Virus record (IMG/VR): IMGVR_UViG_3300032116_000001
Span: 186,001-250,000 of that record
From: a virus
Strand: one strand, 5' to 3'
Length of the DNA stretch: 64,000 nucleotides
Part shown: piece after piece, positions 1 through 64,000 of the stretch
Position numbering within the stretch: position 1 is the first letter of the stretch
How the letters are laid out: every line of letters starts with the position of its first letter
Notes under the pieces: model-generated
Told to the model about the DNA's origin: nothing
The model's input: only the letters and a program-made list of their open reading frames with translations
Databases searched by the model: none
Made by a program: the position numbers and the translations under genes

Positions 1-2709
1 GACTATACACCAGTAATACCCCCAGTGCCATCCTCGCAATTTCCTTTTATACCCTCAGTATCTAGCTCAAGGTTTCAAAATGCTCAAATACTACCAACTT
101 ATAATATTTGGAAACTAAGCAACATTGATGAATCTCAACTGACTTATAAGAAGTATTATGGTCCAGTTTTTCCCGATGGTTATCAAGGGCCACACATACG
201 TCAAGTTTTTAACTCGGACGGTTCTTGCTCCGTTGAGGTTAGCGCACAAAATGTTGCGGCTGACATTAAAAGAATTTTCCCAATATCGAGAGATTTGATG
301 TATGAAGATGGAGCAAAGTTATATTATCCAACATCTTCTGAGCAAACTTTTTCAAGAGAAATTAAAGCCCGCGGTGGAAAAAATTGCGGATTCCAAATAC
401 ATTTTAACCACTCAACTGTGTCTTCAATGACTAATCCAAAATCAAGCGATAGTACAGGAAGCATTAGAATAACATGGGGGAACAATGCGCCTTTAAAAAA
501 AGGCGACTATATAACAAACTATATGCTGACGTTAGTTCCTGGAAAATCTCCAGAACTTACGTTTTATCACCCAGGCAAGGGAGAGTGGACAACATTCCCT
601 CTAAATGGCCCAACTTTTGGCGGAGGGGACGGCAATTATTCAGTTTATGTGCATTATTCTGGCCCATCAATGCTTGTAGGTTTTGATTCTGATATGAATC
701 AGTGGAACACATTTTCTCCACTTGATGATAGACAGGGTGGAGATTATGCCAGAATTTACGAACATCTTATCGATGAAACAGCATCTATAAGCATGATATT
801 AACCAATATAACCACTTCGTTTCAGTATGGCGGGATTGCTTTTAGTAATTACAATCCTGAACAGCGCATTCCTGATGCCAATGGCAATATTGATCCAGAT
901 AGTGATTATGGCTTCAATAAAGTTAGTTTTTCGGCCCCTAAAGACAAAGAATCAACAATAACACCATCTGCTATTCAAAAAAACCTAGATAAGCATAGAT
1001 ATTTATCAAAGTCTCAGCAAGATTTTGAAAATGATTTTGAAAGCAATGCTTCGTATTACGGCGACTGGAGGTCTCCTGGCCCCGAGCTTATTTATATTGA
1101 AAAAACAAGAGCTTCTGATTCTATCAGCACTCAAGTTGAGGGAATTATACAGTTTAGAACAACAATCGAGGGTGTGGGATTCTTGCATGTTCGAAACTCT
1201 GATGAGGGCACATCAACTGCGTCGCAAGGCCAGACACTCGGAGATTCGGCTGCTGGAAGTTTTTTCTCCGAAACATCAATTGCCTCAGAAGCCGAAACCC
1301 CTTCTTCTGCGGTTAGAAGCAAGGTTGTTCAGGAACTTCCTTGGGGTGATATTTCACAATGGCTTACTGGATGGTCTATTAACTATTCTCTTAACGGAAA
1401 TAATCGCACATCTGTTGAAGGTCGCGCAAACATCACGCTTGTAAACATGGCGTTAACGGAAGAAGGAAGCCAAATTTTAGATGTTCTTGAGAACAACACA
1501 CTTGCCGTGACATTATCTGCTGGCTACGGCGACACACCTGTGTATTTTCAGGGAATAATAGAGTCTCAGAAAACCACAAGAGAGGGCAACAAGATGGTTA
1601 CGGTTTTGACAGCGACAGATGTCGCGACGAAGTGTCTATCAGATATACCATTCAGAAGCGTATTGTATTTCGGAGGCATGCGATACGGAAGAATTCTTGA
1701 TTATTGTATTGCTTGTTCTGGATTCGGGGATCATTACATTAGGCAATCCGACTCGACTGATGAAAGATTTTCTATTTTTCAGAATAATATGAATTTCAGA
1801 CTTTCAAACTCGCCAATTTCTGAAAGTTTGGCCAACGATGTTCTTAGTGCTAATTTTAAGAAAGTTATCATGGACGTAATTCGTCCCACTTTAGACTTAA
1901 TATCTAGTAGAGAGGCTCTCCCTGTGTTGTTCTGGGACTATGACAACCAAATCATTCGCATAGGATGGAGGTATGAACCAGATTATCAAGATTCATTAAA
2001 GTTTCTTGGCTATGCCAACGCCGATAATGTAGCTTTTTATCCTAATACAAATTCAGATGATCTTGCGGAAGAAGACTTAGAGTTACAAGACGAAAATGCT
2101 ACAAATGATATAATAAATGAAGAAATAAAAATTGATCCTTTGGCCATTCACGGCGTTTTACAATCAAAATATACAATATTCACTAATAATAACCAGCTTG
2201 TTGCTGGCATAACCATGTATGGACAGGCATTGGATTCTCGCATGATTGTTGAAGATCGTGTATTTAATGATGCATTTTCTGAAGATGCGCTACAAAAGCT
2301 TCGAGACAGTGTTGGACAAGGTGTTCCGCCTGACGCTGCACAAATTGGTTATGTAGGTTACAGAAAACATATTGTTGATCAGACCAAAACCACAACCATA
2401 CCAGACAAACTTGCTCTTAAGCGATATGTAGACGATCTAGAAAGTGATTTTCTGCGACAAACATATCAAACAATTGAATTTGACTGTTATGTTGCAAAAC
2501 CATTAAATCATGTTGGAACTTTTGTTGTCCAAACTTTTATTGGCGATGCAGAGCCAAGTGTTACTGATGCCTATCTTTATAGAGAGGTTAATTATACATT
2601 TGAGAAAGAGACCAATACCATAACCGCATCAGTCAAGGGGGAGAAATTCCCAACAATGATTCGTGCCCTTGACAAAGGCGCTGCTGTAACCAGCGAGGAT
2701 ATATTCTAA
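1..2709 (+). CDS. Tail hub/baseplate-like structural protein, 5' end missing
   Basis: The reading frame is open from base 1 and no convincing start is visible, so the gene probably begins upstream; the first possible start is a GTG at 25, which would give 894 aa. Around residues 440-540 (counted from that GTG) the pattern resembles phage late-control D / T4 gp27-type tail hub proteins: strand-rich segments, an AGYGD turn, an 'FQGII' strand and a TATD turn. The N-terminal 400 residues look like a separate beta-rich domain. It heads a row of giant virion proteins and the next gene starts 1 base after its stop. The hub assignment rests on pattern resemblance only; a virion structural protein is safe, the exact position in the tail is not. 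Confidence 0.55.
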   Translation, partial: DYTPVIPPVPSSQFPFIPSVSSSRFQNAQILPTYNIWKLSNIDESQLTYKKYYGPVFPDGYQGPHIRQVFNSDGSCSVEVSAQNVAADIKRIFPISRDLMYEDGAKLYYPTSSEQTFSREIKARGGKNCGFQIHFNHSTVSSMTNPKSSDSTGSIRITWGNNAPLKKGDYITNYMLTLVPGKSPELTFYHPGKGEWTTFPLNGPTFGGGDGNYSVYVHYSGPSMLVGFDSDMNQWNTFSPLDDRQGGDYARIYEHLIDETASISMILTNITTSFQYGGIAFSNYNPEQRIPDANGNIDPDSDYGFNKVSFSAPKDKESTITPSAIQKNLDKHRYLSKSQQDFENDFESNASYYGDWRSPGPELIYIEKTRASDSISTQVEGIIQFRTTIEGVGFLHVRNSDEGTSTASQGQTLGDSAAGSFFSETSIASEAETPSSAVRSKVVQELPWGDISQWLTGWSINYSLNGNNRTSVEGRANITLVNMALTEEGSQILDVLENNTLAVTLSAGYGDTPVYFQGIIESQKTTREGNKMVTVLTATDVATKCLSDIPFRSVLYFGGMRYGRILDYCIACSGFGDHYIRQSDSTDERFSIFQNNMNFRLSNSPISESLANDVLSANFKKVIMDVIRPTLDLISSREALPVLFWDYDNQIIRIGWRYEPDYQDSLKFLGYANADNVAFYPNTNSDDLAEEDLELQDENATNDIINEEIKIDPLAIHGVLQSKYTIFTNNNQLVAGITMYGQALDSRMIVEDRVFNDAFSEDALQKLRDSVGQGVPPDAAQIGYVGYRKHIVDQTKTTTIPDKLALKRYVDDLESDFLRQTYQTIEFDCYVAKPLNHVGTFVVQTFIGDAEPSVTDAYLYREVNYTFEKETNTITASVKGEKFPTMIRALDKGAAVTSEDIF

Positions 2710-2710
2710 T

Positions 2711-2941
2711 ATGGCAAAATTTCGAGGAATAACAGAAGCTATCAGAGCCCAAATAAGAGAGGTGGCAAGAGAAGACAGATCATCTGTGTCTCCAGCTTCT
2801 CCTTTTGCTGTTTTATTCGGCGATCAAGAGCCAGAAAGGCCCGATGGCCCAACTGATGATAATGTTTTGCGCTGGGGATTTTCCACATGGGGAATCGAAA
2901 AGGTGACAGCTGAATATAAACCTAATGAAACACTGAGATAA
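2711..2941 (+). CDS. Small unknown protein between tail genes
   Basis: A 76-residue protein that I do not recognise. It starts one base after the stop of the hub-like gene and ends 3 bases before the next tail gene, so it is almost certainly co-translated with them. The N-terminal 25 residues are basic and could form a helix; the C-terminal part is richer in Trp, Gly and acidic residues (WGFSTWGIE). No membrane segment or Cys motif is visible. Its place suggests a small tail or baseplate accessory protein, which is an inference from context alone. Confidence 0.6.
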   Translation: MAKFRGITEAIRAQIREVAREDRSSVSPASPFAVLFGDQEPERPDGPTDDNVLRWGFSTWGIEKVTAEYKPNETLR

Positions 2942-2944
2942 AGC

Positions 2945-5900
2945 ATGGAAAAAACACCTTATTATGGATTGGGATATTTAGTTCCTAATCAGCAAGTTGG
3001 CGACGTTCTTGATATGGACGAGCGCAGATTTCGTGCTATTGAAACTCTTACACAACATTTGTATTCTATTTTCGGCAATGGTGTACTAGACGATGATCCC
3101 TCAAATCCTTCGTGGAGAATTCAATCTATTTCTGGTGATGTAGAAAACATTTTAATAACACCTGGAAGAGGTCACGTTGGATGGATGAGTGCAGAAACTA
3201 ATGCATCTCGCACACTCCGATTACCTACGCCACCTGGCGGTGCCACACGGGCTATATTTTGGGTGTATGCCACTTCAAATGACAACACTGCTGTCACAAG
3301 AGACGTGGATTTTCGTGTATCTTTGGTCGAAATAACCTCAAACTTGGATTATTACGTTGGCTTAGGCGGTGTTGAAGTTGATTATTCAACAAACCCTATC
3401 ACAATAACTCCCCATAATACTGCAGCGTTTGGCCGTGTTAATATTTCTCTTTTCGCAACGTTGGCGGGGATTGTAAACAAGCACAAGCACATTGGCGGTG
3501 CGAATAATCCCAGCCAAGTTAATCTTGGCCCCAATAACCCTCATGTTCAGGGTAAGCTTTCGGGAGACTTTATCGAAGATTTAAACTTATCTAGCGTTAC
3601 ATCGGGCACCCTAGACGCAGAAAGACTTCCTGTAATCGATCACAACACTTTGACAAGAAGGGGTACGCTTACTCACCCTCAAATTGACTCCTTGCTTGCT
3701 TCTTTAACCAACCTCGGTGAAGGCTATAGACTTTCAGAAATCAGCATGGCCAATCGGCTGCAAATTGTTCTTGCATTAAAAAAACAAGTTGGCCTTGGTA
3801 ATATTGACGAAGATCAATTGAATGCAATTTTCTATATTCCAGGCATCACGTCTAGCTCTTTTGAAGCAACGGGCATACCATCTGGTATAGAATTGGCAGA
3901 CATTGATTATCTTAACCATCAGATTATTGGCACACTAACTTCTACCCCAAATGCCGATACGCTTATCTGGACAACTGATATAGATTTTAATCGCGCCCTT
4001 GACTTAGCTAATGTAAGAACCGTTGCTGATAATCCAGTGTCTCAAAATATTGTTGTAACTGGCACGGGATCATCAGGCGCTCTTACTCTTGACAGGCCAA
4101 CAAATTACAGAGCAATATCTAACACCAACCTCGATTCACCTTCTTGGTCTGATGGATATATTTTCTTCGACCAATCAAGCAAAAACATTACGACCCCGCC
4201 ACCCCCGCCAGTAATTCCTGCGCCTTCTTTTAACAACCAATTTACTGACATATATGAAGTTCAAAGATATTTATATCTTGAATTTTCAACATCTCAAAGC
4301 TGGGAAGGAAGAACTCATCTCGGGGTTGGAATTAGCGTGCCATCTTCTGCTACACCAGGTACAATTTATATGTATCTGATCGTTGACGGTGGTACTTCAA
4401 AAACATTAACCACGGATTCTGGCTCTAAACAAATTAGCATAAGTAGTCCTGTCGCCATATTGCCATCTTCATATCCTGACCCAACAGAAAGAGTATATAA
4501 AGTTCATGCTTTATCTGAATTCGGGCTAACATCCACGCAATTAGCAAGGGTTAAGGGCGTTGGCTTTTACTGGGGGACTTCTGATGGCTGGGATGGCGAA
4601 GAATTAGATTTCAGCTTAATTTCTCCGCGAGACGACGAGATTAGCACAACATTATCTCCAAATCCGCGAGTAATTGATGCAAGACAAGAAATTCCTGATA
4701 CTACTAGTGCTATTTTCATTTGGAATGAATATCAATATGCTTCACTTGGCAGGCTTGTGTTTAGATTTAACTCAAATTTTGCCGATACAATTTATCATCT
4801 TGTAAACTGGGATGCAGTCTCTTCTGGTGGATCACAAGTTAGAGTCTATACTCGTGTGGCCGACACAGAAAACGACCTTGGAGTTTATTATACTGTTCCT
4901 GATGACACGCATCTTGTTGATACCAATTCCAGATCAGGAAGATGGATAGATATCATTGTGGAGCTTTATTCATCTGCGGATCGTTTATCTTCTCCAGTCT
5001 TAAATCTTCTAAGCCTTGCTTTTGAAGGCCCAGGAGCGCCAAATTCTAAAATTTGGAACAAACGAGAAACTGATTTAGCTAATGATCAAACTGGTTGGGA
5101 AACAACAGGTCGTGAATTTGTTAACATCACAGTCGGCCCCGATGTAATTGATGGTGGATTAACAAAAAATTACTTAACATTAACAAGCGCAGCTCAAGTT
5201 GGCCAATGGCTTTATGCTCGCGGAGACGCTTCATACAAAGCATTTAGCAATAACGGAAGTGACGAGCAAGTTTATCAAGACGGAATTGGCGATTCTTCAA
5301 TCTCCTATATAACTCCTATTCAATCATGGAGTGGCAGCACATCATATGGGCTCAACAATCCAAGAGATTTCCAAATTATGCAAGATGATTCTGTTGTTTT
5401 TGCCGATACATTAAATGATAGAATCATTCAACTAGGCTCTGACGGGAATATTCAAAGAATAATTCAAGGCAACATCAGACTAAGAGCTACGAACAGAGAC
5501 TTTGTTGCTCTTACAGCCTCTTATAACCCAAGACTTGGGAAACTGTGGATAGCTTTTTCACAAAACATTACAATTCTTGACGCTAAAAAGATATTCTTGA
5601 CGTCAGAGCAATTGTCCATATCGCTTGGAGACCTCGGGGTTTCATCAATTTTGTTTTCTCCAATTGATGGAAAGTCAGCAACCCTGGAAGCAACCTTCAC
5701 CGCTGAGAATCGAGCCAAAGTTAATAGTTGGACCAGCCCACTAAATGTTGTCATTACAGATGGCGCTGTGTCATCTGCAGGCAGTGATAGCGGAGGAAAT
5801 AGTGGCGCGGGTGGAGGCGATGGTGGAGGCACTGTTGGACTTTCTTTTGGAATGATGTCTGGATCAATAGATGAATCAATATTTGAAAATCTTGGCACCA

Positions 5901-6556
5901 ATACGGTTAGCGGCACTGCAGAATTAAATGACGGGCTACTTACATTTAGTGATGAAGATTTACTCGATGGGGATTTTGATGGCGATGGCGAAATAACTTC
6001 AACACTTCAGGGGCCAAATGGCCAGTCAGTTCGCATAGTCTTAAATGTTTATTCTGGAGAGGTTGTTTATGACAATATTTTATATCCAGTTTCTATTCAG
6101 GCAAACAATCTGGGCAAATGGATTATTGCAAATGCTCATACCGATGCTATTATTGCATATGATGCGAACTCATCAAGGCTTTGGACAGTTCCTAGTTCTG
6201 TGGCTCAATATATTGATGGGCTTGGAGGAAGTGCTTACGAACTTGAAAATGAAAACTTGCTAATTGCCACTCCGCTTTCTGGAAATAATAAGGGCAAGTT
6301 AACATTGTTAAATCGAAAAGCCAACAATGTGCCACTGTCTGTTTTGGAATTTGACGCCGATGTTCAAAGGTCATTGCCATATTCCAGCACGGAATTCTGG
6401 GCATTAATTGATGACAGGCTGGGTGATGGAAGGGCTAGCCGACTCGTAAGAATAAACACAAGCGGTCGGATTACGTGGGCTTGGGGATCAGGAATTTTAG
6501 TTAGGCCCACGGGACTAAACATTTTGCCAAGTGGCCACATTTTGGTGTCAGAATAA
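2945..6556 (+). CDS. Large baseplate/tail protein with HKHIGG motif and NHL-like segments
   Basis: A 1,203-residue beta-rich protein. Near residue 179 it has KHKHIGG followed by NPSQVNL, then a stretch with SGTLDAERL and IDH. The same layout occurs near residue 304 of the 2,889-residue protein at 19705, so the two share a module. Residues about 804-839 and the C-terminal 30 residues resemble NHL-type propeller strands (for example PTGLNILPSGHILVSE). A Gly/Ser-rich linker lies near 948-965. An Asp-rich DGDFDGDGE segment near 1008 looks like a calcium loop. There is no signal peptide. A part of the baseplate or tail tip is the likeliest role; the family is not certain. Confidence 0.6.
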   Translation: MEKTPYYGLGYLVPNQQVGDVLDMDERRFRAIETLTQHLYSIFGNGVLDDDPSNPSWRIQSISGDVENILITPGRGHVGWMSAETNASRTLRLPTPPGGATRAIFWVYATSNDNTAVTRDVDFRVSLVEITSNLDYYVGLGGVEVDYSTNPITITPHNTAAFGRVNISLFATLAGIVNKHKHIGGANNPSQVNLGPNNPHVQGKLSGDFIEDLNLSSVTSGTLDAERLPVIDHNTLTRRGTLTHPQIDSLLASLTNLGEGYRLSEISMANRLQIVLALKKQVGLGNIDEDQLNAIFYIPGITSSSFEATGIPSGIELADIDYLNHQIIGTLTSTPNADTLIWTTDIDFNRALDLANVRTVADNPVSQNIVVTGTGSSGALTLDRPTNYRAISNTNLDSPSWSDGYIFFDQSSKNITTPPPPPVIPAPSFNNQFTDIYEVQRYLYLEFSTSQSWEGRTHLGVGISVPSSATPGTIYMYLIVDGGTSKTLTTDSGSKQISISSPVAILPSSYPDPTERVYKVHALSEFGLTSTQLARVKGVGFYWGTSDGWDGEELDFSLISPRDDEISTTLSPNPRVIDARQEIPDTTSAIFIWNEYQYASLGRLVFRFNSNFADTIYHLVNWDAVSSGGSQVRVYTRVADTENDLGVYYTVPDDTHLVDTNSRSGRWIDIIVELYSSADRLSSPVLNLLSLAFEGPGAPNSKIWNKRETDLANDQTGWETTGREFVNITVGPDVIDGGLTKNYLTLTSAAQVGQWLYARGDASYKAFSNNGSDEQVYQDGIGDSSISYITPIQSWSGSTSYGLNNPRDFQIMQDDSVVFADTLNDRIIQLGSDGNIQRIIQGNIRLRATNRDFVALTASYNPRLGKLWIAFSQNITILDAKKIFLTSEQLSISLGDLGVSSILFSPIDGKSATLEATFTAENRAKVNSWTSPLNVVITDGAVSSAGSDSGGNSGAGGGDGGGTVGLSFGMMSGSIDESIFENLGTNTVSGTAELNDGLLTFSDEDLLDGDFDGDGEITSTLQGPNGQSVRIVLNVYSGEVVYDNILYPVSIQANNLGKWIIANAHTDAIIAYDANSSRLWTVPSSVAQYIDGLGGSAYELENENLLIATPLSGNNKGKLTLLNRKANNVPLSVLEFDADVQRSLPYSSTEFWALIDDRLGDGRASRLVRINTSGRITWAWGSGILVRPTGLNILPSGHILVSE

Positions 6557-6568
6557 ATAAGAGAAATT

Positions 6569-7708
6569 ATGAAAATAGATTTAACAGAAAAAACATCTGG
6601 GTTTTCAATATTGACTGGGGATAAAAAGGGTTTTGTAAGCTTTTTGTCAGCCCCGATTGATGCTTATATTCGCGGCACTGATGAATCTGCTTCATTTTTA
6701 TTAAGGAAAGAAGTGCCTGCCACAGTTTATCAAGAGCCAAATGGCAATATTATTATTTCTGCTTTTCGCGAAACTGTTTTTCCAATTAGTTTCGCAATTA
6801 AATTTAACGGATTTGATTTTCATCAAGAAGAAATAAACACCCTGGTAATGGGCCTTGGTGATGAAACCATTGTAGTAAGTGTAATTGAAGGCGGCACTTT
6901 GGCCCCTGGCAACAACGGCTCTTGTCAAATCACAATGACAGGCCCCACTATGACTATTGTATTGGATTTGATGAATAATAATTTTAGTAAATCTTCTTTT
7001 AATGCAATGTCATTAGAAACCCCTGATGCTTACGGCCCCTTAGACTATGTGCCGCAATTTAGCATTGGCGTTTTTGACCATTACAATCCGAATACCAAAG
7101 CGTTTATCAGGCCACGGCCCTTAAGACTGGGAGTTCCAGTTATTTCAACGTTGCCAACTCAGGGGGTTAGTCTTGAGCAGGATGAACAAGACTATTTAGA
7201 ATCAGGAATAGCCCCAGAAGAAAGAACTTTGCACTTTAGAATTGTGTCAAGCAGAATTTTAGAATCTGGATTTAACGAAGGGGATTTGTCTGAGTTAAAA
7301 TTAAAATTATGGTTACCAAGCGGTCTTGACACAGTTGGCTTACCAATTGATGTTCCAATGTATTATTTGGGCACAGACTCCGACCTTGGTCAAATAGGAC
7401 CCCAGGCAAGTCAATCTGTTTATAGGGCAAGTTATACATTTCATAAAGAAGACACAATAAAGCATGTAGATGGATTTATGTACATGTCTATATATGTTCC
7501 GATTGTTGTACAAATGGCATTACCGATTGTATTCAGGGTTAGCGGCTCTGGCAGCCCAGGACCAACGCCTGACAGCACGGCAGCGGCGTTTTCTACAGCT
7601 GAGCCAACATTATCTTTTGCCGATAATGAACAGGTAGAAGCTGAAAATAGCCTGAAAATAATAAATAAGACAAAAAACAAGCGCAAAAAATCCAATAAAA
7701 AAACTTAA
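6569..7708 (+). CDS. Unknown virion-associated protein with basic C-terminus
   Basis: A 379-residue protein without a family I recognise. It is mostly predicted beta strand with many Gly, Pro and Thr, like its neighbours, and ends in a Lys/Asn-rich tail (NKTKNKRKKSNKKT) that could bind DNA or an acidic surface. A Pro/Ser/Gly linker around residues 328-345 separates the body from this tail. It starts 12 bases after the previous stop and belongs to the same plus-strand structural row. A structural or assembly role is inferred from context. Confidence 0.55.
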   Translation: MKIDLTEKTSGFSILTGDKKGFVSFLSAPIDAYIRGTDESASFLLRKEVPATVYQEPNGNIIISAFRETVFPISFAIKFNGFDFHQEEINTLVMGLGDETIVVSVIEGGTLAPGNNGSCQITMTGPTMTIVLDLMNNNFSKSSFNAMSLETPDAYGPLDYVPQFSIGVFDHYNPNTKAFIRPRPLRLGVPVISTLPTQGVSLEQDEQDYLESGIAPEERTLHFRIVSSRILESGFNEGDLSELKLKLWLPSGLDTVGLPIDVPMYYLGTDSDLGQIGPQASQSVYRASYTFHKEDTIKHVDGFMYMSIYVPIVVQMALPIVFRVSGSGSPGPTPDSTAAAFSTAEPTLSFADNEQVEAENSLKIINKTKNKRKKSNKKT

Positions 7709-7737
7709 TTGATTATTGCGCTTAGTGGAAATACCCA

Positions 7738-10700
7738 ATGCCAATTCAAGTTAAGCTTCTTCTTCCAGATAATTTACAAAGCACGTATCTTCGTGCTGAT
7801 TTTGTTAATCGCGGAGAAGTATATTCGATCAAGCGATCAAGTGTCCAGCCTTCACTGGACACCAATCGCCATGCTCTAACTTTTGGATTTGAACTCATAG
7901 ACACCGAAACTCGGCTGCCAGTTGATTTAAACAGAGTAGTTTCTTTAAGGTTATCTAATGACAAAGAATTTGATCCTAACTCCACAATAGAACTAACCGA
8001 TTGGCCGTCTGGTGGTGGATTTGATTCTTCTTTAGATTATGTCATCGATCTTGATCCTGATTATTTTTTCGGAGGCAATGATGTTGAAATAACCCCTCGG
8101 CCAACACCAGGGTCAGGATCGGGGCTTTTTATCGTTAATAATTGGCCTCTTTCATCGAATGGCGGTCTAACATCTGTTTACATGCAAGCCGTAGTTGAAT
8201 CTACAGGATTGTCAGAGGGTACATATCCTGAGGGGTATGGCCTTTTCGATCAAATATTTTGGCAAGGAGAATTACCCAGTATACCTGGTGATCCAATTAT
8301 TGAATCTTTGACTCCAGGTTGGACAGGATCAAAAACACTTGTAAGATTCAGATCGTCTGAAGAACCATCAACAGGCCTTTATTCGAGCGGTATTTCAAGA
8401 TATCTTGGCCAAATAGTTGAGGTCAGAAAGGTTTCAGGAAACTATGATTTCTTTAGCTCTCGCGGCACTACGACAAGTGGAAATTTTAGAACCCTTGCCC
8501 CAGGCGTTTCTGCTAAACCTACAACACTTACCATCACTGGCTATAATACAAATTTTGCTGCAACTACATTTGGATCAAATGCTGGTAGAGTATTGGGCTC
8601 TAATTTAGACTTAGACACCACAGTGCATGCCACACTTGGCCGTGGTGCGATGTTCTACGTAAACCAAACGCAATCTTTTGACCCCACCGCCCCTGATTTT
8701 TTTGTTCAAGCCAGGGTTGGGATTAGTTTGGATAGTCCAGCAAACACCACTACAAGATATACGACCAAGATAGTAAAAACAAGCTTGGCGTCATCACCAG
8801 GATCATCTCAAGAGATAGTGCTTCGCTTAACGATTCCTCCAATTGGAGCACCTAGCGCAAGAGTTGTTACAAACACGAATGGCGTTGAAAGCGTCGCTTA
8901 TTCGGAAATCACTTTGCCACCTGAGTCAGCCCCAGTCTTAATCAATGGCGGTGTGATAGAAATTTATGCCCAAGCCACAACAAGTGGATATTACCTTCTG
9001 GATGCTTATTTTACACCCGATGATCATTCCATGTCGTATCTTCTTGCATCTACGGCTGTCCCTTCTTACACAGGGGCTTTGACTGCGGCAATTGGCGCAT
9101 CCATTCAAGATGGCGATGGAACAGTCAGATGTGATGAAATAGCAATGGGCGGTTGCCGACTTATTCAATCAGCAGATATTGGGGACGCCCAATTTGATGA
9201 CCTTTCCAATGCGTTCTTACCATCGCTAAACATTAGCACAGATTCTGGTGAATGGGCCGCGGCCCTGGAAGATTATTGGATTCGATATTCCGAGGGCACA
9301 TCTATACAGCCCTTGGCTATATCCGACGCATTATCATTCCCTTACAATGAAGCTGGCGCACAAGAAGTTCAGACAGTTTATCCTACACTATCCGAAAGAA
9401 TTAACTTAAGCTGGTCTATGGAGCATAGTGTTGGAGAATTTTATGTTTGTATTTCTCCGACTCCAACCAGCGAGGCATCTCCATCGTTGCTTAGGCCAAT
9501 GGGAATGCGTTGTCGCCCAGAATACAATTTAACTTCAGAGCCCATGAATGCACCCACAATAATGGTTGGGTTTAGCGCCAAGAATAAAAACATATTTATT
9601 TCACAAAGGCTTCAAGATGGCTCTTTGCGTACAAATAATTGGCGGCTTTATGACACCATTGCCAATGGCGTAGCAAATTATTCTTTAACGCTTGATGCGG
9701 ATCATTCTAATAATTTTTCAGATGGAGCAAGCGTTGTCCTTAAAAGAAATGCTGATGTCATTGGCGTGGTTAAAACTGAATTGCGTCTTCCGTCTGCCGA
9801 TGAAGGCATTGGTTTTTTTGTTTCCATGGGAACATATGGTGACGGCTTCGGCTCATCAGGGGCCACCAATCGATTATTTAATGTATTGCTTTCGGGATTG
9901 CCGACAATTAACTCGCCATCAGAAACAAACCCTGCAAACGTAAGACATTTTTACAAATCTACATCATCCGCAACTAATGCGAAGCCTTGGTTGGGACAAA
10001 TGTTGATATCTGGCAATACGGATGAAAAAGATTGGGATTTTTCATTGCCAATTTCATCTAATGAAGATGAAATTAATGTTCGAGTGGCAACAACTGGAAG
10101 CAATATTAATTTTGCGTCAGCTCCTAATTCTATTGACGGAATTACATTATTATCAGGAAATAAAGTTTTGGTTAAAGATCAAGAAATTGATACTGAAAAC
10201 GGAATTTATGAAGTAACAAATGTTGGCTCGGGCACAGATGGAGTGTGGACAAGAAGTTTATCATCTTTGCCGAATGGTTCTGATCACAGGTATAAAAAAA
10301 TTCATATCGACGAAGGAACAATTCACGAAGGATCAAAATGGTATATTGAAGATTATGCTGGAGAATACCAAGCTGGCACCACGCCAATTTTAATTAAATC
10401 TACAACTTGGGTTCAATCAATTGATATTCAAAATATTCCAGAATTTCTAGCATCTTTGGACGCAGAACTTTTAGAAATTAAGGCCAGATCAAGAGATACT
10501 ACATCACCAATTATAGAACCTATCAAAGTTAGGTTCTATACTGATTCTGCAGGAGAAATTGGAACTCCGCTGACAGACTGGATTTTTGTCACAAGTCCGT
10601 ATTTAAATTCGGGTAGACTTGCTTCATATAACAAACTTATTCAAATAAGATTAAATACTGCGTCTTTAACAGTGTCTAATAATACAACACTGTGGATGGC

Positions 10701-13700
10701 GATACAATCACCCATGGGATGTGATTTGGCGTCTGCTAATGCAAGATCGGCAGGGTCATGGAATGAAATAGAAGCCTCTTCATTCAGGGGATGGAGAAAT
10801 GCACAGGGCCTGTGGTATAAAATTTTTGCGAATGCCTTCCAGAGACATGACAACGTGTCGCATCAGGCAGTTATTCAGATGAGATTTAGGGCGGACTCTC
10901 ATGCCAGAGTCCAGGGTCACGCCAGCGCTTTGTCCCAGCAGTATAAAGTTGATATATCAGGACCTGTGTCAAGTGCAACGCCCCGCCCAGCAATTGACAC
11001 AGCCTTGCCGCCAAGCGTAAGGACAGCTGTTATAAATATTGATGCCGAAGATGATGATTCTGGAATTTTTGCTTTTAGAATAGCAAAAGAAACTGACTTT
11101 GGCGCAGTGGTGTGCTCACCATGGATGTCGTGGAATCAATTTTTAAATGGCAATGCCGCACAATACACAGTATATCTTTATGGTACCTGGCATTTAACAA
11201 GCCACGGTTATTATAACACCACATTGCTTGCTCAAAACACTGGCAATGATGGGTCAAGAAAAGTTTGGGCTCAGGTTATGGACGGCGCAGGCAATATATC
11301 TGAGTCATTCCCGATCACTCTACTGGCTCAAGCCATCGCCGTCGTTGATACTACACCGCCTACGGGCCAGGTGGCTTTCGTCAGTGGCGTAAATGGCGAG
11401 ATTATCACTGAAGGCAATAATCAAGACTCTTGGCTTAATATTAATGGCCAAGACCGAGTAACAGCCATTAAAGATTTTAGAACTCGAAATATCAATCCTG
11501 ATGGCTCTTTAGATTCATGGTCGGTTTGGATTCCTTTTACCGAGTATCAATCGTATTTACTTGATTCAGTTGATGGTTTAAAACGAGTCGAAGTGCAGCT
11601 CAGAGACTATGGCAATAATATAATTCCCGAGAATGCTGTGTGGGACGCACTAAGTCAATATGCTTCCAGGGGGGTAGTTTTCCTTAAGGCATGTAAATGG
11701 GACCCGCCGATTAGCGAGCTGGAAGAATCTGTTTATTTATCTGGTATCAAAACCAGCGAATATAATAATTACAAGCTCGTGGACAGCCTAAATCAAAATT
11801 ATGATGCTTACACGGCCTTTAATGTAATATCTGACTCAGGCCCAGACATAGGTAGAAGAATTTTATTAAGAGCCAACGACGAAGTTGTGGTTACAGGTAC
11901 GAGTATTTCTTATGTTATCGATCCGTCTCAAGGATTGATCATCTTTGATTCTGCTCCTGACCCACTTGCTGATTTAAGAATAGATATTGTGCGCACATCT
12001 GCCGTTATATATAGATGGAATGGGTTGATATTGCATCAGGTGGCAGATTTAAGTTTCCAGAATGAACAAATTGCATTATCTCTGGCCTCAACCAATAATT
12101 ATTTGTATATTGGTTGTGCTTCTGGAAATATTTATGCGTTTGACGGAAGACTGGTAATAGGCCCTATTTATAATTGCAATGATGATGGCGATCCATTGCC
12201 AGTGACCTGTTTGATTTCTCACCAATTCGCTCACGAATCGGAAGCATATATATATGCTTCCACTGGCAACACTCCGAGGCTTTATCGAGCCCCTGTTCTT
12301 ACTGCTGCCAACAATTCTGCATGGAATAGGGTTGCTGCAATAGACGATTTGGATATTAGCGCGGGTTCAGTGCTTTCTATGGCCAGTGGATTTGACCATA
12401 TTTTTATTGGGATGAACAACGGTAAAGTCTTAAAATATGACCTACGCCCGTTGCGTGTCGGCGCAGAGGAAGAATATGAACAATTAACTCCTTATAGCCT
12501 TGATGCTCAATATTTGGGCGAAGATGAATCAGTCACCTTGCCCGTACAAGCACTGATACACTCTGGGGATCAAATTATAGCGGGTATTGGTGATCGCCCA
12601 GAAGTTTGGTCATATACGGAGAGGTTTTTGCCTAACCCAATCAATGATGAATCATGGGCTATTGCCAAGTTGGACAGATGGTTTGTTAACGACCCTGCGC
12701 CTGCGCAGTTTTACACTCAAGACGGCGTGACGACAAGTCGTGGCCACACAAATTTAAACTATCAGAGAATATCCGATCCTTATTCTCCGAATGGATTTAG
12801 AGACATATTAATTATGTTTGGAGCCGCGCTAGAAACCACTCAATTTGAGTATGGTATCGGAAGCGATTGGGAACAAGTATCAAGCACGCAATATCCGTCA
12901 TCAATTATGGATACTCCATGTCATGTTGCTACAACGGAAAATATTACTCTTTCAGGTCTTCAAACAATTGATGGTGTTGAATTAATAGCAAATGATCGCG
13001 TTCTTGTAAAGAATCAGAGCAATGCAGCACAGAATGGAGTCTATATAGCGCAATCGGGGTCATGGAGCCGAGCTTCCGACCTGAATGATGCGGGAGAGTT
13101 TAGCTACAGAATGGGGATCAGGGTCACAAATGGAGACGACAATGCGCGATCAATGTGGATACTAAACACTCCTGGGCCATATACAGTTGGAACAACGGAG
13201 CTTGAGTATATTGAGCCATCTTGGACTTTTGAGGCCGAAGTTATGAATATTAATGGCTCAGGGGCTCAGGGAATCCAAATTGGCGATGGATTTTGGCATT
13301 TAAATGTTTCTTTTAACAGAACAACAGCAACCATTCAAAGTGGAGATAACATTAAATCCCGATCTTATATAAAGCATAGCGAAATCACTCCCTTTATGGC
13401 AGTACAAGGCGGTTTAAAATATCCAGAGTCTGGCGTAAAACGAATATGGGATTTCGCCTTGGATTCAGACTCATTATTGTCTCAAGAAGACCAGGGTCCT
13501 TATTGGATAGGCAATAATACCTCCCCCAATGAAGGCATCAATGGCAACGTTGAAGATTGGAAAGCCTCGCAGTTTGTGATTCCTGCCAATGACAACAATG
13601 ACGCTGGCATCATTGAAGCAGAAACTGAATATGGAACTGCATCATTCACTGCTATAACAAGATTTTTAAGAATAACACCCGCAAAGAAGGGTGACCCTAG

Positions 13701-14586
13701 AATACAAAACTCCAAGGTTGACTTAGGTGCAGATGAAATTTTGGCTGATTCAGGTGCTAAAATTTTAGTGAGAATAAGAATTGTGTCGAAAAGCGGCCAC
13801 CCAATTCTAAACTCCAAAATTAGAGCTAGCTGGGCGTCTGATAGCAACAATTTTGTAAACTGGGTAGAAAAACCTTTGCAAGTCAGCAACGATTTTGTAA
13901 CATACGAACTCCAACCTAGTTGGTCAGGCAAAATTGATGCATTGTCCCTGGAAATAACAAACCTTCCTGAAGGTGATGACCGCCCTGATTTTATTGACAT
14001 TGATTTTATAGCAATCGCATCTAATTATGCATCTCCTGATTTAAGAGATAATTTAACTCCTATAAGGGTCGCAGTTACTGGCAGAAAAGTTCAGCTTTAT
14101 GTTGGAAAATCTGAACAGCCTCTCATAGACGAAGTTAACTTTATGGCCCTTCCAACACAAAAGAGATTTGTTAAGTTTGGTAAAACAAATATCTATGAAG
14201 ATAGTTCTACATGGGGCTGGGGAAATCTTAAATTCCTAGCTGGTGCAGCTTATCCTCCAATAACGCGAGAAATTTATGACTTCAGACTGTCGTGGAGATT
14301 CCCAAGCACTGGCGGAACAAGAGTTTTGATTTCACACGATGGAACGGTTCATGCCTTAACAGATGGTATATATTTGAACAAGATCGGTGATAATCCCGAT
14401 GACAGACAAATGAAAATATGGTCATACCAGGCCGATAAAGAAGTTTGGAAGCTTGAAGGCCCATCTCCATCGAGAGAGCCACAAGACTCAGAGCTTTTGG
14501 GACTCATTAGACCCTTTGATGGCGTTTCATACCGCGGATCGCTAATCGTCGCTGGCCAAAAAGGCAATATACGTCATTTAACCTAG
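7738..14586 (+). CDS. Giant multidomain tail protein with two NGIY modules
   Basis: A 2,282-residue, beta-rich protein. Two copies of a module of about 110 residues are visible at residues about 782-888 and 1722-1831; each has a VATT...I start, an 'IDG' turn, 'VLVKxQ', 'NGIY/NGVY' and a W-S/T-R-A/S end. Residues about 1425-1630 look like a propeller-type region (YIGCASGNIYAF, IFIGMNNGKVLKY). Ig-like segments lie around 1080-1230. No signal peptide or membrane segment is seen. The same module occurs in the proteins at 19705 and 54947. Similar modules are known to me from phage tail-fibre and receptor-contact proteins, so host contact or tail-tip structure is likely; the precise role is open. 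Confidence 0.6.
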   Translation: MPIQVKLLLPDNLQSTYLRADFVNRGEVYSIKRSSVQPSLDTNRHALTFGFELIDTETRLPVDLNRVVSLRLSNDKEFDPNSTIELTDWPSGGGFDSSLDYVIDLDPDYFFGGNDVEITPRPTPGSGSGLFIVNNWPLSSNGGLTSVYMQAVVESTGLSEGTYPEGYGLFDQIFWQGELPSIPGDPIIESLTPGWTGSKTLVRFRSSEEPSTGLYSSGISRYLGQIVEVRKVSGNYDFFSSRGTTTSGNFRTLAPGVSAKPTTLTITGYNTNFAATTFGSNAGRVLGSNLDLDTTVHATLGRGAMFYVNQTQSFDPTAPDFFVQARVGISLDSPANTTTRYTTKIVKTSLASSPGSSQEIVLRLTIPPIGAPSARVVTNTNGVESVAYSEITLPPESAPVLINGGVIEIYAQATTSGYYLLDAYFTPDDHSMSYLLASTAVPSYTGALTAAIGASIQDGDGTVRCDEIAMGGCRLIQSADIGDAQFDDLSNAFLPSLNISTDSGEWAAALEDYWIRYSEGTSIQPLAISDALSFPYNEAGAQEVQTVYPTLSERINLSWSMEHSVGEFYVCISPTPTSEASPSLLRPMGMRCRPEYNLTSEPMNAPTIMVGFSAKNKNIFISQRLQDGSLRTNNWRLYDTIANGVANYSLTLDADHSNNFSDGASVVLKRNADVIGVVKTELRLPSADEGIGFFVSMGTYGDGFGSSGATNRLFNVLLSGLPTINSPSETNPANVRHFYKSTSSATNAKPWLGQMLISGNTDEKDWDFSLPISSNEDEINVRVATTGSNINFASAPNSIDGITLLSGNKVLVKDQEIDTENGIYEVTNVGSGTDGVWTRSLSSLPNGSDHRYKKIHIDEGTIHEGSKWYIEDYAGEYQAGTTPILIKSTTWVQSIDIQNIPEFLASLDAELLEIKARSRDTTSPIIEPIKVRFYTDSAGEIGTPLTDWIFVTSPYLNSGRLASYNKLIQIRLNTASLTVSNNTTLWMAIQSPMGCDLASANARSAGSWNEIEASSFRGWRNAQGLWYKIFANAFQRHDNVSHQAVIQMRFRADSHARVQGHASALSQQYKVDISGPVSSATPRPAIDTALPPSVRTAVINIDAEDDDSGIFAFRIAKETDFGAVVCSPWMSWNQFLNGNAAQYTVYLYGTWHLTSHGYYNTTLLAQNTGNDGSRKVWAQVMDGAGNISESFPITLLAQAIAVVDTTPPTGQVAFVSGVNGEIITEGNNQDSWLNINGQDRVTAIKDFRTRNINPDGSLDSWSVWIPFTEYQSYLLDSVDGLKRVEVQLRDYGNNIIPENAVWDALSQYASRGVVFLKACKWDPPISELEESVYLSGIKTSEYNNYKLVDSLNQNYDAYTAFNVISDSGPDIGRRILLRANDEVVVTGTSISYVIDPSQGLIIFDSAPDPLADLRIDIVRTSAVIYRWNGLILHQVADLSFQNEQIALSLASTNNYLYIGCASGNIYAFDGRLVIGPIYNCNDDGDPLPVTCLISHQFAHESEAYIYASTGNTPRLYRAPVLTAANNSAWNRVAAIDDLDISAGSVLSMASGFDHIFIGMNNGKVLKYDLRPLRVGAEEEYEQLTPYSLDAQYLGEDESVTLPVQALIHSGDQIIAGIGDRPEVWSYTERFLPNPINDESWAIAKLDRWFVNDPAPAQFYTQDGVTTSRGHTNLNYQRISDPYSPNGFRDILIMFGAALETTQFEYGIGSDWEQVSSTQYPSSIMDTPCHVATTENITLSGLQTIDGVELIANDRVLVKNQSNAAQNGVYIAQSGSWSRASDLNDAGEFSYRMGIRVTNGDDNARSMWILNTPGPYTVGTTELEYIEPSWTFEAEVMNINGSGAQGIQIGDGFWHLNVSFNRTTATIQSGDNIKSRSYIKHSEITPFMAVQGGLKYPESGVKRIWDFALDSDSLLSQEDQGPYWIGNNTSPNEGINGNVEDWKASQFVIPANDNNDAGIIEAETEYGTASFTAITRFLRITPAKKGDPRIQNSKVDLGADEILADSGAKILVRIRIVSKSGHPILNSKIRASWASDSNNFVNWVEKPLQVSNDFVTYELQPSWSGKIDALSLEITNLPEGDDRPDFIDIDFIAIASNYASPDLRDNLTPIRVAVTGRKVQLYVGKSEQPLIDEVNFMALPTQKRFVKFGKTNIYEDSSTWGWGNLKFLAGAAYPPITREIYDFRLSWRFPSTGGTRVLISHDGTVHALTDGIYLNKIGDNPDDRQMKIWSYQADKEVWKLEGPSPSREPQDSELLGLIRPFDGVSYRGSLIVAGQKGNIRHLT

Positions 14587-14611
14587 CCATAGGTGATTTT
14601 GATACAATTGT

Positions 14612-14653
14612 ATAACTAGAGAGTAGTAAAATATTTTACTACTCTCTAGTTAT
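14612..14653. repeat. 42-base perfect palindrome between two tail genes
   Basis: Two 20-base arms (14612-14631 and 14634-14653, beginning ATAACTAGAG) are exact reverse complements around a 2-base centre. It fills the short gap between the genes at 7738 and 14667. RNA from either strand would fold into a strong hairpin, but no T-run follows on the plus strand, so this is not a classic terminator. It ends 13 bases before the start codon at 14667, where no clear ribosome binding site is seen, so it could stabilise RNA or control translation of the next gene. Confidence 0.7.
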
Positions 14654-14666
14654 TTGAGCCGCAGCT

Positions 14667-17600
14667 ATGGATTCTCAACCACCTAAAAAATCTAGGAAAA
14701 AATCGCAAAAAAGCGAGCCACAGGAAATACAGGCGTTCTCCACCGCCCCTGTATTTAGTTCTGCGGCCACTACATTAGATGGGATATACATAGATGTTAT
14801 TTTTACAGACCCTGATAGCACAGCCTTATTACCAACAACTGGAAATATTCCTGGATTTAGTGTCACTGCAAATGCTGTTCCGCAAACTGTTTTAATTTCG
14901 ACAAGAAAAGGCAACTCTGGCATCGCCGCAAAAACTGTAAGAATTCAACTTCAAAACGCTTTGGTTACTGGCGAAACTATTCTGGTTAGCTATGCCCCTG
15001 GTTCCCCGCCGTTAACAGATAATAATAGCACCCCTGATGCAGTTTTAGCGTTTACAAATCAGCCTGTTACCAATAATACCGTAGAGAGAGTTCCCCCTGT
15101 GTTTAGCTCCGCGGCTTCATCTGTGGACGGCACAAAAATTGAAGTAATATTGACAGAAGCTACCAGCCCGCCAATACTTCCTGGCTCTGGAAATATTCCT
15201 GGATTTAGTGTCACACAAAATGCCTCTCCTATCACGGTTACAAGCGCAAGTCGAAAAGGCGCATCGGGCGTCAATGGCAGAACTGTAGTTTTAAATTTAG
15301 CCACCATTATCACTCCTGGCACCACTCTGCTTGTAAGCTATAGCCCATCTCTTGGTGATCCTCAGGCCATCACCGATTCTGCTGCCATTCCCAACGCGAT
15401 GCTTGCGTTCACAAACCAAGCAGTAACGAATAATACGGTCGAGCGAACTCCGCCTGCTCCATCATCAGCTGCAACAGATTCTGGTGGGACATATGTTGAT
15501 GTGACATTTACCGAAAATGTCACGCCGACAACGCCATTGGGCTTTGTTGTTAAAACCAACGGAATCACAAGAACATCTTCGGCCACCAGGCCGTCGTCAG
15601 CGGTGTATAGATTAACACTATCTGGATACACCATTAATGAAGAAGACATAGTTACAGTTGATTATATTGCTCCAATCTCATCTTTTGTTACAGACACAAG
15701 TGCAAACAATAATCCATTGGCTAATTTTTCTAATTACCCTGTGACTAATAATGTTCCAGATGCCACATCTCCGATTGTTGATTCCGCTGTTGTTACTTAT
15801 GAAGGGAATGGATATGTTGTAGAGATTTTGTTTAATGAAAACAAATCACTTCCCATGCTGCCAAGCACAGGCGCAACTGGATTTTCTGTTTTTGTGAACG
15901 GTGCGCAAAGGGCAATTGTTTCAGCTTCAAGAAAGGGGCCTTCGGGCTTAAATGCAAAAACATATGTTTTAACACTTTACTCGCCAATAAAACCAGGCGA
16001 TGAAGTTGAAGTTTATTATTTGAGTGCATCGGGGAACTTAGAAGATTCTTCAAATAATGCAGTCGCTTCCTTTACTGAAATTGCTGTTAACAACTCTCCA
16101 TCATCTCCTGCCCCTTATTTTGATCCATTAAGTTGGTTGATTCATGGCGGCAACATTCCTGGTGGAGACTTACTTGAACGTCGTTACGGATATCCTATAG
16201 CCAAAATGGTATTGGACACTGTGCCTCCTTTCGGAGATATAATATTGAATGAAAATCTGGGCGCAGGAGGCATTGCTGTGCACAGATTCGCAATATATGG
16301 CACGGCACAGAGTGGTGGAGGCTCGGTTCAAGAAGAGCTGTTTGACAATAGATATGAAGCCTGGAGATTCACGGCTTCTGGCGATCAAAGAATCACAGAC
16401 ATAACTCTTCGGCTCAGGCGAGAAGGAACTATTAGTAACTCCGCTGAGCGATTAACATTGTTTTTATATTCTGATCAAAATGGCCTTCCAGGATCAATTT
16501 TGGCCGTATCTTCGGACAGAATAATTTACAGCGATCTTGAAGAATCTTTTCAAGACTTTGTTCTTTCGCTAAAATATGATATTAAGTCTGATGTAAAGTA
16601 TTGGTTTGTTATTCAGGCAACATCATTGCCCACTGGCGGCACAATTCGATTAGGGGTAGTTTCTGATACCGAGACGCCATACTCTACCTCATCCGATGGA
16701 GTAACCTGGAATAATCCTACTTTGGGTAAAAAAGGTTATTACTTGATTACAGGCCAAGGTGACACTCCATTAGACGGAATAACTCTGGCCGAGGATGCCC
16801 TGGGTCAGCCCGTTCGCGAGGCGACAGAGTTTGGGGGAGCAGATAATGAGGGAAGATTTGAAACAATTGGTTCAGGTGCCGCACATGCTTTAACACGATA
16901 TATTGAATCTACGGGACTAAATGAATCGGGGAATTCAGACTACCCAGATGTTCTGTCTATTGAAGTTGGCGTTACAGCAAACAAGCCAAAGTCTTATATT
17001 GTTGAAGTAAAAACATCTCCGAATTCTGGATGGCAGCCTATTTTCAAGTATATAGCTGACCAAACAACACGTGACTATATATCTTATACATTTGCTTCGC
17101 CAGTAAGCTTATATGCTGTTAGGCTTAGGCACAGGGGCGATTTTTACGCAGCTAATGAAGACGGAACCTTAACAATTGCTGCTTCAGACCCTGTCACTGG
17201 TGTGGACGCGATTCAGATAAGTCATTATGCCGACTTTAGGGATTCAGCAGATTTTTATTTAGCTGATGAAGAAGGCTGGATTCCATTTACAGACGGCATA
17301 TCGATTTATGATTGGGATTTAATCAATCGTGATAAAATCTGGCAACCACGGACTGGACTTGCTAATTCAGCTTTGTCTCGCGGTGTAAGGCTTGGGTCGG
17401 TTGTTGTTTTAACATCGAGAAACTCTTTTTACACACTTGGTACAACGGGCAATCTTGTACTAAGGCAAACATTGAGCTCTGGCGTAGCTATACAATGTTT
17501 AACACTGCATAGAGAGCAAGTATTTGCTGGCACAAATGATGGCTTAATATACACATCCTCATCTGGAAATTCTTACACGGTTATTAATCCCCCAACTTCC

Positions 17601-19631
17601 AATATTGATCCAACACCATTGCCGCTGCCCTCAATTAAGTCATTGGTTTCTTATCGTGGTAAGCTCTGGATAGCGACTGATGGCCCAAATAATAAGGCAT
17701 CTTTGTGGACATGGGACTCATCTGGTGCATTTGAATTTGTGCGCAATTTCAACCAGCCTAATGTTTTTGATTTGGCTGTAGTCGGTGGCGCATTATTTGT
17801 GGCCCTGGGCGGTGCGGACACCCTTGGTGGAGGAGCAATATATGCCTTTAATGGTCGAGAATGGTCGCTAACTTTTGATACTAATGCTGATGCTGTTGAA
17901 AAACTTGGGTATTCGACAGCAAGCCAAAAGCTATACGCTGGCTTAAGGGGGGGATCATTATGGGCACTGTCTTTTGATGACAATTTTGCCCCTTTGTCTT
18001 GGGTCAGGGCTTATGATTCTGATGCCGAACATTTTTTAGGCCTTTATGATGATCCATCTGGAGAGTATTTCTGGATTGCCACAGACACAGGTCTAACTTC
18101 TTATGTAAAAACCCAAAATGCGTTTTTGCCAATGGAGCCGTTGATTTCACAAAACACTGGAATAAGAGCCGTGTGGACCAATGGTACGTCAAGTAGTTAT
18201 TTAGCGCCAGAAGACGGTGATATAGTTGAATTTTTCGACACGACTATAAACTACCCCAATCTATCATCATCGAGGCCATCTGGGGTTAATGACACTTATG
18301 TCAATGCTGTTTATACGGGCTATATTAACCCGCAATACACAGAAACATATACCTTTTTCTTAACAATTAATGATGGCGCTCGGCTATGGGTTGGAGACAC
18401 ATTGGTTATAGATTCTTGGTCTAATAAAGTTTCTCCAACCGAGGCCAGTGGCGTTATCGCCCTGCGTGCCGACAGCATGGTTCCTTTTAGATTAGAATTC
18501 TATCAAGCAAATGGTTCGTCACCGTCATTGGTTTTTGAGTGGGAAAGTGATACGCAAACGAGACAAGTTGTACCATCTTCTAGATTTTACAGACCTATAA
18601 ACTCTAGGGGAGTCGTATATTTGGGTGCAAATGCTGTATCCTTCAATGAAGACGGTCAATCTTATGTAATAGACCCTGAATATCTTGGACAACGCAAGAG
18701 ATGGGCTTACTTAAGGCTTAGAGATAGAGTTGGTAATGTAACGGGTGTTGATAGCGGATACACTTATCCCGATCTTTCTGATGAAATTATTCAAGATGCA
18801 CAAAAAAGAAATGGCGTCCGTGTGTCTGACGGCAGAATTTATCAAATTTCTTCTGATAAAACAATTCAAGCGACGTTTGGCTCGAAAGTCGCTGATGCAC
18901 TTTATGCTCCGAACAGAATGGTTCGTCAAAGTGGTTATTATGAAGCTGAGCCATTCTATTCAGCCACACTAACACGATGGGATAAAATTGGATTTCTGTC
19001 AACATTCCCAGCGGGAACGATTCAAGGAGACGGCTTAGATCGCGGTGTCGAGGTCGCACTGTATGTGAGATCAGGTGATACAAGAGATGAATGCTTGGCA
19101 GCAGACTGGGGCAATGCTTATGCTTATACTACAATTAACAGGCCTGACAATGCCTCTTTGAGCGCTGTTCTTCAAGAATTTAATATTTCCACTGTTGATG
19201 GCAAGTGGTTGCAATATAAGATTGTTTTAACTTCTGCGTCAAGAAATCTTTCGCCTGAAGTTAGAGCGGTTACGCTTTCTTATCTTGCGGCCAATGCAAG
19301 TTACTTCTTTACAACCGTGTTTAACACTGCTGATGAATCTTCTGACTTACCTTCTCCCGAATTCAGAAGAGGTCTTTTAACATCAAATTACATGGAAAAC
19401 GGAGGGCAAATTGTCTATGCTTACACCACTGATGACTCTTCGGGCAATGCTTTTGATTTCAGCAGATACACCCAAATTGAGCCCAATAAAGTGTTTGAAT
19501 TGTCGGTGCCGTCAAGTAAGATAAGATTTGCCATACTTTTAGTATCAGTAGACTCTATGAACCCTGCCGTGGTTGATGATTTTGCAGTTCAGCTTGACGC
19601 TGGTCCTTACGATCTTAAATTCATGGATTAA
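14667..19631 (+). CDS. Adhesin-like tail protein with SWM repeats and a PA14 domain
   Basis: A 1,654-residue protein. After a basic, Lys-rich start come four Ig-like repeats of the SWM type (starts near residues 27, 143, 261 and 367), each with FSSAA or a related opening, LVSY/VDYI/VYYL near the end and a VTNN-type close. Residues about 540-690 resemble a choice-of-anchor domain (LTLFLYSDQNGLPGS). Residues about 910-1148 look like propeller strands. A PA14 domain is clear at about 1210-1308 (YTFFLTINDGARLWVGD, then VIDSW). PA14 domains commonly bind carbohydrate, so recognition of host surface glycan is a fair inference. It lies in the tail gene row and has no signal peptide. Confidence 0.7.
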   Translation: MDSQPPKKSRKKSQKSEPQEIQAFSTAPVFSSAATTLDGIYIDVIFTDPDSTALLPTTGNIPGFSVTANAVPQTVLISTRKGNSGIAAKTVRIQLQNALVTGETILVSYAPGSPPLTDNNSTPDAVLAFTNQPVTNNTVERVPPVFSSAASSVDGTKIEVILTEATSPPILPGSGNIPGFSVTQNASPITVTSASRKGASGVNGRTVVLNLATIITPGTTLLVSYSPSLGDPQAITDSAAIPNAMLAFTNQAVTNNTVERTPPAPSSAATDSGGTYVDVTFTENVTPTTPLGFVVKTNGITRTSSATRPSSAVYRLTLSGYTINEEDIVTVDYIAPISSFVTDTSANNNPLANFSNYPVTNNVPDATSPIVDSAVVTYEGNGYVVEILFNENKSLPMLPSTGATGFSVFVNGAQRAIVSASRKGPSGLNAKTYVLTLYSPIKPGDEVEVYYLSASGNLEDSSNNAVASFTEIAVNNSPSSPAPYFDPLSWLIHGGNIPGGDLLERRYGYPIAKMVLDTVPPFGDIILNENLGAGGIAVHRFAIYGTAQSGGGSVQEELFDNRYEAWRFTASGDQRITDITLRLRREGTISNSAERLTLFLYSDQNGLPGSILAVSSDRIIYSDLEESFQDFVLSLKYDIKSDVKYWFVIQATSLPTGGTIRLGVVSDTETPYSTSSDGVTWNNPTLGKKGYYLITGQGDTPLDGITLAEDALGQPVREATEFGGADNEGRFETIGSGAAHALTRYIESTGLNESGNSDYPDVLSIEVGVTANKPKSYIVEVKTSPNSGWQPIFKYIADQTTRDYISYTFASPVSLYAVRLRHRGDFYAANEDGTLTIAASDPVTGVDAIQISHYADFRDSADFYLADEEGWIPFTDGISIYDWDLINRDKIWQPRTGLANSALSRGVRLGSVVVLTSRNSFYTLGTTGNLVLRQTLSSGVAIQCLTLHREQVFAGTNDGLIYTSSSGNSYTVINPPTSNIDPTPLPLPSIKSLVSYRGKLWIATDGPNNKASLWTWDSSGAFEFVRNFNQPNVFDLAVVGGALFVALGGADTLGGGAIYAFNGREWSLTFDTNADAVEKLGYSTASQKLYAGLRGGSLWALSFDDNFAPLSWVRAYDSDAEHFLGLYDDPSGEYFWIATDTGLTSYVKTQNAFLPMEPLISQNTGIRAVWTNGTSSSYLAPEDGDIVEFFDTTINYPNLSSSRPSGVNDTYVNAVYTGYINPQYTETYTFFLTINDGARLWVGDTLVIDSWSNKVSPTEASGVIALRADSMVPFRLEFYQANGSSPSLVFEWESDTQTRQVVPSSRFYRPINSRGVVYLGANAVSFNEDGQSYVIDPEYLGQRKRWAYLRLRDRVGNVTGVDSGYTYPDLSDEIIQDAQKRNGVRVSDGRIYQISSDKTIQATFGSKVADALYAPNRMVRQSGYYEAEPFYSATLTRWDKIGFLSTFPAGTIQGDGLDRGVEVALYVRSGDTRDECLAADWGNAYAYTTINRPDNASLSAVLQEFNISTVDGKWLQYKIVLTSASRNLSPEVRAVTLSYLAANASYFFTTVFNTADESSDLPSPEFRRGLLTSNYMENGGQIVYAYTTDDSSGNAFDFSRYTQIEPNKVFELSVPSSKIRFAILLVSVDSMNPAVVDDFAVQLDAGPYDLKFMD
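14745..16095 (+). repeat. Four tandem SWM-type Ig-like repeats (protein level)
   Basis: Four repeats of about 105-120 residues each lie end to end in the N-terminal third of the protein at 14667. Each pairs an SSA-type opening with a VTNN or VNNS close. Copies 1 and 2 are closest (both carry GNIPGFSVT); copies 3 and 4 have diverged. Confidence 0.7.
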
Positions 19632-19656
19632 ACTTTTAAAGCTGTATAATTTCCTT

Positions 19657-19684
19657 AGACTTGCATGTTTTTAAGCAAGTTTTC
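19657..19684 (+). terminator. Weak hairpin before the 2,889-residue tail gene
   Basis: ACTTGC and GCAAGT pair around a 10-base loop, and weaker pairs extend the stem; a short TTTT follows. It lies in the 73-base gap between two tail genes. The stem is short, so it may only attenuate read-through. A TATAAT hexamer sits at 19645-19650 just before it but has no recognisable -35 partner. Confidence 0.3.
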
Positions 19685-19704
19685 TCGAATGAGTATTTCA
19701 TCGA

Positions 19705-22700
19705 ATGGCAAAAAGAACACCGATCTATAATTTTTATAGCTTAGAGCTGGGAGATAAATGGTATCCTGGCTTTGACGAGGACAATATGAGAACAGCTGAA
19801 AATGAATCTGCTGCTCTTTACAGATTTGTAAGTCCTGGAGTTCTTGAAGGCTGGGAAGTTGAAGTTTTTAATTTTGTTTATCGAGATGAACAAGTTGATC
19901 TGATAGAGAGCTATTTAGATGATCCAGATAGCCCAGAAGGTTTGCGACTTCAGTATATGGGACTTGTGCCATCGGTTGAAGTTGACTTGGCAACAACTAC
20001 TAATATTGTGCTTTCAGGAAGCTCTGTAAATATTGATGGTGTATTATCGGGAGTCAATACGATATTGGTAAAAAACCAAACCAACCCCGAAGAAAATGGA
20101 ATTTATCTGTCATCCAGTGGCGCGTGGTCCAGATCAGAAAATATAACTTCCGATACTGTTGTATTAGTAAAGAACGGTGACACAAATTCAAGAACCCTTT
20201 GGGTCAATAGCACAATAGATGAATCATTCGTGCTGGATACTGATCCAATTTATTTCGAAGACGCATTTACGCAGTGCATCAGGGTTTCGCCAGGCAAAGG
20301 CATTATTAGCATATACCCTGCCAGAACATCTAATCCTTTTTATTTTAGACTCCCCAATCCTGAGATTTTTTATGTCTGGGCCGAAGCTAGCTTATGTTTA
20401 CAAACAGAATATATTGCTGCGATCACCGCGCCGTTATCTCCTGATGAAGAATGGGATCAAAAACGAGACGCAACTTATCTTGCATCTGTTGAAGTTGCAG
20501 AAGATAACACAACTGGCATACCATATGTTTTGGATATCGAATACGGAGACAGAAGGAATGTTTTAAAAAACCTTGCAGGAGCATTGCAAACAGCCCTTAG
20601 GCGAGCATTTTATAGACATGTTCACATAGGTGGCCCAAACAGCCCTACAAAAATAAATTTATCGACCCATTTGACACTAAAGGCAGAAGGTCCTCTTGGT
20701 TCAACTATATTTATTGTAAAAACTCTCGCTGGCGTGCCATTTACATGGGATTCTTCTTCCTATGGCGTCCCTGTAGTTAGAGTGAACAATAGAGTTTTGC
20801 CAAGCTCTTCCTATGTTTTGGATTCTGGGCAGGGCAAGCTTTTTTTAAAGAATAGCGTTTCCCAGGGATCAACAATACAAATTGTATTACCTCTTTCGCC
20901 TCAAAAAACACTAAGAATTCACGAAGATTACAACATTACTTCTCCTTATGTGTTTTTAACCGATGGATCAACGCAAACTAATGAAGACGGCGCGGAAGAA
21001 GAAATAATATTTTTATGGTCTTCTGATGATTATCATACCCCAGAGGTTTATTTAAAAAATGAATTATTGGATGACAGGCTTTACACTGCCATTCCTGAAC
21101 GTGGTGCAATTGTTTTCAATGACCCCGATACATTTGATCCTCCACTAAGTTCATATAATGATACTGACCTTGCTGTAACCTTGACACGACTTGGGTCAGA
21201 AATATCAGGGACTTTATCTGGAAAAAGATTAACAAATATTGACGCATCTACCTTTACGAGAGGCAAGCTTGATACTAAGCGATTGTCGAATTTAGATCAT
21301 GTTGGACAGGTAAGATTCAGAGAAGTTGCAGAACTTCGCCCTACGCTAAGACTTTTTCCCGAGGGCGACCATAAAACATTTTATCCCGAAATACCAGATT
21401 CGGCTTTACAATACGGGACTGATTGTTATTATTTGTTTAGAAGCAAAAACTTCACTTTGCCTATTTTAATAGGCAGCAAGCGAGGACTTATACAAACCAC
21501 GGATTTTTTCAACACGCAGTTTGTTTCTTCTTGGCTTTCAGACAGGGGAAGAATTAAATTTATATTAGATGAAATTCTTCAAGCCGATGATCTAGAAAAT
21601 CATTTTAAAACAACATGGCTGATCACAGAAGAGGGCAGAATTTGGTCCACCAAAGATTTGGGTTTGTCTTGGCAAATTACAAAACAACCTATTGTAGGCC
21701 AAAATACTGCGATTGGTAAATCTTTATGGGTTTCGAGCCAAAGAGATGAAAAGATAACCAATTTCTTGGTAAATTATGAATGGTCAACAAATGTTTATTT
21801 TGGCACGAACCTTGGGCTTTTCACTGCTAACATTCGAGAAGGACAGTCAGAAAACGAATGGTCTTGGACAAGACTTTCTAGATACCGTGACGAAAATGGA
21901 CTACCAATTGATGATTCTTCAATCGGAACCATCAACGCAATACAAGAAATTGTCACAGTAAATACATCTACAAATTCATCCACAGGAGACGTCACTAAAA
22001 CCTTTAATAAAACCCTTTATATTGGCGCAACCACAGGCCTTTATGTTGGCGGTAACGGGGAAGTCAAACGCATATCTGCGGACAATGTCAAGGGGTTTCA
22101 TTGGATTAGGAACGGAGATGTCAACAATAGTCTTAATGACCTTCTGTGGTGGACTGACGCTGCCGTTTATATAACTCATACTGCGCGGTTTTTTGATGAT
22201 GGTGAAGGAAATACTACGTGGACAAATCCTTTGACATTGTCTAATCTTTCATTCTCCAACGTTCGCGTAGGCACCGTGGAAAATGTTGACCTCAATGCCG
22301 CGCCAAATATAGTTGATGGAATAACTTTATTAGCAAACAACAGAATATTAGTCAAAAATCAAACTAATCGCGAAGAAAATGGGATATATACAGTTCAAAC
22401 ATTAGGAACTGGCTCTGATGGTGTTTGGGTGCGTGCAGTGGATGCAGATCAAAATTCTGAATTTACAGCATATAAGCGTGTATACATTACAAATGGAGAC
22501 GACTTTGGAGACTCATCATGGTATTTAAAACCTGATCCAGATAACAGTTCTTATAACATTGGTGTCACGGATATCAATTGGCATCCTGTTCGACTGCGGG
22601 TGTATCAAAATGTTTCTTCTGAAATTAATGGGATTACTCAAAGAGACTCTAGAAGCGATTATTTAGTTGCGCATGCCTTAGGATGCGCAACAATTGAAGA

Positions 22701-25700
22701 CAATTTTGAACCTGGGGCTTTGCCAGCAAGCATTAACTTACCGTGGGATGACGTCAGGCAGGGCTCTTGTAATTCAATTATGTCTATGGCAAGTCAAAAC
22801 AGCGACGAAGGAGTGCTGTTTGCTGCTTCTGACAGGGGTATATGGAAGTCTACAGACTCTTTATGGAATATAAATCTCAATTCACCACCTTGGGTTCGGG
22901 CCAGAAATGAATTTTATGAAGCTAATCAACCCACTATTTATGATCAAGTAACTTTTCAGGAGGTATTAACAGGATTCGCTTATTCAGAAGTTTTTCAGTC
23001 GTTTGACTTTGTCGCTGTTCAATCGCCATGGAAGCGCTTTGTATATGAAAGAGATTATCAAAAGTTTTATACACGCCCATGGAATACCAACGCCGAGGTC
23101 GTTGTGTATATTAACGCTCAGCAGTCTCACATACCATACTCTCTCAATCCTTTGGACGGCTCAATTACTTTCACTGAGAGCCTTGGGCCTATTGATGCCA
23201 AACTTGTTACTATTACGATTGTAAGAGATGGCGCGTTCGTATCCAACACTGGCACCACTCCTCATGAAGAACTACCGAGGAGCTTCTTAATATCCGCTGA
23301 ACCAGTTACTCGATTGGCACGACGATTATCTCCCGCAGATTTAATAATTTATGTTGAAGATGCTTCGGAAATACCAGTAAATGCTAATTATATTGAAATT
23401 CGATCATCAACAGCAAGAGAAAAAATATCCATCAATGTTGATCCCACAACAAGAGCCATAACGATTCCTTTTCCCAGATCAACCCAGAATATTTTTGAGC
23501 CTGGGTCTTCAGTACATATTATATCAACAGGTACTAAATTGGGCATTGAAGATGAAATTACATTGGCGCAAAGTAATTTGACATACCACTTTGCCTCTGT
23601 TGACAATGCCAATACTATTAGGCTTGCAGCCGCAACAGAAAATGAGTTCCCAGGTCTTTACGAGAATTTCACTGGCACTCCTGTTAATAATACTGCTTTT
23701 GATCGCGGTCTGAAAAAATCTATTGTTTTGGATATGTCAGCTTCTCCTAGCCCATTGGACAATAGAGCTACTAATTCTGCGTTGTTCGTTGGGCTTGGGC
23801 CATCGTCAGCAGAATCTGCCTCTCAGCCTCAAGCGACATATGCCATCATCAACCCATCAAAGTCTGGCGATCAAATGAGAGTTGGCACAGATAAAGGCAC
23901 ATGGATTTATCAAAGTGATAAGTGGCTTAGCGAGGCTGACTTAAACAAGTCGGCACGTGCATATTTTATTAAAGATATAAATGGCACTTTGACCATTGGG
24001 GCAGACACAGGACTATGGGAGAAGGACACAGATAATAATTGGATTCAAAACCCTACATTTACGCAGGCTACTTTTGATTATATATCTGGGTCATGGTTTG
24101 GTGGAACCTTTGAAGCTTGGGGCAAGGAAGATGGCCTTGCGTTTGTTACTGTGCCTCAGAACAATGAATCCTTCATATCTGACCACTTTGACCCTGTTGA
24201 CGGAAGAAGGGTTTATGGATTGTACAAAGATCAATTTATTCGCCTGAAAACAGACGCAAATGGAAACACTGTTCAAGAGAAGATAGACGCGCTGTATCTT
24301 TGCACTGAGGATGGCCTTTATGGAGTGACTAATGGAAGTAGAGGCGGGGTATTTTCTTCTGTTCTGAAAGGAAGAGAAATGTTTGGCTCAAATCCAATAA
24401 ATGCCAAAATTTACAAGATTTTTAAAGCACCTTCAACTCCACCGTCCACGAAAGAAACCATTCCTTTGTTTATTCTCACAAGTAACGGAATTTACAAAGT
24501 TAGAAATTGGCGATGGTGTGACCCTGAAGATGCCAATGGTTTGGACTTTTTCGTGGAATCAAGATTTTTAGAGGGTATTTCTTGCTATTGCGTTGCTACA
24601 TCAACGAAAAGTGATGTCCCCACACCCCCAGGACAGTCTAAGTGTTTTGTTGGCACTGATAGAGGAGTTTTTAGATCATTCACAGAGGGTAATAACTGGG
24701 AAGCATGTGAGCGCATAGAAGGTGGTGTTACCGCGGTTTATGACTTAAAGATATTTAGCTCCACCTTTAGTGATGGCATTGGGAATATCACAAGAGAGGT
24801 CATTCTTGCTGCTACCGAGCTTGGTCTTTACTATAGTATAGATGAGGGTGATACTTGGTATAGGGCTGGATCGCCGACTATTGATGGATGGTATCCTGTT
24901 ACTTTTGGATCAACTATCGAAAGCCGAACATCTTTCGGTGGCGGATGGCTTTCGCAAAGTTTTAAGGCATCAAATGGCATAGATCAAATTACAAAAGTGA
25001 GCTTTTATGTTTCTCTTCGCAATTTGGATGAAGATGATCCGAGATACACAGCATCTTTAAACAATACGCTTACTGCTTATATCTATGAAGTAGACAGCAA
25101 TGGCAAGCCTACCACGCAGTTGCCATACAGTTCATCAGGCGTAATATCAGGATTAATTTCTTCAGGTTATTTACCATCTGGGTTTGTTAATCCAGATGTT
25201 TTGACGGCATCATCTGTTGAGCACCCAGGGTTTAAATCTCTTTATTTACCAGTTACATTGCCAGATACCGACCTTACTTATGCGGTGGTTATAAGAGAAA
25301 CCATTGCATCAGGAGGAACCAGCATATTTCAATGGCAGCTTTCCAGCAGAGATAATCCATACGAAAATGGAGAGGCGATGGTCGGCGGGGTTACGCCTAC
25401 TTGGGCTTATGCAAACACGGATAGAAGTCTGGACTTTTTCTTTAGAGTTAATTTTGAAGCTAATTCTGAGCCCATACAACAAAATATTCCTGTCGGATTT
25501 TATGATGCAAATATGGATGTTGGATTCTTGCGGGGATCAGGTCGGGGATTTGTTGTAAGGGATGATGGAGCCCTAACAACAGATACAAAATTTGCCGTAG
25601 TTTTTGTTGTTGATGACTCTGCATCTCAGGCATGGAGCGACCCGCTTAATCGAAGAGACGCAGAAATCGGAGAAATTATTTCTGATCTATGGGCGAGAAC

Positions 25701-28374
25701 AAATACAACCGTTTCGCTACAACCTTATTCCGTAAACTATGGTGATTTTTGGCAATTTGGAACAAGTATTCAGAATCGTAGCAATGGGTACACAAATAAT
25801 TCGAATCAGCTTATAAATTATGCCGTAGCCCTTAGGGAAAGAGGCAATAATAGTGAATTAATGGAAACAATCGCCTCTGCGATTGCGGGTCTTTCTCCGC
25901 AGGCTATTATTGAATTTTTGCTTCGGCCTGATGATTCAGTGGGCAATGCTGATCGAGTGACAGAATTGGTTCAGTATCATATAGATAGAAATATTCTTCG
26001 ACTTAATGATATTCGATCATGGTATGCTCTGCAGCGCAACATGCAGGCAACCCTTAACGGAACTCTTTCGGCTCCGACAATATACAATCTAAGAAAAACA
26101 GGTAGCTCGACGAATTATATTTGGAGCGCAACCACGTTTCCTTATATAGAAGTGCTTAACGGAGGTGTCTTAATGGACCCGCTAGATTATACTATAAATC
26201 CAGCATCTGGTACACTTACAACCGCTGAGACTATCACAAGCCTTGTTGTAAATTTAAGAGTTGATTGGGACGGCACAGCCTCGGGAATTTCTTCTTCAGA
26301 AACTGCTTCATCATTTCTTGTTGATCGATGGGCAAAGTCTTTCACCCCAGCCGCCTTTGTTTTTGCTGATGGCGACAACATATCTATAGAAACTGGAGAT
26401 GTTGTCGCAACACAGGCTAATACCACATGGGACGACGATGGAGTTGCTGTTCAGTGCTTTGGTCTTGGTCGGTCGCATGCTGTAGGCGGCCTCAGAACAA
26501 TCGCGGATAGAACTAGGGGGCAGCACTTTGACATTACAAATGGGGCAGATGGGCAGGATTGGGACACCGCCGCCAATTCACTTTTACACGGCGGAGAAAA
26601 TTCTATTTTTGAATCAAATTGGTCTAGATTGTTTGATTTTAATGATCCGACATGGATTAAGTCAGTACACACAACCTACAATACCCCAACAGCTTTAATA
26701 CAAAATAGCTTTTGTTCCGTCGAAGTTAGATGGACAAAAAATAGAATTAACTGGTCATCTTGGGTGCCAGTTTTAAGCGCAACCCCACTAACTATTGAAG
26801 AAGAACTATTGGGTATCGAGTACAGGATTATTTTAAGAGATGGTTGGACTGGTAGCGCAGCTGTCCGACCCACAGTTACTCAGCTCTACCATATTCAGGT
26901 CGAACCGTCGCGCCAATATCTTATTACACCTCCTTATGATATTGACGGAATGCTGTTTGAATACATATTGTCCGCAGAAGCTGATTTACCACGATCATCT
27001 CGGATATCTTGGGGTATAGCCAGGGGTGATATTTCTGATTGGGCATACTATGAGCCTGTATTTAATAATCGGAATGGAGCCTTGTCAAATCGCCAAGAAT
27101 CCATACTTTTTACTCCTGAAATTATTAGGGAAAACTTAAGAACATCTACTCAAGATAATTTTGTTTTTCAGGTTTTTGAAGATAATAATTCTTTTGCAAG
27201 ATGGACAACAGAAGACACCGTGCAAATACGAGTCGATGGTATTGCCGTGGCCGATGGACGCGGTGCATATTCTCTTGATGGTGAAAGGGGCCTTATTTAT
27301 TTTGCTCAAGAAATTCCCAATGGCTCTGTTGTTACGGCGACTATTATTACACCAAGCGAGATATTTATTAGCGAAGGCGAGTCAACATCAACCTTAGATA
27401 ATCGAACTTATTACTTATCTAATGGCCGCTGGCCCCACGACAGCAACATCGTTGTTTTGGTCAATGGAGTTATTGTTCGTGGCGGCTGGTTTGCCAATAA
27501 CGAAGAAGGAGTTGTGACCTTTACGAAAGAAAGAAGTCGCACTGATATTGTTACAGTATTTGTTCAGCCGTCGGGGCAATTTAGAATAGGCGCAGAGGTC
27601 AAGAATTACTCAAGCACACCAGTGAATATATCCAAATGTGGTCTCTTCTATACTTCCAGAAGCAATACAAATCTGTTTTTCAGAATGATGAACACACCTG
27701 TTCCTACAATCGAAGGCGATGTGATTATTGCGCCAGAATCCCCTTCTATATACCAAAGAATGCAAATACAGTATATCTTTAAGAGCGAGGACAACAATAC
27801 TGAACGGGGGACCAGAACCGCATGGTATCGCAAACGCGGTGGCGGAAGCTTCCTTCGTATTGGCCCAGAAAATGGCCTTCCAAATTATGATAATAGAACA
27901 GTTGAGCGCCTGGAGGATTTAGCAGGAGCCGACAATGTGTTTCTTTCAGGAGATGAAGTTTATGTTGAGGTAATACCATCTGATGGATTTTCCGAAGGCA
28001 TAACTTACACATCAGATATTGTAACATTAAGGGGATTGTATCAGCCTTATGTATTTGATGCGACGATATCTGCCGTAAATAAAATTGAAAGTCCAGAAAA
28101 TAGTGGAATTTTTTACATTACTGCAAATCAAGAACTTCGTGCACGATATGTATTTAATGATGGTGATGGAGGGGGAGATATTTTAATTGATGGTGGCAAT
28201 AATTTAAATTTGGTCCAGTGGTATGATAATAATTCTAATATACCCATATATACTGGACCAAGATTACCAGCCAACTATGTTACAAAAGGAAGAGTTATTT
28301 CCTTTGTCGCAACACCTTATGACGGAGATGACTTTGGTTCACCCGCAACAAGCGATGAGGTTACTGTTCGATAG
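19705..28374 (+). CDS. 2,889-residue tail protein with vWA-like domain and BNR-like repeats
   Basis: The largest gene in the window. NGIY modules lie at residues about 91-190 and 853-966. An HVHIGG motif near 304, followed by LDTKRL and LDH, matches the protein at 2945. Scattered propeller strands of the BNR/sortilin kind appear (DRGIWKSTD, DRGVFRSF, ELGLYYSIDEGDTW). From about 1962 'VVFVVDDSAS' supplies a MIDAS-type DxSxS, and about 2246-2280 has 'GLGRSH' and 'IADRTRG', as in the end of a von Willebrand A domain; the intervening stretch is longer than usual. The C-terminal 250 residues look Ig-like. Its last 14 bases overlap the convergent nicotinamidase gene. A tail fibre or baseplate component that contacts the host is the likeliest role. 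Confidence 0.65.
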   Translation: MAKRTPIYNFYSLELGDKWYPGFDEDNMRTAENESAALYRFVSPGVLEGWEVEVFNFVYRDEQVDLIESYLDDPDSPEGLRLQYMGLVPSVEVDLATTTNIVLSGSSVNIDGVLSGVNTILVKNQTNPEENGIYLSSSGAWSRSENITSDTVVLVKNGDTNSRTLWVNSTIDESFVLDTDPIYFEDAFTQCIRVSPGKGIISIYPARTSNPFYFRLPNPEIFYVWAEASLCLQTEYIAAITAPLSPDEEWDQKRDATYLASVEVAEDNTTGIPYVLDIEYGDRRNVLKNLAGALQTALRRAFYRHVHIGGPNSPTKINLSTHLTLKAEGPLGSTIFIVKTLAGVPFTWDSSSYGVPVVRVNNRVLPSSSYVLDSGQGKLFLKNSVSQGSTIQIVLPLSPQKTLRIHEDYNITSPYVFLTDGSTQTNEDGAEEEIIFLWSSDDYHTPEVYLKNELLDDRLYTAIPERGAIVFNDPDTFDPPLSSYNDTDLAVTLTRLGSEISGTLSGKRLTNIDASTFTRGKLDTKRLSNLDHVGQVRFREVAELRPTLRLFPEGDHKTFYPEIPDSALQYGTDCYYLFRSKNFTLPILIGSKRGLIQTTDFFNTQFVSSWLSDRGRIKFILDEILQADDLENHFKTTWLITEEGRIWSTKDLGLSWQITKQPIVGQNTAIGKSLWVSSQRDEKITNFLVNYEWSTNVYFGTNLGLFTANIREGQSENEWSWTRLSRYRDENGLPIDDSSIGTINAIQEIVTVNTSTNSSTGDVTKTFNKTLYIGATTGLYVGGNGEVKRISADNVKGFHWIRNGDVNNSLNDLLWWTDAAVYITHTARFFDDGEGNTTWTNPLTLSNLSFSNVRVGTVENVDLNAAPNIVDGITLLANNRILVKNQTNREENGIYTVQTLGTGSDGVWVRAVDADQNSEFTAYKRVYITNGDDFGDSSWYLKPDPDNSSYNIGVTDINWHPVRLRVYQNVSSEINGITQRDSRSDYLVAHALGCATIEDNFEPGALPASINLPWDDVRQGSCNSIMSMASQNSDEGVLFAASDRGIWKSTDSLWNINLNSPPWVRARNEFYEANQPTIYDQVTFQEVLTGFAYSEVFQSFDFVAVQSPWKRFVYERDYQKFYTRPWNTNAEVVVYINAQQSHIPYSLNPLDGSITFTESLGPIDAKLVTITIVRDGAFVSNTGTTPHEELPRSFLISAEPVTRLARRLSPADLIIYVEDASEIPVNANYIEIRSSTAREKISINVDPTTRAITIPFPRSTQNIFEPGSSVHIISTGTKLGIEDEITLAQSNLTYHFASVDNANTIRLAAATENEFPGLYENFTGTPVNNTAFDRGLKKSIVLDMSASPSPLDNRATNSALFVGLGPSSAESASQPQATYAIINPSKSGDQMRVGTDKGTWIYQSDKWLSEADLNKSARAYFIKDINGTLTIGADTGLWEKDTDNNWIQNPTFTQATFDYISGSWFGGTFEAWGKEDGLAFVTVPQNNESFISDHFDPVDGRRVYGLYKDQFIRLKTDANGNTVQEKIDALYLCTEDGLYGVTNGSRGGVFSSVLKGREMFGSNPINAKIYKIFKAPSTPPSTKETIPLFILTSNGIYKVRNWRWCDPEDANGLDFFVESRFLEGISCYCVATSTKSDVPTPPGQSKCFVGTDRGVFRSFTEGNNWEACERIEGGVTAVYDLKIFSSTFSDGIGNITREVILAATELGLYYSIDEGDTWYRAGSPTIDGWYPVTFGSTIESRTSFGGGWLSQSFKASNGIDQITKVSFYVSLRNLDEDDPRYTASLNNTLTAYIYEVDSNGKPTTQLPYSSSGVISGLISSGYLPSGFVNPDVLTASSVEHPGFKSLYLPVTLPDTDLTYAVVIRETIASGGTSIFQWQLSSRDNPYENGEAMVGGVTPTWAYANTDRSLDFFFRVNFEANSEPIQQNIPVGFYDANMDVGFLRGSGRGFVVRDDGALTTDTKFAVVFVVDDSASQAWSDPLNRRDAEIGEIISDLWARTNTTVSLQPYSVNYGDFWQFGTSIQNRSNGYTNNSNQLINYAVALRERGNNSELMETIASAIAGLSPQAIIEFLLRPDDSVGNADRVTELVQYHIDRNILRLNDIRSWYALQRNMQATLNGTLSAPTIYNLRKTGSSTNYIWSATTFPYIEVLNGGVLMDPLDYTINPASGTLTTAETITSLVVNLRVDWDGTASGISSSETASSFLVDRWAKSFTPAAFVFADGDNISIETGDVVATQANTTWDDDGVAVQCFGLGRSHAVGGLRTIADRTRGQHFDITNGADGQDWDTAANSLLHGGENSIFESNWSRLFDFNDPTWIKSVHTTYNTPTALIQNSFCSVEVRWTKNRINWSSWVPVLSATPLTIEEELLGIEYRIILRDGWTGSAAVRPTVTQLYHIQVEPSRQYLITPPYDIDGMLFEYILSAEADLPRSSRISWGIARGDISDWAYYEPVFNNRNGALSNRQESILFTPEIIRENLRTSTQDNFVFQVFEDNNSFARWTTEDTVQIRVDGIAVADGRGAYSLDGERGLIYFAQEIPNGSVVTATIITPSEIFISEGESTSTLDNRTYYLSNGRWPHDSNIVVLVNGVIVRGGWFANNEEGVVTFTKERSRTDIVTVFVQPSGQFRIGAEVKNYSSTPVNISKCGLFYTSRSNTNLFFRMMNTPVPTIEGDVIIAPESPSIYQRMQIQYIFKSEDNNTERGTRTAWYRKRGGGSFLRIGPENGLPNYDNRTVERLEDLAGADNVFLSGDEVYVEVIPSDGFSEGITYTSDIVTLRGLYQPYVFDATISAVNKIESPENSGIFYITANQELRARYVFNDGDGGGDILIDGGNNLNLVQWYDNNSNIPIYTGPRLPANYVTKGRVISFVATPYDGDDFGSPATSDEVTVR

Positions 28375-29170
28375 ACTCAGTGACAAATTCATAATCACTC
28401 GTGGTTGAAAGATTTACAATGCCTTTCATTTTGTCGAGAAAATCCTGGCCTTGTTTTTCAAAACCAGCAACATTACTCATGGCATCTGTAAGGAGTGTAA
28501 GTTTGGGATTGGCACAATAGCCAACTATATCTGTAACTGTATTGGCAACACAGTGGCTGAGTGCCTCCCCAGCAACAAGTACGTTGTCATAACTCCAAAG
28601 TTCGTGAAGAAATTCCCAATTAATATCAGTGCGAGGATCGTTGTGGTCAATTACGTCGGCGCGGATGGCTGAATACATTTCTGTAAAAGGTGAATTACCC
28701 TTGACGATATAGTCAACGGTGGCAAATTCAGAATCTTCCCATCTCAATAACGCCTGCATGAGTTCGGGATGAACGCTCCATCCATGAGTTCCAACCAAAC
28801 AATGCTCTGGCCAAACCACTAAGGGATAGAATCTGTTGTTTTGCTTGAGTTGTTCTAGATAATTTACGGCAATTTCTTGCATCTCGGCATGCTTGGCTTG
28901 CCATACACCATTCTCTAAGTCTTCGGTCGTGATCGCTGTGAACGGCGCAGGTCGATTTCCATCTTTATCAACCCAGAATATTGGGTGAAAAATGGCGATC
29001 TTGCTGTGCGAGTCCATCGTGACAAAAATTCTGTCGATATGAGCTTGGTTTTCGTCGATGAACGCAGCCAGCCTGGCCATATCTTCGTTGGCTCCATTTA
29101 CAACAAGAGCCCCAACATCAGGTACTGTAAAGTCTACTTGGGGGTCGATAATTAATAGTGCGTTTTTCAT
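28361..29170 (-). CDS. Nicotinamidase-like cysteine hydrolase (isochorismatase superfamily)
   Basis: A 269-residue protein with the full nicotinamidase layout: Asp9 in LLIIDPQVDF, Lys157 in IVKGNSPF and Cys207 in SHCVANTV as the catalytic triad, Asp53/His55/His62 in the metal-site segment, and PEHCLVGTHGW, which matches the PDHC..GT segment of PncA. The family turns nicotinamide into nicotinate and ammonia in NAD salvage; related members act on other amides, so the substrate is not certain. It is a lone minus-strand gene between two plus-strand blocks, which fits a gene acquired separately. AAGG lies 6 bases before the ATG. No partner NAD gene is in the window. Confidence 0.8.
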   Translation of the reverse strand: MKNALLIIDPQVDFTVPDVGALVVNGANEDMARLAAFIDENQAHIDRIFVTMDSHSKIAIFHPIFWVDKDGNRPAPFTAITTEDLENGVWQAKHAEMQEIAVNYLEQLKQNNRFYPLVVWPEHCLVGTHGWSVHPELMQALLRWEDSEFATVDYIVKGNSPFTEMYSAIRADVIDHNDPRTDINWEFLHELWSYDNVLVAGEALSHCVANTVTDIVGYCANPKLTLLTDAMSNVAGFEKQGQDFLDKMKGIVNLSTTSDYEFVTESIEQ

Positions 29171-29320
29171 TGCTACCTTATATATACTTTCTTTCTTTTA
29201 AAAAAGGGGGAAATTTTCAATATTTTTTTAGTGCAAGAAAACCAAATCAGCACATAATTATAGCCAGGTATATCGTTTTTTTCTTCAGAAGTCATATACT
29301 ATTAGATAATTAGGAGTATT

Positions 29321-30247
29321 ATGAACGATAAAATCCCATTTTTGCCAATTGAAGAAATGACTCCAACTTTTGTGATTTCTGCCTTAAGTGAAACGCAAGA
29401 CTGGGGGCTATTGGCATCGGGAATTCCAGAGGCATGGGGTAGATCAAAAGGGGCGGGTATTACTGTTGCCGTACTTGATACTGGCGCTCCGAATCACATA
29501 GATTTAAATGACAATTTGCTACCAGGTCTTAATTGTGCTGGCACACAGGATGAAGTTGATCGCCAGGGACATGCTTTTCACGTGTCAGGTATTATTGCCG
29601 CTCGACAAAATGGTTTTGGTGTAATTGGTGTAGCCCCCGAATGTAAAATTCTTCCAATAAAAGTTTTAGACAACTCGGGTCGATCAAGCTTCCAATCTGT
29701 TATTGATGGAGTGCGCCTTGCAATAGAGCATGGCGCTGATATTATTAACATGAGCCTTGGCTCTCCAACAGAACCACCTCATGAGCTTCATCAAATCATC
29801 AAAGAAGCTCATAATCGGGGTATTATTATTGTGGCAGCTGCTGGTAATGATGGAGGTTCTGTAAATTACCCAGCGAGATATGATGAGGTCATTGCTGTGG
29901 CAGCATTATCAAAAGACGGAAGTATGGCACGCTTTTCTTCACACGGCCCACAAATTGACGCTGTTGCCCCTGGCGTAGATATATATTCGACTTACTTAAA
30001 CAATCAATATGCTCTTTTAAACGGAACAAGCCAAGCTGCACCGTTTATTGCAGGTATTTGTGCATTGCTGTTATCTTGGTCAAGAAATAATGCGGGCGCT
30101 CCGCCAATTAAAAACACACAAGAGATGTTGCAAAGGCTTGACGATCTTTGCGATTCAAAAGGCAGAGTAAATTCGCCAGGCCGCGATGGTGACTGGGGAT
30201 TTGGTATCCCGTCGTTTGCAAATTATATGCCCTGGCGATCACAATAA
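29321..30247 (+). CDS. Subtilisin-like serine protease (S8 family)
   Basis: A 308-residue subtilase. The triad is Asp53 (VAVLDTGAP), His87 (GHAFHVSG, where the family usually has HGTHVAG) and Ser237 (GTSQAAP); the oxyanion Asn176 sits in AAAGNDGG. There is no signal peptide and hardly any propeptide, so the enzyme probably acts in the cytoplasm or in the virion. AGGAG lies just before the ATG. It opens a plus-strand row with two more serine peptidases. Substrates are unknown; processing of virion proteins or degradation of host proteins are both possible. Confidence 0.9.
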   Translation: MNDKIPFLPIEEMTPTFVISALSETQDWGLLASGIPEAWGRSKGAGITVAVLDTGAPNHIDLNDNLLPGLNCAGTQDEVDRQGHAFHVSGIIAARQNGFGVIGVAPECKILPIKVLDNSGRSSFQSVIDGVRLAIEHGADIINMSLGSPTEPPHELHQIIKEAHNRGIIIVAAAGNDGGSVNYPARYDEVIAVAALSKDGSMARFSSHGPQIDAVAPGVDIYSTYLNNQYALLNGTSQAAPFIAGICALLLSWSRNNAGAPPIKNTQEMLQRLDDLCDSKGRVNSPGRDGDWGFGIPSFANYMPWRSQ

Positions 30248-30306
30248 AATTAAATAAAGTTTTTCGCCGCCCAAGGGAACTAGTATTAGCTCCCTCTGAC
30301 TGTAAC

Positions 30307-30323
30307 GCACTATAGTATATAAC
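30307..30323 (+). promoter_or_regulatory. Candidate promoter for a leaderless signal peptidase gene
   Basis: GCACTATAGTATATAAC runs straight into the ATG at 30324. There is no Shine-Dalgarno sequence in front of this ATG. A very similar element (GCACTAATATATAAAA) stands in the same position before the RNase HII gene at 39192. If TATATA is a -10-like box, transcription would begin at or close to the start codon. This is an inference from two matching sites. Confidence 0.4.
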
Positions 30324-30827
30324 ATGAAGAGAGAGATAATAAGTAAGCCTGGAAAAATATTGATTCAAATTTTAATTGCCATTTGTGCATTGGCATTTAT
30401 TATAATTAGACCATATAGAGTAATTTTGGTTAATGGCTCTTCAATGATGCCCAATTATCACAATAAACAAATTGTTCTGGCCGTGCGGTATTTTGACATA
30501 AATAAAGGCGATGTAGTTGTTGTTAGAGACCCAGACACGAATGGAAGATTAATTAAAAGGATTGTTGCCGTAGAGGGTGACTACTATTGGCAATATATCT
30601 GGATAGATGAAAAGAAAAATTCAAACGAACTCTATTGGTTCGGCGCGGATGCTGAGGCCCAGGCTAAAAAATTTCAAGCACAGAATAATAATCCAAATGA
30701 TAAATTGTCAAAGCATCAAATAAAAGAAAATCATGTGTTTATTTTGGGTGATAATATTAAAAACTCCATTGATTCCCGTGAATTTGGACCGATGCACGTC
30801 AATTCTATTTTGTACAAGGTGATGTAA
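30324..30827 (+). CDS. lepB: Signal peptidase I (S26 family)
   Basis: A 167-residue protein with one N-terminal membrane helix (about residues 11-28) followed by the peptidase fold. Ser40 in GSSMMPN and Lys78 in LIKRIVAVEGD match the Ser/Lys catalytic dyad, and GDNIKNSIDSREFGP is the conserved box E. It should remove signal peptides at the outer face of the inner membrane. The length fits the short Gram-positive-like members rather than E. coli LepB. No protein in the window has an obvious signal peptide, so the substrate is unclear. It is followed after one base by a trypsin-like protease gene. Its ATG lacks a ribosome binding site. Confidence 0.85.
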   Translation: MKREIISKPGKILIQILIAICALAFIIIRPYRVILVNGSSMMPNYHNKQIVLAVRYFDINKGDVVVVRDPDTNGRLIKRIVAVEGDYYWQYIWIDEKKNSNELYWFGADAEAQAKKFQAQNNNPNDKLSKHQIKENHVFILGDNIKNSIDSREFGPMHVNSILYKVM

Positions 30828-30828
30828 T

Positions 30829-31542
30829 TTGATAAACCCCGATGCCTTTAGATTAAATCCTGACTTAGTTGAATGGGGATTGCGCATAGCACAGCAAAAA
30901 TATGAAGACCCTATCAAGAAAGTAATAAACAGGGCAATAGATGCTTCATGCACCATTGTAGTAAGAGCTGATAATCGTGAATGGACTGGGAGTGGATTTC
31001 ATCTTGGCAATGGTTTTATTGCAACAGCGTCTCATGTTGCCCCGCCTGAATTAATGGCAATGCCGCACGAGATGATTTTAATTTTTGATCAACAAAACAT
31101 TTATCCTGGCGAAGTTATTGCTACAGAACCTGCTTATGATTGTGCAATTATAAATTGCCAATCTATTACCGATCAGATTACATCGGTTGTTCTTGCTGAT
31201 TCCAATCTTGCCGAGGTCGGCGATATTATAGCTGTTATTGGAGCCCCCGAGGGGTGGAATAACACTGCTACGGTTGGGCGCATCACTAACATTCACCAAA
31301 CCCTTGGACCCTCAGCGCCATCAGTGGCCTGGCAAGATATTATTTTTGTTGATGCGCAAATTCTCCAAGGTGTATCTGGCGGCATGGTCATAGGAACAGA
31401 TGGCTTGATTTATGGCCTTGTCATGGGGGTTACTGGCATGCACGCAGACATTGGCGTGGGTGAAAATGCCATATGCCCATCAAATAAAATAAAAACGCTA
31501 TTAAGTAATTATCTTCAGAACAATGGCATCAAGCGCATATAA
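30829..31542 (+). CDS. Trypsin-like serine protease (DegP/S1 type)
   Basis: A 237-residue protein with TTG start, one base after the signal peptidase stop and preceded by AGGTGA. His69 (ATASHV), Asp104 (AYDCAII) and Ser183 (GVSGGM) form the chymotrypsin-type triad, with GSGF.L..G as the opening strand. There is no PDZ domain and no signal peptide. The family cuts misfolded or specific proteins; this one would act in the cytoplasm unless carried in the virion. Being next to subtilisin, signal peptidase and DnaJ, it may belong to a protein-processing and quality set, which is inference. Confidence 0.8.
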   Translation: MINPDAFRLNPDLVEWGLRIAQQKYEDPIKKVINRAIDASCTIVVRADNREWTGSGFHLGNGFIATASHVAPPELMAMPHEMILIFDQQNIYPGEVIATEPAYDCAIINCQSITDQITSVVLADSNLAEVGDIIAVIGAPEGWNNTATVGRITNIHQTLGPSAPSVAWQDIIFVDAQILQGVSGGMVIGTDGLIYGLVMGVTGMHADIGVGENAICPSNKIKTLLSNYLQNNGIKRI

Positions 31543-31633
31543 TATGCTTATTTCATGCTAATAGATATGTTTTTTTTACGTAATATTATTATGAAGGTCA
31601 TTCTTCTAATATATTTCTTGGAGGAATTCTAAA

Positions 31634-32620
31634 ATTAGCAATTATTACCAGGTGCTTGGGATCAGCGAAAATGCAACCCAAGATGAAATTAAATCAGCGT
31701 ATCGCCGCCTTGCTCGCGAAAACCACCCAGATGTAAACCCGAATAATCCAGAAGCGGAAGAAAAATTCAAGGAGATAGGCGAAGCTTACGCAACTTTATC
31801 AGACCCAGACAAGCGCAGGCAATATGATCAAAAGCCAGAAGAAAATTTTTCTTTTGGTGGATTTAATTCTTTTTTCAGAACAGAGATGCCAAATTCCCCC
31901 GTGGTCATTCAAGTTGAAATGACTATGGACGAATTACTCAGAGAGACAAAGAAAAATATTTCTTATCAAAGAGTCTTTAATTGCTCATCATGCAAGGGCG
32001 AGCAGTGCCCTGAATGCCGAGGCAGCGGTGTGAAAATTACCACGCAAAAATTTGATAATTTTCATTTTTATTCTCAGCAATCAAGTTGTCAAAGATGTTT
32101 TGGCAGAGGCGAAATTCGTGACCAAAACTGTCATCAGTGTCACGGAAAAGGCAAATACTTGCAAAACGATTCTATTGAGGTTGTAATACCAGTAGGCTCT
32201 GCACTGAAGGCCTTGATTATAGAAGGTATGGGGTCTAGAGAATCACAAAATCAGCCCCCTGGTCCACTCATCTTAGAGATTATGCCAAAAATATCTGAAC
32301 AATTTGCTTTTGCTGGAAATTATAATCTTTTGTATAATTATGATATTGATCCTGTGAGAGCTATGCTCGGTGGAGAAATAAGTGTGCCTACACCAGAGGG
32401 TGATATGATAAACATAAACCTTAAACCAGGTGTTCAGCACGGACATGCAGAAGAAATAAAGGGATATGGATTGCCGATAAGTGTTCAAGACAGAGGCTCA
32501 ATATATGTAAAATTCAATTACGTAGCGCCGAACAAATTGTCTGATCAACAAAAGGCATCCTTACAGCAATATCTTGATTTGTCCGAAAATAAAAACAAAA
32601 GAGAAGGTAAACAATTATGA
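31634..32620 (+). CDS. dnaJ: DnaJ co-chaperone, apparently starting at ATT
   Basis: A 328-residue Hsp40. The J domain has the HPD motif at residues 31-33 and ends in RRQYDQKP. Four CxxCxG zinc motifs follow from residue 117 (CSSCKG, CPECRG, CQRCFG, CHQCHG), then the C-terminal substrate-binding region. The Gly/Phe linker is very short, so the protein is shorter than the usual 375 residues. The first standard start codon, GTG at 31652, would cut off NYYQ of the conserved YY.VLG opening. An in-frame stop at 31607 leaves no ATG, GTG or TTG before it. ATT at 31634 lies 9 bases after GGAGG and gives MSNYYQVLG. It should work with the DnaK encoded at 37423. Confidence 0.9.
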   Translation: MSNYYQVLGISENATQDEIKSAYRRLARENHPDVNPNNPEAEEKFKEIGEAYATLSDPDKRRQYDQKPEENFSFGGFNSFFRTEMPNSPVVIQVEMTMDELLRETKKNISYQRVFNCSSCKGEQCPECRGSGVKITTQKFDNFHFYSQQSSCQRCFGRGEIRDQNCHQCHGKGKYLQNDSIEVVIPVGSALKALIIEGMGSRESQNQPPGPLILEIMPKISEQFAFAGNYNLLYNYDIDPVRAMLGGEISVPTPEGDMININLKPGVQHGHAEEIKGYGLPISVQDRGSIYVKFNYVAPNKLSDQQKASLQQYLDLSENKNKREGKQL

Positions 32621-32856
32621 CGATGATCCGCAAGGCAAATGGCCGCACTGGCCGCATTTCTAGCTTTACTGATGATGAAGGTAAAGAGCACGTAAATACA
32701 GACGAAAATATTGTTTGGAAAGGGGATGAACAATCTGCCGAGGTTGAATCCTATTACGAACCAGTAAAAGATGCTTTAGATTTAAACATTGACACTGATG
32801 TTAGCATCGATTTAAACAGTGATGATGACGATGATACTATTGCTAAGCGTTGTTAA
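32617..32856 (+). CDS. Small acidic protein coupled to dnaJ
   Basis: A 79-residue protein whose ATG overlaps the dnaJ stop by 4 bases (ATGA), so the two are translationally coupled. The N-terminus is basic (MTMIRKANGRTGR) and the C-terminal third is strongly acidic with a run of Asp (DLNSDDDDDT). I do not recognise a family. The tight coupling suggests that it acts with DnaJ or is needed at a similar level; nothing more can be said. Confidence 0.65.
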   Translation: MTMIRKANGRTGRISSFTDDEGKEHVNTDENIVWKGDEQSAEVESYYEPVKDALDLNIDTDVSIDLNSDDDDDTIAKRC

Positions 32857-32870
32857 TGGAGTTAAAAATT

Positions 32871-33320
32871 ATGATGTTTTTAGCACAATCTAGCACATTT
32901 TGGACTGGTCTTGGTTTCGCTGCGGCTCAGTGGCTGATACCTATTGCCATAGGTATTGCAAGTATTTTTGCACTTTCTTATCTCTCTAAGCAAGGCAAGG
33001 ACAAGATTCGATATGCAAAGCAATCGCTGTCTTTAGTAAGGGCATTCTTGGGCAACAGGCTTGGCGATAAGGCAGGCGCAGTTATTGATGCTTGGCTGTC
33101 TGGTATCAAGCATATTGAGGATGGCGATTTTACGAGAGAAGATGCTGTAAAGCAGTTTGTTGATTTTGTAATTATCGCTACCAAAAACAATGGCGTTACA
33201 CTTTCACAAGACGATATTGATATCATAACTGAGGCAATTATCAGCACGCTTGAACACTTGGATGTAAAGGATAAGCCCACGCAACAAGCGGTTAGTATTA
33301 TGATGGCAGAAAAGTTGTAA
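32871..33320 (+). CDS. Small single-pass membrane protein
   Basis: A 150-residue protein counted from the ATG at 32871, which has GGAG 9 bases upstream; the frame extends further to a TTG at 32850 that would overlap the previous gene. One hydrophobic segment lies near residues 14-34 (QWLIPIAIGIASIFALSYL). It is followed by a cytoplasmic-type region with Lys/Arg and amphipathic helices. The layout (short N-terminus, one helix, helical tail) recalls some phage holin families, but no family signature is seen, so that role is only a possibility. Confidence 0.6.
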   Translation: MMFLAQSSTFWTGLGFAAAQWLIPIAIGIASIFALSYLSKQGKDKIRYAKQSLSLVRAFLGNRLGDKAGAVIDAWLSGIKHIEDGDFTREDAVKQFVDFVIIATKNNGVTLSQDDIDIITEAIISTLEHLDVKDKPTQQAVSIMMAEKL

Positions 33321-33359
33321 AACAATTAATGAAGCATTTTTGGTGCAGGAAAATAAATA

Positions 33360-33749
33360 ATGTCACAAGATAAAGAAAACAAAGAAGTCAAGGCGAAAGA
33401 AGTTAAAGCCAAATCCGCAGATTCAGTAGTTGCAAAGACAGATGAAAAGAAATCTAGCGTAACTCCCAAGCCTGCAAAGCCCGCAAAGCCAGAGGTTACA
33501 ATTTCGTCTGATGTTAAGGCAAAAGAAGAAGAAAAAGTTGTTCCCGAGCCCCAGGTAATTGCCGCTCCATCGGCGGCTAAATCCCCAGATGCAGAAGTTG
33601 CACAACCAGAGGTTAAGTCACCAGCTACTCAGCAGAAAACCGAAGAGGATATTGCCCTTGGGGTGATTCAATTTGAAAACTGGATGTGGAACAACAGAAA
33701 CGCAAGTCAAGAACAAATTCTTGAAGCTCAAAAGAATTTCTTGGGTTAA
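33360..33749 (+). CDS. Lys/Pro/Ala-rich, mostly disordered small protein
   Basis: A 129-residue protein. The first 95 residues are low complexity, rich in Lys, Glu, Pro, Ala and Val, with repeated VKAK and PAKP motifs, and are probably unstructured. The last 35 residues (GVIQFENWMWNNRNAS) look like a short folded or helical piece. It is the last gene before a strong terminator at 33764. No family recognised; it could be a linker or scaffold-like protein. Confidence 0.55.
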   Translation: MSQDKENKEVKAKEVKAKSADSVVAKTDEKKSSVTPKPAKPAKPEVTISSDVKAKEEEKVVPEPQVIAAPSAAKSPDAEVAQPEVKSPATQQKTEEDIALGVIQFENWMWNNRNASQEQILEAQKNFLG

Positions 33750-33763
33750 TCTTTAAGTAAACA

Positions 33764-33810
33764 ATATATCAAAAAAGCACTAGAGAAAATCTAGTGCTTT
33801 TTTGATATAT
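33764..33810 (+). terminator. Very long perfect hairpin ending the peptidase-dnaJ row
   Basis: Two 21-base arms (33764-33784 and 33790-33810) pair perfectly around GAAAA, with an A-run in the left arm and TTTTTT in the right arm. It can work in both directions. It separates the gene at 33360 from the helicase gene at 33827. Confidence 0.8.
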
Positions 33811-33826
33811 TACTAACGATCATAAT

Positions 33827-36800
33827 ATGATGGTAAAATTGGTTATTCAAAATGTGAATACTAAAATTGTGGGTAGCTATGATTTGAATCCCAGCAAATC
33901 AGAGAAAATTCACGAAGCCATTCGCAAGGAGCTTTCTTATTCTGTTCCCGCTGCCGAATGGAGCCCAGCGTTTAAGGAAGGCCGCTGGGACGGCACAATT
34001 TCGCTATATTATAAAAGAAATCAAACATTCCCTACGGGCCTCACCAGTCGCGTAACAAGGGTTTTAAAAGAAAATAATGTAGAATTCACTCTGTCTGACC
34101 AGCGCACCAAGCCCGAGGCCGATTACCCACTAACATGCGATTTTAAGGGAAAGACTCTTCGATTTTATCAAACCGCCGCAGGAGATACTGCAGCTAAATA
34201 TCAAAGAGGAGTAATATCAGCAGCCACGGGCGCGGGCAAAACTATGCTTTCGTGCTATATTTTATCTCAAATTAAAGTCAGACCCGTTGTCTTTATTGTC
34301 CCATCTATTGACCTATTAACTCAAACTCAAAAAGAATTTGAAGGATATCTTAGATTAAATGGCGAGACAATAAAAGTGGGCATGGCAGGTGATAATGTGT
34401 ATGATTTAAACCATGATGGAATAAACATCGTCACTTATCAAACCGCATTGGCCGCTTTTGGCGAAAAATACCAAGAAAAAGGCAGCAAAATTGTTTCTAT
34501 TTCTGATCCCCGCGGCAGTCGTATTAAAACAACCAAGGGCTTAGAAGACGATGTTGAAAAAGCAAAAGAATTATTACAGTCTGCTAAGGCACGCGCCAAA
34601 GACAATCTGCGACATTTAAAGAATGAGTTAGATAATTGCTCAAATGAATTAATCTCTGTCGAACAATCTCCTGTAGACACAAAAGATAAGAAAGCACATG
34701 CAACATGGCTAAAAGAATGCAAGCGTCTTGAAAAAAACTTATCTTCTAAAAAAAGAGCCTATGACAAAGAATTAAAGCTTGCCGTAGGCTCCGCTCAACA
34801 AGCATATGATAAGGCTTTAAGTGCATTAAATAAGAGGCACAAAGCAATCGAAAATAAAGCATCACTTAGAAATCTTATTGAAAATTGCAGCGCTTTTATT
34901 GTTGATGAGGCGCATGTAGCCGCCGTGGTTATTGAGTGCCTGGGCCAACATGCTTCTAAAGCTTATTATAGAATCGGGCTAAGTGTTGCTGCGGAATCGT
35001 TTGTTGAGCTTAAGGGTGGTCCTTTTAATGGCGGATGGGTTGGTACGATAGAAGAAGCTTATAATATTTTATCGCAGTCGCAACTTTGTTCAACGATCTG
35101 CGCCGATGGAGGTTACGAAATCATTAAGCCACATCACGAAGAGGTTTACAGTCGGGGATGGCTTAACACAGGAGGTTTTGGATGGAAGCCGATTAAATCC
35201 TTTATCAGGCACAAAAACACCAAGCCTCTCAAAGTTTTTCGGGCTGGGGGCGACTTTTTGTCTTTAACAGACGATCATTCCATTTTTAAAGCAATGCCAG
35301 ACAATGACGGCAAAAGCAATATTGTTTCCTGCCGATCAGAAGACATAAAACAAAGTGACATTCTTGTTTGCGATGATGGATCAAATTGGCTTGAGCATAA
35401 CCAATTTGATATTGATATGATTAAAGTTATTGAAAAAAGTCCAAACAAATCAAAAATCATTTGTCATTTTAGCAACGACGAAACAAAAACTTCGTTCAAT
35501 AAGCAAATTAAATCACAAAATGGATTGCAATTTGTGGATAAGCTCTCCTTTAATGGGCTATCGTGTGACACTAGGCTAAAAATAAGTGATTTTTCCTTTT
35601 TGTTAGGTCTGTACATTGGTTGCGGTTGGATTACCGATAATTCTGTGAGTTTTGCAATACACAAGGACAATATTGAAGGCTTTATGTTGAATTTTAAAAA
35701 CCTGGAGCACATGGTTTCGCGCATGAGCATTTCGCCTATACTTTCTGACATTGCGGAAATTAAAATAGAAAGCTGGATTTTAAGTGATATTTTTAAATAT
35801 TGGTTCGGCGAATCTAATCAAATCCAAAAAAGATTGCCGCCTGAGTGTATAATGTCTTGGCCCCTTGAGGACAGAAAACGCATTTTAAATGGAATTCAAG
35901 AATCGTGCGGATACTCGGTCAAGTCTATATGTTCTGTTAAATTAAATTCTCACTCGTTGGCGCGGGATGTGCTGGCTCTTTTGAGGTCTTGTGGCATTAA
36001 GGGCATGATTACTTGCCTGGACTCTGATTTATCCGAGCCCAATGAGTTTGGTGTTAATTATATTGACAGCCAAGATAATAACGAGGGCTATTTGTTTATT
36101 GAAGCCCCCGTCAAAGATGTTGAAGAGGAGGTTTCTAATTCTCAATGGGTTTATGATTTTGAAATGCATGATCATCCCTCTTTTGTCGCAAATGGCTTTC
36201 TTGTACATAATTCGGCCACGCCGTGGAGAGAGGACAATCAAGAAGTTAGAATTGAAGGAGCTTTGGGCAAAAAGATATTTGAGATCACGGCTTCTGATTT
36301 AATTGACCTTGGATACCTGGTCCCTCCGATGATTTATATGATTCGAATAAATCACGTTGAGCACGCAGACGATTATGCAGATGTGTATTATAAGCATGTT
36401 ACTAATTGCTGGGAAAGAAATTGGCGCATTAAACAATGTGCCGAGTCATTCAAAGACTCGGGCCGACCCGTGCTAATTCTTGTTGAGCGTCGCGAGCACG
36501 GAGAAATACTTGAGGGCATGATCAAGGATGCAGTTTTTGTGCCTGGTGGAGACAAGGGCGAGGCTGACCCAACTGATGAAGAGAAAAATTATCGTCGCAG
36601 AATGCTGAACAAGGTTGAGGCTAATGAAATTATTCTAATTGCCACGCAGTGGGCTAACGTAGGCATTGATGCACCTGCTATATCTACGTTAATTTTAGCT
36701 GGTTCAGGCCAATCCTCTGTTACGACATACCAACAAATTGGTCGTGTTTTAAGATGCGTTGGGAAAGATGCTCAACAATCTGCAGAAAATGGGAAACCCG

Positions 36801-36913
36801 ATGCTATCGTCATAGACTTTATGGATGAACAAAAATCATTAAGAAAGCACTCTCTAAAAAGAAAGAAAGTTTACAAGCGCGAGCGAGCATTTACATTTAA
36901 GGTGATAAATTGA
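33827..36913 (+). CDS. UvsW-like SF2 DNA helicase interrupted by an intein
   Basis: The precursor has 1,028 residues. The N-terminal domain (about 1-105) has a W....RWDG segment like T4 UvsW. Walker A (ATGAGKT) is near 131, DEAH near 359 and motif VI (QQIGRVLRC) near 969. The intein spans residues 386-795; without it motif III reads GLSATPWRED and the helicase has 618 residues. Residues about 238-348, just before DEAH, form a Lys/Glu-rich coiled-coil insertion that I do not know from UvsW. UvsW unwinds branched DNA and acts in recombination-dependent replication. A strong terminator lies just upstream; the gene's promoter is not clear. Confidence 0.88.
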   Translation: MMVKLVIQNVNTKIVGSYDLNPSKSEKIHEAIRKELSYSVPAAEWSPAFKEGRWDGTISLYYKRNQTFPTGLTSRVTRVLKENNVEFTLSDQRTKPEADYPLTCDFKGKTLRFYQTAAGDTAAKYQRGVISAATGAGKTMLSCYILSQIKVRPVVFIVPSIDLLTQTQKEFEGYLRLNGETIKVGMAGDNVYDLNHDGINIVTYQTALAAFGEKYQEKGSKIVSISDPRGSRIKTTKGLEDDVEKAKELLQSAKARAKDNLRHLKNELDNCSNELISVEQSPVDTKDKKAHATWLKECKRLEKNLSSKKRAYDKELKLAVGSAQQAYDKALSALNKRHKAIENKASLRNLIENCSAFIVDEAHVAAVVIECLGQHASKAYYRIGLSVAAESFVELKGGPFNGGWVGTIEEAYNILSQSQLCSTICADGGYEIIKPHHEEVYSRGWLNTGGFGWKPIKSFIRHKNTKPLKVFRAGGDFLSLTDDHSIFKAMPDNDGKSNIVSCRSEDIKQSDILVCDDGSNWLEHNQFDIDMIKVIEKSPNKSKIICHFSNDETKTSFNKQIKSQNGLQFVDKLSFNGLSCDTRLKISDFSFLLGLYIGCGWITDNSVSFAIHKDNIEGFMLNFKNLEHMVSRMSISPILSDIAEIKIESWILSDIFKYWFGESNQIQKRLPPECIMSWPLEDRKRILNGIQESCGYSVKSICSVKLNSHSLARDVLALLRSCGIKGMITCLDSDLSEPNEFGVNYIDSQDNNEGYLFIEAPVKDVEEEVSNSQWVYDFEMHDHPSFVANGFLVHNSATPWREDNQEVRIEGALGKKIFEITASDLIDLGYLVPPMIYMIRINHVEHADDYADVYYKHVTNCWERNWRIKQCAESFKDSGRPVLILVERREHGEILEGMIKDAVFVPGGDKGEADPTDEEKNYRRRMLNKVEANEIILIATQWANVGIDAPAISTLILAGSGQSSVTTYQQIGRVLRCVGKDAQQSAENGKPDAIVIDFMDEQKSLRKHSLKRKKVYKRERAFTFKVIN
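34982..36211 (+). other. Intein (410 aa) with degenerate LAGLIDADG endonuclease
   Basis: The protein insert begins at Ser386 (SVAAESFVELKG) and ends in VANGFLVHN at residue 795, followed by Ser of the extein. Splicing blocks are present: block B (LTDDHSIF, TxxH), block F (WVYDFEMHDHPSF) and block G (VHN/S). Nucleophile 1 is Ser rather than the commoner Cys. Two LAGLIDADG-type motifs sit at about residues 591-600 (LGLYIGCGW) and 687-696 (LNGIQESCGY), but the acidic catalytic position is Cys in both (Cys599 and Cys694, both TGC). Splicing should work; DNA cleavage probably does not. Confidence 0.9.
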
Positions 36914-36915
36914 CC

Positions 36916-36978
36916 ATGTTTCAATTATGCCATAGGATACATCTTGTTTTGCCCAGAACACTGATTGAAAGGAGGTAA
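36916..36978 (+). CDS. Candidate 20-residue leader ORF
   Basis: ATG at 36916, 2 bases after the helicase stop, opens a 20-codon frame (MFQLCHRIHLVLPRTLIERR) that ends inside the AAAGGAGGT ribosome binding site of the next gene. AAGGTGA stands about 10 bases before its ATG. It may couple translation of the zinc-ribbon gene to the helicase gene, or may be chance. Confidence 0.25.
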   Translation: MFQLCHRIHLVLPRTLIERR

Positions 36979-36984
36979 GGCAAA

Positions 36985-37350
36985 TTGTTTCATCAGACTA
37001 TTTATGGTACGCCACGATGCTGCCCAAACAGATTATGTCGTCACGAATTCTATCGAGAATCTCATCTTGGCTGGATGCCAAAATCAGAGGTTGAGGCATA
37101 TGCCATTATGAGATGCCCAAAGTGCAAAGATACATTTGCCGTTGTGCAATTATTATCAATGGTGCATTCATACATGGAAAGACTTCCGCCCGATCCTAAA
37201 AAATCACATAAACGCCATATTTCCAAGCCCATCACTACAAAAGAAATAAACAGAGTTAGAAAAAAGATGGACTCAGAAAATGTTTTCACCTCTTTAAATG
37301 ATGGAATGAAGCCTGGGGCCTCGCCTCCTCCTGAGGTCTCTGATCAATAA
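36985..37350 (+). CDS. Zinc-ribbon-like small protein
   Basis: A 121-residue protein beginning at TTG, set 8 bases after a strong AAAGGAGGT. Cys residues at the N-terminus (RCCPNRLC) and 30 residues later (RCPKC) are spaced like a zinc ribbon. The C-terminal half is basic with KKSHKRH. I do not recognise the family; a nucleic-acid-binding or transcription-related role would suit a zinc ribbon with basic tail, but this is inference. A terminator follows 4 bases after the stop. Confidence 0.65.
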   Translation: MFHQTIYGTPRCCPNRLCRHEFYRESHLGWMPKSEVEAYAIMRCPKCKDTFAVVQLLSMVHSYMERLPPDPKKSHKRHISKPITTKEINRVRKKMDSENVFTSLNDGMKPGASPPPEVSDQ

Positions 37351-37354
37351 GCTC

Positions 37355-37383
37355 AAAAAGCCGCTAAAAAATAGCGGCTTTTT
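37355..37383 (+). terminator. Rho-independent terminator
   Basis: AAAAAGCCGCTA and TAGCGGCTTTTT form a perfect 12-base-pair stem around five A residues, with a T-run at the end. It closes the helicase/zinc-ribbon row and stands before dnaK. Confidence 0.9.
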
Positions 37384-37384
37384 G

Positions 37385-37410
37385 TATAATTAAAACATCT
37401 ACTTAAGTAG
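37385..37410 (+). promoter_or_regulatory. Possible dnaK promoter and palindromic site
   Basis: TATAAT at 37385-37390 follows the terminator directly, and a 12-base perfect palindrome (CTACTTAAGTAG, 37399-37410) lies between it and the ATG at 37423. No convincing -35 hexamer is present. The palindrome could bind a repressor, which is speculative. Confidence 0.3.
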
Positions 37411-37422
37411 GATTATTTAATT

Positions 37423-39168
37423 ATGAGCAATTCAATAGGTATTGATTTAGGAACTACAAATTCAGTTGTTGCATTTGTAAATAGCTCTGGCAAGGTTGAG
37501 GTTATCCCCAGTCGCGAAGGACCTCGCACAACCCCGTCTGTTTTTGCGGTTTCAAATGGCGAGAAAATTGTTGGAAAACAAGCCGTTGATCAAGAATCTA
37601 TGAACGCTGCAAATACCATTAGATCGATTAAAAGGCACATGGGAACTTCTGACAGATTTGCCTTTGATGGAATTGAAGCGCCATTAAGCCCCGAAGAAAT
37701 TTCATCCGAAATACTAAAGAAGCTAAAAAAAGATGCGGAAATTTTTATCGGAGAACCTGTGGAAAATGCTGTCATAACTGTCCCTGCATATTTTAATAAT
37801 GACCAGAGACAAGCCACAAAAACTGCAGGAGAGCTAGCTGGGCTCAATGTGTTACGCATTATAAACGAACCCACTGCAGCTGCGTTGGCATATGGGCTTG
37901 ACACTAGCATAAGCAAAACTGTTTTAGTTTATGATCTCGGCGGCGGCACTTTTGATGTTACTTTGCTTAAGATATCTGATGGCATGGACTTTATGGTTCA
38001 GTCAACAAGCGGAGACACACATCTTGGCGGCGACGATTTTGACGCAGAGATAGAAAAGATAATTATTGAAAAATCTAACATTGATTATAATCTAGATGCA
38101 TCTATGCGGGCACGACTGCGCGACGCGGCAGAACAAGCAAAAAAAGAACTTTCGTCTAGCAAAATATCTAACGTTTATATACCTTACTTCTTTTTTGTAA
38201 ACAACCAACCCGTTCATATTAGTGTGTCAATCGACAAATCAGAATTTGAACAAAGAATCGCCCATCTTGTTGAAAAAACAAAAAAATGTATCGAATCTGC
38301 AATTCGTGACGCAAATATCACTTTTAATGACATTGATGAGGTGGTTTTTGTTGGCGGGTCAACAAGAATACCGCTTATTACATCTGAGGTCAAATCGTGG
38401 ACTGGAAAAACACCAGATAAATCTATAAACCCCGATGAGGCCGTGGCTATCGGCGCAGCCATACAAGCAAGTATTCTCTCGGGAGAAAGCGACAAAGAGA
38501 TGTTTCTATTTGATGTAACTCCTTTGTCTTTGGGTGTTGAAACCGAAGGAGGCATCATGGATGTTTTAATTCCAAGAAACACGCATGTGCCTGCAGAAGT
38601 CACGCAAACTTATACTACAGCTTATGACAAACAATCCAGTGTTGATGTAAGGGTTTTTCAGGGAGAAAGACCAAGGACTAAAGACAACAAGCACCTCGGA
38701 GAATTTCAACTATCTGGCATTCCCCCTGCCCCACGGGGCGCTCCGCAGATTGATGTTTCTTTTGAAATAGATGCAAATGGGATACTATTTGTCCGTGCCT
38801 GCGATAAGATTACAGGCATTGAACACAAAGTCACTCTTACGGGCAACTCATCTTTAAGCTCAGACGAAATACAAAAAATGATTCATGATGCTGAGATAAA
38901 CAAAAATGAAGATTCAATGTTCATTCTCGTTGCAAATCTGCAGTCAAAAATAAAAGACCAAATCATTCAGTGTGAAGAAATATTAAGAACCGATGCAATC
39001 AGCGAAAATCAAAAAGACGATATTGATGATTTAATTCAGTCTCTTGAAGATGCCAAAGACTCTACGCAAATTGAGTTAATGACTGCTCTTGCAGAGTCAG
39101 CAGACAAAACTCTTCTGGAAATAAGTGAGTACATTTATAAAATGGCCGAAGACCATGTTCAAAATTAA
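37423..39168 (+). CDS. dnaK: Hsp70 chaperone DnaK
   Basis: A 581-residue DnaK. Phosphate loop 1 is [10 protein letters not shown] near the N-terminus, phosphate loop 2 is DLGGGTFDV, and the adenosine motif [10 protein letters not shown] is intact. The substrate-binding domain follows ([26 protein letters not shown] before it). The helical lid is shortened, so the protein is about 55 residues shorter than E. coli DnaK, and it lacks the usual acidic EEVD-like C-terminus. It would use ATP to bind and release unfolded proteins together with the DnaJ at 31634. I found no GrpE gene in the window, so host GrpE may be used. Confidence 0.96.
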
Positions 39169-39175
39169 TAGTTTC

Positions 39176-39191
39176 GCACTAATATATAAAA
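39176..39191 (+). promoter_or_regulatory. Candidate promoter for a leaderless RNase HII gene
   Basis: GCACTAATATATAAAA leads directly into the ATG at 39192, with no Shine-Dalgarno sequence. It matches the element before the ATG at 30324 in sequence and distance (16 against 17 bases from the G of GCACTA to the start codon). Confidence 0.4.
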
Positions 39192-39851
39192 ATGGAGATT
39201 CACGAAAGGCTCGCGGCTTATGATGATGCGTTGCGGTCAAAATATGGCCCAATCGTGGCTGGAATCGACGAAGTTGGCCGTGGTGCGCTCGCGGGACCAA
39301 TGGTTGCTGCATGTGTTATATTTGCTCCGCACATTCAAATTGTTGGCGTAAATGATTCAAAAAAATTAAATTCCGATCAAAGAAATGATCTTGATTTATT
39401 AATTAAAGAAAAATGCCTAGCCTATGGCATCGGTATCGCAAGCCCCGAATACATTGACGCCAAGGGACTTTCAGCAGCAAATATTCATGTTATGAAATCA
39501 GCTGCCGAAGCGGCAATAAAATTACTTCCCGATAATTTAGACGTTTCTGTTTTTGTTATTGACCAGTCGCCATACTCTGGCTTAAAGCCACAGGTTATGT
39601 TGCCAAAAGGAGATGGCACAAGCTTGGCAGTAGCAGCTGCATCAATTGTGGCGAAAGTATATAGAGATAATTTAATGAAAATTTTAGACGAAGAATACCC
39701 TGGATATGGCCTTTTAGATAACAAGGGTTACATAAACGCGGTTCACACTGAGGCAATAAAAAAATTAGGTTTAGCAAACATACATCGAAAGTCCTATAAG
39801 GTTAAGGCTCTCGAAAAAAATAGACAAATAACACTAATGGATATGATTTAA
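39192..39851 (+). CDS. rnhB: Ribonuclease HII
   Basis: A 219-residue RNase HII. Asp26 and Glu27 in AGIDEVGRGALAGP are the first catalytic acids. NDSKKL, the IDQ strand and AAASIVAKVYRD supply the other conserved segments, and GYGLLDNKGY is the usual late motif. The enzyme cuts RNA in RNA/DNA hybrids, including single ribonucleotides and RNA primers, which suits phage replication. Its length is normal, so it should be active. The next gene starts 2 bases after its stop. Confidence 0.95.
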   Translation: MEIHERLAAYDDALRSKYGPIVAGIDEVGRGALAGPMVAACVIFAPHIQIVGVNDSKKLNSDQRNDLDLLIKEKCLAYGIGIASPEYIDAKGLSAANIHVMKSAAEAAIKLLPDNLDVSVFVIDQSPYSGLKPQVMLPKGDGTSLAVAAASIVAKVYRDNLMKILDEEYPGYGLLDNKGYINAVHTEAIKKLGLANIHRKSYKVKALEKNRQITLMDMI

Positions 39852-39853
39852 TT

Positions 39854-40327
39854 ATGGCACTTCATTACAAAAAACTTTCCACGGACAAACTAGATAAAGC
39901 AGGCGCAGTTGCCAGCTTCCTTTGCGCAATTCATTGCGCGATAATGCCTCTTCTTTTAACTCTCTTGCCATTAATGGCTCTTTCGGTATTCGCCAGTGAG
40001 ACATTTGAGTGGATTCTATTTGGTGCTTCTGCCTTGCTCGGGGTAACTAGTACTTGTTTTGGCTATAAGCTTCATAAATCCAGAAAAGCAATAGCAGTAT
40101 TATCTTGTGGCTTGGCCCTTCTTGCAACAGGAAGGCTTCTTCATCAGCATAATCATCATGATCACGCTCCGCTTTTAACCGCAGAGGCTTCTGATCAAGG
40201 GCACGATCATTCACATCCTGATACATATACTATATTTTTGGTTTCTGGTGGGCTAATCGTGGCTTTAAGTCATGTTATTAATCATAGATTGTGCAAATCT
40301 TGTAAAAAGTGCTCTGTTCAAAAGTAA
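39854..40327 (+). CDS. MerC-like integral membrane protein
   Basis: A 157-residue protein with about four hydrophobic segments. LDKAGAVASFLCAIHC followed by MPLLLTLLP is the opening of MerC-domain proteins, with Cys24 and Cys28 as the likely metal-binding pair. A His-rich loop (HQHNHHDHAP and HDHSHPD) and a Cys-rich end (CKSCKKC) add further possible metal ligands. MerC takes up mercuric ions across the inner membrane; many chromosomal relatives have no proven substrate. A metal transport or sensing role is inferred. It is close-packed behind rnhB. Confidence 0.7.
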   Translation: MALHYKKLSTDKLDKAGAVASFLCAIHCAIMPLLLTLLPLMALSVFASETFEWILFGASALLGVTSTCFGYKLHKSRKAIAVLSCGLALLATGRLLHQHNHHDHAPLLTAEASDQGHDHSHPDTYTIFLVSGGLIVALSHVINHRLCKSCKKCSVQK

Positions 40328-40373
40328 ATTAAGCTGTACAACCATTCTTATCTAATTAAAGAGGTTAATTAAT

Positions 40374-40898
40374 TTGAAACTACCTAATAAAACTGTCTCC
40401 ATAAAAAACCCTCGGGCAGCATCTGATCTTGAGATTATTCCACTGGAGTTATCGAGGGTTATGGTTAATCCAAGTTCTGGCAGCATTGCAGTTGTTCAAT
40501 CCGATGACAAAGAAGTGGCTTTTCCTTTGTCAGTAAGCGATGGTACAATAATGAGTTTCATTCATCGTGGCCTCTCCGACAGGGCTCATATTCAAACAAT
40601 TCATCAGATGTATATCAAATTGCTCAAAAGCCTTGAAATGAATATAGAATCTGTAATTTTTGAATCTAAAGTTGGCGATATAGGCTATGCAAGTGTCTGT
40701 ATAGTGAATAAGACTCATACGCGGATATGGCATATTTGCTCGTATGCTGACGGCATTATATTAGCATCACTGGCACAGTGTTCACTAGGTGCTGTCAAAA
40801 CTTTGTGGGAAAGCTTTGATGATTTTAATGACTGGCCATATGAAAATCACATGGTATCACTTGATGACGATGATGATATTGGTGATTATGAAGATTAA
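40374..40898 (+). CDS. DUF151/bifunctional nuclease-like protein
   Basis: A 174-residue protein starting at TTG, with AGAGG just upstream. Residues about 20-145 follow the DUF151 outline: a first strand region, a central helix pair (IQTIHQMYIKLLKSLEMN), a strand with 'FESKVGDIGYASVCIV', and ICSYADGIILASL where the family has D.RPSDAIALAL. The usual Arg-Pro-Ser is lost, so nuclease activity reported for some relatives may be absent. The C-terminus is highly acidic (SLDDDDDIGDYED). Its stop touches the stop of the convergent gene at 40899 with no spacing. Confidence 0.55.
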   Translation: MKLPNKTVSIKNPRAASDLEIIPLELSRVMVNPSSGSIAVVQSDDKEVAFPLSVSDGTIMSFIHRGLSDRAHIQTIHQMYIKLLKSLEMNIESVIFESKVGDIGYASVCIVNKTHTRIWHICSYADGIILASLAQCSLGAVKTLWESFDDFNDWPYENHMVSLDDDDDIGDYED

Positions 40899-41921
40899 TT
40901 ATTTAACCCAGCATGTGAAGCCAAAGTCCATAGTCATCATGCCAGCTCCATCTGTTGAGAAATTAGCTTTTTCAATGACTGATCGGGTTAGGTCTACACT
41001 TGGGATTAATTCTTCCCAAGTGTTATCTCTTCTTATTTGAAGCGAAAAAGTGCCGTCTTCATGTATCACTTGGCCTGGCGTCTGAAGGGTAAGGTCTGTG
41101 CTTCCGCCACCAATTTTCAGGTTAAGAGATTCATCACTATCATTATTCTGATCTCCAGAAAAATCATTGAAGTCTCCATCGTCATTGATGTCCCTTAGGG
41201 CTACGACAGCCTTTCCGCTACCCTTAATTGCAATACCTGTGACACCCATGGTTGGAAATTGTGTTCCAGAATGGAATGTGCCACCAGCGACATTTAAAAT
41301 GGCCTGAGGGTTTGTGTCCGTTTCGGGAACTTTAGCCCCGATAAAAAATGTATCTTGTATTGTCACCATGACTTCAATGTTTGCGTCAGTGATATAAAAC
41401 GTTCTTCCTGCCAGCGATATTCTGAAGTCATACCATTTGGCAACGCGGGTTGGTTTAATTACAGGATTAGGGTGGACTGGGTTAAGCAAATCGGTTATGA
41501 CGCCATCAGTCAGTGCCTCAGATGTTTCTGGGGATATTTCAAATACCTGTTCGCTTGCGGGGTCGCCATCTGAAACTAAAACCACGCTTAAGTCTGTGTT
41601 TTGGGGGCTAATTCTAAGAGAAGCACTTTTGAGCAAAGGAAGTGTTGCATCTTCTGGATTACTTAAGATATTTTCTATTCGCTCATTAAATAATTCTCTG
41701 CCGTCAATTCTTGCGCCACCTCCCACAAGAATAGGAACGGAAAGATTTATTTCTTCTCTAACACCACCAATGTCCAGAACTCTGGTTTTCGGCGTTCCTT
41801 GAATAAAGCTTTTCGCTTCCACCTGCATGGTCTGATTTCGACTTACATTAGTAGCCAGGACAAATTTTCCTCCAATCTTTAAAGTTTTATAAACTCCAAA
41901 AATATTGTTATTAATAGGCAT
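40899..41921 (-). CDS. Virion structural protein, paralogue of the next gene
   Basis: A 340-residue protein counted from the ATG at 41921, which has AGGAGA 11 bases upstream; the frame runs on to 41951 without a better site. The N-terminal 80 residues align with the protein at 41982: K.L/I..GGKFV, Q..V...FIQG.P, 'IGG' against 'IGV', then PILVGGGA against PIRVNRSG. A second half is distinct and rich in short strands, with an Asp-rich loop (DINDDGDFNDF) that could bind calcium. Tail tube or baseplate proteins fit the pattern, but the family is not certain. Confidence 0.55.
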   Translation of the reverse strand: MPINNNIFGVYKTLKIGGKFVLATNVSRNQTMQVEAKSFIQGTPKTRVLDIGGVREEINLSVPILVGGGARIDGRELFNERIENILSNPEDATLPLLKSASLRISPQNTDLSVVLVSDGDPASEQVFEISPETSEALTDGVITDLLNPVHPNPVIKPTRVAKWYDFRISLAGRTFYITDANIEVMVTIQDTFFIGAKVPETDTNPQAILNVAGGTFHSGTQFPTMGVTGIAIKGSGKAVVALRDINDDGDFNDFSGDQNNDSDESLNLKIGGGSTDLTLQTPGQVIHEDGTFSLQIRRDNTWEELIPSVDLTRSVIEKANFSTDGAGMMTMDFGFTCWVK

Positions 41922-41981
41922 GATTGAATGATTCTCCTGTGGCGGAAACAAAATTGTGTTTGCGCAGACCCTTAAAATAAA

Positions 41982-42926
41982 CTATTCTGAAAATGTAAAT
42001 AGCCCACCTGTTGCCAAAGGCAATGTCGGTTGAATTTGACCAAAGAACGAAGTTGTTCTTCTGATCTGCTTGCTTGACAAAGGAACCTCAGCTATTTTAA
42101 ACAAAGGGCATGATAATGTTGCAGATATAGGGCCAAAATCTATATTTAAGTTTTCGTTTTGCATCCATCCGCCATGTATGTGGCTTTCCATATCTACTCC
42201 AAGCCTAAGTATTTCTTCAAATTTTCCTCCCCACTTACACGATTGAATCCCGATCATATCAATTTGATCAGAAAGGTCGTTAATTTCTGTGGTGATAGGG
42301 GGAATAAAATTTAATGGCTTTAGTTCGTTTTTGATATTAATTTCAAGAGACGTCGCTGATCTCATTTGTGATTCAAGTCTTTTTACATTACAATCACCCC
42401 AACTTAACTCTCTGCCAAGAAGCTGACCTGGTGATGGAGCGACATAATCAGAGGGATCGCGAGCATCAACCATGCCTAAAATTTGGGCTGTTAGCTGAAC
42501 GCCGCCATCGGGAGTTGCTGTAATTGTTAAGTCACTAACAACCACGGTGTCAAGAGACAATAATTGGTTGTTATCAGTTCCGCCATTATCTGCGGTTAGC
42601 CCGACTTGCGACAAAACATGATTTGTGTCAATTCTAATGGCACTCATTGGGCTTTCTGCATGTTGCAAAAGCGCTTTCACAGCGTTATTGACAACACCAC
42701 TTCTGTTTACTCTTATAGGGCAAGTAATTCTGCCACTGATTTTTTTCACACCTATATTAGCAATGGCAGCCCCTGGGCCTCCCTGAATTAGAAACTCTAG
42801 ATCAATTTCTTGCTCGGGATTTATTTCGCAGCTATCAACAAACAAATAATGCCCATTGATTTTTATAGATCGAACCAAAAGGCCTGAAGCTGGCTCAAAT
42901 CTTGAAAGATTGCCAGGGAAGGACAT
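41982..42926 (-). CDS. Virion structural protein, tail-tube-like
   Basis: A 314-residue protein. The N-terminus (LVRSIKINGHYLFVDS, then FLIQGGPGAAIANIGVKKISG) looks like a conserved phage tail-type domain, and the segment before CPIRVNRSG aligns with the gene at 40899. The middle part has strand-rich segments with LTITATPDGGVQL. No enzyme motif, Cys cluster or membrane segment is present. It lies in a minus-strand row of seven genes with other virion-type proteins. A tail tube or related ring protein is a reasonable guess. Confidence 0.55.
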   Translation of the reverse strand: MSFPGNLSRFEPASGLLVRSIKINGHYLFVDSCEINPEQEIDLEFLIQGGPGAAIANIGVKKISGRITCPIRVNRSGVVNNAVKALLQHAESPMSAIRIDTNHVLSQVGLTADNGGTDNNQLLSLDTVVVSDLTITATPDGGVQLTAQILGMVDARDPSDYVAPSPGQLLGRELSWGDCNVKRLESQMRSATSLEINIKNELKPLNFIPPITTEINDLSDQIDMIGIQSCKWGGKFEEILRLGVDMESHIHGGWMQNENLNIDFGPISATLSCPLFKIAEVPLSSKQIRRTTSFFGQIQPTLPLATGGLFTFSE

Positions 42927-42929
42927 GTT

Positions 42930-43229
42930 TTAAGTTTTCTCCACGTGAAATATGTTTTTTGTTTTTGAGGTAAAATCACCGTATGACTCAAAAACGTATG
43001 AATAAGTTCCTGGCTGAGTTGGGGTATAAGTCAATACAAAAACCCCAACAATAGGGTCCCCAGACGTATCTTCAGCTTGTTGAAGCGCTGCGTCTGTTCC
43101 CCAAATATATGTAGTTGTGACACCTGAAGGGTTGGTAACAAACACTCTAATGCCCGATGGATTAAATAATGTTCCGTCTCTTTTTCGTACTTTTCCCTCA
43201 ATTTCTAAAGTGCTATTGACATAAAACAT
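42930..43229 (-). CDS. Ig-like minor virion protein
   Basis: A 99-residue single-domain protein with an Ig-like strand pattern: RVFVTNPSGVTTTYIWG, then VGVFVLTYTPTQPGTYSYVFE. This layout (DPSG-like turn, GVY/GVF..DYTP, PGTW/Y) is one I know from many small phage head-tail or tail proteins. It is preceded by AAAGGAG and ends 3 bases before the next gene. A decoration or connector role is possible. Confidence 0.6.
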   Translation of the reverse strand: MFYVNSTLEIEGKVRKRDGTLFNPSGIRVFVTNPSGVTTTYIWGTDAALQQAEDTSGDPIVGVFVLTYTPTQPGTYSYVFESYGDFTSKTKNIFHVEKT

Positions 43230-43277
43230 TAAAACAATCTCCTTTTTTATTTTTCTTTCTTAAAAACACTACTTCCT

Positions 43278-45326
43278 TTAAGAAAGGCTTCTCTGACCTC
43301 GGTTAAACACACGAGTTGTTATAGTGACATCTAGGCTGCTTGAAGGATCGATATTTATCTTGGATTTAATTTTAGTTTCAATATTAACTGTTCCATGGAC
43401 TGACACCGACAGCGTTCCATTAAGAGGATTAAATATAAAATTCCAGATTCCCATCTGAGAAAGATATTCAATCGATGGAGTAAATATGGTTACTTCCCCA
43501 GGGATTAAAAGATGTGATCCCAATGCGCTCAATGATGAAATTGACTGGTGTGAAATAAATACTTCGCCGCCAGGTGCAACGATATGATTTCCAAAAAGCT
43601 CTGAACTACTGATGCTTGTTGCAACAAGTTTGGCAATGGAATAAAAATTAATATCACCAAAAATTTCTTGACTGATGATGCCGCTTGGCATCATCATATT
43701 TAATGAGTAAATATCATGTAATCCTACACCTGATAAGCTGGCAATACTTTCGGCGCTTATTTGTGATAATGTTTCCAACGAGACAGTTCCAAATGATTCT
43801 TGGCTTTCTATTCCAAATGAGATTACATATGACACCCCAGGGATCAATATGTTTACACCAAATTCACCAATACTTGATATCCCAACTGGTTGTAAAGATA
43901 CATTTCCAGGTCTTATTGTTGACGAACCATATGATTCTCCCGTTGCTATTCCAATGGCATTAATGTTAACATTGCCTGCAAGTATTTGCCCCGAGCCAAA
44001 AATTTCTTGGCTTTCGATGGCGTTAGTGTTTAAATTTGTGTTGCCTGGCGCTACTGATGCATTGCCAAAAGAAGATGATGACCCTATGCTTAAGTGTCCT
44101 ATTGAAACAATGCCTGGTCTTAAAATTACATTGCCCATAGCAGATTCATACGCTGCTGACGTCGCATTTATATTCGAGACACCAGGAATGATCGATTGGT
44201 TGCCTAAGGCTATGCTTGAAGGCACGCCTGTGTGTCCTATTAGAATGCCTCCTGCTATCAAATTAGGTGCGCCAAAGGCTTCCGTAGAAATTATTCCGCT
44301 GGGTGCAATAAATCGAGAAGTAATAAAGCTTGCTGTACCAGTTTCAAAAGAACTTGCTATGCCTGCATGTAATATTGTGACAGTACCAGGTCTAATTACA
44401 GCGCTGCCAAATATCTCTTGTGAGCTAATAGCGCTGTGTAAAATTGATATAGCTCCAGCTCTTAAGGCGGCTAGACCAAAATTTTCAGCACTGTTGATGC
44501 TGTTTGGCTGAATTGTTGTTGTCCCATCTCTTAAAATTGAAGAGCCAAAAGACTCAAGAGAAGAAATTGATCCGCTATTAATGAGCACTACTCCAGCATT
44601 GACAACAGGTATGCCAAACATTTCACCACTGGCTAATCCGCCGTGTGTTATTGTAATGCCGCCCGCTATAAATGTTTGTAATCCGAGTGTTTCCTGGCTT
44701 GCAACACCTGACGTGCTGATTGTTATTGTTCCTGGCCTGACTACGGGTGATCCGAACACCTGACTAGAATTAATTCCTGTGGGATTTAACGCAACTTCGC
44801 CAGCATAAATAATAACAGAACCAAATGCTTCAGCGCTATTAATGCCATTTGGAACAATGCTTGCTAGCCCTAAGCTAATTTCAGGAAGGCCAAAAACTTC
44901 ACCGCTTGAAATACTACCAGGAAACAACCTAATAGACGATCTAATGGTAGATGAGCCGAAGGCTTCTAACGAATTAATAGAATTTAATATGATTGAAATG
45001 CTAGATCGCACAGTTGGGCTGCCAAAATTTTCCGCACTTAAAATACTTTCTGGCAAAATTGTAAGAACTGCCGCCCCAAGATTTAACGTTGCCGTGCCAA
45101 AAGACTCCAAAGAGTTTATTGACCCAGGAGATAACAACTGCAGGCTTCTTACTGTGCCAAGAGATGTGTTTCGTGATGTGAGGAGATATCTTGAATTATC
45201 ACTCCCGTCACTTACATAAACACCTTGTTTACCTTTTGTAGCAAGATACTGAATTGGCTCAACTGGTAAATTGTTTAGTTTCAGCCCCAGGCTACTTTTT
45301 CTTACGCTTAAGCTTTGAAGTGACAT
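43278..45326 (-). CDS. Repeat protein of the virion with about 24 units of 23 residues
   Basis: A 682-residue protein. After 68 leading residues, about 24 tandem units follow, most of 23 residues, with the pattern S/G-I-x-S-x-E-x-F-G then a short strand, G and a hydrophobic strand (for example SINSLEAFGSSTIR, SISSLESFGSSILR). The last 50 residues are different. The regular short unit suggests a beta-solenoid or fibrous rod, as in tail fibres; similar 'EAFG' repeats occur in other phage tail proteins. The start is ATG at 45326. It is in the same row as the paralogous structural genes. Confidence 0.7.
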   Translation of the reverse strand: MSLQSLSVRKSSLGLKLNNLPVEPIQYLATKGKQGVYVSDGSDNSRYLLTSRNTSLGTVRSLQLLSPGSINSLESFGTATLNLGAAVLTILPESILSAENFGSPTVRSSISIILNSINSLEAFGSSTIRSSIRLFPGSISSGEVFGLPEISLGLASIVPNGINSAEAFGSVIIYAGEVALNPTGINSSQVFGSPVVRPGTITISTSGVASQETLGLQTFIAGGITITHGGLASGEMFGIPVVNAGVVLINSGSISSLESFGSSILRDGTTTIQPNSINSAENFGLAALRAGAISILHSAISSQEIFGSAVIRPGTVTILHAGIASSFETGTASFITSRFIAPSGIISTEAFGAPNLIAGGILIGHTGVPSSIALGNQSIIPGVSNINATSAAYESAMGNVILRPGIVSIGHLSIGSSSSFGNASVAPGNTNLNTNAIESQEIFGSGQILAGNVNINAIGIATGESYGSSTIRPGNVSLQPVGISSIGEFGVNILIPGVSYVISFGIESQESFGTVSLETLSQISAESIASLSGVGLHDIYSLNMMMPSGIISQEIFGDINFYSIAKLVATSISSSELFGNHIVAPGGEVFISHQSISSLSALGSHLLIPGEVTIFTPSIEYLSQMGIWNFIFNPLNGTLSVSVHGTVNIETKIKSKINIDPSSSLDVTITTRVFNRGQRSLS
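43440..45122 (-). repeat. Tandem array of about 24 diverged 69-base coding repeats
   Basis: The 23-residue protein repeat corresponds to 66-75 bases per unit. DNA copies are diverged, so the array is old or selected at the protein level. The best conserved positions are the E.FG core and the Ile/Val of the second strand. Confidence 0.75.
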
Positions 45327-45343
45327 GCATCATCACCACCACT

Positions 45344-47479
45344 TTAAACAAGTTGCAGTTTTGCATATACGTCAACATTAGTTGGCAGCCCCGCCGTGGG
45401 TCTAAATCTTCTTCTGAGCCCTACTGTGTCGGTGCCATTTCCAGCCACCCATGCCGAGCCACTCCAGTATTCAAACACGCCATTTGTTGTTCCCGTGCTA
45501 GCCTGAGTTAATAAAAGATTATTATTGTCACTTCGATAATAACTGATAGTTAAATGGGGTACGCTGCCATAAGACGACACTTGCTTAAATCCAAGCGTAC
45601 CATCACTTAAACTAGAATCAGTGTAATTCCATTCCAGATGTGATGGGATTTCATCCCCTTGTTCGTACAGAACTGTTAAGCCTAATATTCTCCCTGGAAT
45701 ACAGGTTAGTCCAATTATTTTAAACTCAAAAGCAAATTGTATAGATGCTGCAGGGGAAACACCAGATAAATCGCGGCCCTCTCCAAGAAGGGTCCAGCTG
45801 CCAGAGTCGTCTGTTATACCACTTGTTCTGTAGTAAACCCTATATGGTTCAGGCGGCATGCCCAATGTGCCCGTGCCTAAGTGTTCAATATTGTTGACAT
45901 ACAATCTGTAAAATTTTGTTGCTCCTGGGGTTGAAATAGCAGGGGTAATTAATCTATTGTTGTCCGAAAATCCAGTGGCGTAAAACCAATGGGCTGATAG
46001 CGGAACGATGTAAATTTGATTAAGAGCTGCCGTCGCCCCGTTTCGACACAGATAACAATAGCCATCTTCAGACCAGACGCTCATAGTCGATGCATTAACT
46101 GCTGGATGAATAACCCCTCCAGCATCAGCGGTAGATTGATCTAACTGTTTTGTGTCTACTAGAAAAATATGATCAAATTGAGAACCATCAGTAATATACC
46201 GAGTAACATATGACCTTATGCCCGCCGCGCCGCTTGTAGCCACGATAAATCGGTCTATATTGCCTGCATATTCTACCGATGTGAATGCGCTTCCAAGAGC
46301 AAAAGTAGCCGAGCCTCCAGGTGGATTTTCAACAGCTGCATCATTAGCCCATGTTGTTGACCCCGCAGTTATCCCCGAAAGCAACGCCCTATATATACGT
46401 GTAGCTGTGACCCAATACAAACATGCTGATCCCGATCCAGGTCCATGCGATGTGGTGGCTACTCGCCCATTGTTTAACTGAGACTGGTTTCCTACCAGGG
46501 TTGCGGTACCTGAGATGAGCGTTATCGCTGATTGTGAAGCGCCAGCTGTCAATGATGCCAAAGAGGCTCTTATGTTATATTTATAACAAACACTTGCTGT
46601 TGTGGCACCGTTTAGCACATAAACATATTGTTCTGTGTTGCTTACGGGAGACTCAATTGCGCACCCAGCCGCAACTGTATTAGTAACAGTTGCGGCGTCT
46701 TTCAGCCAGTAAACCGCTCTGATATTGTCCACGGTAGTGGCCAAGCTGATTGTTGTTCCAGCGGAAGTAAACAAACCAGCGTGAAGTCCTTTTGCAAGAT
46801 ATAGCCCGCCGTTTGTTGCCGTTGCGTTTGTAATTGAAACCACAATACGCAGCTCCTCAATTACATAAGGTGTTCCCGCAGATATTGTACCTGCGTTTTC
46901 AACCAATGTCAAAGCAGTATTGCTTGCAATGGCCGAAGCGGGCGCTATCGTGTACCAAGTTGTTATGTTATTGGGGTTTGTGCTCCCAAATCCTATTCTT
47001 GCCCCCGCGCCAATTCGTTCTGATTGGAATTGGGTTCCAGTTCCAGTAACACCAGTCCCGCTTACAGCAACCGTACCCGTTGTATGAAGATACCTTTGAG
47101 CTCGAAAACCTCTTGCAGTAGCGTTTCCTGCTGCAAACGCTACTGTTACAAAGCCAATATAAGTAAATGTATTGGCTTGCTTGTCGAACTCATACATAAC
47201 GACACGCAAAGGGTTAGTTGCGCCTGTGCCAATTAAAAAGCACAATTGTTTACCTCCCCCAATATCAATTACATGTGGGAACCCCACCGCCTGAGCTGTT
47301 GCGACTTGTTGCTCCATTGGCCTGCCAAGTAAAATGGGCATCGGTCCTGCAAACTTATCTTCAGCCGAAGGGCCAGTTTGCTGGACGATGTGCTTCCCCA
47401 ACATGGTTCTTGTTGAGTCATAACTTGTGTATTCAACGGTATCTCCTGTAAACAGGTGTTCAACGGCAACTTTAGGCAT
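45344..47479 (-). CDS. Large unknown virion-type protein
   Basis: A 711-residue protein rich in Ala, Thr, Gly and Ser with many alternating strand patterns, typical of phage structural proteins. Segments such as VAVSGTGVTGTGTQF and WLKDAATVTNTVAAG look like beta-sandwich or propeller parts. The C-terminal end has FEYWSGSAWVAGNGTD, a piece seen in tail-associated sandwich domains. No catalytic motif is evident. It lies between a small helical protein and the repeat protein in the same row, so a tail or fibre component is likely. Confidence 0.55.
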   Translation of the reverse strand: MPKVAVEHLFTGDTVEYTSYDSTRTMLGKHIVQQTGPSAEDKFAGPMPILLGRPMEQQVATAQAVGFPHVIDIGGGKQLCFLIGTGATNPLRVVMYEFDKQANTFTYIGFVTVAFAAGNATARGFRAQRYLHTTGTVAVSGTGVTGTGTQFQSERIGAGARIGFGSTNPNNITTWYTIAPASAIASNTALTLVENAGTISAGTPYVIEELRIVVSITNATATNGGLYLAKGLHAGLFTSAGTTISLATTVDNIRAVYWLKDAATVTNTVAAGCAIESPVSNTEQYVYVLNGATTASVCYKYNIRASLASLTAGASQSAITLISGTATLVGNQSQLNNGRVATTSHGPGSGSACLYWVTATRIYRALLSGITAGSTTWANDAAVENPPGGSATFALGSAFTSVEYAGNIDRFIVATSGAAGIRSYVTRYITDGSQFDHIFLVDTKQLDQSTADAGGVIHPAVNASTMSVWSEDGYCYLCRNGATAALNQIYIVPLSAHWFYATGFSDNNRLITPAISTPGATKFYRLYVNNIEHLGTGTLGMPPEPYRVYYRTSGITDDSGSWTLLGEGRDLSGVSPAASIQFAFEFKIIGLTCIPGRILGLTVLYEQGDEIPSHLEWNYTDSSLSDGTLGFKQVSSYGSVPHLTISYYRSDNNNLLLTQASTGTTNGVFEYWSGSAWVAGNGTDTVGLRRRFRPTAGLPTNVDVYAKLQLV

Positions 47480-47488
47480 GGATTGTTT

Positions 47489-47731
47489 TTATTGACCTGG
47501 TACTCCGACGTTTTCTTCGGTTGGCACTCCATCTGGCATCATTTCTTGCAATAATGCCAAGTCTTCAGGAGACAATCCCCCTAATTTTCTGGCAAGTTCA
47601 GCGGCACGGGCTTTGCGATCATAAACAGAACTAACTTCCGCAAGGTCGTCTTTAGCGATCCTGACTGATTCCATTTTTTCCAATCGCAAAGTCTCAAGTT
47701 CTTCAAGGCTCATTTCTTCGTATTTATTCAT
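47489..47731 (-). CDS. Small helical protein
   Basis: An 80-residue protein. The first 50 residues (from MNKYEEMSLEELETLRLEKM) are strongly helical and charged and could form a coiled coil; the last 30 are Pro/Gly-containing and acidic. It sits between two virion-type genes with 9-base and 22-base gaps. Function unknown; an assembly helper is possible. Confidence 0.55.
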   Translation of the reverse strand: MNKYEEMSLEELETLRLEKMESVRIAKDDLAEVSSVYDRKARAAELARKLGGLSPEDLALLQEMMPDGVPTEENVGVPGQ

Positions 47732-47753
47732 TTATATTCCCTCTTTTAGTGTC

Positions 47754-48158
47754 TTAAAGTTTAAATATCTTATTTGCGCCATTGTCCCACTGTATAGTGA
47801 TGTCTCCTCCGTTTGGAGTAATTGGCAGGTTTGTTGCAGTATCAAAGTATGCTATAAGCCTACTTGTGCTTTCTGTCCCAGTGTGTTGATAAATAATAAA
47901 CTGAGTAACTTGAGACCCAGACACTGCTGTAAAAGTGACGTCGGCGGCGTCGGCCACGCCAGCGGTTGAGCTTTTGCCAGTCAGCGCAGATGATGTAGCA
48001 ACTCGGACCCCGCCGCCAGCAACGTCATTAAGAAAATCGTGCGCTGAGCTAAATGTGTATCCGCTTGAAAGAAGTATGACTCGAATATCATCGTTTGTAA
48101 AGTCTATATCACCATTTAAGAAAGCTTCTCGACCAGAATCATATATAAGATTTGCCAT
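47754..48158 (-). CDS. Conserved phage structural protein (GREAFLNG/ WDNGANKIFKL type)
   Basis: A 134-residue protein from the ATG at 48158, chosen over an upstream ATG at 48170 because MANLIYDSGREAFLNG matches the usual opening and GGGAG lies 5 bases before it. 'LTGKSS', 'VTFTAVSGSQV', LIAYFDTATNLP and the end ITIQWDNGANKIFKL are hallmarks of a small protein family common in tailed phages, usually annotated as a structural protein. It is the first gene of the minus-strand structural row. Confidence 0.7.
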   Translation of the reverse strand: MANLIYDSGREAFLNGDIDFTNDDIRVILLSSGYTFSSAHDFLNDVAGGGVRVATSSALTGKSSTAGVADAADVTFTAVSGSQVTQFIIYQHTGTESTSRLIAYFDTATNLPITPNGGDITIQWDNGANKIFKL

Positions 48159-48220
48159 CAGAACTCCCATCCCCTGAGAGGGACGTTAAAGATGTATTCT
48201 ATAAACACTAAAACTAGACC

Positions 48221-48270
48221 TAGAACAAAACACAAAATCAATAAAATTTTGTGTTTTGTGTTTTGTTCTA
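48221..48270 (-). terminator. Hairpin after the gyrA-like gene
   Basis: TAGAACAAAACACAAAA (48221-48237) pairs with the 17 bases at 48254-48270 around a 16-base loop, which itself can form a smaller hairpin. It begins 2 bases after the stop of the gyrA-like gene on the minus strand. The stem is A/T-rich, so strength is uncertain. Confidence 0.55.
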
Positions 48271-48271
48271 A

Positions 48272-50812
48272 TTATTCAGATGTTTCGTCGTAATTTTCAT
48301 CTTCTTCGATGTCATCCGCATCTACCTTGACCACAGTCTGAACCATGTCTCCTGCGTCAAGCTTCACGATGATGTTCCCCATTGTGACTCTTCCCTTAGA
48401 CGTGATGTCTTCGACGGCGATTTGAATCATTTTGCCCTTCGTTGTTAGAATCAGAATACGATCCTCTTCGTTCACAACAAGCGCTGCAACAATCAATCCA
48501 TTTCGGTCGCGCTTCACTTGATCAATTGTTCTCGCACCCTTGGCATATCTGCCCTGAAGACATCGGTATTTCGACGCTGGGCTTCGCTTTCCATATCCAT
48601 TTTCGGTGATCACAAGAATATCAGGATTTTCCGTCTTATCAAGCGTAATCATAGAAACGATGACATCATTATCGGCGATGTTCATAGCCTTAACCCCAAG
48701 TGAAACTCGACTTACCACTCGGACGTTCGACTCTGGATATCTCACGGCCATGCCATTCGCAGTAATGATGCAGATGTCTCTTGATCCGTCAGAAACTTGC
48801 ACGAATGCCACTTCATCTCCTTCATTCAATTTCATAGCTTGTAGTCCTCTTTGTTTAAGACTTGAATTATAATCTCGAATTTCGGTTCTCTTAATAAGGC
48901 CATTTTTGGTAGCCATCAAGAAAAATCCATCCGTGTCGAGGGTCTTGAGTGATATTGTGCTCGTAACTCGTTCATCAGCAGAGAGAGCCAGCAGATTTGC
49001 TAGGTGAGTTCCCTTGCCAGTTCTTGCGGCGGCGGGGATTTGGTAGCCCTTCTTTTTGTACATAAGACCCTTGTTTGTGAAAAACAGGAATAGATCATGA
49101 GTAGAGCCTACAAAAAGGTCAGATGCCTCGTCTTCTGACCGACCTTTAACACCAACAACTCCTTTGCCCCCCTTGTTTTGAACTCTAAAGGTATTCATTG
49201 GAACACGCTTGATGTAGCCATCTTTTGTAAGTGTAACTACAATTTGTTCTTCGGGGATAAGGTCTTCTGCAGTGATGTCGTCAGAGTCATGCCCAATTTC
49301 GGTTCTGCGATCATCGCCAATTTGCTTTGCGAGTTCGTCTTGTTCTTTGGAAACAAGTTCAAGAAGTTTCTTGTTACTTCCGAGAACCTTAGTTAGCCAT
49401 TCATTTCTTTCAGAAAGCTTTTGTCTTTCCGTTTCCAATGCCGAAGACTCAAGTTTGGTTAATTGGCGAAGCGTAATTTTAAGCACGGCTTCTGCTTGAA
49501 TTTGAGTGTCTACCAAATTGTTTGTAATCAACGCATTAATGGCCTCCTCAGCATCATTGGAACCTCTGATAAGTGCTATGGCCTTATCGATGTCCATGGC
49601 GACTTTTAAGAGACCATCCAGAATATGGACTCTGGCTTCATTGCTTGATTTTTCGGCAGTAAATTTGTTAAAAAGAACCTCTCTTCTGTGTTCGACAAAC
49701 ACTCTTACGAGTTCTAGGATTGGAACATTTTCCTTTACTTCTCCGCCGATCAGAACAGTTTGATTAACATCATAAGAAGTCCGAAGATTTGTTGACTTTA
49801 AAAGTTGGTTCAAAATCAACTGAGCATTGCCGCCTCTCTGAATCCAAACTCTAACATCAATTACTCTTTCCTTTGTCTGGCGATTCAGATATCCCAAGTC
49901 TTTCAAGTCTGAAATCCCTTCAATTTTCTTTTCTTTCACCAGATTGGCAATTTGTTCAGCCAATCTTTCTGGGGACACCCCATAAGGAACGCCAGTGATC
50001 TTGATGTATTGTCCGCCCTTGCCTTCATCTATGATTTCATAAACGCCTTCAATTTGAACTGAGCCACGACCAGTTTCGTAGTAATTTCTAATACCAGAAT
50101 TACCCCTAATTACACCACCTGTGGGAAAATCAGGGCCAGGCATGATCTTCATCGCGTCATCAACAGTCATGTTTGGATTTTCAATGTATGCCTTAATGAG
50201 TTGAACGACTTCTCTTAAATTATGGGGTGCTAATCTTGTGGCGACGCCCACGGCAATGCCTGCTCCACCATTAACAAGAAGGTTGGGCAACAGAGACGGA
50301 AGTACCGTGGGTTCCTTGAGTTTATCATTATAGTTCGGGATGTATTTAACGACATCTGGTGAAAGATCGGCTAAAATCGCCGCCCCAGCTTTTGTTAGTT
50401 TTCCTTCAATATATCGAGCAGCTGCAGGCGGGTCACCGTCAATATTCCCATAGTTCCCTTGCTTGGCAACGAGTGGGTATCTCATGATCCAATCTTGACC
50501 CATTCTTACAAGCGTGGGAGTGATAACGACGTCGCCATGAGGGTGATAATCCCCCATTGTTTGCCCAGAAATTTTACTTACCTTTTCAAAAGCGCTATTA
50601 GGGCTTAAGTGAAGATCATTCATGGCCAGTAAAATACGTCTTTGCGATGGCTTAAGACCATCTCTTGCGTCAGGTAACGCTCGATCTTCCATAACCGAAA
50701 AGGTATAGCGCATGTAATTTTCATTAAGCAAATGTGTAATTTCTTCATCAGAAATATGCTCGATGATTGATTTAATATTTACGTCTTCGTTCTTTGACTT
50801 TGACTTTCTCAT
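48272..50812 (-). CDS. gyrA: DNA gyrase subunit A-like type II topoisomerase
   Basis: An 846-residue protein with the full GyrA plan. The DNA-cleavage domain has [15 protein letters not shown] near residue 45 and the catalytic Tyr134 after Arg133 ([10 protein letters not shown]). The C-terminal half shows propeller blades such as [22 protein letters not shown]. At the quinolone pocket E. coli Ser83 and Asp87 correspond to Val95 and Pro99 ([10 protein letters not shown]). The GyrA box is altered (QNKGGKG near 544 instead of QRRGGKG), so whether it can supercoil as gyrase does, or acts more like topoisomerase IV, is open. It follows the gyrB-like gene after 18 bases in one operon. Confidence 0.93.
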
Positions 50813-50830
50813 TGTTTTTCTCTTTTTGTT

Positions 50831-53002
50831 TTAAACGTTGCTTTCCTCAAGCATTTTGTCAGTTCTTTGTTGGCTTTCTTTCACAATATGTGCCTTTCTG
50901 GCGGCAATATTTCTGCCCATGAGAACAGATAGCATCAAGTCTGCGTCTCCAGTATTAGGAACATTGACCCTAATGAGCCTCCGTGATTCTTTATCCATTG
51001 TTGTTTCCGCCAACTCCTCAGCATTCATTTCTCCAAGACCTTTAAATCTGGTTATTTTTGATCTAGGACCAAGTTGTTGTATAGCCTCATTTCTTTCGTC
51101 CATAGACCAGCAATAAATCTTTTGCTTGCCATTATCCACTTTATATAGCGGCGGCTGGGCCAAATACACATGCCCTTCTGTTACGAGCGGGCGCATAAAT
51201 CTATAGAGGAAAGTCAGAAGAAGTGTAGCGATATGAGACCCATCTACATCAGCGTCAGTCATAAGAATGACTTTATTATATCGCCTGTTCTCAAGATTGA
51301 AATCATCTTCGCCCTCATTTGTTTTAACTGTAACACCAGCCCCAATAGCTGAAATAAGAGCTTGAATTTCGGTATTCTTAAGCAAATTGACCAAATCGTG
51401 CTTTTCAGCATTAATAATCTTACCGCGAATAGGAAGAATGGCTTGAGCCCGTGGGTCTCTGCCATCTTTAGCTGGCCCCGCGGCTGAATCACCTTCTACA
51501 ATGAACAACTCGGTTTCGTCCCTGTTCTCAGAGTCACAGTCTTTTAATTTCCCAGGCAGTCTATTAGATCGGCCAAATAATGACTTTCTCTTAATTAATT
51601 CGCTTTGTTTCTTAGCCGCCTCTCGTGCCTTTTGTGCAACAAGAGCCCTTTCAACGATCAGCTTAACAATTGCAGGGTTCTTTTCAAAGTATTCAGTTAA
51701 AGATTCTCCAACAAGTCTGGCCACAACACCTTCAATTTCTGGTGATCCAAGCTTACTCTTTGTTTGGCCCTCAAATTGAGGTTGTGGAAGCCGAACACTT
51801 ACAACCGATGTCATTCCTTCTCTAATGTCATCGCCAGCAAGGTTGCTGTCTTTTTCCTTAAGAATGCCAGTGCTTCGGCCAAATTGATTCACGACTCTTG
51901 TGATGGCTGTCTTAAATCCAGCTAAATGTGTTCCTCCGTCAGCCGTATTGATATTATTGGCAAAAGTTAAAATGGTTTCTTCATCTTCTTCAGTGAACTG
52001 AATGGCAACTTGAAGTGAAACTCTGCCGCTCTTGGTATCAAAATATATAGGCTTGACTGGATAGTGATTTGTTTTTGCAGATGAAAGATACTCTACGTAA
52101 TCTGAAATACCACCTTCATAAAGAAAAGTTTCCTTTCTTCCTGTTCGTTTATTTTCGTAAACAATCTTTAATCCACCATTCAAAAACGCAGTTTCTCTAA
52201 ATCTGCGGATCATAACCTCGTCGTCAAACCTGATGTTCCGCAAAGACTGGCTCAGCCACTTGCTATAAACCTGTTTAAGAACATCTTCATTTGTAACAGA
52301 TTTTGCCAAATGACTAAAAACATTAACAAAAATGCTTTCGTCAACTTTGCCAGAAATGAGAGCTTTTCTCCATGCCATCACAGCATCAGACATTTCTTCA
52401 TCGGGAATATAATCTTCTCCGAGGACGGTCGAAAACATATCTTCAATGTTAACTTGCCCGAACATGTTGTAATCGGGGCAAAAAGTAACTGAAGTTCCTC
52501 TCTTTCTTGAATCTCCTACTCGCTCACATGCACTTGTAGGCACGCCACGCTCAAAGCTAATCTCATGTGCGCCACCATCTCGCCAAACCTTGGCCACTAA
52601 CGTGCTTGAAAGAAAGTTAACACATGATGCGCCAACACCGTGCAAACCGCCTGATTTATCATATACAGCGCTGTCAAATTTACCGCCAGCATGCAATTCT
52701 GTAAATACAATTTCAAGAGCAGATCGCTTTTTAGGATCGTCTTGCTTCGGGGTAACAGGAATGCCTCTTCCGTCGTCCTCAATAGTGATCGTGCATCCAT
52801 CTTCAGCAACGGTAACATTGATCTGGCTGCAAAATCCAGCCATGGATTCATCTACAGAGTTGTCAAGGGTTTCCCAGACTAAGTGATGCAGGCCCTTATT
52901 GCCTGTGTCGCCAATATACATCGCTGGTCTTGTGCGGACAGCTTCTGCCCCTTTGAGCATCGTAATTGACGTATCGTCGTAATTATTTATTTGTTTTTTC
53001 AT
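50831..53002 (-). CDS. gyrB: DNA gyrase subunit B-like type II topoisomerase
   Basis: A 723-residue protein complete at both ends. The GHKL ATPase has RPAMYIGDTG, ETLDNSVDE and DDGRGIPV, then GLHGVGASCVN. The TOPRIM metal site has IVEGDSAAG and MTDADVDGSHI; QPPLYKV and FKGLGEMN follow. It couples ATP use to strand passage with the GyrA-like partner. It is longer than the 640-residue Gram-positive type but lacks a full E. coli-like insertion. An AGGTGA stands before the ATG, and an extended -10 element lies 37 bases upstream. Gyrase versus topoisomerase IV cannot be settled from this sequence. Confidence 0.94.
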   Translation of the reverse strand: MKKQINNYDDTSITMLKGAEAVRTRPAMYIGDTGNKGLHHLVWETLDNSVDESMAGFCSQINVTVAEDGCTITIEDDGRGIPVTPKQDDPKKRSALEIVFTELHAGGKFDSAVYDKSGGLHGVGASCVNFLSSTLVAKVWRDGGAHEISFERGVPTSACERVGDSRKRGTSVTFCPDYNMFGQVNIEDMFSTVLGEDYIPDEEMSDAVMAWRKALISGKVDESIFVNVFSHLAKSVTNEDVLKQVYSKWLSQSLRNIRFDDEVMIRRFRETAFLNGGLKIVYENKRTGRKETFLYEGGISDYVEYLSSAKTNHYPVKPIYFDTKSGRVSLQVAIQFTEEDEETILTFANNINTADGGTHLAGFKTAITRVVNQFGRSTGILKEKDSNLAGDDIREGMTSVVSVRLPQPQFEGQTKSKLGSPEIEGVVARLVGESLTEYFEKNPAIVKLIVERALVAQKAREAAKKQSELIKRKSLFGRSNRLPGKLKDCDSENRDETELFIVEGDSAAGPAKDGRDPRAQAILPIRGKIINAEKHDLVNLLKNTEIQALISAIGAGVTVKTNEGEDDFNLENRRYNKVILMTDADVDGSHIATLLLTFLYRFMRPLVTEGHVYLAQPPLYKVDNGKQKIYCWSMDERNEAIQQLGPRSKITRFKGLGEMNAEELAETTMDKESRRLIRVNVPNTGDADLMLSVLMGRNIAARKAHIVKESQQRTDKMLEESNV

Positions 53003-53038
53003 TGCTCACCTAAGTGTTTGTCTTTAAATGTGTGAGTG

Positions 53039-53047
53039 ATTATATCA
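53039..53047 (-). promoter_or_regulatory. Extended -10 promoter for the gyrB-gyrA operon
   Basis: On the minus strand TGATATAAT is a perfect extended -10 element, about 37 bases before the gyrB-like ATG. No good -35 hexamer is present, as often with extended -10 promoters. GCACTAATAAGATAG lies further upstream at about 53138-53124. Confidence 0.5.
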
Positions 53048-53159
53048 CTGCTTTAACGACTATATTTCAGAGCTTGACTTTCTTCAAAAATCAATTGGAA
53101 TTGTTAATTCCACTCTTTCAATACTATCTTATTAGTGCAAAATCCTGTTTTTGGCACAA

Positions 53160-53191
53160 AAAAGCCAGCAATTTTAAAATTGCTGGCTTTT
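53160..53191 (-). terminator. Rho-independent terminator after the 53215 gene
   Basis: AAAAGCCAGCAATTTT and its exact reverse complement form a 32-base palindrome, followed on the minus strand by TTTTTT. It ends the minus-strand row 59351-53215 and separates it from the gyrase operon. Confidence 0.88.
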
Positions 53192-53214
53192 GATGTAGGG
53201 GGTACCTAAAAAAA

Positions 53215-53901
53215 TTATTTTAAAATTTTAAGCGCATATAAATATATTTGATCAGATGCAGAATATAGTTTGTCTCGATCCAAATCTTGGGCAAGACGTA
53301 TCAGCTCATATGCTGCGTTAGCCATTGGCATTCCTGGCATACCGCCAGGGGCTTGGCCTTTTTTGGATTCATTTTTAACTGTGTTTAATACCAGCCCTTT
53401 TATTACGGAATTAAGTTCTTCAAGTGTTGTGATTTCATTAATTCTCTTGCCTTTTGGCAATCTCAGCCATCTAGATTCTTCCGTGGCTTTTTGCTCAGCT
53501 TTTTCGACCTTGGGATCAACATCGCTTTTGGGCTCTCTTGCTCCTATTTTTGATTTGTCTACTCCGCCTTTATTATTTCCTCCATAAAGCTCCCATATGT
53601 GGGATGCGATATCCTCGGAATCAGTTCCTGCCATTTGCATAATTAATGTAGGGGCATCGACATCATATAAAATTTTCCCCAGCGTGTCAAGGGGTGACCC
53701 AATTTCTTCTCTTTCGGGATCAGTGGGCGCTCCAGGGGCAGCTGCTGGCATAGTAGGCATACCTCCCATCGGCGGGCCTCCAAGTGGCGGCATACCCATT
53801 GGAGCTGGTGGTGCAGCACCTAGTGAGCCAAGGTCCATGTCCATATCTGGCCCTCCCATGTCCATCGGAGGCATTTGAGCCTTGCGTACAAATTTGCCCA
53901 C
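53215..53901 (-). CDS. Unknown protein with Met/Pro/Gly-rich N-terminus
   Basis: A 228-residue protein. The first 60 residues are low complexity, dominated by Met, Pro, Gly and Ala (PMGMPPLGGPPMGGMP), and probably disordered. Residues about 65-110 and 145-228 look folded and helical, the latter with LEELNSVIKGLVLNTV and LIRLAQDLDRDKLY. I do not recognise a family. It ends the row, 24 bases before a strong terminator. An internal virion or scaffold role is possible. Confidence 0.6.
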   Translation of the reverse strand: MGKFVRKAQMPPMDMGGPDMDMDLGSLGAAPPAPMGMPPLGGPPMGGMPTMPAAAPGAPTDPEREEIGSPLDTLGKILYDVDAPTLIMQMAGTDSEDIASHIWELYGGNNKGGVDKSKIGAREPKSDVDPKVEKAEQKATEESRWLRLPKGKRINEITTLEELNSVIKGLVLNTVKNESKKGQAPGGMPGMPMANAAYELIRLAQDLDRDKLYSASDQIYLYALKILK

Positions 53902-53916
53902 TAAATACCACTCCTG

Positions 53917-54411
53917 TTATCGAGATAACGAATCACTTCGATGACGACCGCGGCCTGGAGAGAAAAAGACCTCAGATGTATGTTCATCGTGGCCGTCTTC
54001 TATTTCGTAGCCCTCTTCATCTTCGTCTTCGCGAGATAGAAATTCTTCTAAATCTTCGTTTAAAATATCCATGTCGCCCCACAAATCTGATTTTGCAGTT
54101 CTGTTGGCGATGCCAGATGCTTGCGAAATGATAGCTCTGTGGTCAAGCCCTCTTCCGTCCACAAAATCTGCCCCATAATTATCATTATGGTCTTGATTCC
54201 AATCGTCCAGAGTTCCAATGGCTTTAAGTAAGGCATCAGCCATCATTGATTCACGAACACACTGACTAGCAGTTTTTGTCTTGTTTTTACTTTTTTCTGC
54301 GGCCTTGAAAAATGCTGTTGCCTCAGCAATTATTCGTGCCTGTTCTTCCATAGAAGAATTAGGCACTATTTCTTCAAGCATCTGGTGCAGCTCTTGTTCA
54401 ATGTGGCGCAT
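53917..54411 (-). CDS. Unknown acidic helical protein
   Basis: A 164-residue protein. The first 75 residues are helical with Glu/Lys/Ala; a highly acidic stretch (SREDEDEEGYEIEDGHDE) lies near 125-145. It begins 95 bases after the previous gene and is followed after 15 bases by the gene at 53215. No family, Cys motif or membrane segment is recognised. Confidence 0.55.
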   Translation of the reverse strand: MRHIEQELHQMLEEIVPNSSMEEQARIIAEATAFFKAAEKSKNKTKTASQCVRESMMADALLKAIGTLDDWNQDHNDNYGADFVDGRGLDHRAIISQASGIANRTAKSDLWGDMDILNEDLEEFLSREDEDEEGYEIEDGHDEHTSEVFFSPGRGRHRSDSLSR

Positions 54412-54506
54412 TTCTGTTCTGTCTATCTCCTTAGAGTGCTATTTCTGCCCTCTGGTACATTTACCTGTCGGAACATTGACTTATGTCTCAAATAATTTTT
54501 CCGTAA

Positions 54507-54947
54507 TTAATTAGATACTTCCTTTATGTATTGCAACTTATCTTGAAAGTTTATTAAATTTACTTCAAATTTTGGCAAAAAAATGACCTTTAGGCACTTG
54601 TTGTCAATTCCAATTTCAACCCATGCGGTCTGTTCATTGCCGTCGGAATCAACAATAATGCTTCTTTTGTAATCAAGTTTGTCAATATTTTTGTCAATAT
54701 CAACAGGTATTAATTTGCCAAAACAATCCAGATTTTGCTGTTTTATGTCAAACCCGCACTTTCCATGTTCGCAAACTATACCCCAATACTCAATTTCTTC
54801 AAGTGGAAGCGAGCTGCGCTTTCTGCAAACCATACCATCGCCACCGATCTGTTTTATGACTTTACCACCTACAACAGCCTCCCAAAAAACTGGGAGGCTT
54901 GATATTTGTCCGCAGATATTATAGATATGTCTAGGGTGCTTAAACAT
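54507..54947 (-). CDS. Unknown protein coupled to the NGIY repeat protein
   Basis: A 146-residue protein. Its ATG shares one base with the stop of the 991-residue protein (TAATG), so translation is coupled. Five Cys residues, including 'CEHGKCGF', could form a metal site or none. The rest shows alternating strands. No family recognised. The coupling suggests a partner, chaperone or cap for the repeat protein. Confidence 0.6.
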   Translation of the reverse strand: MFKHPRHIYNICGQISSLPVFWEAVVGGKVIKQIGGDGMVCRKRSSLPLEEIEYWGIVCEHGKCGFDIKQQNLDCFGKLIPVDIDKNIDKLDYKRSIIVDSDGNEQTAWVEIGIDNKCLKVIFLPKFEVNLINFQDKLQYIKEVSN

Positions 54948-57922
54948 TATTCATCAACTGTTTCGTATTGTGCTAAAAATCTCATTCTGCGTACTTCACC
55001 ATCAGCCTCTCCGTTTGGTGCCTGAACAGCAACAGCAAATTTTATACTATATGCTTCGTTATTAGCGCCAATATTGGCGCTGCCTATTGAAACAGCTTGG
55101 TCTATGGAAAACGGCGTTGTATTCCACGTGTTAGGCGATTGGTTAAAGATTGTTAGCGCTGATTGAACAACCCATTGTATATTTGTGGTGCCCAAAACAT
55201 AAGCAGGGGGTGTGTCTGCGGGAACTGGTAAACTAATTACGAAATCATCTTGTCCATTGGTGGTTCCTTCTTCAACGTATATTCCAAGCTGAGGAACAAG
55301 TTGCGAATCACTAGACAAGTCAGAGGCTCTTAGCCAATTTCCATTTGATCCAGTCCCAACGCTATTGACTTGGTAAACACCGTTCTGACTTTGTGTTGAT
55401 TGGTTTTTGACCAATACGCGATCACCATTTTTTAAAGTTATTCCGTCTACTACCTTTGGTGCACCACTCGCTAGATTAGAAATGTTCGTAGTGGTTGCAA
55501 CTCTCGCTGGAATAAGTCTTACGTCCTGGGGTTGACTTACCCATCGAATATTATCCGTTCCCATAACAGGTGTGGGATCATCCAAATAAATACCCCACCA
55601 AGTGTTTCCAAATGAAACTCCCTGAGTAACTTGAGTTCTTGACAGGGGATTTAAATCAGTATCATCATTCATATCCGATGATCTTACAAGCCGAAGTGTT
55701 CTTTGGGGCGTTACTATGTAGATTCCGTTTTGTTTTTTATCTGTTTGGTCCTTAAGCAACACTCTTGAGTTGACGCCCAAGGTTACTCCATCAATTGTTG
55801 ATGGCGCAGCAAGTGCAATATCTATATTTGATGTTGATGATGTAGCAGTCGCTGAAAAATTCGTCCTTGAGTTGACCTTAATAAATTCGACTTCGTCAGT
55901 GCCAATTACTGTGGCCGCAGGATCAAAATAAGTTTCCCAAACTTGATTATTGCCCAAAGATTGTCCTGTAAGAGTTGTGACTTCCCCAGGCTCTATTAGA
56001 AATGCAGGGTCTCGTACCAAAACAGGAGCGGCTGCTGCATTATCAACAAGATACAACATATTTTCTGTTGTTGTAGTTTGTCCTGTAAGTAATACGGGCA
56101 CAATTCCTCCGCCAACTAGAGTAACGCCATCAAGGCTGTCGGGTGCGCCTCCCGCCAGAGTGCTTATGTTTGATGTTCCGACAGCTTGGGTTACGAATAA
56201 AGCGCTGCTGGCTGGCCGTTCGGGGAAAGTAAGCGCTGTTGTTCCAAGTGTATATGGGCCAGGCGGGACGCTTAGCCAGTATGTTGACCCAGATGATCCA
56301 TTGATAAGAAAAACTGATGCAAATGCTTTAATTTCTCCCGAAGAGTTTAAATCGCTTGCCCGTGACATTACCCAATTTGGCCCCGATGTTCCAGTAATAG
56401 TATAAATACCATTTTCCGCCGCTGCAGTTTGGCCACGCACTAAAACACGCTGGCCTATTGCTGGAGATGTTGTTACAAATGCACTCGTTGAGACTGCCCC
56501 AAAATTAGAAATATTTGCATTTGTCATATTGTTGCAGGCCAAATACCATGATGCACTTGTTGATGGTTGATTATTTACCGTAATGCCGCTAACATTAATA
56601 ACAAAATCTTCTTGATATTGGGTAGAGGGATACATATGGAACCAATTTCTACCAAGACTATTGACAGATTCGGTCATTACCACAATTATCGGCACAATTT
56701 CTGCCGTTGTGTTAAAATCACTGGCACGATCCCAAACACCATTCGATCCAGTTCCCGCAGATGTAACAGTATAAATACCATTAGTTTTAGTGTCAGTTTG
56801 GCTTGCCACCAATACTCTATCACTATTTACTAGTGTAACGCCATTGACAACCAGCGGCGCTCCTCCGTTCAGGTTGGCAATATTAGCGGTGGTATGAATC
56901 CTTACTGTAGTATTGCCATAATGATGTGTTACATCCACCCACTGAAACACCGCACTTCCCGCAATATATGGAGGGTTTGTTGTTGGTCTACAGCAATAGA
57001 GCTTACCCCTGTTCGTTGTCCCAGCCGTTGCCAGAGCAAATGCAGATTGCCCTATATTTAGCGCATTGGAAATAAACCGAGTGTCTCTTCTAAATGTTTT
57101 ACTATTAGCGGGATAAAGCGCCGTGACGCTGTAAATACCATTTTGAATTTTATTAGTTTGCGCACGCACTAATATTCTGTCACTAACTTGCAAAGTTCGC
57201 CCATCAATTATTGCTGGTGCAGCAGCGGTATTGATATTGCCAGTCGTCGCAACCTGACAATTGGCATGAGCAGTCCTGGTGGTCCTGTCAACCCACTTAA
57301 TGTCAAGAGTCCCTATTGCGCTGGTTCCAGCCGCAGCATACATAAAATAACTTTTATTAGCCCCAGCTGTCCCCGCAGTAACATTTACGACTCCCCCGCG
57401 ATAAATTGCCTGACAGTCTGATGATCGATTTAAAAGATTAATAGCCCCCAATGTTGCCTCAGCAACACTATAAATACCATTTTCTAATTTTGATGTTTGA
57501 TTTTTAACAAGCAGTCTTTCCCCGACATTTAATGTTATACCATCATAATTATCTGGTGCAGTAGCAAACTCGCCGCTAGAATAGCCAGTAATATTAGAGT
57601 TAGTAGCAGCACGACATGTTGCGAGCACATTTGTACCTGTTTGATTTAGAAGAGTATATCTAAATTTATAACCCCTGGCATTCAAATCGACTCTTAAATC
57701 AGGCTCGGGCAATAAAGAGTCCTTGTATATGTCGGCCAATGAACCATCCATCCAAAACTTGATATTTTGAACACTTCCTCCAAGCCATCTAAGCCCAATA
57801 ACTCTTTTTGTGCTCCAAACATTTGGCTGAAGAATGCCGAAGTCTATTAGCGGCAAATCCTTCTCGGTAATCGAGAAAGGAGAAGTGTTTTCATATTCCA
57901 CCCATGTGTGAGCAATTGACAT
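54947..57922 (-). CDS. Tail protein with seven NGIY modules
   Basis: A 991-residue protein. Its first 90 residues are unique; residues about 100-920 hold seven diverged copies of a module of 100-130 residues. Each has a VATT/ATT..NI opening, 'DGVTL', 'RVLVKNQ' or a variant, 'NGIY' and often 'GxWxRASD'. The last 70 residues are unique. Two copies of the same module also occur in each of the proteins at 7738 and 19705. A fibre, spike or adsorption role is likely. AGG is near the start ATG but the binding site is weak. Confidence 0.65.
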   Translation of the reverse strand: MSIAHTWVEYENTSPFSITEKDLPLIDFGILQPNVWSTKRVIGLRWLGGSVQNIKFWMDGSLADIYKDSLLPEPDLRVDLNARGYKFRYTLLNQTGTNVLATCRAATNSNITGYSSGEFATAPDNYDGITLNVGERLLVKNQTSKLENGIYSVAEATLGAINLLNRSSDCQAIYRGGVVNVTAGTAGANKSYFMYAAAGTSAIGTLDIKWVDRTTRTAHANCQVATTGNINTAAAPAIIDGRTLQVSDRILVRAQTNKIQNGIYSVTALYPANSKTFRRDTRFISNALNIGQSAFALATAGTTNRGKLYCCRPTTNPPYIAGSAVFQWVDVTHHYGNTTVRIHTTANIANLNGGAPLVVNGVTLVNSDRVLVASQTDTKTNGIYTVTSAGTGSNGVWDRASDFNTTAEIVPIIVVMTESVNSLGRNWFHMYPSTQYQEDFVINVSGITVNNQPSTSASWYLACNNMTNANISNFGAVSTSAFVTTSPAIGQRVLVRGQTAAAENGIYTITGTSGPNWVMSRASDLNSSGEIKAFASVFLINGSSGSTYWLSVPPGPYTLGTTALTFPERPASSALFVTQAVGTSNISTLAGGAPDSLDGVTLVGGGIVPVLLTGQTTTTENMLYLVDNAAAAPVLVRDPAFLIEPGEVTTLTGQSLGNNQVWETYFDPAATVIGTDEVEFIKVNSRTNFSATATSSTSNIDIALAAPSTIDGVTLGVNSRVLLKDQTDKKQNGIYIVTPQRTLRLVRSSDMNDDTDLNPLSRTQVTQGVSFGNTWWGIYLDDPTPVMGTDNIRWVSQPQDVRLIPARVATTTNISNLASGAPKVVDGITLKNGDRVLVKNQSTQSQNGVYQVNSVGTGSNGNWLRASDLSSDSQLVPQLGIYVEEGTTNGQDDFVISLPVPADTPPAYVLGTTNIQWVVQSALTIFNQSPNTWNTTPFSIDQAVSIGSANIGANNEAYSIKFAVAVQAPNGEADGEVRRMRFLAQYETVDE
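55160..57630 (-). repeat. Seven NGIY modules in tandem (protein level)
   Basis: Seven copies, 100-130 residues each, with the core RVLVxxQTxxxxNGIY. Copies 3 and 7 are closest to the consensus; copies 1, 4 and 5 have drifted (copy 5 has LLTGQT and NMLYLV). Copies at 10081-10400, 12901-13230, 19975-20275 and 22262-22600 on the plus strand belong to the same family. Confidence 0.75.
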
Positions 57923-57936
57923 TATTATTTAAACCT

Positions 57937-57969
57937 ATGCGCCGTAGATTTATATTATCTACGGCGCAT
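57937..57969. terminator. GC-rich hairpin between PhoH and the repeat protein
   Basis: ATGCGCCGTAGAT and ATCTACGGCGCAT form a perfect 13-base-pair stem around a 7-base loop. On the minus strand no strong T-run follows, while on the plus strand TTTT does. It lies 11 bases downstream of the PhoH stop and 15 bases upstream of the next ATG, so it may also affect RNA stability. Confidence 0.5.
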
Positions 57970-57980
57970 TTTATACAAGA

Positions 57981-59351
57981 TTATCGCTGAGATTCAGGTC
58001 GCTTGAATATTTCGCTAGCCACAGCAGCTAAACTTGATCGTTCGACCTTTGTGAGTGCTACTCCTGCAACAAGCTCGCTATTTTTGCCACCTTGCATAGC
58101 ATGAGCCAAGCCATTAGAACGTGCATCCAAGTAAGTGTTTTCAACTTGGCTTAAATCACCAAGAAGAACTACTTTGCTTCCCTTGCCACATCTTTCAACT
58201 ACCATGCGAGCTTCACGTGGTGTTAAGTTTTGTGATTCGTCAACAATAACAACAGCCTTGGGTATTGATCTGCCCTGAATAAAAGCCATAGCTTCTACTT
58301 CTATTGTGCCATCGTGAACCATTTCCTCGAATGGACTCGCGCCAGATTGAGTGCTCGAACCAAGCAATTGTTCAATATTGTCTCGCATAGGCCCAAGCCA
58401 TGCGCTAATTTTTTCAAACTTATCACCTGGCAAGAACCCAATATCTTTTCCTCCAACAGCAATAAGCGGCTTGATAACAATGATTTTGTCATAAATACCA
58501 TCATCAACTTGCTGCAAAGCCACAGCCAAGGTAAGCATTGTTTTTCCAGTCCCAGCTGGACCACACAATGTTACTAATGGAACATTTGTGTCAGCTAATG
58601 CGGTCATGGCACATCTTTGCTCAAGGTTTTTTGGAGAAATGTCCATAAACGTGGGTTTTTTGCGATCTATTCCATTAGATTTGTCCTTTAATACCTGTAG
58701 CACTCCTTTTTTGTGATATGTTGGGCAGGCTTGGTCGCCAAACTGAAAAATTACGAATTCATTTGGTGATATGTCCTTAATTGTTTCTTTAAGCTCTGCA
58801 GAAAGTTTTTTGATTTCAATATTTTCTGCGCTCCACAGCATATCCCAATCTTTACTTTCTGATAAAACAACTTTTCGCATCCCAGTGTAACTTGCATCTT
58901 CAAGCAAGTCTGAGCGATAGTTTTCAGCCTCACAGCCCCAGCTCATTGCTCTGATTCTTAGGCCTGTATCTTTGGTTACAATTGAAACTTTTTTCTTTGG
59001 GTTTGCTGTTTTAAGAGATAGACAAGCTTCAATTATTGCATTGTCGGAATGCACTTTGACAATGTTTGGTCTTTCATTTTTTTGTAAAGGTGCTTCGGGG
59101 TTATAAATAAATAATCTTCCCCCCTTGTCATTAACTTTGACCCCTTTCATTAAATCTGGTAACGAATATTTTTCAAGCTGTCGGAACACTTCTCTTGCGC
59201 TCCATCCTACACTTTCTTTTCGCGTTTTGATGTCGTCTAAATCATCAATAACAGCAAGTGGAATGTAGATGTCATTCTCATTGAATTTGTAGATCGCTTG
59301 GGGATCGTGGAGTAGAACGCACGTGTCAACGATGTAGATGTGCTTAGCCAA
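57981..59351 (-). CDS. phoH: PIN-PhoH protein
   Basis: A 456-residue protein counted from the TTG at 59351, which follows AAAGGAGAG by 5 bases; an ATG at 59381 in frame has no such site. The N-terminal PIN domain (IYIVDTCVLLHDP with Asp9) is an RNase fold. The C-terminal half is a PhoH ATPase with Walker A GPAGTGKT near residue 260 and Walker B VVIVDESQN. Fused PIN-PhoH proteins are known as RNA helicase/RNase enzymes. In phages PhoH is frequent but its role is unsettled; RNA turnover during infection is likely. A J-domain gene lies just upstream. Confidence 0.9.
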   Translation of the reverse strand: MAKHIYIVDTCVLLHDPQAIYKFNENDIYIPLAVIDDLDDIKTRKESVGWSAREVFRQLEKYSLPDLMKGVKVNDKGGRLFIYNPEAPLQKNERPNIVKVHSDNAIIEACLSLKTANPKKKVSIVTKDTGLRIRAMSWGCEAENYRSDLLEDASYTGMRKVVLSESKDWDMLWSAENIEIKKLSAELKETIKDISPNEFVIFQFGDQACPTYHKKGVLQVLKDKSNGIDRKKPTFMDISPKNLEQRCAMTALADTNVPLVTLCGPAGTGKTMLTLAVALQQVDDGIYDKIIVIKPLIAVGGKDIGFLPGDKFEKISAWLGPMRDNIEQLLGSSTQSGASPFEEMVHDGTIEVEAMAFIQGRSIPKAVVIVDESQNLTPREARMVVERCGKGSKVVLLGDLSQVENTYLDARSNGLAHAMQGGKNSELVAGVALTKVERSSLAAVASEIFKRPESQR

Positions 59352-59408
59352 GATTACTCTCCTTTTTTGTCGATGTTGCAACCACTGTCACTGCCTGTCT
59401 TCGACACC

Positions 59409-59489
59409 TTAATCTTCAACAATTAAGGACTCATGCCCTTTACCAAGACGCTTAATTTTTAACTCAATTTCTTTATATTTAAGGATCAT
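59409..59489 (-). CDS. Candidate 26-residue small protein
   Basis: In the 150-base gap between the J-domain gene and phoH an ATG at 59489 opens 26 codons (MILKYKEIELKIKRLGKGHE at the start). It begins 12 bases after the J-domain stop. Composition is protein-like, but no ribosome binding site is seen, so it may be chance or coupled to the preceding gene. Confidence 0.25.
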   Translation of the reverse strand: MILKYKEIELKIKRLGKGHESLIVED

Positions 59490-59501
59490 TTGGGTGGTTA
59501 A

Positions 59502-60521
59502 TTATTTTTCATCAGGTATGTTTTGCAAGAAATCAGCAGCTTTATCGTCTGGAACTACATTAAAGCTTTTCATTTTTAAAATATATTCTAATTGTTTTTG
59601 ATCCATTGTTTGCATTTCACCGCCTGAAACCCATTTTTGTTGTTTATTAGCAATGTCTCGCTGCGCTTGATTTCTTGCCATAGTGCCATCTCTAAATAAT
59701 TCCAAATCTTTTTCCAATCTATTTCGATCAGATATATAATCATGAGCTTCTTTTAGAGAGGTCGTTTCCAAAAGATTAAAATCAGAATAGGCTGCCCCCA
59801 ATAGTTTGCCATTCATAATAGTTTGGCCTTGTGGACCTTCAAATCTTGAGTCTTGATCTCTTACCAAATATAACGAACCCCTTGGTATGCAAATGTAGAT
59901 TTTAAAAGGTAAAAATTCTTCAGTTTGTTCCCCGCTTGTGAGCCTGAGAACTTCATTTTCGTCATTTACTATTGCTAATGCTAATTTAGCGCCTTTATCT
60001 GGTATGGCAAAGTCCCATTGATAATTATCTTCTGGTGTTGTTGGGTAAAATGCAGGAACAATATTAAATTTTTGTTTTTGCTCAGCAATACTTAAAAACA
60101 GCGCGTAACCCACGGTATCTTCAGGCGTTCCTTTCCTATATGTTCCGATTTTTGACCAGTCAACTTCAAATTGATTGTTTTCGTCTCCGACATATCGGGG
60201 CTTGTCTTCTCCATTGGACTCCCAAATTCTTCTTAAAATAGGGTCCTCAAGGACGCGCCTGGCTCGAATAATATCTAAGAATTGCTCTTTGCTTCCTCCA
60301 AAATCTGGATGTGCAGTTCTTGCCTGAACTCGAAAAGCTTTTTCTAATATTTCTGAGGTTTTAATTTTGTCTTGGCGGCTATTTCCTTGTGGCAAGCATC
60401 CTTTTTGTAGCCCAAGTATGGCATAATAATCCTTGGAATAGTCTATGATTTTATCTGGATCAAAAGCTTGATGTGACAATTTTAAACTCCTGGCGAATGA
60501 ATATTCAAGGCTATTATACAA
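59502..60521 (-). CDS. J-domain protein without zinc domain
   Basis: A 339-residue protein. The J domain is residues about 30-105: DYYAILGL, then ILEKAFRVQARTAHPDFGG with HPD at 71-73, then RRVLEDPILRRIWE. The loop before helix II is longer than usual. The rest shows no zinc motifs or Gly/Phe region and is not recognised, so this is a class C type J-protein with its own client-binding part. J domains stimulate Hsp70 ATPase, so it could direct the DnaK at 37423, or host DnaK, to a specific target. It precedes phoH on the same strand. Confidence 0.8.
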   Translation of the reverse strand: MYNSLEYSFARSLKLSHQAFDPDKIIDYSKDYYAILGLQKGCLPQGNSRQDKIKTSEILEKAFRVQARTAHPDFGGSKEQFLDIIRARRVLEDPILRRIWESNGEDKPRYVGDENNQFEVDWSKIGTYRKGTPEDTVGYALFLSIAEQKQKFNIVPAFYPTTPEDNYQWDFAIPDKGAKLALAIVNDENEVLRLTSGEQTEEFLPFKIYICIPRGSLYLVRDQDSRFEGPQGQTIMNGKLLGAAYSDFNLLETTSLKEAHDYISDRNRLEKDLELFRDGTMARNQAQRDIANKQQKWVSGGEMQTMDQKQLEYILKMKSFNVVPDDKAADFLQNIPDEK

Positions 60522-60542
60522 ATATTTGGGAATTAATTAATT

Positions 60543-60863
60543 GTGTGGTATCGGGATTTTAAAACAAGACTAGCACAAACGTCGTCTTTGCCAATTGTCA
60601 CGCCTGCGCCAGTCAATAACCCAGGCATTGCTCCGATTGGCCAGCAAGAATTTCCCCAAGACATTCCCGCTGGTGCAGCTATGCCTCCCGAATTGCCCCA
60701 AGACATATTCCCCGAACCACCATTGCACGATAGGTGCCACTGCAAAATAAAAACCATGCCTGGAGGAAGAAAAATTTGGGAATTCTCAGAAAATGCCTGC
60801 CAGCAGTGTAGACAAATTGGCGAAGCTTTTAATGCTTATCAGGCATCAATCTTTGGAATTTAA
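60543..60863 (+). CDS. Small protein with phage head-morphogenesis-type Cys/His end
   Basis: A 106-residue protein starting at GTG, the only plus-strand gene between 41000 and 62700. Residues 15-60 are Pro-rich. Then 'LHDRCHCKI' followed by PGGRKIWEF and ENACQQC resembles the H..CRC-type C-terminus of Mu gpF/SPP1 gp7-like head morphogenesis proteins, but the large N-terminal part of that family is missing. It could be a relic or a domain used alone. The start lies 21 bases from the divergent J-domain start, and its last 4 bases overlap the convergent gene at 60860. Confidence 0.55.
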   Translation: MWYRDFKTRLAQTSSLPIVTPAPVNNPGIAPIGQQEFPQDIPAGAAMPPELPQDIFPEPPLHDRCHCKIKTMPGGRKIWEFSENACQQCRQIGEAFNAYQASIFGI

Positions 60864-61432
60864 AGTATTTCATAACCAGTGATATCAACTTCAATAGGTT
60901 GATTTAATAAAACTTTGTTTGGCCTCGGAGATGCATTTATTGATTCGATAATTAGGTTTTTTATAAGATCAGAAAGCAAAGTTTTGTTTAAGGCCATGAT
61001 ACATTTTTCTTTGCATTCTGGCCAGTCAAATGAACATGTTATATTCATTTCCATACAAAAAGACTCCCAAGAAATAAGTTCGTGTTTATTATTAATCATT
61101 TGATCAATGCTTAATAATTTATACCCTTGCTTAATAATATATTCCGATGCCCTTAAATTTTCCAGCCGTGAACGGGTAAGGTCCTCGATAATGCAACTTT
61201 CAAATAAGGCATCTTTTTTACCCCATATCTGATGTGGAATTTTATCATTTATTACATATAATCCCATTGGAATATCATTTTCAGAACACACAAATAAAAC
61301 AATTTGACCGATTTGAACAAACTTAATACCCGTTAAAACAATTTCTTTAAAGTCTAAATCTAAAATCTCAATTGACTTACCTAATCCACTATCTTTTACG
61401 TTTGTTACAAAGGATAAATAGGCCTTGGTCAT
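60860..61432 (-). CDS. Unknown protein
   Basis: A 190-residue protein. Its ATG overlaps the stop of the previous gene by 4 bases, so the two are coupled. The sequence has mixed strands and helices (EIVLTGIKFVQIGQIVLF at residues about 30-50), a few Cys and no recognised motif. The end overlaps the convergent gene at 60543 by 4 bases. No function can be assigned. Confidence 0.55.
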   Translation of the reverse strand: MTKAYLSFVTNVKDSGLGKSIEILDLDFKEIVLTGIKFVQIGQIVLFVCSENDIPMGLYVINDKIPHQIWGKKDALFESCIIEDLTRSRLENLRASEYIIKQGYKLLSIDQMINNKHELISWESFCMEMNITCSFDWPECKEKCIMALNKTLLSDLIKNLIIESINASPRPNKVLLNQPIEVDITGYEIL

Positions 61433-62082
61433 TCATAAGACTCCGCAATGTTTAAAGTTCTCACAATAAATTCCTCTCTCGACGCACAATCATATATTTC
61501 CGAGCTTAACCAAGTCTTTTGCCACTGGGTATTTATTTTAGCCTTAAGGGCTTGTGACCATAAAGTTGCTTGATATTGACTTTTTGATCCTGGCATTAAA
61601 AATGAAAAACTTTCTGATATGTTTTGTATTTTCTTATTTCTTATGATTATTGTTTTTTGCAAATTTTCATTAAAAATATTTGGGAACACACCCAGTAAGT
61701 AATAAGATACATCCTCGGAAAACGGAGTCATTCTTGCCATTTCATAACCTACGTGGCCAGGGCCGAATAGAGACTCTAAAAAATCTTCGCAAAGTTTAAT
61801 CAGGTTTTCGGAGTCTCGATAAGACAGAGATTTTATTTGATTAATAGACAATCCCGCCTTTTGAAGACAAGAGTGAGTGGAATTGTCAACTTCATCAATT
61901 GAAATCAATAGTAAATGATCAATTAAACTTTCTGATGGATGTTCTAATGTAGGTATCCACGCCCGCGGTATTGATTCTTTGTTACCAAGACAAGCATGAA
62001 GAGATAATAACAACTCGTGCACAAATTCTATTGATTTTGAGGATGCAATTTCTCGCAGCACTTGCTCAACGCTTTTCGCCAT
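61429..62082 (-). CDS. Unknown helical protein
   Basis: A 217-residue protein, mostly helical, rich in Ser, Leu and Ile, with no motif I recognise. It starts 9 bases after the stop of the gene at 62092 and is preceded by GGAGG. Its end overlaps the next start by 4 bases. The row of four genes (62599-60860) is compact and probably one transcript. Confidence 0.6.
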   Translation of the reverse strand: MAKSVEQVLREIASSKSIEFVHELLLSLHACLGNKESIPRAWIPTLEHPSESLIDHLLLISIDEVDNSTHSCLQKAGLSINQIKSLSYRDSENLIKLCEDFLESLFGPGHVGYEMARMTPFSEDVSYYLLGVFPNIFNENLQKTIIIRNKKIQNISESFSFLMPGSKSQYQATLWSQALKAKINTQWQKTWLSSEIYDCASREEFIVRTLNIAESYE

Positions 62083-62091
62083 AGAGCCTCC

Positions 62092-62370
62092 TTATTTTAG
62101 GATGTCACTTGCAATATCTTCAATAACAGAAGTTATTCTTCCATCTTTTGAGTGAAGTCTCATGTTGTTAATGTTACGATATTTTTCTTTGATTTTACGT
62201 ATAATCAAGTTCACTTTTTGATTAACTTCGTGAATACTGGGGTTGTAATGCCCTTTTGTTCTGAAAAATTTTCTCACAACATTTTCGGTGACCGAATACG
62301 CAATTTTAGCCTCGTATCCGTGATCCGAGGCTTGACTTTTTTCAGATGCAAATTGCGTGCGATACCACAT
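62092..62370 (-). CDS. Small unknown basic protein
   Basis: A 93-residue protein starting at the ATG at 62370, 4 bases after the previous stop; an ATG at 62412 would overlap that gene. The sequence is basic, with AKIAYSVTENVVRKFFRTKG and KIKEKYRN, and looks helical. A nucleic-acid-binding role is possible from its charge, but no family is recognised. Confidence 0.5.
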   Translation of the reverse strand: MWYRTQFASEKSQASDHGYEAKIAYSVTENVVRKFFRTKGHYNPSIHEVNQKVNLIIRKIKEKYRNINNMRLHSKDGRITSVIEDIASDILK

Positions 62371-62374
62371 AGAA

Positions 62375-62599
62375 TTATTTTTGCTTTTCAAGAGCTGCCA
62401 CATTAATGGCATAAGCCACGTTTTGACTTGCCACGTTCATAACACAGATTGTATGTGATTCATCTTCAAAGATCACATGAAAATCTTTGCCAACTAAAAG
62501 CCATCCCTTAAAAATCCCAATGGATTTTTCAGGATTGTAAGTTGTTATTTCCCATTCTCCTTCGCCACGATTATTCAGCACATTGTCTCCTATTCCCAT
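62375..62599 (-). CDS. Small unknown protein, first of a four-gene row
   Basis: A 74-residue protein. GGAG lies before the ATG. It looks like a small beta-barrel (EWEITTYNPEKSIGIFKGWLLVG, shown here in parts: 'EWEITTY', 'GIFKGWLLVG', 'HVIFEDES'), with a helical end. No family is certain. The row it opens runs to 60860. Confidence 0.5.
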   Translation of the reverse strand: MGIGDNVLNNRGEGEWEITTYNPEKSIGIFKGWLLVGKDFHVIFEDESHTICVMNVASQNVAYAINVAALEKQK

Positions 62600-62728
62600 T
62601 TTTTAGTTCTCCTGTTTTGTTTTTTAGAACCATGTTTATTTCGGTCATTGAACTTAATTTTCCTTTAAAAACAAAAACACTCGACATATATCCAGAAAAT
62701 CCACGAATAAAAGTACATCACCATCGCT

Positions 62729-64000
62729 ATGGTAGACATTTTGGGTTTAAAAATGACTGCAGATCAAGACAATTTAGTGGAAATCATCGGAGAAGTAACG
62801 CGAGTTAATCGCTTTGACAGTGGATACGCCATTGTGACCGTTAAGAAAGGTAATACATCTGTCAAATTAGTGGGAGATATGCCAGGAATTTCCGAGGGTA
62901 TGACAATCAAAGCCCTCGCTGAAAAAACTGTACACCAAAAATATGGAGAGCAGTTTAAAGTTCGGGATATTGAGGAAAATGGATTTGCTAATATAGATTC
63001 GCTCATTAAATATTTATCTAGCAACACATTTTCTGGAATAGGGGTTTCCACGGCCAGGTCTATTGTGCAAGTTTTTGGGATGGAAACATTCGATATTTTA
63101 GACAATGATCCAGAAAGACTCTATGATGTCCCAGGCCTATCAGATTCAAAAGTTGACTCTATTATTCAATGTTGGACAGAAAATCGAGAATTTAACAGAA
63201 TTATAGCCGAATTAGTTAAGTATGGCATGACTCCCATGATGGCCAAGAAAGTCTACAAATCGCTTGGCGAATCTGCTTTAGATATGATTCGAGAAAATAT
63301 CTACACATTAACACAAGTTTCGGGAATTGGATTTCTTAAAGCGGATGAAATTGCCCTTAAGTCGGGTGTTAAATTAGATAGTCCACAGCGCGTTGACGCC
63401 GCTGTTTTGTACGTACTCGATCAAGCGTTGTCCAGTGGACATTGTTATTTGCCTCTTCCTGATGTTTCTGAACAATCAGTGGGGCTTCTAAAAGGCAACG
63501 TGAACGCAACACATGTTATGGAGTCTGTCCGAAGGTTGGCTTCGTCATCTCAAATTGTGAACGAAAACCACAAAATATTTCTTTCAGGTATCCGCGAGGC
63601 TGAGAAAAATGTTGCTAGTATGATCACAGATATGTTGTGCTACAAGGGTGATGCCATATACAAAGACCTTGCAGCACTTAGAAAGGATTTAAAACAAATT
63701 GATGTCACAAAAGATATTGTTCTTGCTGAAAAGCAAGAGGAAGCCTTGTTCACGGCCCTTAATTCAAGGGTTGCGATTATAACTGGTGGCCCAGGTGTTG
63801 GTAAAACCACGGTCACGAAAGCCCTTTGTGCGCTTTTCGAAAGGCACAACATGGATTTTTTGCTTTGCGCACCTACGGGCCGCGCTGCAAAAAGGCTTTC
63901 CGAGGCCACAGGATCAGAGGCCTCAACTATACATCGATTGCTAAAAGGGGATTCAACTTCCCAAAAGTTTACTTATCATCAGGGAAATCCACTTTGGGCC
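62729..64000 (+). CDS. recD2: RecD2-like DNA helicase, 3' end missing
   Basis: The frame is open from the ATG at 62729 (or 62753) to the window edge, at least 424 residues; an in-frame stop at 62708 sets the upstream limit. The N-terminus has an OB-like region (GEVTRVNRFDSGYAIVTV), two helix-hairpin-helix segments (VPGLSDSKV and VSGIGFLKADE) and then the helicase with Walker A GGPGVGKTT and 'APTGRAAKRL'. This is the order of RecD2/TraA-type SF1B 5'-3' helicases, which act in repair and replication. No good ribosome binding site is seen before either ATG. Confidence 0.88.
   Translation, partial: MVDILGLKMTADQDNLVEIIGEVTRVNRFDSGYAIVTVKKGNTSVKLVGDMPGISEGMTIKALAEKTVHQKYGEQFKVRDIEENGFANIDSLIKYLSSNTFSGIGVSTARSIVQVFGMETFDILDNDPERLYDVPGLSDSKVDSIIQCWTENREFNRIIAELVKYGMTPMMAKKVYKSLGESALDMIRENIYTLTQVSGIGFLKADEIALKSGVKLDSPQRVDAAVLYVLDQALSSGHCYLPLPDVSEQSVGLLKGNVNATHVMESVRRLASSSQIVNENHKIFLSGIREAEKNVASMITDMLCYKGDAIYKDLAALRKDLKQIDVTKDIVLAEKQEEALFTALNSRVAIITGGPGVGKTTVTKALCALFERHNMDFLLCAPTGRAAKRLSEATGSEASTIHRLLKGDSTSQKFTYHQGNPLWA

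Follow-up and report, generated by a model that had tools for sequence, protein, structure and literature searches.

An intein in a viral helicase gene with Cys at both of the positions where a LAGLIDADG endonuclease is expected to have its metal-binding acids raises the question of whether the element has simply lost its homing activity or has adapted its active site to a different chemistry. The initial annotation of this DNA considered loss of homing the simple explanation, and suggested that the paired change could also reflect redox control or a change in metal binding. The gene lies in the window, the 64,000-base stretch analyzed here, which is part of a 378,848-base IMG/VR virus record (IMGVR_UViG_3300032116_000001, positions 186,001 to 250,000).

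Profile searches matched the precursor protein to Pfam UvsW_N (30.0 bits, cut-off 25.3), ResIII and Helicase_C, and to the PHROG_16 DNA helicase with an E value of 4e-65. The exteins carry helicase motifs I (ATGAGKT), II (DEAH), and VI (QQIGRVLR), with motif III also present in the alignment, and they aligned over their full length with phage UvsW-type helicases (36% identity to that of Bacillus phage vB_BpsS-140). T4-type UvsW helicases share UvsW_N and helicase domains with these exteins, but in those aligned here motif III is uninterrupted, and the highest identity found was 46%, to the nearest UvsW relative (L042:2489-5188), which is encoded on a 478,840-base contig and has no insert in motif III. 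When the protein was aligned with four phage UvsW-type helicases that lack an intein, the insert fell between RIGL and SATPWRED, in motif III, and the helicase proved to be whole without it, as expected for a class 1 intein. The annotated insertion point was thus exact (GL/SATP), as were the annotated limits and frame, 34982-36211, which give 410 residues without stops inside a 1028-residue open reading frame. The gene and the parts that bear on splicing are as follows.

33827..36913, + strand: UvsW-like SF2 helicase precursor gene, 1028 aa, 618 aa after splicing
34976..34981, + strand: end of the N-extein, Gly-Leu, in helicase motif III (from the alignment)
34982..36211, + strand: intein, 410 aa, Ser1 to Asn410, followed by the +1 Ser (translation without stops)
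34982..35386, + strand: N-terminal splicing (Hint) part, residues 1-135 (from the family alignment)
34982..34984, + strand: Ser1, putative N-terminal splicing nucleophile (block A), Ser in 9/9 full-length family members
35267..35278, + strand: TDDH, block B (TxxH) motif, residues 96-99, in which His99 corresponds to a His in every full-length relative
36098..36211, + strand: C-terminal splicing part, blocks F and G, residues 373-410, ending VYDFEMHDHPSFVANGFLVHN (from the alignment)
36212..36223, + strand: start of the C-extein, Ser-Ala-Thr-Pro, in motif III, with Ser as the putative +1 nucleophile (from the alignment)

The combination of Ser1, TDDH, VYDFEM...HPSFVANGFLVHN, and Ser+1 fits a class 1 intein, and the insert is predicted to be of this type and to splice. 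The C-terminal end, H409-N410 followed by the +1 Ser, matched TIGR01443 intein_Cterm at 22.3 bits (cut-off 15.6). The splicing-domain profile Intein_splicing was matched with an E value of 7.5e-8 and 32.8 bits, short of its curated cut-off of 35.8, and the assignment was backed by a fold search with a structure model.

Several other genes in the window were recognizable. The helicase gene is flanked by genes for DnaJ with its zinc-finger domain (31652-32620, +) and for a full Hsp70/DnaK (37423-39168, +). A subtilisin-like protease (Peptidase_S8, E 1e-54) is encoded at 29321-30247 (+), and a PhoH-like protein with an N-terminal PIN domain at 57981-59381 (-).

Ten other viral sequences (L010, L011, L012, L013, L014, L018, L019, L023, L035, and L037) contained homologous inteins at this motif III site. 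Their hosts were of three SF2 helicase kinds, UvsW-like, SNF2-like, and XPB/SSL2-like (the last two labels assigned by eye from sequence), and their junctions were GL/S or T-ATP with small variations. One of them, in a UvsW-like helicase (L007, found again as L013; 27% identity, BLASTP E 4e-44; Asp at both catalytic positions), was retrieved with a DNA pattern for His-Asn/Ser-Ala-Thr-Pro-Trp-Arg, and the other nine with alignment-based scans and a second pattern; the L019 sequence recurs as L021 in another record. These inteins share with the window intein the insertion point, the Hint and LAGLIDADG domains, and, in all full-length members, Ser1, at 22-33% identity. They differ from it in having Asp at every catalytic position covered, a basic endonuclease, and about 50 more residues in that region. 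In the collections searched with patterns and alignments the window intein was represented by one sequence, with its nearest homolog about 33% identical. Single-sequence scans of the viral contigs gave no close relative of the intein or precursor, and those of phage and plasmid records gave weak matches at most. The inteins recovered from genome contigs were all distant ones from other hosts, and each had Asp. A same-site intein in an SNF2 gene on plasmid p1 of Microcystis aeruginosa NIES-2481 (L041:295-4467) also keeps GDGW and SDG. The annotation had proposed looking for relatives with GCG or SCG, and there were none among those recovered, although the patterns used to scan for motif 1 accepted Cys as readily as Asp.

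Other features of these helicase genes were observed. In L041, an IS4-family transposase gene interrupts the endonuclease region of the intein, so this copy should no longer be able to splice. Several viral SF2 helicases contain two inteins each, at motif III together with motif I (L007, L035) or motif II (L019). In the SNF2-like gene L011:2945-7489, a second LAGLIDADG-type intein was recognized by eye near motif VI (Q/CVGRVHRDGQ region), and L042 has an intein in motif I that looks, by eye, like class 3 and whose first LAGLIDADG motif, LLGCWLGGGG, has Gly at the catalytic position. Two inteins are also present in the UvsW-like helicase L113:2-3190, one in motif II (DE/CH) and the other at the motif III junction used by the window intein. 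The nuclease in each looks unlike LAGLIDADG, which indicates that inteins of unrelated types have inserted in motif III.

The elements of the endonuclease region of the window intein are as follows.

35387..36097, + strand: degenerate LAGLIDADG endonuclease and accessory region, residues 136-372 (from conserved positions, length, charge, and pI)
35582..35623, + strand: first LAGLIDADG helix, residues 201-214, ending in Cys214 (DSSP of the model; GDGW to GCGW in the family alignment)
35621..35623, + strand: Cys214 (TGC), first catalytic acid position (family alignment, HMM against PI-SceI)
35828..35830, + strand: Lys283 (AAA), conserved block D lysine, invariant in 11/11 family members and aligned with the Lys of KNIP in PI-SceI
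35864..35908, + strand: second LAGLIDADG helix, residues 295-309, ending in Cys309 (DSSP of the model)
35906..35908, + strand: Cys309 (TGC), second catalytic acid position (family alignment, HMM against PI-SceI)

Cys214 and Cys309 of the intein are Cys599 and Cys694 of the precursor. Three lines of evidence agreed with the annotation in placing them at the catalytic positions, where an active LAGLIDADG enzyme has an acid at the end of each helix. Asp was found at the first position in 9/9 of the same-site relatives that cover it and at the second in 10/10; the family HMM matched the two Cys columns to PI-SceI, the first to GDG (Asp218, by counting) and the second to SDG; and in the model each of the two helices ends exactly on one Cys. 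The possibility that the catalytic acids lie elsewhere in the protein was thus not borne out. The annotation had also counted two base changes for each Asp-to-Cys replacement, which is correct from GAC, but three are needed to reach TGC from GAT, and the relatives use both codons. No case of Cys at LAGLIDADG catalytic positions appeared in the titles and abstracts returned by a literature search.

The Cys residues were only part of the change in this region. Conserved columns were defined by agreement in at least seven of the eight other full-length members, and the window intein kept 37 of 40 such positions in the Hint part, in line with the annotated retention of the splicing blocks, and 24 of 46 in the endonuclease region (Fisher p 3.5e-5). 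Among the eight full-length relatives, seven kept 85-94% of the endonuclease-region positions, and the divergent L023 kept 70% there and 51% in the Hint part. The endonuclease region was also shorter (237 aa versus 284-298 in relatives) and acidic rather than basic, with a net charge of -5 (versus +9 to +22) and a pI of 5.58 (versus 9.14-10.96). Two conserved segments were missing, LPxxxYxxxRxxLPxP before the first helix and GGxxxGRQIxGxRxSYxVxWS after the second; when the intein of L010 was modeled, these segments folded into additional helices and strands. The terminal branch of the window intein was 0.77 for the Hint part and 1.88 for the endonuclease, a ratio of 2.45 compared to 0.48-1.29 in relatives, as measured on one common topology in which several internal nodes had weak support (39-49). 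Pfam LAGLIDADG_3 was matched in 10 of the 11 family members and was absent only from the window intein, for which the Hom_end profile gave 14.5 bits, below its cut-off of 21.1. As far as the sequence indicates, decay is confined to the endonuclease region. It appears to be partial, because no stop interrupts the frame and the block D lysine and packing glycines remain; the helix-packing residues G209, G213, G215, G304, S308, and G310 are all retained, and many of the core replacements are conservative. The open frame is less telling, as a stop codon would kill the helicase. Codon-position GC was considered as evidence for relaxed selection and rejected: GC1 was 0.37, below all 207 segments from other genes and thus unusual for this phage, but it drops similarly in the relatives.

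An AlphaFold2 model of the window intein, built with nine family members, retained the LAGLIDADG fold (mean pLDDT 80.9, pTM 0.83). The nearest solved structures were TliVMA, PhoVMA, PI-TkoII, PI-PfuI, and PI-SceI, and Foldseek matched the model to TliVMA with an E value of 1.5e-19, recovering the two-helix pseudo-symmetric fold. PI-SceI and PI-TkoII (PI-PkoII) aligned to the family profile in their fold and both LAGLIDADG motifs, but PI-SceI has catalytic Asp at both positions, and the hosts and insertion sites of both inteins differ from those of the window intein. The most instructive comparison is with PhoVMA of Pyrococcus horikoshii (PDB 7qst), which is likewise a full-size intein with a folded LAGLIDADG domain and a truncated, acidic endonuclease (PMC8966425). 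Active-site residues are missing from both of its helices, and it shows neither cleavage of the empty site nor detectable DNA binding; its surface pI is 5.45, compared to 10.23 in the active TliVMA (PMC8966425). There are differences: PhoVMA has an archaeal V-ATPase host, Cys1, and 14% identity to the window intein in the structural alignment; and one of its helices is a turn shorter, while in the window intein Cys replaces Asp at full helix length. By analogy, the window intein appears to follow the PhoVMA pattern, with the same set of losses.

These data favor, with a probability of roughly 90%, an intein that has reached the degeneration phase of the homing cycle, in which splicing is kept and homing is lost. 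In this cycle the intein would have become fixed, after which selection on the host protein would maintain splicing as the endonuclease decays. The Hint domain would still excise the insert and rejoin helicase motif III, its activity being retained because the phage needs the UvsW-like helicase. The LAGLIDADG endonuclease would formerly have spread the intein to empty alleles, and cutting would now be lost because both metal-binding Asp residues became Cys; binding of the site was probably lost as well, given the disappearance of the basic charge and of the two conserved segments. The Cys pair itself may be a side effect of the acids no longer being under selection, since small uncharged residues suit the tight ends of the paired helices. 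Because its helix-packing residues are kept, the domain probably persists as a folded scaffold. The DNA-cutting half is almost certainly a worn-out homing endonuclease, at an expected stage of its life rather than with a new chemistry. The simple explanation in the annotation is therefore supported, by the erosion of the whole region and not by the Cys residues alone.

Retention of the fold could also have a positive cause, if splicing has come to depend on the endonuclease domain, so that the structure has been kept for that reason and is not the remnant of recent decay. The preserved packing residues and the conservative core replacements are consistent with such a structural mutualism, and dependence of splicing on the endonuclease has been described for other inteins (PMC8966425). 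This is possible, if somewhat doubtful; slow decay looks identical in one sequence, and a dependence of this kind would be compatible with the loss of homing rather than opposed to it.

The readings that give the Cys pair a function of its own fared worse. The annotation took the paired change as a possible sign of metal or redox control, but the pairing is weak evidence for this. When two freed sites were drawn from the composition of the region they matched in 7.5% of draws, or in 25% if only small uncharged residues were allowed; the specific Cys-Cys pair arose in 0.08% to 0.7% of draws, but any matching pair would have been striking beforehand, so the pairing itself says little. Erosion across the region is explained by loss of function and not by a re-tuned active site, and therefore the metal or redox reading is not supported. 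No special chemistry of the Cys pair is needed to explain the data.

One version of this idea is that the two Cys form a disulfide, or a site for Zn or another soft metal, that clamps a dead endonuclease and acts as a brake on splicing of the helicase. The two residues do end neighboring paired helices in the model, and DnaB inteins are reported to be redox or zinc sensitive (PMC6195587, PMC7360933). The intein is also rich in Cys, with 12 in 410 residues compared to 9 in the 618 extein residues, but the 8 Cys in its endonuclease region fall within the range of 2-9 seen in relatives with Asp at both sites. In known examples of redox-sensitive inteins the reactive Cys sits in the splicing site, while the nucleophiles of the window intein are Ser. 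A chance match of two freed sites is also not rare, and a switch of this kind is very unlikely.

A still active endonuclease with altered chemistry, in which the thiolates would hold a soft or transition metal (Zn, Mn, or Fe) at the helix junction and DNA would still be cleaved, is less probable again. The symmetric placement of the Cys at the metal positions and the retained Lys283 would suit such an enzyme, but it would not account for the accompanying losses of DNA-binding charge, of both conserved segments, and of the LAGLIDADG_3 match, and no relative sharing the Cys was recovered by patterns open to it. Least credible is an assembly or sequencing error, for although the intein comes from a single metagenomic record, an error would have had to make two or three substitutions at each of two sites and leave the frame open, in a domain that is independently eroded.

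The window intein, with homing apparently lost and splicing kept, provides a clean natural example of this stage in a large phage, for which apparently intact relatives at the same site are available for comparison. In addition, one intein family occupies motif III of UvsW-like, SNF2-like, and XPB/SSL2-like helicases, and this spread makes the family a good subject for work on the movement of inteins between non-orthologous hosts.
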